From positions 1 through 6,464 of the forward strand of contig CAIYPH010000458.1 in NCBI GenBank assembly GCA_903928045.1: a stretch of DNA of 6,464 nucleotides. Reading direction: 5' to 3'. Made by a program: the position numbers and the translations under genes. Positions 1 to 6,464 of this stretch are shown one piece after another (position 1 is the first letter of the stretch; each line of letters opens with the position of its first letter). This DNA comes from an uncultured Rhodospirillales bacterium (GTDB lineage: Bacteria; Pseudomonadota; Alphaproteobacteria; Acetobacterales; Acetobacteraceae). The notes under the pieces are model-generated. The model did not search any database. It was given only the letters and a program-made list of their open reading frames with translations, and had not been told where the DNA came from.

Positions 1-82
1 CTGCCCCCTTGACCCCCGCCAGGTCCGTTGCGCGCCTTCGCGCGACGTGCCGAGCCCCTGGACCTCGACCATTTGAAGGAAT
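1..82. other. Non-coding left edge with a small hairpin
   Basis: No gene is supported here. AGGTCC (21-26) is mirrored by GGACCT (60-65), and inside it CGCGC (31-35) pairs with GCGCG (40-44) around a CTTC loop, so the stretch can fold into a nested stem. A TGA at 10-12 in the first frame could be the end of a gene lying to the left, but only three codons precede it. The segment GCCCCTGGACC...CCATTTG (about 54-75) loosely resembles the right-hand repeat with its hairpin 2 removed, so this may be a decayed mirror half of the neighbouring element. That reading is weak. Confidence 0.35.
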
Positions 83-154
83 GGTATGAAGTGAGAGAGG
101 GGGCCTGCTCCGTGGTTGCAACCACCGAGAAGGCCCCCTCTCTCACTTCATACC
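83..154. repeat. 72-nt near-perfect palindrome (hairpin 3, left copy)
   Basis: The arms 83-106 and 131-154 are perfect 24-base reverse complements; the left arm begins GGTATGAAGTGAGAG. The middle is also nearly palindromic: GTGGTTGCAACCAC (112-125) is self-complementary, and positions 108-110 pair with 127-129. Only 107/130 and 111/126 fail to pair, so 34 of 36 positions match. The sequence can form a very stable hairpin on either strand's RNA, or a cruciform in DNA. The core TGGTTGCAACCA (113-124) recurs exactly at 6453-6464. Confidence 0.9.
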
Positions 155-173
155 CTCTTAAACGGATGGGGGT

Positions 174-192
174 CTGGGGCCTCAGGCCCCAG
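174..192 (-). repeat. Hairpin 2 of the left repeat copy
   Basis: On the minus strand it reads CTGGGGCC-TGA-GGCCCCAG, an 8-bp perfect stem with a three-base TGA loop. The counterpart at 6386-6404 has the same length and loop. The two differ at three stem positions, and each change is matched by a compensating change on the other arm, which supports selection on pairing. Confidence 0.8.
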
Positions 193-198
193 CGGGGT

Positions 199-217
199 CC
201 AGGGGCAGCGCCCCTGG
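199..217 (-). repeat. Hairpin 1 of the left repeat copy
   Basis: On the minus strand it reads CCAGGGGC-GCT-GCCCCTGG, an 8-bp perfect stem with a three-base loop, about 33 nt past the pheA stop codon. It is the first stable stem that RNA polymerase would transcribe after pheA. It is followed by ACCCCG rather than a T-run, so any termination role is uncertain. The counterpart is at 6363-6377. Confidence 0.75.
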
Positions 218-250
218 CCTTCCTTCCTGGCTGCCCCGATCCCCTGGGGT

Positions 251-1111
251 TCAGTCGGCGGTGTCCTGGTCTTTGCGGAACTGGGCGGTGGGGTAGACGC
301 CGAGGATGCGGGTTTCGCGGGAGAAGAAGGTGAGTTCTTCGAGGGCGCGGCGGAGGGCGGGTTGTTCGGGGTGGCCTTCGACGTCGCAGAGGAATTGGGT
401 GGCGGAGAATTGGCCGCCGACCATGTAGCTTTCGAGTTTGGTCATATTGATGCCGTTGGTGGCGAAGCCTCCGAGGGCTTTGTAGAGCGCGGCGGGCACG
501 TTGCGCACGCGGAAGACGAAGGTGGTCATCAGCCCGGCTTCGTCGGGCCGCGAGGCGCGCGGCGTGCGGGAGAGCACGTAGAAGCGGGTGGTGTTGTGCG
601 CGGCGTCTTCGACGTTGTGGCGCAGGATTTCGAGGCCGAAGAGTTCGCCGGCGAGCGAGGAGGCGATGGCGCAGTCTTCGGGGTTGCCCCATTGGGCGAC
701 GAGTTCGGCGGAGCCGGCGGTATCGAGTTCGACGATGGGGGCGAGGTTGAGGTCTCGGAGGATGGTGCGCACCTGGCCGAGGGCGACGGGGTGGGAGTGG
801 GCGCGCTTGAGGCCTTCGATGGTGGCGCCTTTGAGGCCGAGGAGGCAGTGTTCGACGCGCTGGAAGGCTTCGCCGATGACGAAGAGGCCGGATTCGGGGA
901 GGAGGTGGTGCATGTCGGGCACCCGGCCTGCGAGGCTGTTCTCGATCGGCATCATCGCGAGCTCGGCGGCGCCGGAGCGGACGGCCTGCATGGCGAGTTC
1001 GAAGGTGTCGCAGGGCAGGGTTGTCCAGCCCGGATAGGCATTGCGGCAGGCGAGATCGGAGTAGGCCCCGGGCCTCCCCTGGAAGGAGATGGTGCGGCTT
1101 GCGTCGGGCAT
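251..1111 (-). CDS. pheA: Prephenate dehydratase, monofunctional, with C-terminal ACT domain
   Basis: This cytoplasmic enzyme decarboxylates and dehydrates prephenate to phenylpyruvate, the committed step to phenylalanine. The 286-residue protein has the normal length for a stand-alone dehydratase and carries no chorismate mutase domain. Visible family features are FQGRPGAYSDLA (about 10-21), PIENSLAG (55-62), HSHP (105-108) and the catalytic TTRF (174-177). An ACT domain (about 196-273) should sense phenylalanine. Its usual ESRP motif reads ESYM here (227-230), a variant I recall from alphaproteobacterial relatives. The ATG at 1111 gives the family's usual N-terminus (ISFQG at 8-12). A purine stretch (GGAAG, 1127-1123) lies upstream. 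The gene begins 17 nt after kdsB stops, which implies cotranscription. It is followed at once by the compound repeat. Confidence 0.95.
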   Translation of the reverse strand: MPDASRTISFQGRPGAYSDLACRNAYPGWTTLPCDTFELAMQAVRSGAAELAMMPIENSLAGRVPDMHHLLPESGLFVIGEAFQRVEHCLLGLKGATIEGLKRAHSHPVALGQVRTILRDLNLAPIVELDTAGSAELVAQWGNPEDCAIASSLAGELFGLEILRHNVEDAAHNTTRFYVLSRTPRASRPDEAGLMTTFVFRVRNVPAALYKALGGFATNGINMTKLESYMVGGQFSATQFLCDVEGHPEQPALRRALEELTFFSRETRILGVYPTAQFRKDQDTAD

Positions 1112-1128
1112 GATCGGGGAACTTCCGG

Positions 1129-1863
1129 TTATCGGGGCGTGAGGATCGCGCGGGCGCGCTCGAGATCGGCGGGGGTGTCGACGCCGAAGGGGGCGTGTTC
1201 GACGCGGGCGCAGGAAATGCGCATGCCGGCCTCCAGCGCGCGCAGCTGTTCGAGGCTTTCGCGGCGCTCCAGCGGCGATTCGGGGAGGGCGACGAAGCGG
1301 GCGAGCGCCTGGCGGCGGAAGGCGTAGATGCCGATATGGTGCCAGCGCGGCCCATCGCCCGAGGGGATGGCGGCGCGGGAGAAATAGAGCGCGGGGGAGA
1401 CGGCGCGGCCATTGTCGAAGGCGCAGGCGGCCTTCACCACGCTCGGGGAGTTGGTTTCCTCGTCCGTCGTGATGGGGGCGACGAGGGTGGCGATGTCGAT
1501 CGCCGGGTCTTCCAGCGGGGCGAGCACGGCGCGGAGATATTCGGGCGGGATGGTCGGCAGGTCGCCCTGCAGGTTCACCACCACGTCATGCCGGCCGTGC
1601 GGGTCGAGATTGGCCAGCGCAGCGTGCACCCGGTCCGAGCCGCGCGGCAGCGACGGATCGGTCAGCACCGCGATGCCGCCAGCGGCGCGCACGGCGTCGG
1701 CGATCTCCTGCTCGGCGCAGGCCACGGCCACCGGGCCAATCTCGGCCTCGCGCCCGCGGTCCAGCACATGGACGATCATCGGCTTGCCGCAAATGTCGGC
1801 CAGCGGCTTGCCGGGCAGGCGGGAGGCGGCCATGCGCGAGGGGATCACCACAATCGGGTTCAT
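1129..1863 (-). CDS. kdsB: 3-deoxy-manno-octulosonate cytidylyltransferase (CMP-Kdo synthetase)
   Basis: It activates Kdo with CTP to give CMP-Kdo and diphosphate in the cytoplasm, supplying the inner-core sugar for lipopolysaccharide. This implies a Gram-negative cell with a Kdo-containing outer membrane. The 244-residue protein matches the family length of about 245-250. Motifs are IPSRMAASRLPGKPL (7-21, nucleotide-binding loop), GSDRV (75-79), NLQGDLP (97-103, with D101 a likely magnesium ligand), HHIGIYAFRR (175-184), LEQLRALE (204-211) and GVDTP (227-231, second acidic ligand). I chose ATG 1863 because MNPIVVIP is the usual family start; a GTG two codons upstream (1869) is the alternative. 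The upstream AGAGAG is only a modest ribosome-binding site. It is first in the operon with pheA and divergent from the cytochrome gene. Confidence 0.95.
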   Translation of the reverse strand: MNPIVVIPSRMAASRLPGKPLADICGKPMIVHVLDRGREAEIGPVAVACAEQEIADAVRAAGGIAVLTDPSLPRGSDRVHAALANLDPHGRHDVVVNLQGDLPTIPPEYLRAVLAPLEDPAIDIATLVAPITTDEETNSPSVVKAACAFDNGRAVSPALYFSRAAIPSGDGPRWHHIGIYAFRRQALARFVALPESPLERRESLEQLRALEAGMRISCARVEHAPFGVDTPADLERARAILTPR

Positions 1864-1923
1864 GTGCACTCTCTCATTGGGCGTCCCCTTTACCGATCCG
1901 TCGCATTAGCGGTATGGCGTGGG

Positions 1924-1952
1924 TTGATGGCACCGCCCGCCTTGCCTATGGT
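1924..1952 (+). promoter_or_regulatory. Candidate sigma-70-type promoter for the cytochrome-hisN-yej run
   Basis: TTGATG (1924-1929) and TATGGT (1947-1952) are 17 bases apart and each match four of six consensus bases. Transcription would start near 1959, giving a leader of roughly 100 nt before the cytochrome start codon. This is by eye only; such matches can occur by chance. Confidence 0.3.
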
Positions 1953-2042
1953 GCGGCGCAGCTTAGGTAACCGCCCTGCGTCGCGCAACGTGACCGCGAT
2001 TCGTGATCCAGGGGGGAATTGATGGCCGGTCCGATTGCGCAC

Positions 2043-2047
2043 GAGGT
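2043..2047 (+). promoter_or_regulatory. Ribosome-binding site choosing the cytochrome c start
   Basis: GAGGT lies 9 bases before the ATG at 2057. It favours this start over the in-frame GTG at 2003, which would add 18 polar residues ahead of the membrane anchor, and over the ATG at 2066. Confidence 0.6.
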
Positions 2048-2056
2048 ATTCGTCTG

Positions 2057-2590
2057 ATGGATAGCATGGAGTTGAACAAGGGTGTTGCCGCGGTCCTGGT
2101 GGCCGGCATCACCTTCTTCGTTTGTGGCGTGATTGGCCGGACGCTGGTCGAACCGCACCATCTGCACGAGAGCGCGATCAAGATCGAGGTGGCCGAGGCC
2201 GCCCCGGCCGCCGGCGCCAAGGCCGATGAGCTCACGCCGATCGGCCCGCTGCTAGCTGCCGCCGACGCCAAGGCCGGCGAGGCGAATGCCAAGAAGCTGT
2301 GCGCCTCCTGCCATACGTTCACCGAAGGCGGCAAAGCCGGCGTCGGCCCGAACCTTTACAACGTCGTCGCGCGTGAGCGCGCCGCGGCCGCGGGGTTCAG
2401 CTACTCCAATGGCCTGAAAGCGAAAGCCGGCACCTGGGGCTACGAAGACCTCAACGCCTGGCTGAAGAAACCGGCCGCCTACGCCGCCGGCACCAAGATG
2501 GCCTTCGCCGGCATCAACAACGACAAGCAGCGCGCCGACATGGTCGCCTATCTGCGCAGCCTGTCGGCCTCGCCCGCGCCGCTGCCGTAA
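2057..2590 (+). CDS. cycM: Membrane-anchored class I cytochrome c (CycM / c552 type)
   Basis: This is an electron carrier of the respiratory chain, held in the inner membrane with its haem domain in the periplasm. The family is thought to pass electrons from the bc1 complex to a terminal oxidase. The 177-residue protein starts MDSMELNK, has one hydrophobic segment at about 10-30 that acts as an uncleaved anchor, then an alanine/glutamate-rich linker to about residue 70. The haem domain follows, with CASCH (82-86) for covalent attachment, GVGPNLYNVV (95-104), and TKMAF, where M148 is the likely sixth iron ligand. The start is set by GAGGT at 2043-2047. It is the first gene of the rightward run, and hisN begins 7 nt after its stop. 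The symbol rests on recalled similarity to alphaproteobacterial CycM, so 'cytochrome c family protein' is the safer name. Confidence 0.9.
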   Translation: MDSMELNKGVAAVLVAGITFFVCGVIGRTLVEPHHLHESAIKIEVAEAAPAAGAKADELTPIGPLLAAADAKAGEANAKKLCASCHTFTEGGKAGVGPNLYNVVARERAAAAGFSYSNGLKAKAGTWGYEDLNAWLKKPAAYAAGTKMAFAGINNDKQRADMVAYLRSLSASPAPLP

Positions 2591-2597
2591 GCCCAGC

Positions 2598-3383
2598 GTG
2601 ACCCTCGATCTCGACCGGCTGCTCCGCACCGCCGAGGCGGGCGCGGATGCGGCCGGTGCGGTCATCCGGCCGTTCTTCCGCGCCGGCGTCACCACCGACG
2701 ACAAGTCCGACGACAGCCCCGTCACCATCGCCGACCGCAATGCCGAGCAGGCGCTCCGGGCGCTAATCGGTGGCGAATTCCCCGATCACGGGATCCTCGG
2801 CGAGGAATATGGCCTCACCAACGCGCAGGCCGGGCTGCGCTGGGTGCTTGACCCCGTCGACGGCACGCGCGCCTTCATCACCGGCCGGCCGATTTTCGGC
2901 ACCCTCATCGCGCTGCTGGCCGATGGCGTGCCCATCCTCGGCGTCATTGACCAGCCCGTCACCGGCGAACGCTGGATCGGTGCCGCCGGGCGGCCCACCA
3001 CCTTCCGCGGCCCCTTTGGCGGCCAGGCCGGCACGCGGCGCTGCCCGAAGCTGGGCGACGCCGAATTGTCGGTGACCAGCCCCGAGATGTTCGAGGCGCA
3101 TGACCGCGCCGCCTGGGCCCGCCTGCAGGCCGCCAGCCGGCGCACCACCTATGGCGGCGATTGCTACGCCTACGGCCTGCTCGCGCTCGGGCAGATCGAC
3201 GTGATCCTCGAATCGACCATGAAAATCTGGGACTGGGCCGCCCTGGTGCCGGTGATCGAGGGCGCCGGCGGGCGCATCACCGACTGGGACGGCCTCACGC
3301 TCACCCCGGACAGCGACGGCCATATCCTCGCCGTCGGCGATGCCGCGCTGATCGATCCGGCGATTTCGCACCTGAAAGCTTGA
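2598..3383 (+). CDS. hisN: Histidinol-phosphatase, inositol monophosphatase family
   Basis: It probably removes phosphate from L-histidinol phosphate, the penultimate stage of histidine synthesis, using magnesium. The 261-residue protein shows the metal and phosphate site of the inositol monophosphatase fold: DDSPVT (38-43), GEE (68-70), DPVDGT (85-90) and WDWAALVP (211-218, where D212 completes the metal site). The flanking RAFITGRPIFGTLIALL and GGDCYAYGLLA (186-196) resemble HisN more than general inositol phosphatases or SuhB. Another small phosphomonoester substrate cannot be excluded from sequence. The start is GTG at 2598 with no clear Shine-Dalgarno site, 7 nt after the cytochrome stop, so translation may be coupled. 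No other histidine gene is nearby, as is common for hisN in alphaproteobacteria. Confidence 0.88.
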   Translation: MTLDLDRLLRTAEAGADAAGAVIRPFFRAGVTTDDKSDDSPVTIADRNAEQALRALIGGEFPDHGILGEEYGLTNAQAGLRWVLDPVDGTRAFITGRPIFGTLIALLADGVPILGVIDQPVTGERWIGAAGRPTTFRGPFGGQAGTRRCPKLGDAELSVTSPEMFEAHDRAAWARLQAASRRTTYGGDCYAYGLLALGQIDVILESTMKIWDWAALVPVIEGAGGRITDWDGLTLTPDSDGHILAVGDAALIDPAISHLKA

Positions 3384-3424
3384 CCTGGAGCGCCGCGCAA
3401 TGTCCACCTTCCCCATGACGATGG

Positions 3425-3432
3425 AAGGGAGG
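3425..3432 (+). promoter_or_regulatory. Strong ribosome-binding site that sets the yejA start
   Basis: AAGGGAGG sits 6 bases before GTG 3439. It is the best Shine-Dalgarno match seen in the window, and it lies inside the longer open frame that starts at ATG 3400. It therefore argues for translation beginning at the GTG. Confidence 0.75.
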
Positions 3433-3438
3433 AAAATT

Positions 3439-5247
3439 GTGCGTTTCCTGGCCGCTGCCCTGCTCGCGCTACTGTGCGCCCCCGCCTTGGCGCAAACCCC
3501 GGTGCACGGCATCTCGATGTCCGGCACGCTGCAACTGCCGGCCGGCTTCACGCACTTCCCCTACCTCAACCCCGATGCCCCCAAGGGCGGCGAAATCGCG
3601 CTCGGCACCGTCGGCACCTTCGATAGTTTCAACGGCTTCGTCATGCGCGGTGTCGCCGCCGGCGAAATTGGCCGCATCTACGACACGCTGCTGCGCGACT
3701 CCGCCGACGAAGCCTCCACCGCCTATGGCCACATCGCCCGCAGCCTGACGCTCGCCGCCGATCGCCGCGCCGTCACCTTCGAGCTGCGGCCTGAGGCGCG
3801 CTTCCATGACGGCCACCCCATCACCGCCGAGGATGTCGCCTGGACCTTCAACACGCTGCGCGAACAGGGGCGGCCGCAATACAAGCAGTACTATGCCGAT
3901 GTCACCGCGGTGACCGTCAACAGCCCCACCAGCGTCACCTTCAGCTTCCGCACCGCCGAGAACCGCGAGCTGCCGCTGATCCTCGGCCAGCTCGTCGTGC
4001 TGCCGAAGCACTGGTGGGCAGGGCGGGATTTCGCCCGCGCGCTCACTGAGGCGCCGCTCGGCTCCGGGCCCTATCGCCTCGAAAGCTTCGAGCTCGGCCG
4101 CTCCACCGTGATGGCCCGGGTGCCGGATTACTGGGCGCGCGACCTCGGAACCTCCAAAGGGATGTTCAACTTCGACCGTATCCGCACCGAATACTACCGC
4201 GACTCAACGGTGGCCATGCAGGCCTTCAAGGCCGGCAAGATCGACTTTCGCCGCGAGAACATCTCCAAGAACTGGGCGACCGCCTATGACTTCCCGGCGG
4301 TCGACAAGGGCCTGGTGAAGAAAGAAGTGTTCCGCCATCGCCTGCCCACTGGCATGCAGGGCTGGATGATGAACACCCGCCGCCCGGTCTTCGCCGACCC
4401 GCGCGTACGCCGCGCCATGGCCGAGGTGTTCGATTTCGAGTGGACCAACCGCAACCTCTTCTTCGGCGCCTATACCCGCACGCAAAGCTACTTCTCAAAC
4501 TCCCCGCTCGCCTCCTCCGGCCTGCCCGAGGGGGCCGAGAAGACGCTGCTGGAGCGCTATCGCGGCAAAGTCCCCGAGTCCGTCTTCACCGAGCCCTTCC
4601 GCCTGCCCGTCACCGACGGCTCCGGCAACAACCGCGACGGGCTGCGCGCCGCCCTCACGCTGCTCAAGCAGGCGGGCTGGGACGTCAAGGAACGCAAGCT
4701 GGTCGACGCCCAGGGCCGCCAGATGAGCTTCGAAATCCTGGTCGATGACCCCAGCTTCGAGCGCATCGCCACCCCCTACAGCCAATGGCTGCAACGCCTC
4801 GGCGCCGATGTGCGCGTGCGCACCGTCGATGCCGCGCAGTACCAGCGCCTCACCGACGCCTTCGATTTCGACATGACCATGATGGTCATCCCGCAATCCG
4901 AATTCCCGGGAAATGAGCAGCGCGAGTACTTCTCCTGCGACAGCGCCAAGGCCGATGGCAGCAACAACGTCGCCGGCGTGTGCAGCCCGGCGATCGACGC
5001 GCTGATCGACCTGGTGGTGAACGCGCCCGACCGCGACTCCCAGATCACCGCCACCCGCGCCCTCGATCGCGTGCTGCTGCACGGCTGGTACGCGGTGCCG
5101 AACTGGCATCTCGGCGCCATCTGGGGCGCCTTCTGGGATCGCTTCGGTTACCCGAAAACCCCGATCCGCACCGGCCTCGCCTTCGATACCTGGTGGGTCG
5201 ACCCCGCCCGCGCCGCGGCTACGGACGCCGCGCGCATGGCGAACTGA
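3439..5247 (+). CDS. yejA: Peptide ABC transporter periplasmic binding protein, YejA-like (SBP family 5)
   Basis: This secreted binding protein captures oligopeptides in the periplasm and delivers them to the Yej permease; in enterobacteria the Yej system also takes up microcin C-type peptides. From GTG 3439 the product is 602 residues, close to E. coli YejA at about 604. Residues 1-18 are a classic signal peptide: MRFL, a hydrophobic core, then cleavage after ALA and before QTP. The cysteine at 13 is preceded by leucine, so it is not a lipobox. Family landmarks are NPDAPKGGE (45-52), TFDSFN (60-65), [12 protein letters not shown] (316-327), FDFEWTNR (331-338) and DTWWVDP (583-589). An in-frame ATG at 3400 would add 13 residues before the signal peptide and lacks a good ribosome-binding site. 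The gene follows hisN by 55 nt, and its stop overlaps the yejB start by one base. Peptide specificity is inferred from family. Confidence 0.93.
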
Positions 5248-6320
5248 TGGCCGGATACCTCCTCCGCCGCCTGCTCCTCGTCATCCCGACCCTGCTCGGC
5301 ATCATCACTATCAACTTCGCCGTAGTGCAGTTCGCCCCGGGCGGCCCGGTCGAACAAATGATCGCCGAACTCAAGGGCAAGGGCGACAGCACCGCGCGGA
5401 TGACCGGCGGCGGCACCGAAGTCGCCGCCGCCGACCCCGGCTCCTACCGCGGCGCGCGCGGGCTGGAGCCCGAAATGGTGGCCGAAATCAAGCGCATGTT
5501 CGGCTTCGACAAGCCCGCGCTCACCCGCTACCTCGATATGCTCCGCGACTACGCGAGCTTCGACTTCGGCCGCAGCTTCTTCCGCGACCAGACCGTGCTC
5601 GGCCTGCTCGCGCAGAAAATGCCGGTCTCCATCTCGCTCGGCCTGTGGTCCACCCTGCTGGTCTACCTGGTCTCCATCCCCCTCGGCATCGCCAAAGCCG
5701 TCCGCGACGGCAGCCGCTTCGACGTGATGACCTCCGCCGCCGTGCTGGTCGGCTACGCCGTGCCGGGCTTCCTCTTCGCCATCCTCCTGGTCGTGCTCTT
5801 CGCCGGCGGCAGCTTCGTGCAGTGGTTCCCACTCCGCGGCCTCGCCAGCAGCGGCGCCGAAACCTGGCCCTGGCCGGCCCGCATCGCCGACTATCTCTGG
5901 CACATCGTCCTGCCCACCACCGCCCTCGTGGTCGGCGGCTTCGCCTCGCTCACCATGCTGACGAAAAACAGCTTCCTCGAGGAAATCCGCAAACACTACG
6001 TCACCACCGCCCGCGCCAAAGGCGCTTCCGAACGCCGCGTGCTCTACGGCCACGTCTTCCGCAACGCCATGCTCCTCGTCGTCGCGGGATTCCCCGCCGC
6101 CTTCATCGGAATCCTGTTCTCCTCCTCCCTCCTGGTCGAAATCGTCTTCTCGCTGGACGGCATCGGCCTCCTCGGCTTCGAATCCGCCATCCGCCGTGAC
6201 TACCCCGTGATGTTCGGAACCCTCTACATCTTCACCCTGCTCGGCCTCGTCATGCAGATCATCGGTGACCTCATGTACACCGTCGTCGACCCCCGCATCG
6301 ACTTCGAAAGCCGCTCATGA
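5247..6320 (+). CDS. yejB: Peptide ABC transporter inner-membrane permease, YejB-like
   Basis: This is one of the two membrane subunits of the Yej oligopeptide importer. The 357-residue protein is near the E. coli length of about 364. It has an N-terminal membrane segment (about 9-30), a periplasmic insert (about 31-125) with the YejB-type region [14 protein letters not shown] (77-90), then five more hydrophobic segments near 129-150, 163-187, 219-240, 273-298 and 320-345. The cytoplasmic loop 245-274 ([17 protein letters not shown] onward) is the EAA motif that docks onto the ATPase. ATG 5247 overlaps the yejA TGA as TGATG, implying translational coupling. The gene ends in ATGA, the usual form for coupling to yejE, but a structured repeat follows instead. 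Partners YejE and YejF are not in the window, so the importer is incomplete here. Confidence 0.94.
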
Positions 6321-6362
6321 GCCGATCCTGTGACGGGCGCGCCTGGGGGAAGGAAGGAAGGC

Positions 6363-6377
6363 GGGGGCTCCGCCCCT
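6363..6377 (+). repeat. Hairpin 1 of the right repeat copy
   Basis: GGGGC (6364-6368) pairs with GCCCC (6372-6376) around a TCC loop, and G6363 with T6377 can add a wobble pair. The stem is shorter than the left copy's hairpin 1 (8 bp), because its outer two positions no longer pair. No T-run follows. Confidence 0.65.
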
Positions 6378-6385
6378 CGACCCCG

Positions 6386-6404
6386 CTAAGGGCTGAGCCC
6401 TTAG
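6386..6404 (+). repeat. Hairpin 2 of the right repeat copy
   Basis: CTAAGGGC-TGA-GCCCTTAG forms a perfect 8-bp stem with the same TGA loop and 19-nt length as the left copy (192-174). Relative to that copy, two G-C pairs became A-T and one C-G pair became G-C, with both arms changed each time. Confidence 0.8.
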
Positions 6405-6464
6405 AACCCATTTGTCTAAGAGGGTTTGGTGGGAGGGAGGGGGCCGACGGGATGGTTGCAACCA

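Follow-up and report, generated by a model that had tools for sequence, protein, structure and literature searches.

Rhizobium intergenic mosaic elements, ERIC sequences and similar repeats are composite intergenic palindromes made of exchangeable modules, and intrinsic bidirectional terminators are GC-rich hairpins situated just past the stop codons between convergent genes. REP/BIME sequences are described in PMC3733652 as intergenic palindromes that are dispersed, lie downstream of coding regions and occur for the most part where the neighbouring genes are convergent or unidirectional. Two further sources describe template switching as a process that makes the arms of an inverted repeat alike and inverts the spacer between them (PMC8604942), and that can create and maintain hairpins (PMC8794818). 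Here, we analysed a structured repeat found at both ends of a DNA stretch of 6,464 nucleotides (called the window for simplicity) and searched for its relatives in other genomes.

The window carries genes for a prephenate dehydratase and a cytidylyltransferase on the minus strand and, on the plus strand, genes for a cytochrome c, an inositol-monophosphatase-family protein, a family-5 solute-binding protein and an ABC permease (Pfam assignments). We take the last of these to be yejB; in relatives, a second permease gene comes after it, which we take to be yejE. Among the loci compared, the one closest to the window, L001 in genome G001, is 92.5% identical over 2459 bases and comes from a MAG, uncultured Rhodospirillales bacterium Umea1p3_bin-407. 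According to the original prediction, minus-strand positions 227-83 and plus-strand positions 6352-6464 hold the same parts in the same order, and each part was indeed found there: GGAAGGAAGG, hairpin 1, ACCCCG, hairpin 2, a linker ending AAGAGGG, an arm ending GAGGGGGCC, and TGGTTGCAACCA. The minus-strand segment is two thirds of a compound inverted repeat of about 220 nt (window 229-1), the omitted part (82-1) being the mirror half, which is itself cut by the contig start. Of a second copy, on the plus strand, the window has only the first half (6350-6464), because the contig end falls in the centre of the palindrome. The two copies are the window's two longest inverted pairs (58 and 46 nt, each at 78%). 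The left copy folds with a z score of -10 relative to 200 shuffles; the right copy, whose second arm lies past the contig end, folds no better than shuffles (z = +0.29). At E <= 1, an Rfam scan of the window gave 12 matches; each was to a microRNA family, and none reached that family's gathering score. The position of the element at both contig ends (window 1 and 6464) is what is expected where an assembler halts at a dispersed palindrome. The features are listed below together with their evidence; L and R denote the two halves of the element, A1 is an alignment of 25 rows (copies in G001 loci) and R1 is a covariance model of 226 positions and 62 pairs.

1..229, minus strand: left copy, nearly complete, cut at the contig start (R1 match of 198.7 bits, model positions 1-205 of 226)
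218..227, minus strand: GGAAGGAAGG, outer foot of the L half (sequence; alignment A1)
199..217, minus strand: L-half hairpin H1, CCAGGGGCGCTGCCCCTGG (fold; helix 1, 96.0% of cells paired)
193..198, minus strand: ACCCCG spacer of the left copy (sequence)
174..192, minus strand: L-half hairpin H2, CTGGGGCCTGAGGCCCCAG (fold; helix 2, 97.1% paired)
83..154, minus strand: central long hairpin around TGGTTGCAACCA (113-124), its arms variable among copies (inverted repeat of 94% over 36 nt; helix 3)
1..82, minus strand: R half in mirror orientation, with linker, H2' with nested GCGCGCC-TTC hairpin, and part of H1' (R1 match to position 205)
251..1111, minus strand: prephenate dehydratase gene (Pfam PF00800), stop 21 nt before the left copy
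5247..6320, plus strand: ABC-transporter permease gene, yejB-like (Pfam PF00528), stop 29 nt before the right copy
6350..6464, plus strand: right copy, first half only, model positions 1-117 (R1 match of 101.8 bits)
6352..6361, plus strand: GGAAGGAAGG of the right copy (sequence)
6362..6379, plus strand: H1 of the right copy (sequence; alignment A1)
6380..6385, plus strand: ACCCCG spacer of the right copy (sequence)
6386..6404, plus strand: H2 of the right copy, CTAAGGGCTGAGCCCTTAG (sequence; fold)
6423..6464, plus strand: first arm of the central hairpin and TGGTTGCAACCA (6453-6464) of the right copy (direct repeat D6, 74% to 83-124)

The first DNA search gave matches in all eight related genomes, with at least 69 in G001 (40 of 118 candidates scored). 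Searched with R1 on both strands (E <= 0.01; 150 of 3010 first-look candidates scored), G001 yielded at least 145 matches, or 78 distinct places by hand count, a figure in which fragments at contig ends may enter a copy twice. The prediction that the shared parts go beyond chance GC-rich hairpins is thereby confirmed, since this many further copies exclude chance. Matches to R1 were obtained in 38 of the 49 genomes reached through the first DNA search, in all five genomes of G001's genus and, within its family, in at least 178 of the 299 genomes that were sampled (E <= 1e-6; seven candidates scored per genome). In the family of G048, an Azospirillum, 10 of 82 genomes matched, none better than 1.9e-22. 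All copy numbers per genome are lower bounds, and copies from other genera retain the same plan. Plasmid and phage carriage found no support, with a 35-nt match in one of 72,556 plasmid records and none in 50,697 phage records, and a search of the open-access literature returned no description of the family. The element family is real, large and well defined.

The element is about 220 nt long, or up to about 340 nt when its outer arms are counted, and its plan, with variants, is GGAAGGAAGG - H1 - ACCCCGC - H2 - GACCCGCATCCGTTTAAGAGG - central hairpin - CCTTCAAATGCATGAGGTCC - H2' - GGGGTC - H1' - CCTTCCTTCC. The central hairpin is centred on GGTTGCAACC, and the R half stands in mirror orientation with CCTTCCTTCC at its end, so that GGAAGGAAGG and CCTTCCTTCC form terminal inverted repeats of an element that lacks coding capacity, as in a MITE. 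Each copy joins two half classes, one L and one R: when the 40 nt next to the stem were compared, the halves were 80% alike in none of 71 copies, compared with 22% of randomly pooled halves, while likeness of at least 80% was seen in 49% of L-L pairs and 37% of R-R pairs. This test, like those of the outer arms, the central stem and the empty sites, was carried out on copies of 195-260 nt. We rejected the idea that L and R are kept different for the sake of local hairpin folding; in that comparison, made with stems, 0 of 34 copies were alike against 6.6 +- 2.1 for pooled halves, but shuffling R halves within genomes already gave 0.1. In the RNA fold of lowest energy, L is paired with R, and local pairs exceed L-R pairs in only four of 71 copies. 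A nested GCGCGCC-TTC-GCGCG hairpin in the loop of H2' is present in window 1-82 and in the R halves of four other loci (L119, L226, L231 and L238). One G001 copy (L138:4539-9230, contig C363) carries an insertion of about 4.4 kb with an IS1595-type transposase (Pfam DDE_Tnp_IS1595) in the centre of its palindrome, flanked by an apparent 10-bp duplication of GGTCGCAACC.

Neighbouring genes were assigned with our own gene caller, which recovered all six genes of the window. Among 93 element sites, 34 were convergent, 34 tandem and one divergent; the remaining 24, at contig edges, were left out of the context count. Element-free gaps of at least 50 nt in the same loci were convergent in 34, tandem in 206 and divergent in 137 cases (chi-square 85 versus the element sites). 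Elements thus lie between convergent or tandem genes at 68 of the 69 sites with both neighbours called. The median distance from stop codon to element is 21 nt, with 100 of 105 gene ends at -10 to 60 nt. Together with the R1 copy counts, these distances bear out the prediction of a numerous, dispersed family located after stop codons, and the further copies found by the covariance-model search in G001 and its relatives are placed non-randomly at gene ends. At tandem sites the L half came first in 21 cases and the R half in 11, which is not a convincing preference. Mirrored stop codons were considered and discarded: the two stops fell in the same arm column in 4 of 29 convergent pairs, which does not exceed the 10% seen among cross pairs. 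The two stop distances are correlated (rho 0.59), but the difference between them is no smaller than among shuffled pairs (0.13). A terminator scan gave no hit in either window copy, and the longest T run was three or shorter in 128 of 142 strands, i.e. most strands have no T/U tract of the kind expected of an intrinsic terminator.

Dispersed palindromes between convergent and unidirectional genes recall REPs (PMC3733652), and a REP/BIME-like identity had been proposed for the window copies. For the RAYT transposase that would mobilise such an element, we searched 15 draft genomes with Y1_Tnp (RAYT-type, PF01797). Twelve of them, eight of which are element-rich, had no match; three had one, two of these over the cut-off. 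The element-rich genomes G051 and G007 each carry a single weak match, that of G007 being over the cut-off. Inspection of the 25-row consensus by eye revealed no conserved GTAG or CGTC tag, and PMC3733652 states that CGTC repeats are missing in Acetobacteraceae. The length of about 220 nt also speaks against this assignment. A REP/BIME element in the strict sense is accordingly not supported, and a RAYT-driven family is largely refuted by the lack of a Y1_Tnp match in eight element-rich draft genomes; we regard it as very improbable.

In the 25 copies of A1, 93.7% of the cells were paired compared with 81.7% in shuffles, and the covariation score was 0.306 compared with 0.104; none of 500 shuffles reached either value, and shifting the partner columns abolished the pairing signal. 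The arm sequences of the central stem differ among copies yet change together. Over 71 copies, 1452 of its 1491 cells (97%) were Watson-Crick, 12 GU, 7 AC and 20 other, a flattering figure because the centre that maximises pairing was used. In the outer arms of tandem copies, read along the direction of transcription, GU was counted 76 times and AC 70 times (p 0.68). Selection at the RNA level should favour GU over AC as an intermediate; since GU is not clearly above AC, we read the pairing as upkeep at the level of DNA.

These counts bear on the proposal that the element is a 3'-UTR RNA, that is, an RNA element or terminator selected on the transcript alone and covarying by ordinary RNA compensation. 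Its placement after stop codons and the strong covariation are what such an element would display, but GU is as rare as AC both in the centre and in the tandem outer arms, and orthologous copies can be inverted (see below). We therefore consider transcript-only selection rather unlikely: the position agrees with a 3'-UTR RNA, whereas the pattern of pairing points to upkeep of the DNA.

Past the ends of the model, the flanks form inverted repeats that are specific to each copy. A score of at least 12 was reached by 55 of 66 copies, compared with 5.7% of cross-copy controls. The signal (63 copies) was 11.7 versus 6.2 at 0-30 nt from the element and 8.2 versus 6.3 at 30-60 nt, and none was present at 60-300 nt. 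Element-free tandem and divergent junctions had no flank-palindrome signal, and element-free convergent junctions had a slight excess (9.3 versus 8.3, p 0.009), as simple terminators might give. The outer arms extend into gene ends, where the coding parts are mirrored by the opposite flank, both on the stop side (own 11.0 versus cross 7.8, n=85) and on the start side (own 10.8 versus cross 7.2, n=16). The longest exact match between outer arms had a median of 7 nt and a maximum of 13 nt (66 copies).

Sequence pieces adjoining 25 of the 28 G001 copies served as queries against four genomes of the genus. Among 60 orthologous rows, 19 were empty, 7 occupied and 3 ambiguous, and 31 had no left-flank match, in some cases because contigs end there. 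The flank palindrome was higher at the occupied site than at its empty orthologue in 15 of 16 comparisons covering 10 sites, with one tie, which argues that the arms mostly arrive together with the element or later. Derivation of one arm from the ancestral host flank stood out in 2 of the 16 comparisons and 2 of the 10 sites (at L128 with one of four empty relatives only), and the flank-copy mean, 11.6, was barely above its null of 11.0. Three rows of L114, whose orthologous sites hold other hairpins, were dropped from the flank-palindrome and flank-copy comparisons. One of these sites (L251, G051 contig C40:7400-8660) carries another kind of palindromic element at the gene end; it has GGAAGGAAG / CTTCC ends and long runs of A and T, and may represent a second family. 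The copy at L128:5434-7552 (G001 contig C213) stands between a GTP1/OBG-family gene and an amino-acid-kinase gene that almost touch in four relatives, and the downstream gene seems extended by a few codons at its start.

The cassette was clearly inverted in place at two orthologous sites. For L228 and L149, the interior is 0.92 identical when inverted and 0.82 when read directly, between flanks of 91 and 95%, and the alignment is better direct in the flanks and better inverted inside. For L051 and L047, the corresponding interior values are 0.86 and 0.76, and the flanking genes are 95% and 92% identical. In the set of 18 occupied pairs, besides L149/L228, three lean to inversion, three have the same orientation and 11 favour neither clearly; L234/L034 in this set is probably not a true copy pair, and L123/L235 contains N. 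Replacement of the content at fixed sites, an idea that we had entertained, is partly superseded by the in-place inversion at L149/L228, while L123/L235, L135/L233 and others fit neither clearly. The loop of the right copy of the window is the inverse of the G001 loop; the arms there are long enough to mislead an assembler.

Perfect stems, mirrored flanks and inversions might all be assembly artefacts of metagenome bins, as most loci come from MAGs, many copies lie at contig ends and the window itself stops in the centre of a palindrome. Yet copies with mirrored arms are present in records labelled as cultured strains, namely Roseomonas ponticola (L051), Roseomonas sp. CECT 9278 (L022) and AR75 (L048), and exact outer-arm matches of at most 13 nt are too short to mislead an assembler, which makes an assembly error an unlikely cause of the inversions. 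The artefact explanation is the least probable of those considered here.

The gap that holds the right copy of the window was compared across relatives. In 30 of the 38 relatives in which both genes were found, yejB and yejE are less than 100 bases apart. Four of the other eight gaps contain a full element (L022, L047, L048 and L051) and one a partial element (L025), and the right copy of the window occupies the same place. In all five loci, the stretch past the yejB stop can be aligned (scores 16-27) to the start region of yejE read as its reverse complement. The own arm pair was best or near best in three of the five, namely L022, L048 and, as a borderline case, L025, which fits the start of L022 better (21) than its own (17). 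In L047 and L051, the better match is to the opposite arm of the other locus (27 and 22), which would follow if the cassette together with its inner arms has flipped between them. The statement that the element caps both transcription units thus describes the window itself, but the yejB-yejE gap is short in most of the relatives compared, so that the right copy may break up an operon instead of closing it. In G001 (L150:3875-4099; L230:8011-8230; L144), a yejB-like gene is followed by an element and then by pyruvate kinase (Pfam PK) instead of yejE. The outer arms of that copy do not match (score 8), and its pyruvate-kinase side fits its G051 neighbour (16); the arrangement may reflect recombination between copies or misassembly.

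The main rival explanation, and one already contained in the original prediction, is a MITE. The element would then be what is left of a DNA transposon, non-autonomous and with the L and R halves as its ends; a putative transposase would move it, and the palindromes would be recognition sites and byproducts. Fresh copies at sites empty in relatives (the 19 of 60 rows above) are in line with it, as are the GGAAGGAAGG/CCTTCCTTCC ends, the consistent pairing of one L with one R half (0 of 71 alike), as transposon ends would have, and the use of the same gap between two permease genes in several species. A direct target duplication, in contrast, was recognised by eye in none of the 19 empty rows, where the relatives are only 67-90% identical; the outer flanks are inverted rather than direct repeats; and the central arms differ freely among copies. 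The empty sites fit the MITE proposal, and we hold it to be less probable than our preferred reading, though the strongest competitor.

In our preferred reading, to which we give an even chance, the element is a quasi-palindrome of gene-end DNA that template switching keeps self-complementary, and probably serves as a bidirectional terminator. Polymerase template switching between the arms, or hairpin recombination, would copy one arm onto the other; such copying would keep the centre paired, mirror the flanks and flip what lies between them. Judging from its position and structure, the element may be retained because its stacked hairpins stop or trim transcription from either side, as a two-way terminator or a 3'-end guard. 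Template switching would account for the paired change without wobble, the mirrored flanks and the inversion, and its marks are present, i.e. arms that are alike with no sign of wobble intermediates and spacer inversion in two clear cases. What counts against it is that L and R remain different within each copy, although template switching over the whole palindrome should make them alike.

A further-reaching proposal is that of a self-mirroring mobile element with no transposase of its own, in which template switching, on arrival or later, makes the adjoining gene ends or starts inverted copies of one another, the centre evolves in paired steps only and the whole cassette flips in place between its mirrored arms; we put it forward tentatively, as possible rather than probable. 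If true, it would mean a repeat family shaped by replication and not by a dedicated enzyme, from which the host obtains an exchangeable two-way terminator. Stems that pair perfectly and covary are commonly regarded as proof that an RNA is under selection. The present natural family, which reaches tens of copies per genome in several Acetobacteraceae genomes, combines paired change without wobble with flipped orthologous copies, and a comparison of close strains at the element would allow the share of template switching in compensatory change to be measured. The family would also be a class of gene-end DNA able to mirror and rewrite neighbouring coding ends. In practical terms, these elements break assemblies, as in the window, which ends inside one, and matched outer arms could be used to check which flanks belong together.

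In kind, as a set of intergenic palindromic repeats, the family is ordinary; its mirrored arms, its paired change without wobble and its in-place inversion are unusual. With Rhizobium mosaic elements and ERIC it shares the composite intergenic palindrome, a likeness at the level of general description; an L/R rule, mirrored flanks and inversion are not known from those elements. Like intrinsic bidirectional terminators, it places GC-rich hairpins right after the stops between convergent genes; unlike intrinsic terminators, it is much larger, mostly lacks T runs longer than three and forms a repeat family with gain and turnover of copies at orthologous gene ends. As in REP/BIME (PMC3733652), copies are dispersed, intergenic, palindromic and located at gene 3' ends. 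REP/BIME units, however, measure 20-40 bp, whereas the element is a compound structure of about 220 nt that has neither a conserved tag nor, in most genomes searched, a RAYT-type match, and that combines a variable yet perfectly paired centre with flank-mirroring outer arms and in-place inversion. A parallel in behaviour is quasipalindrome mutation, in which arms are made alike and the spacer is inverted (PMC8604942); the yeast spacer inversions described there changed 2-5 bp, while the element inverts about 170-200 nt, by a process presumed to be of this type.
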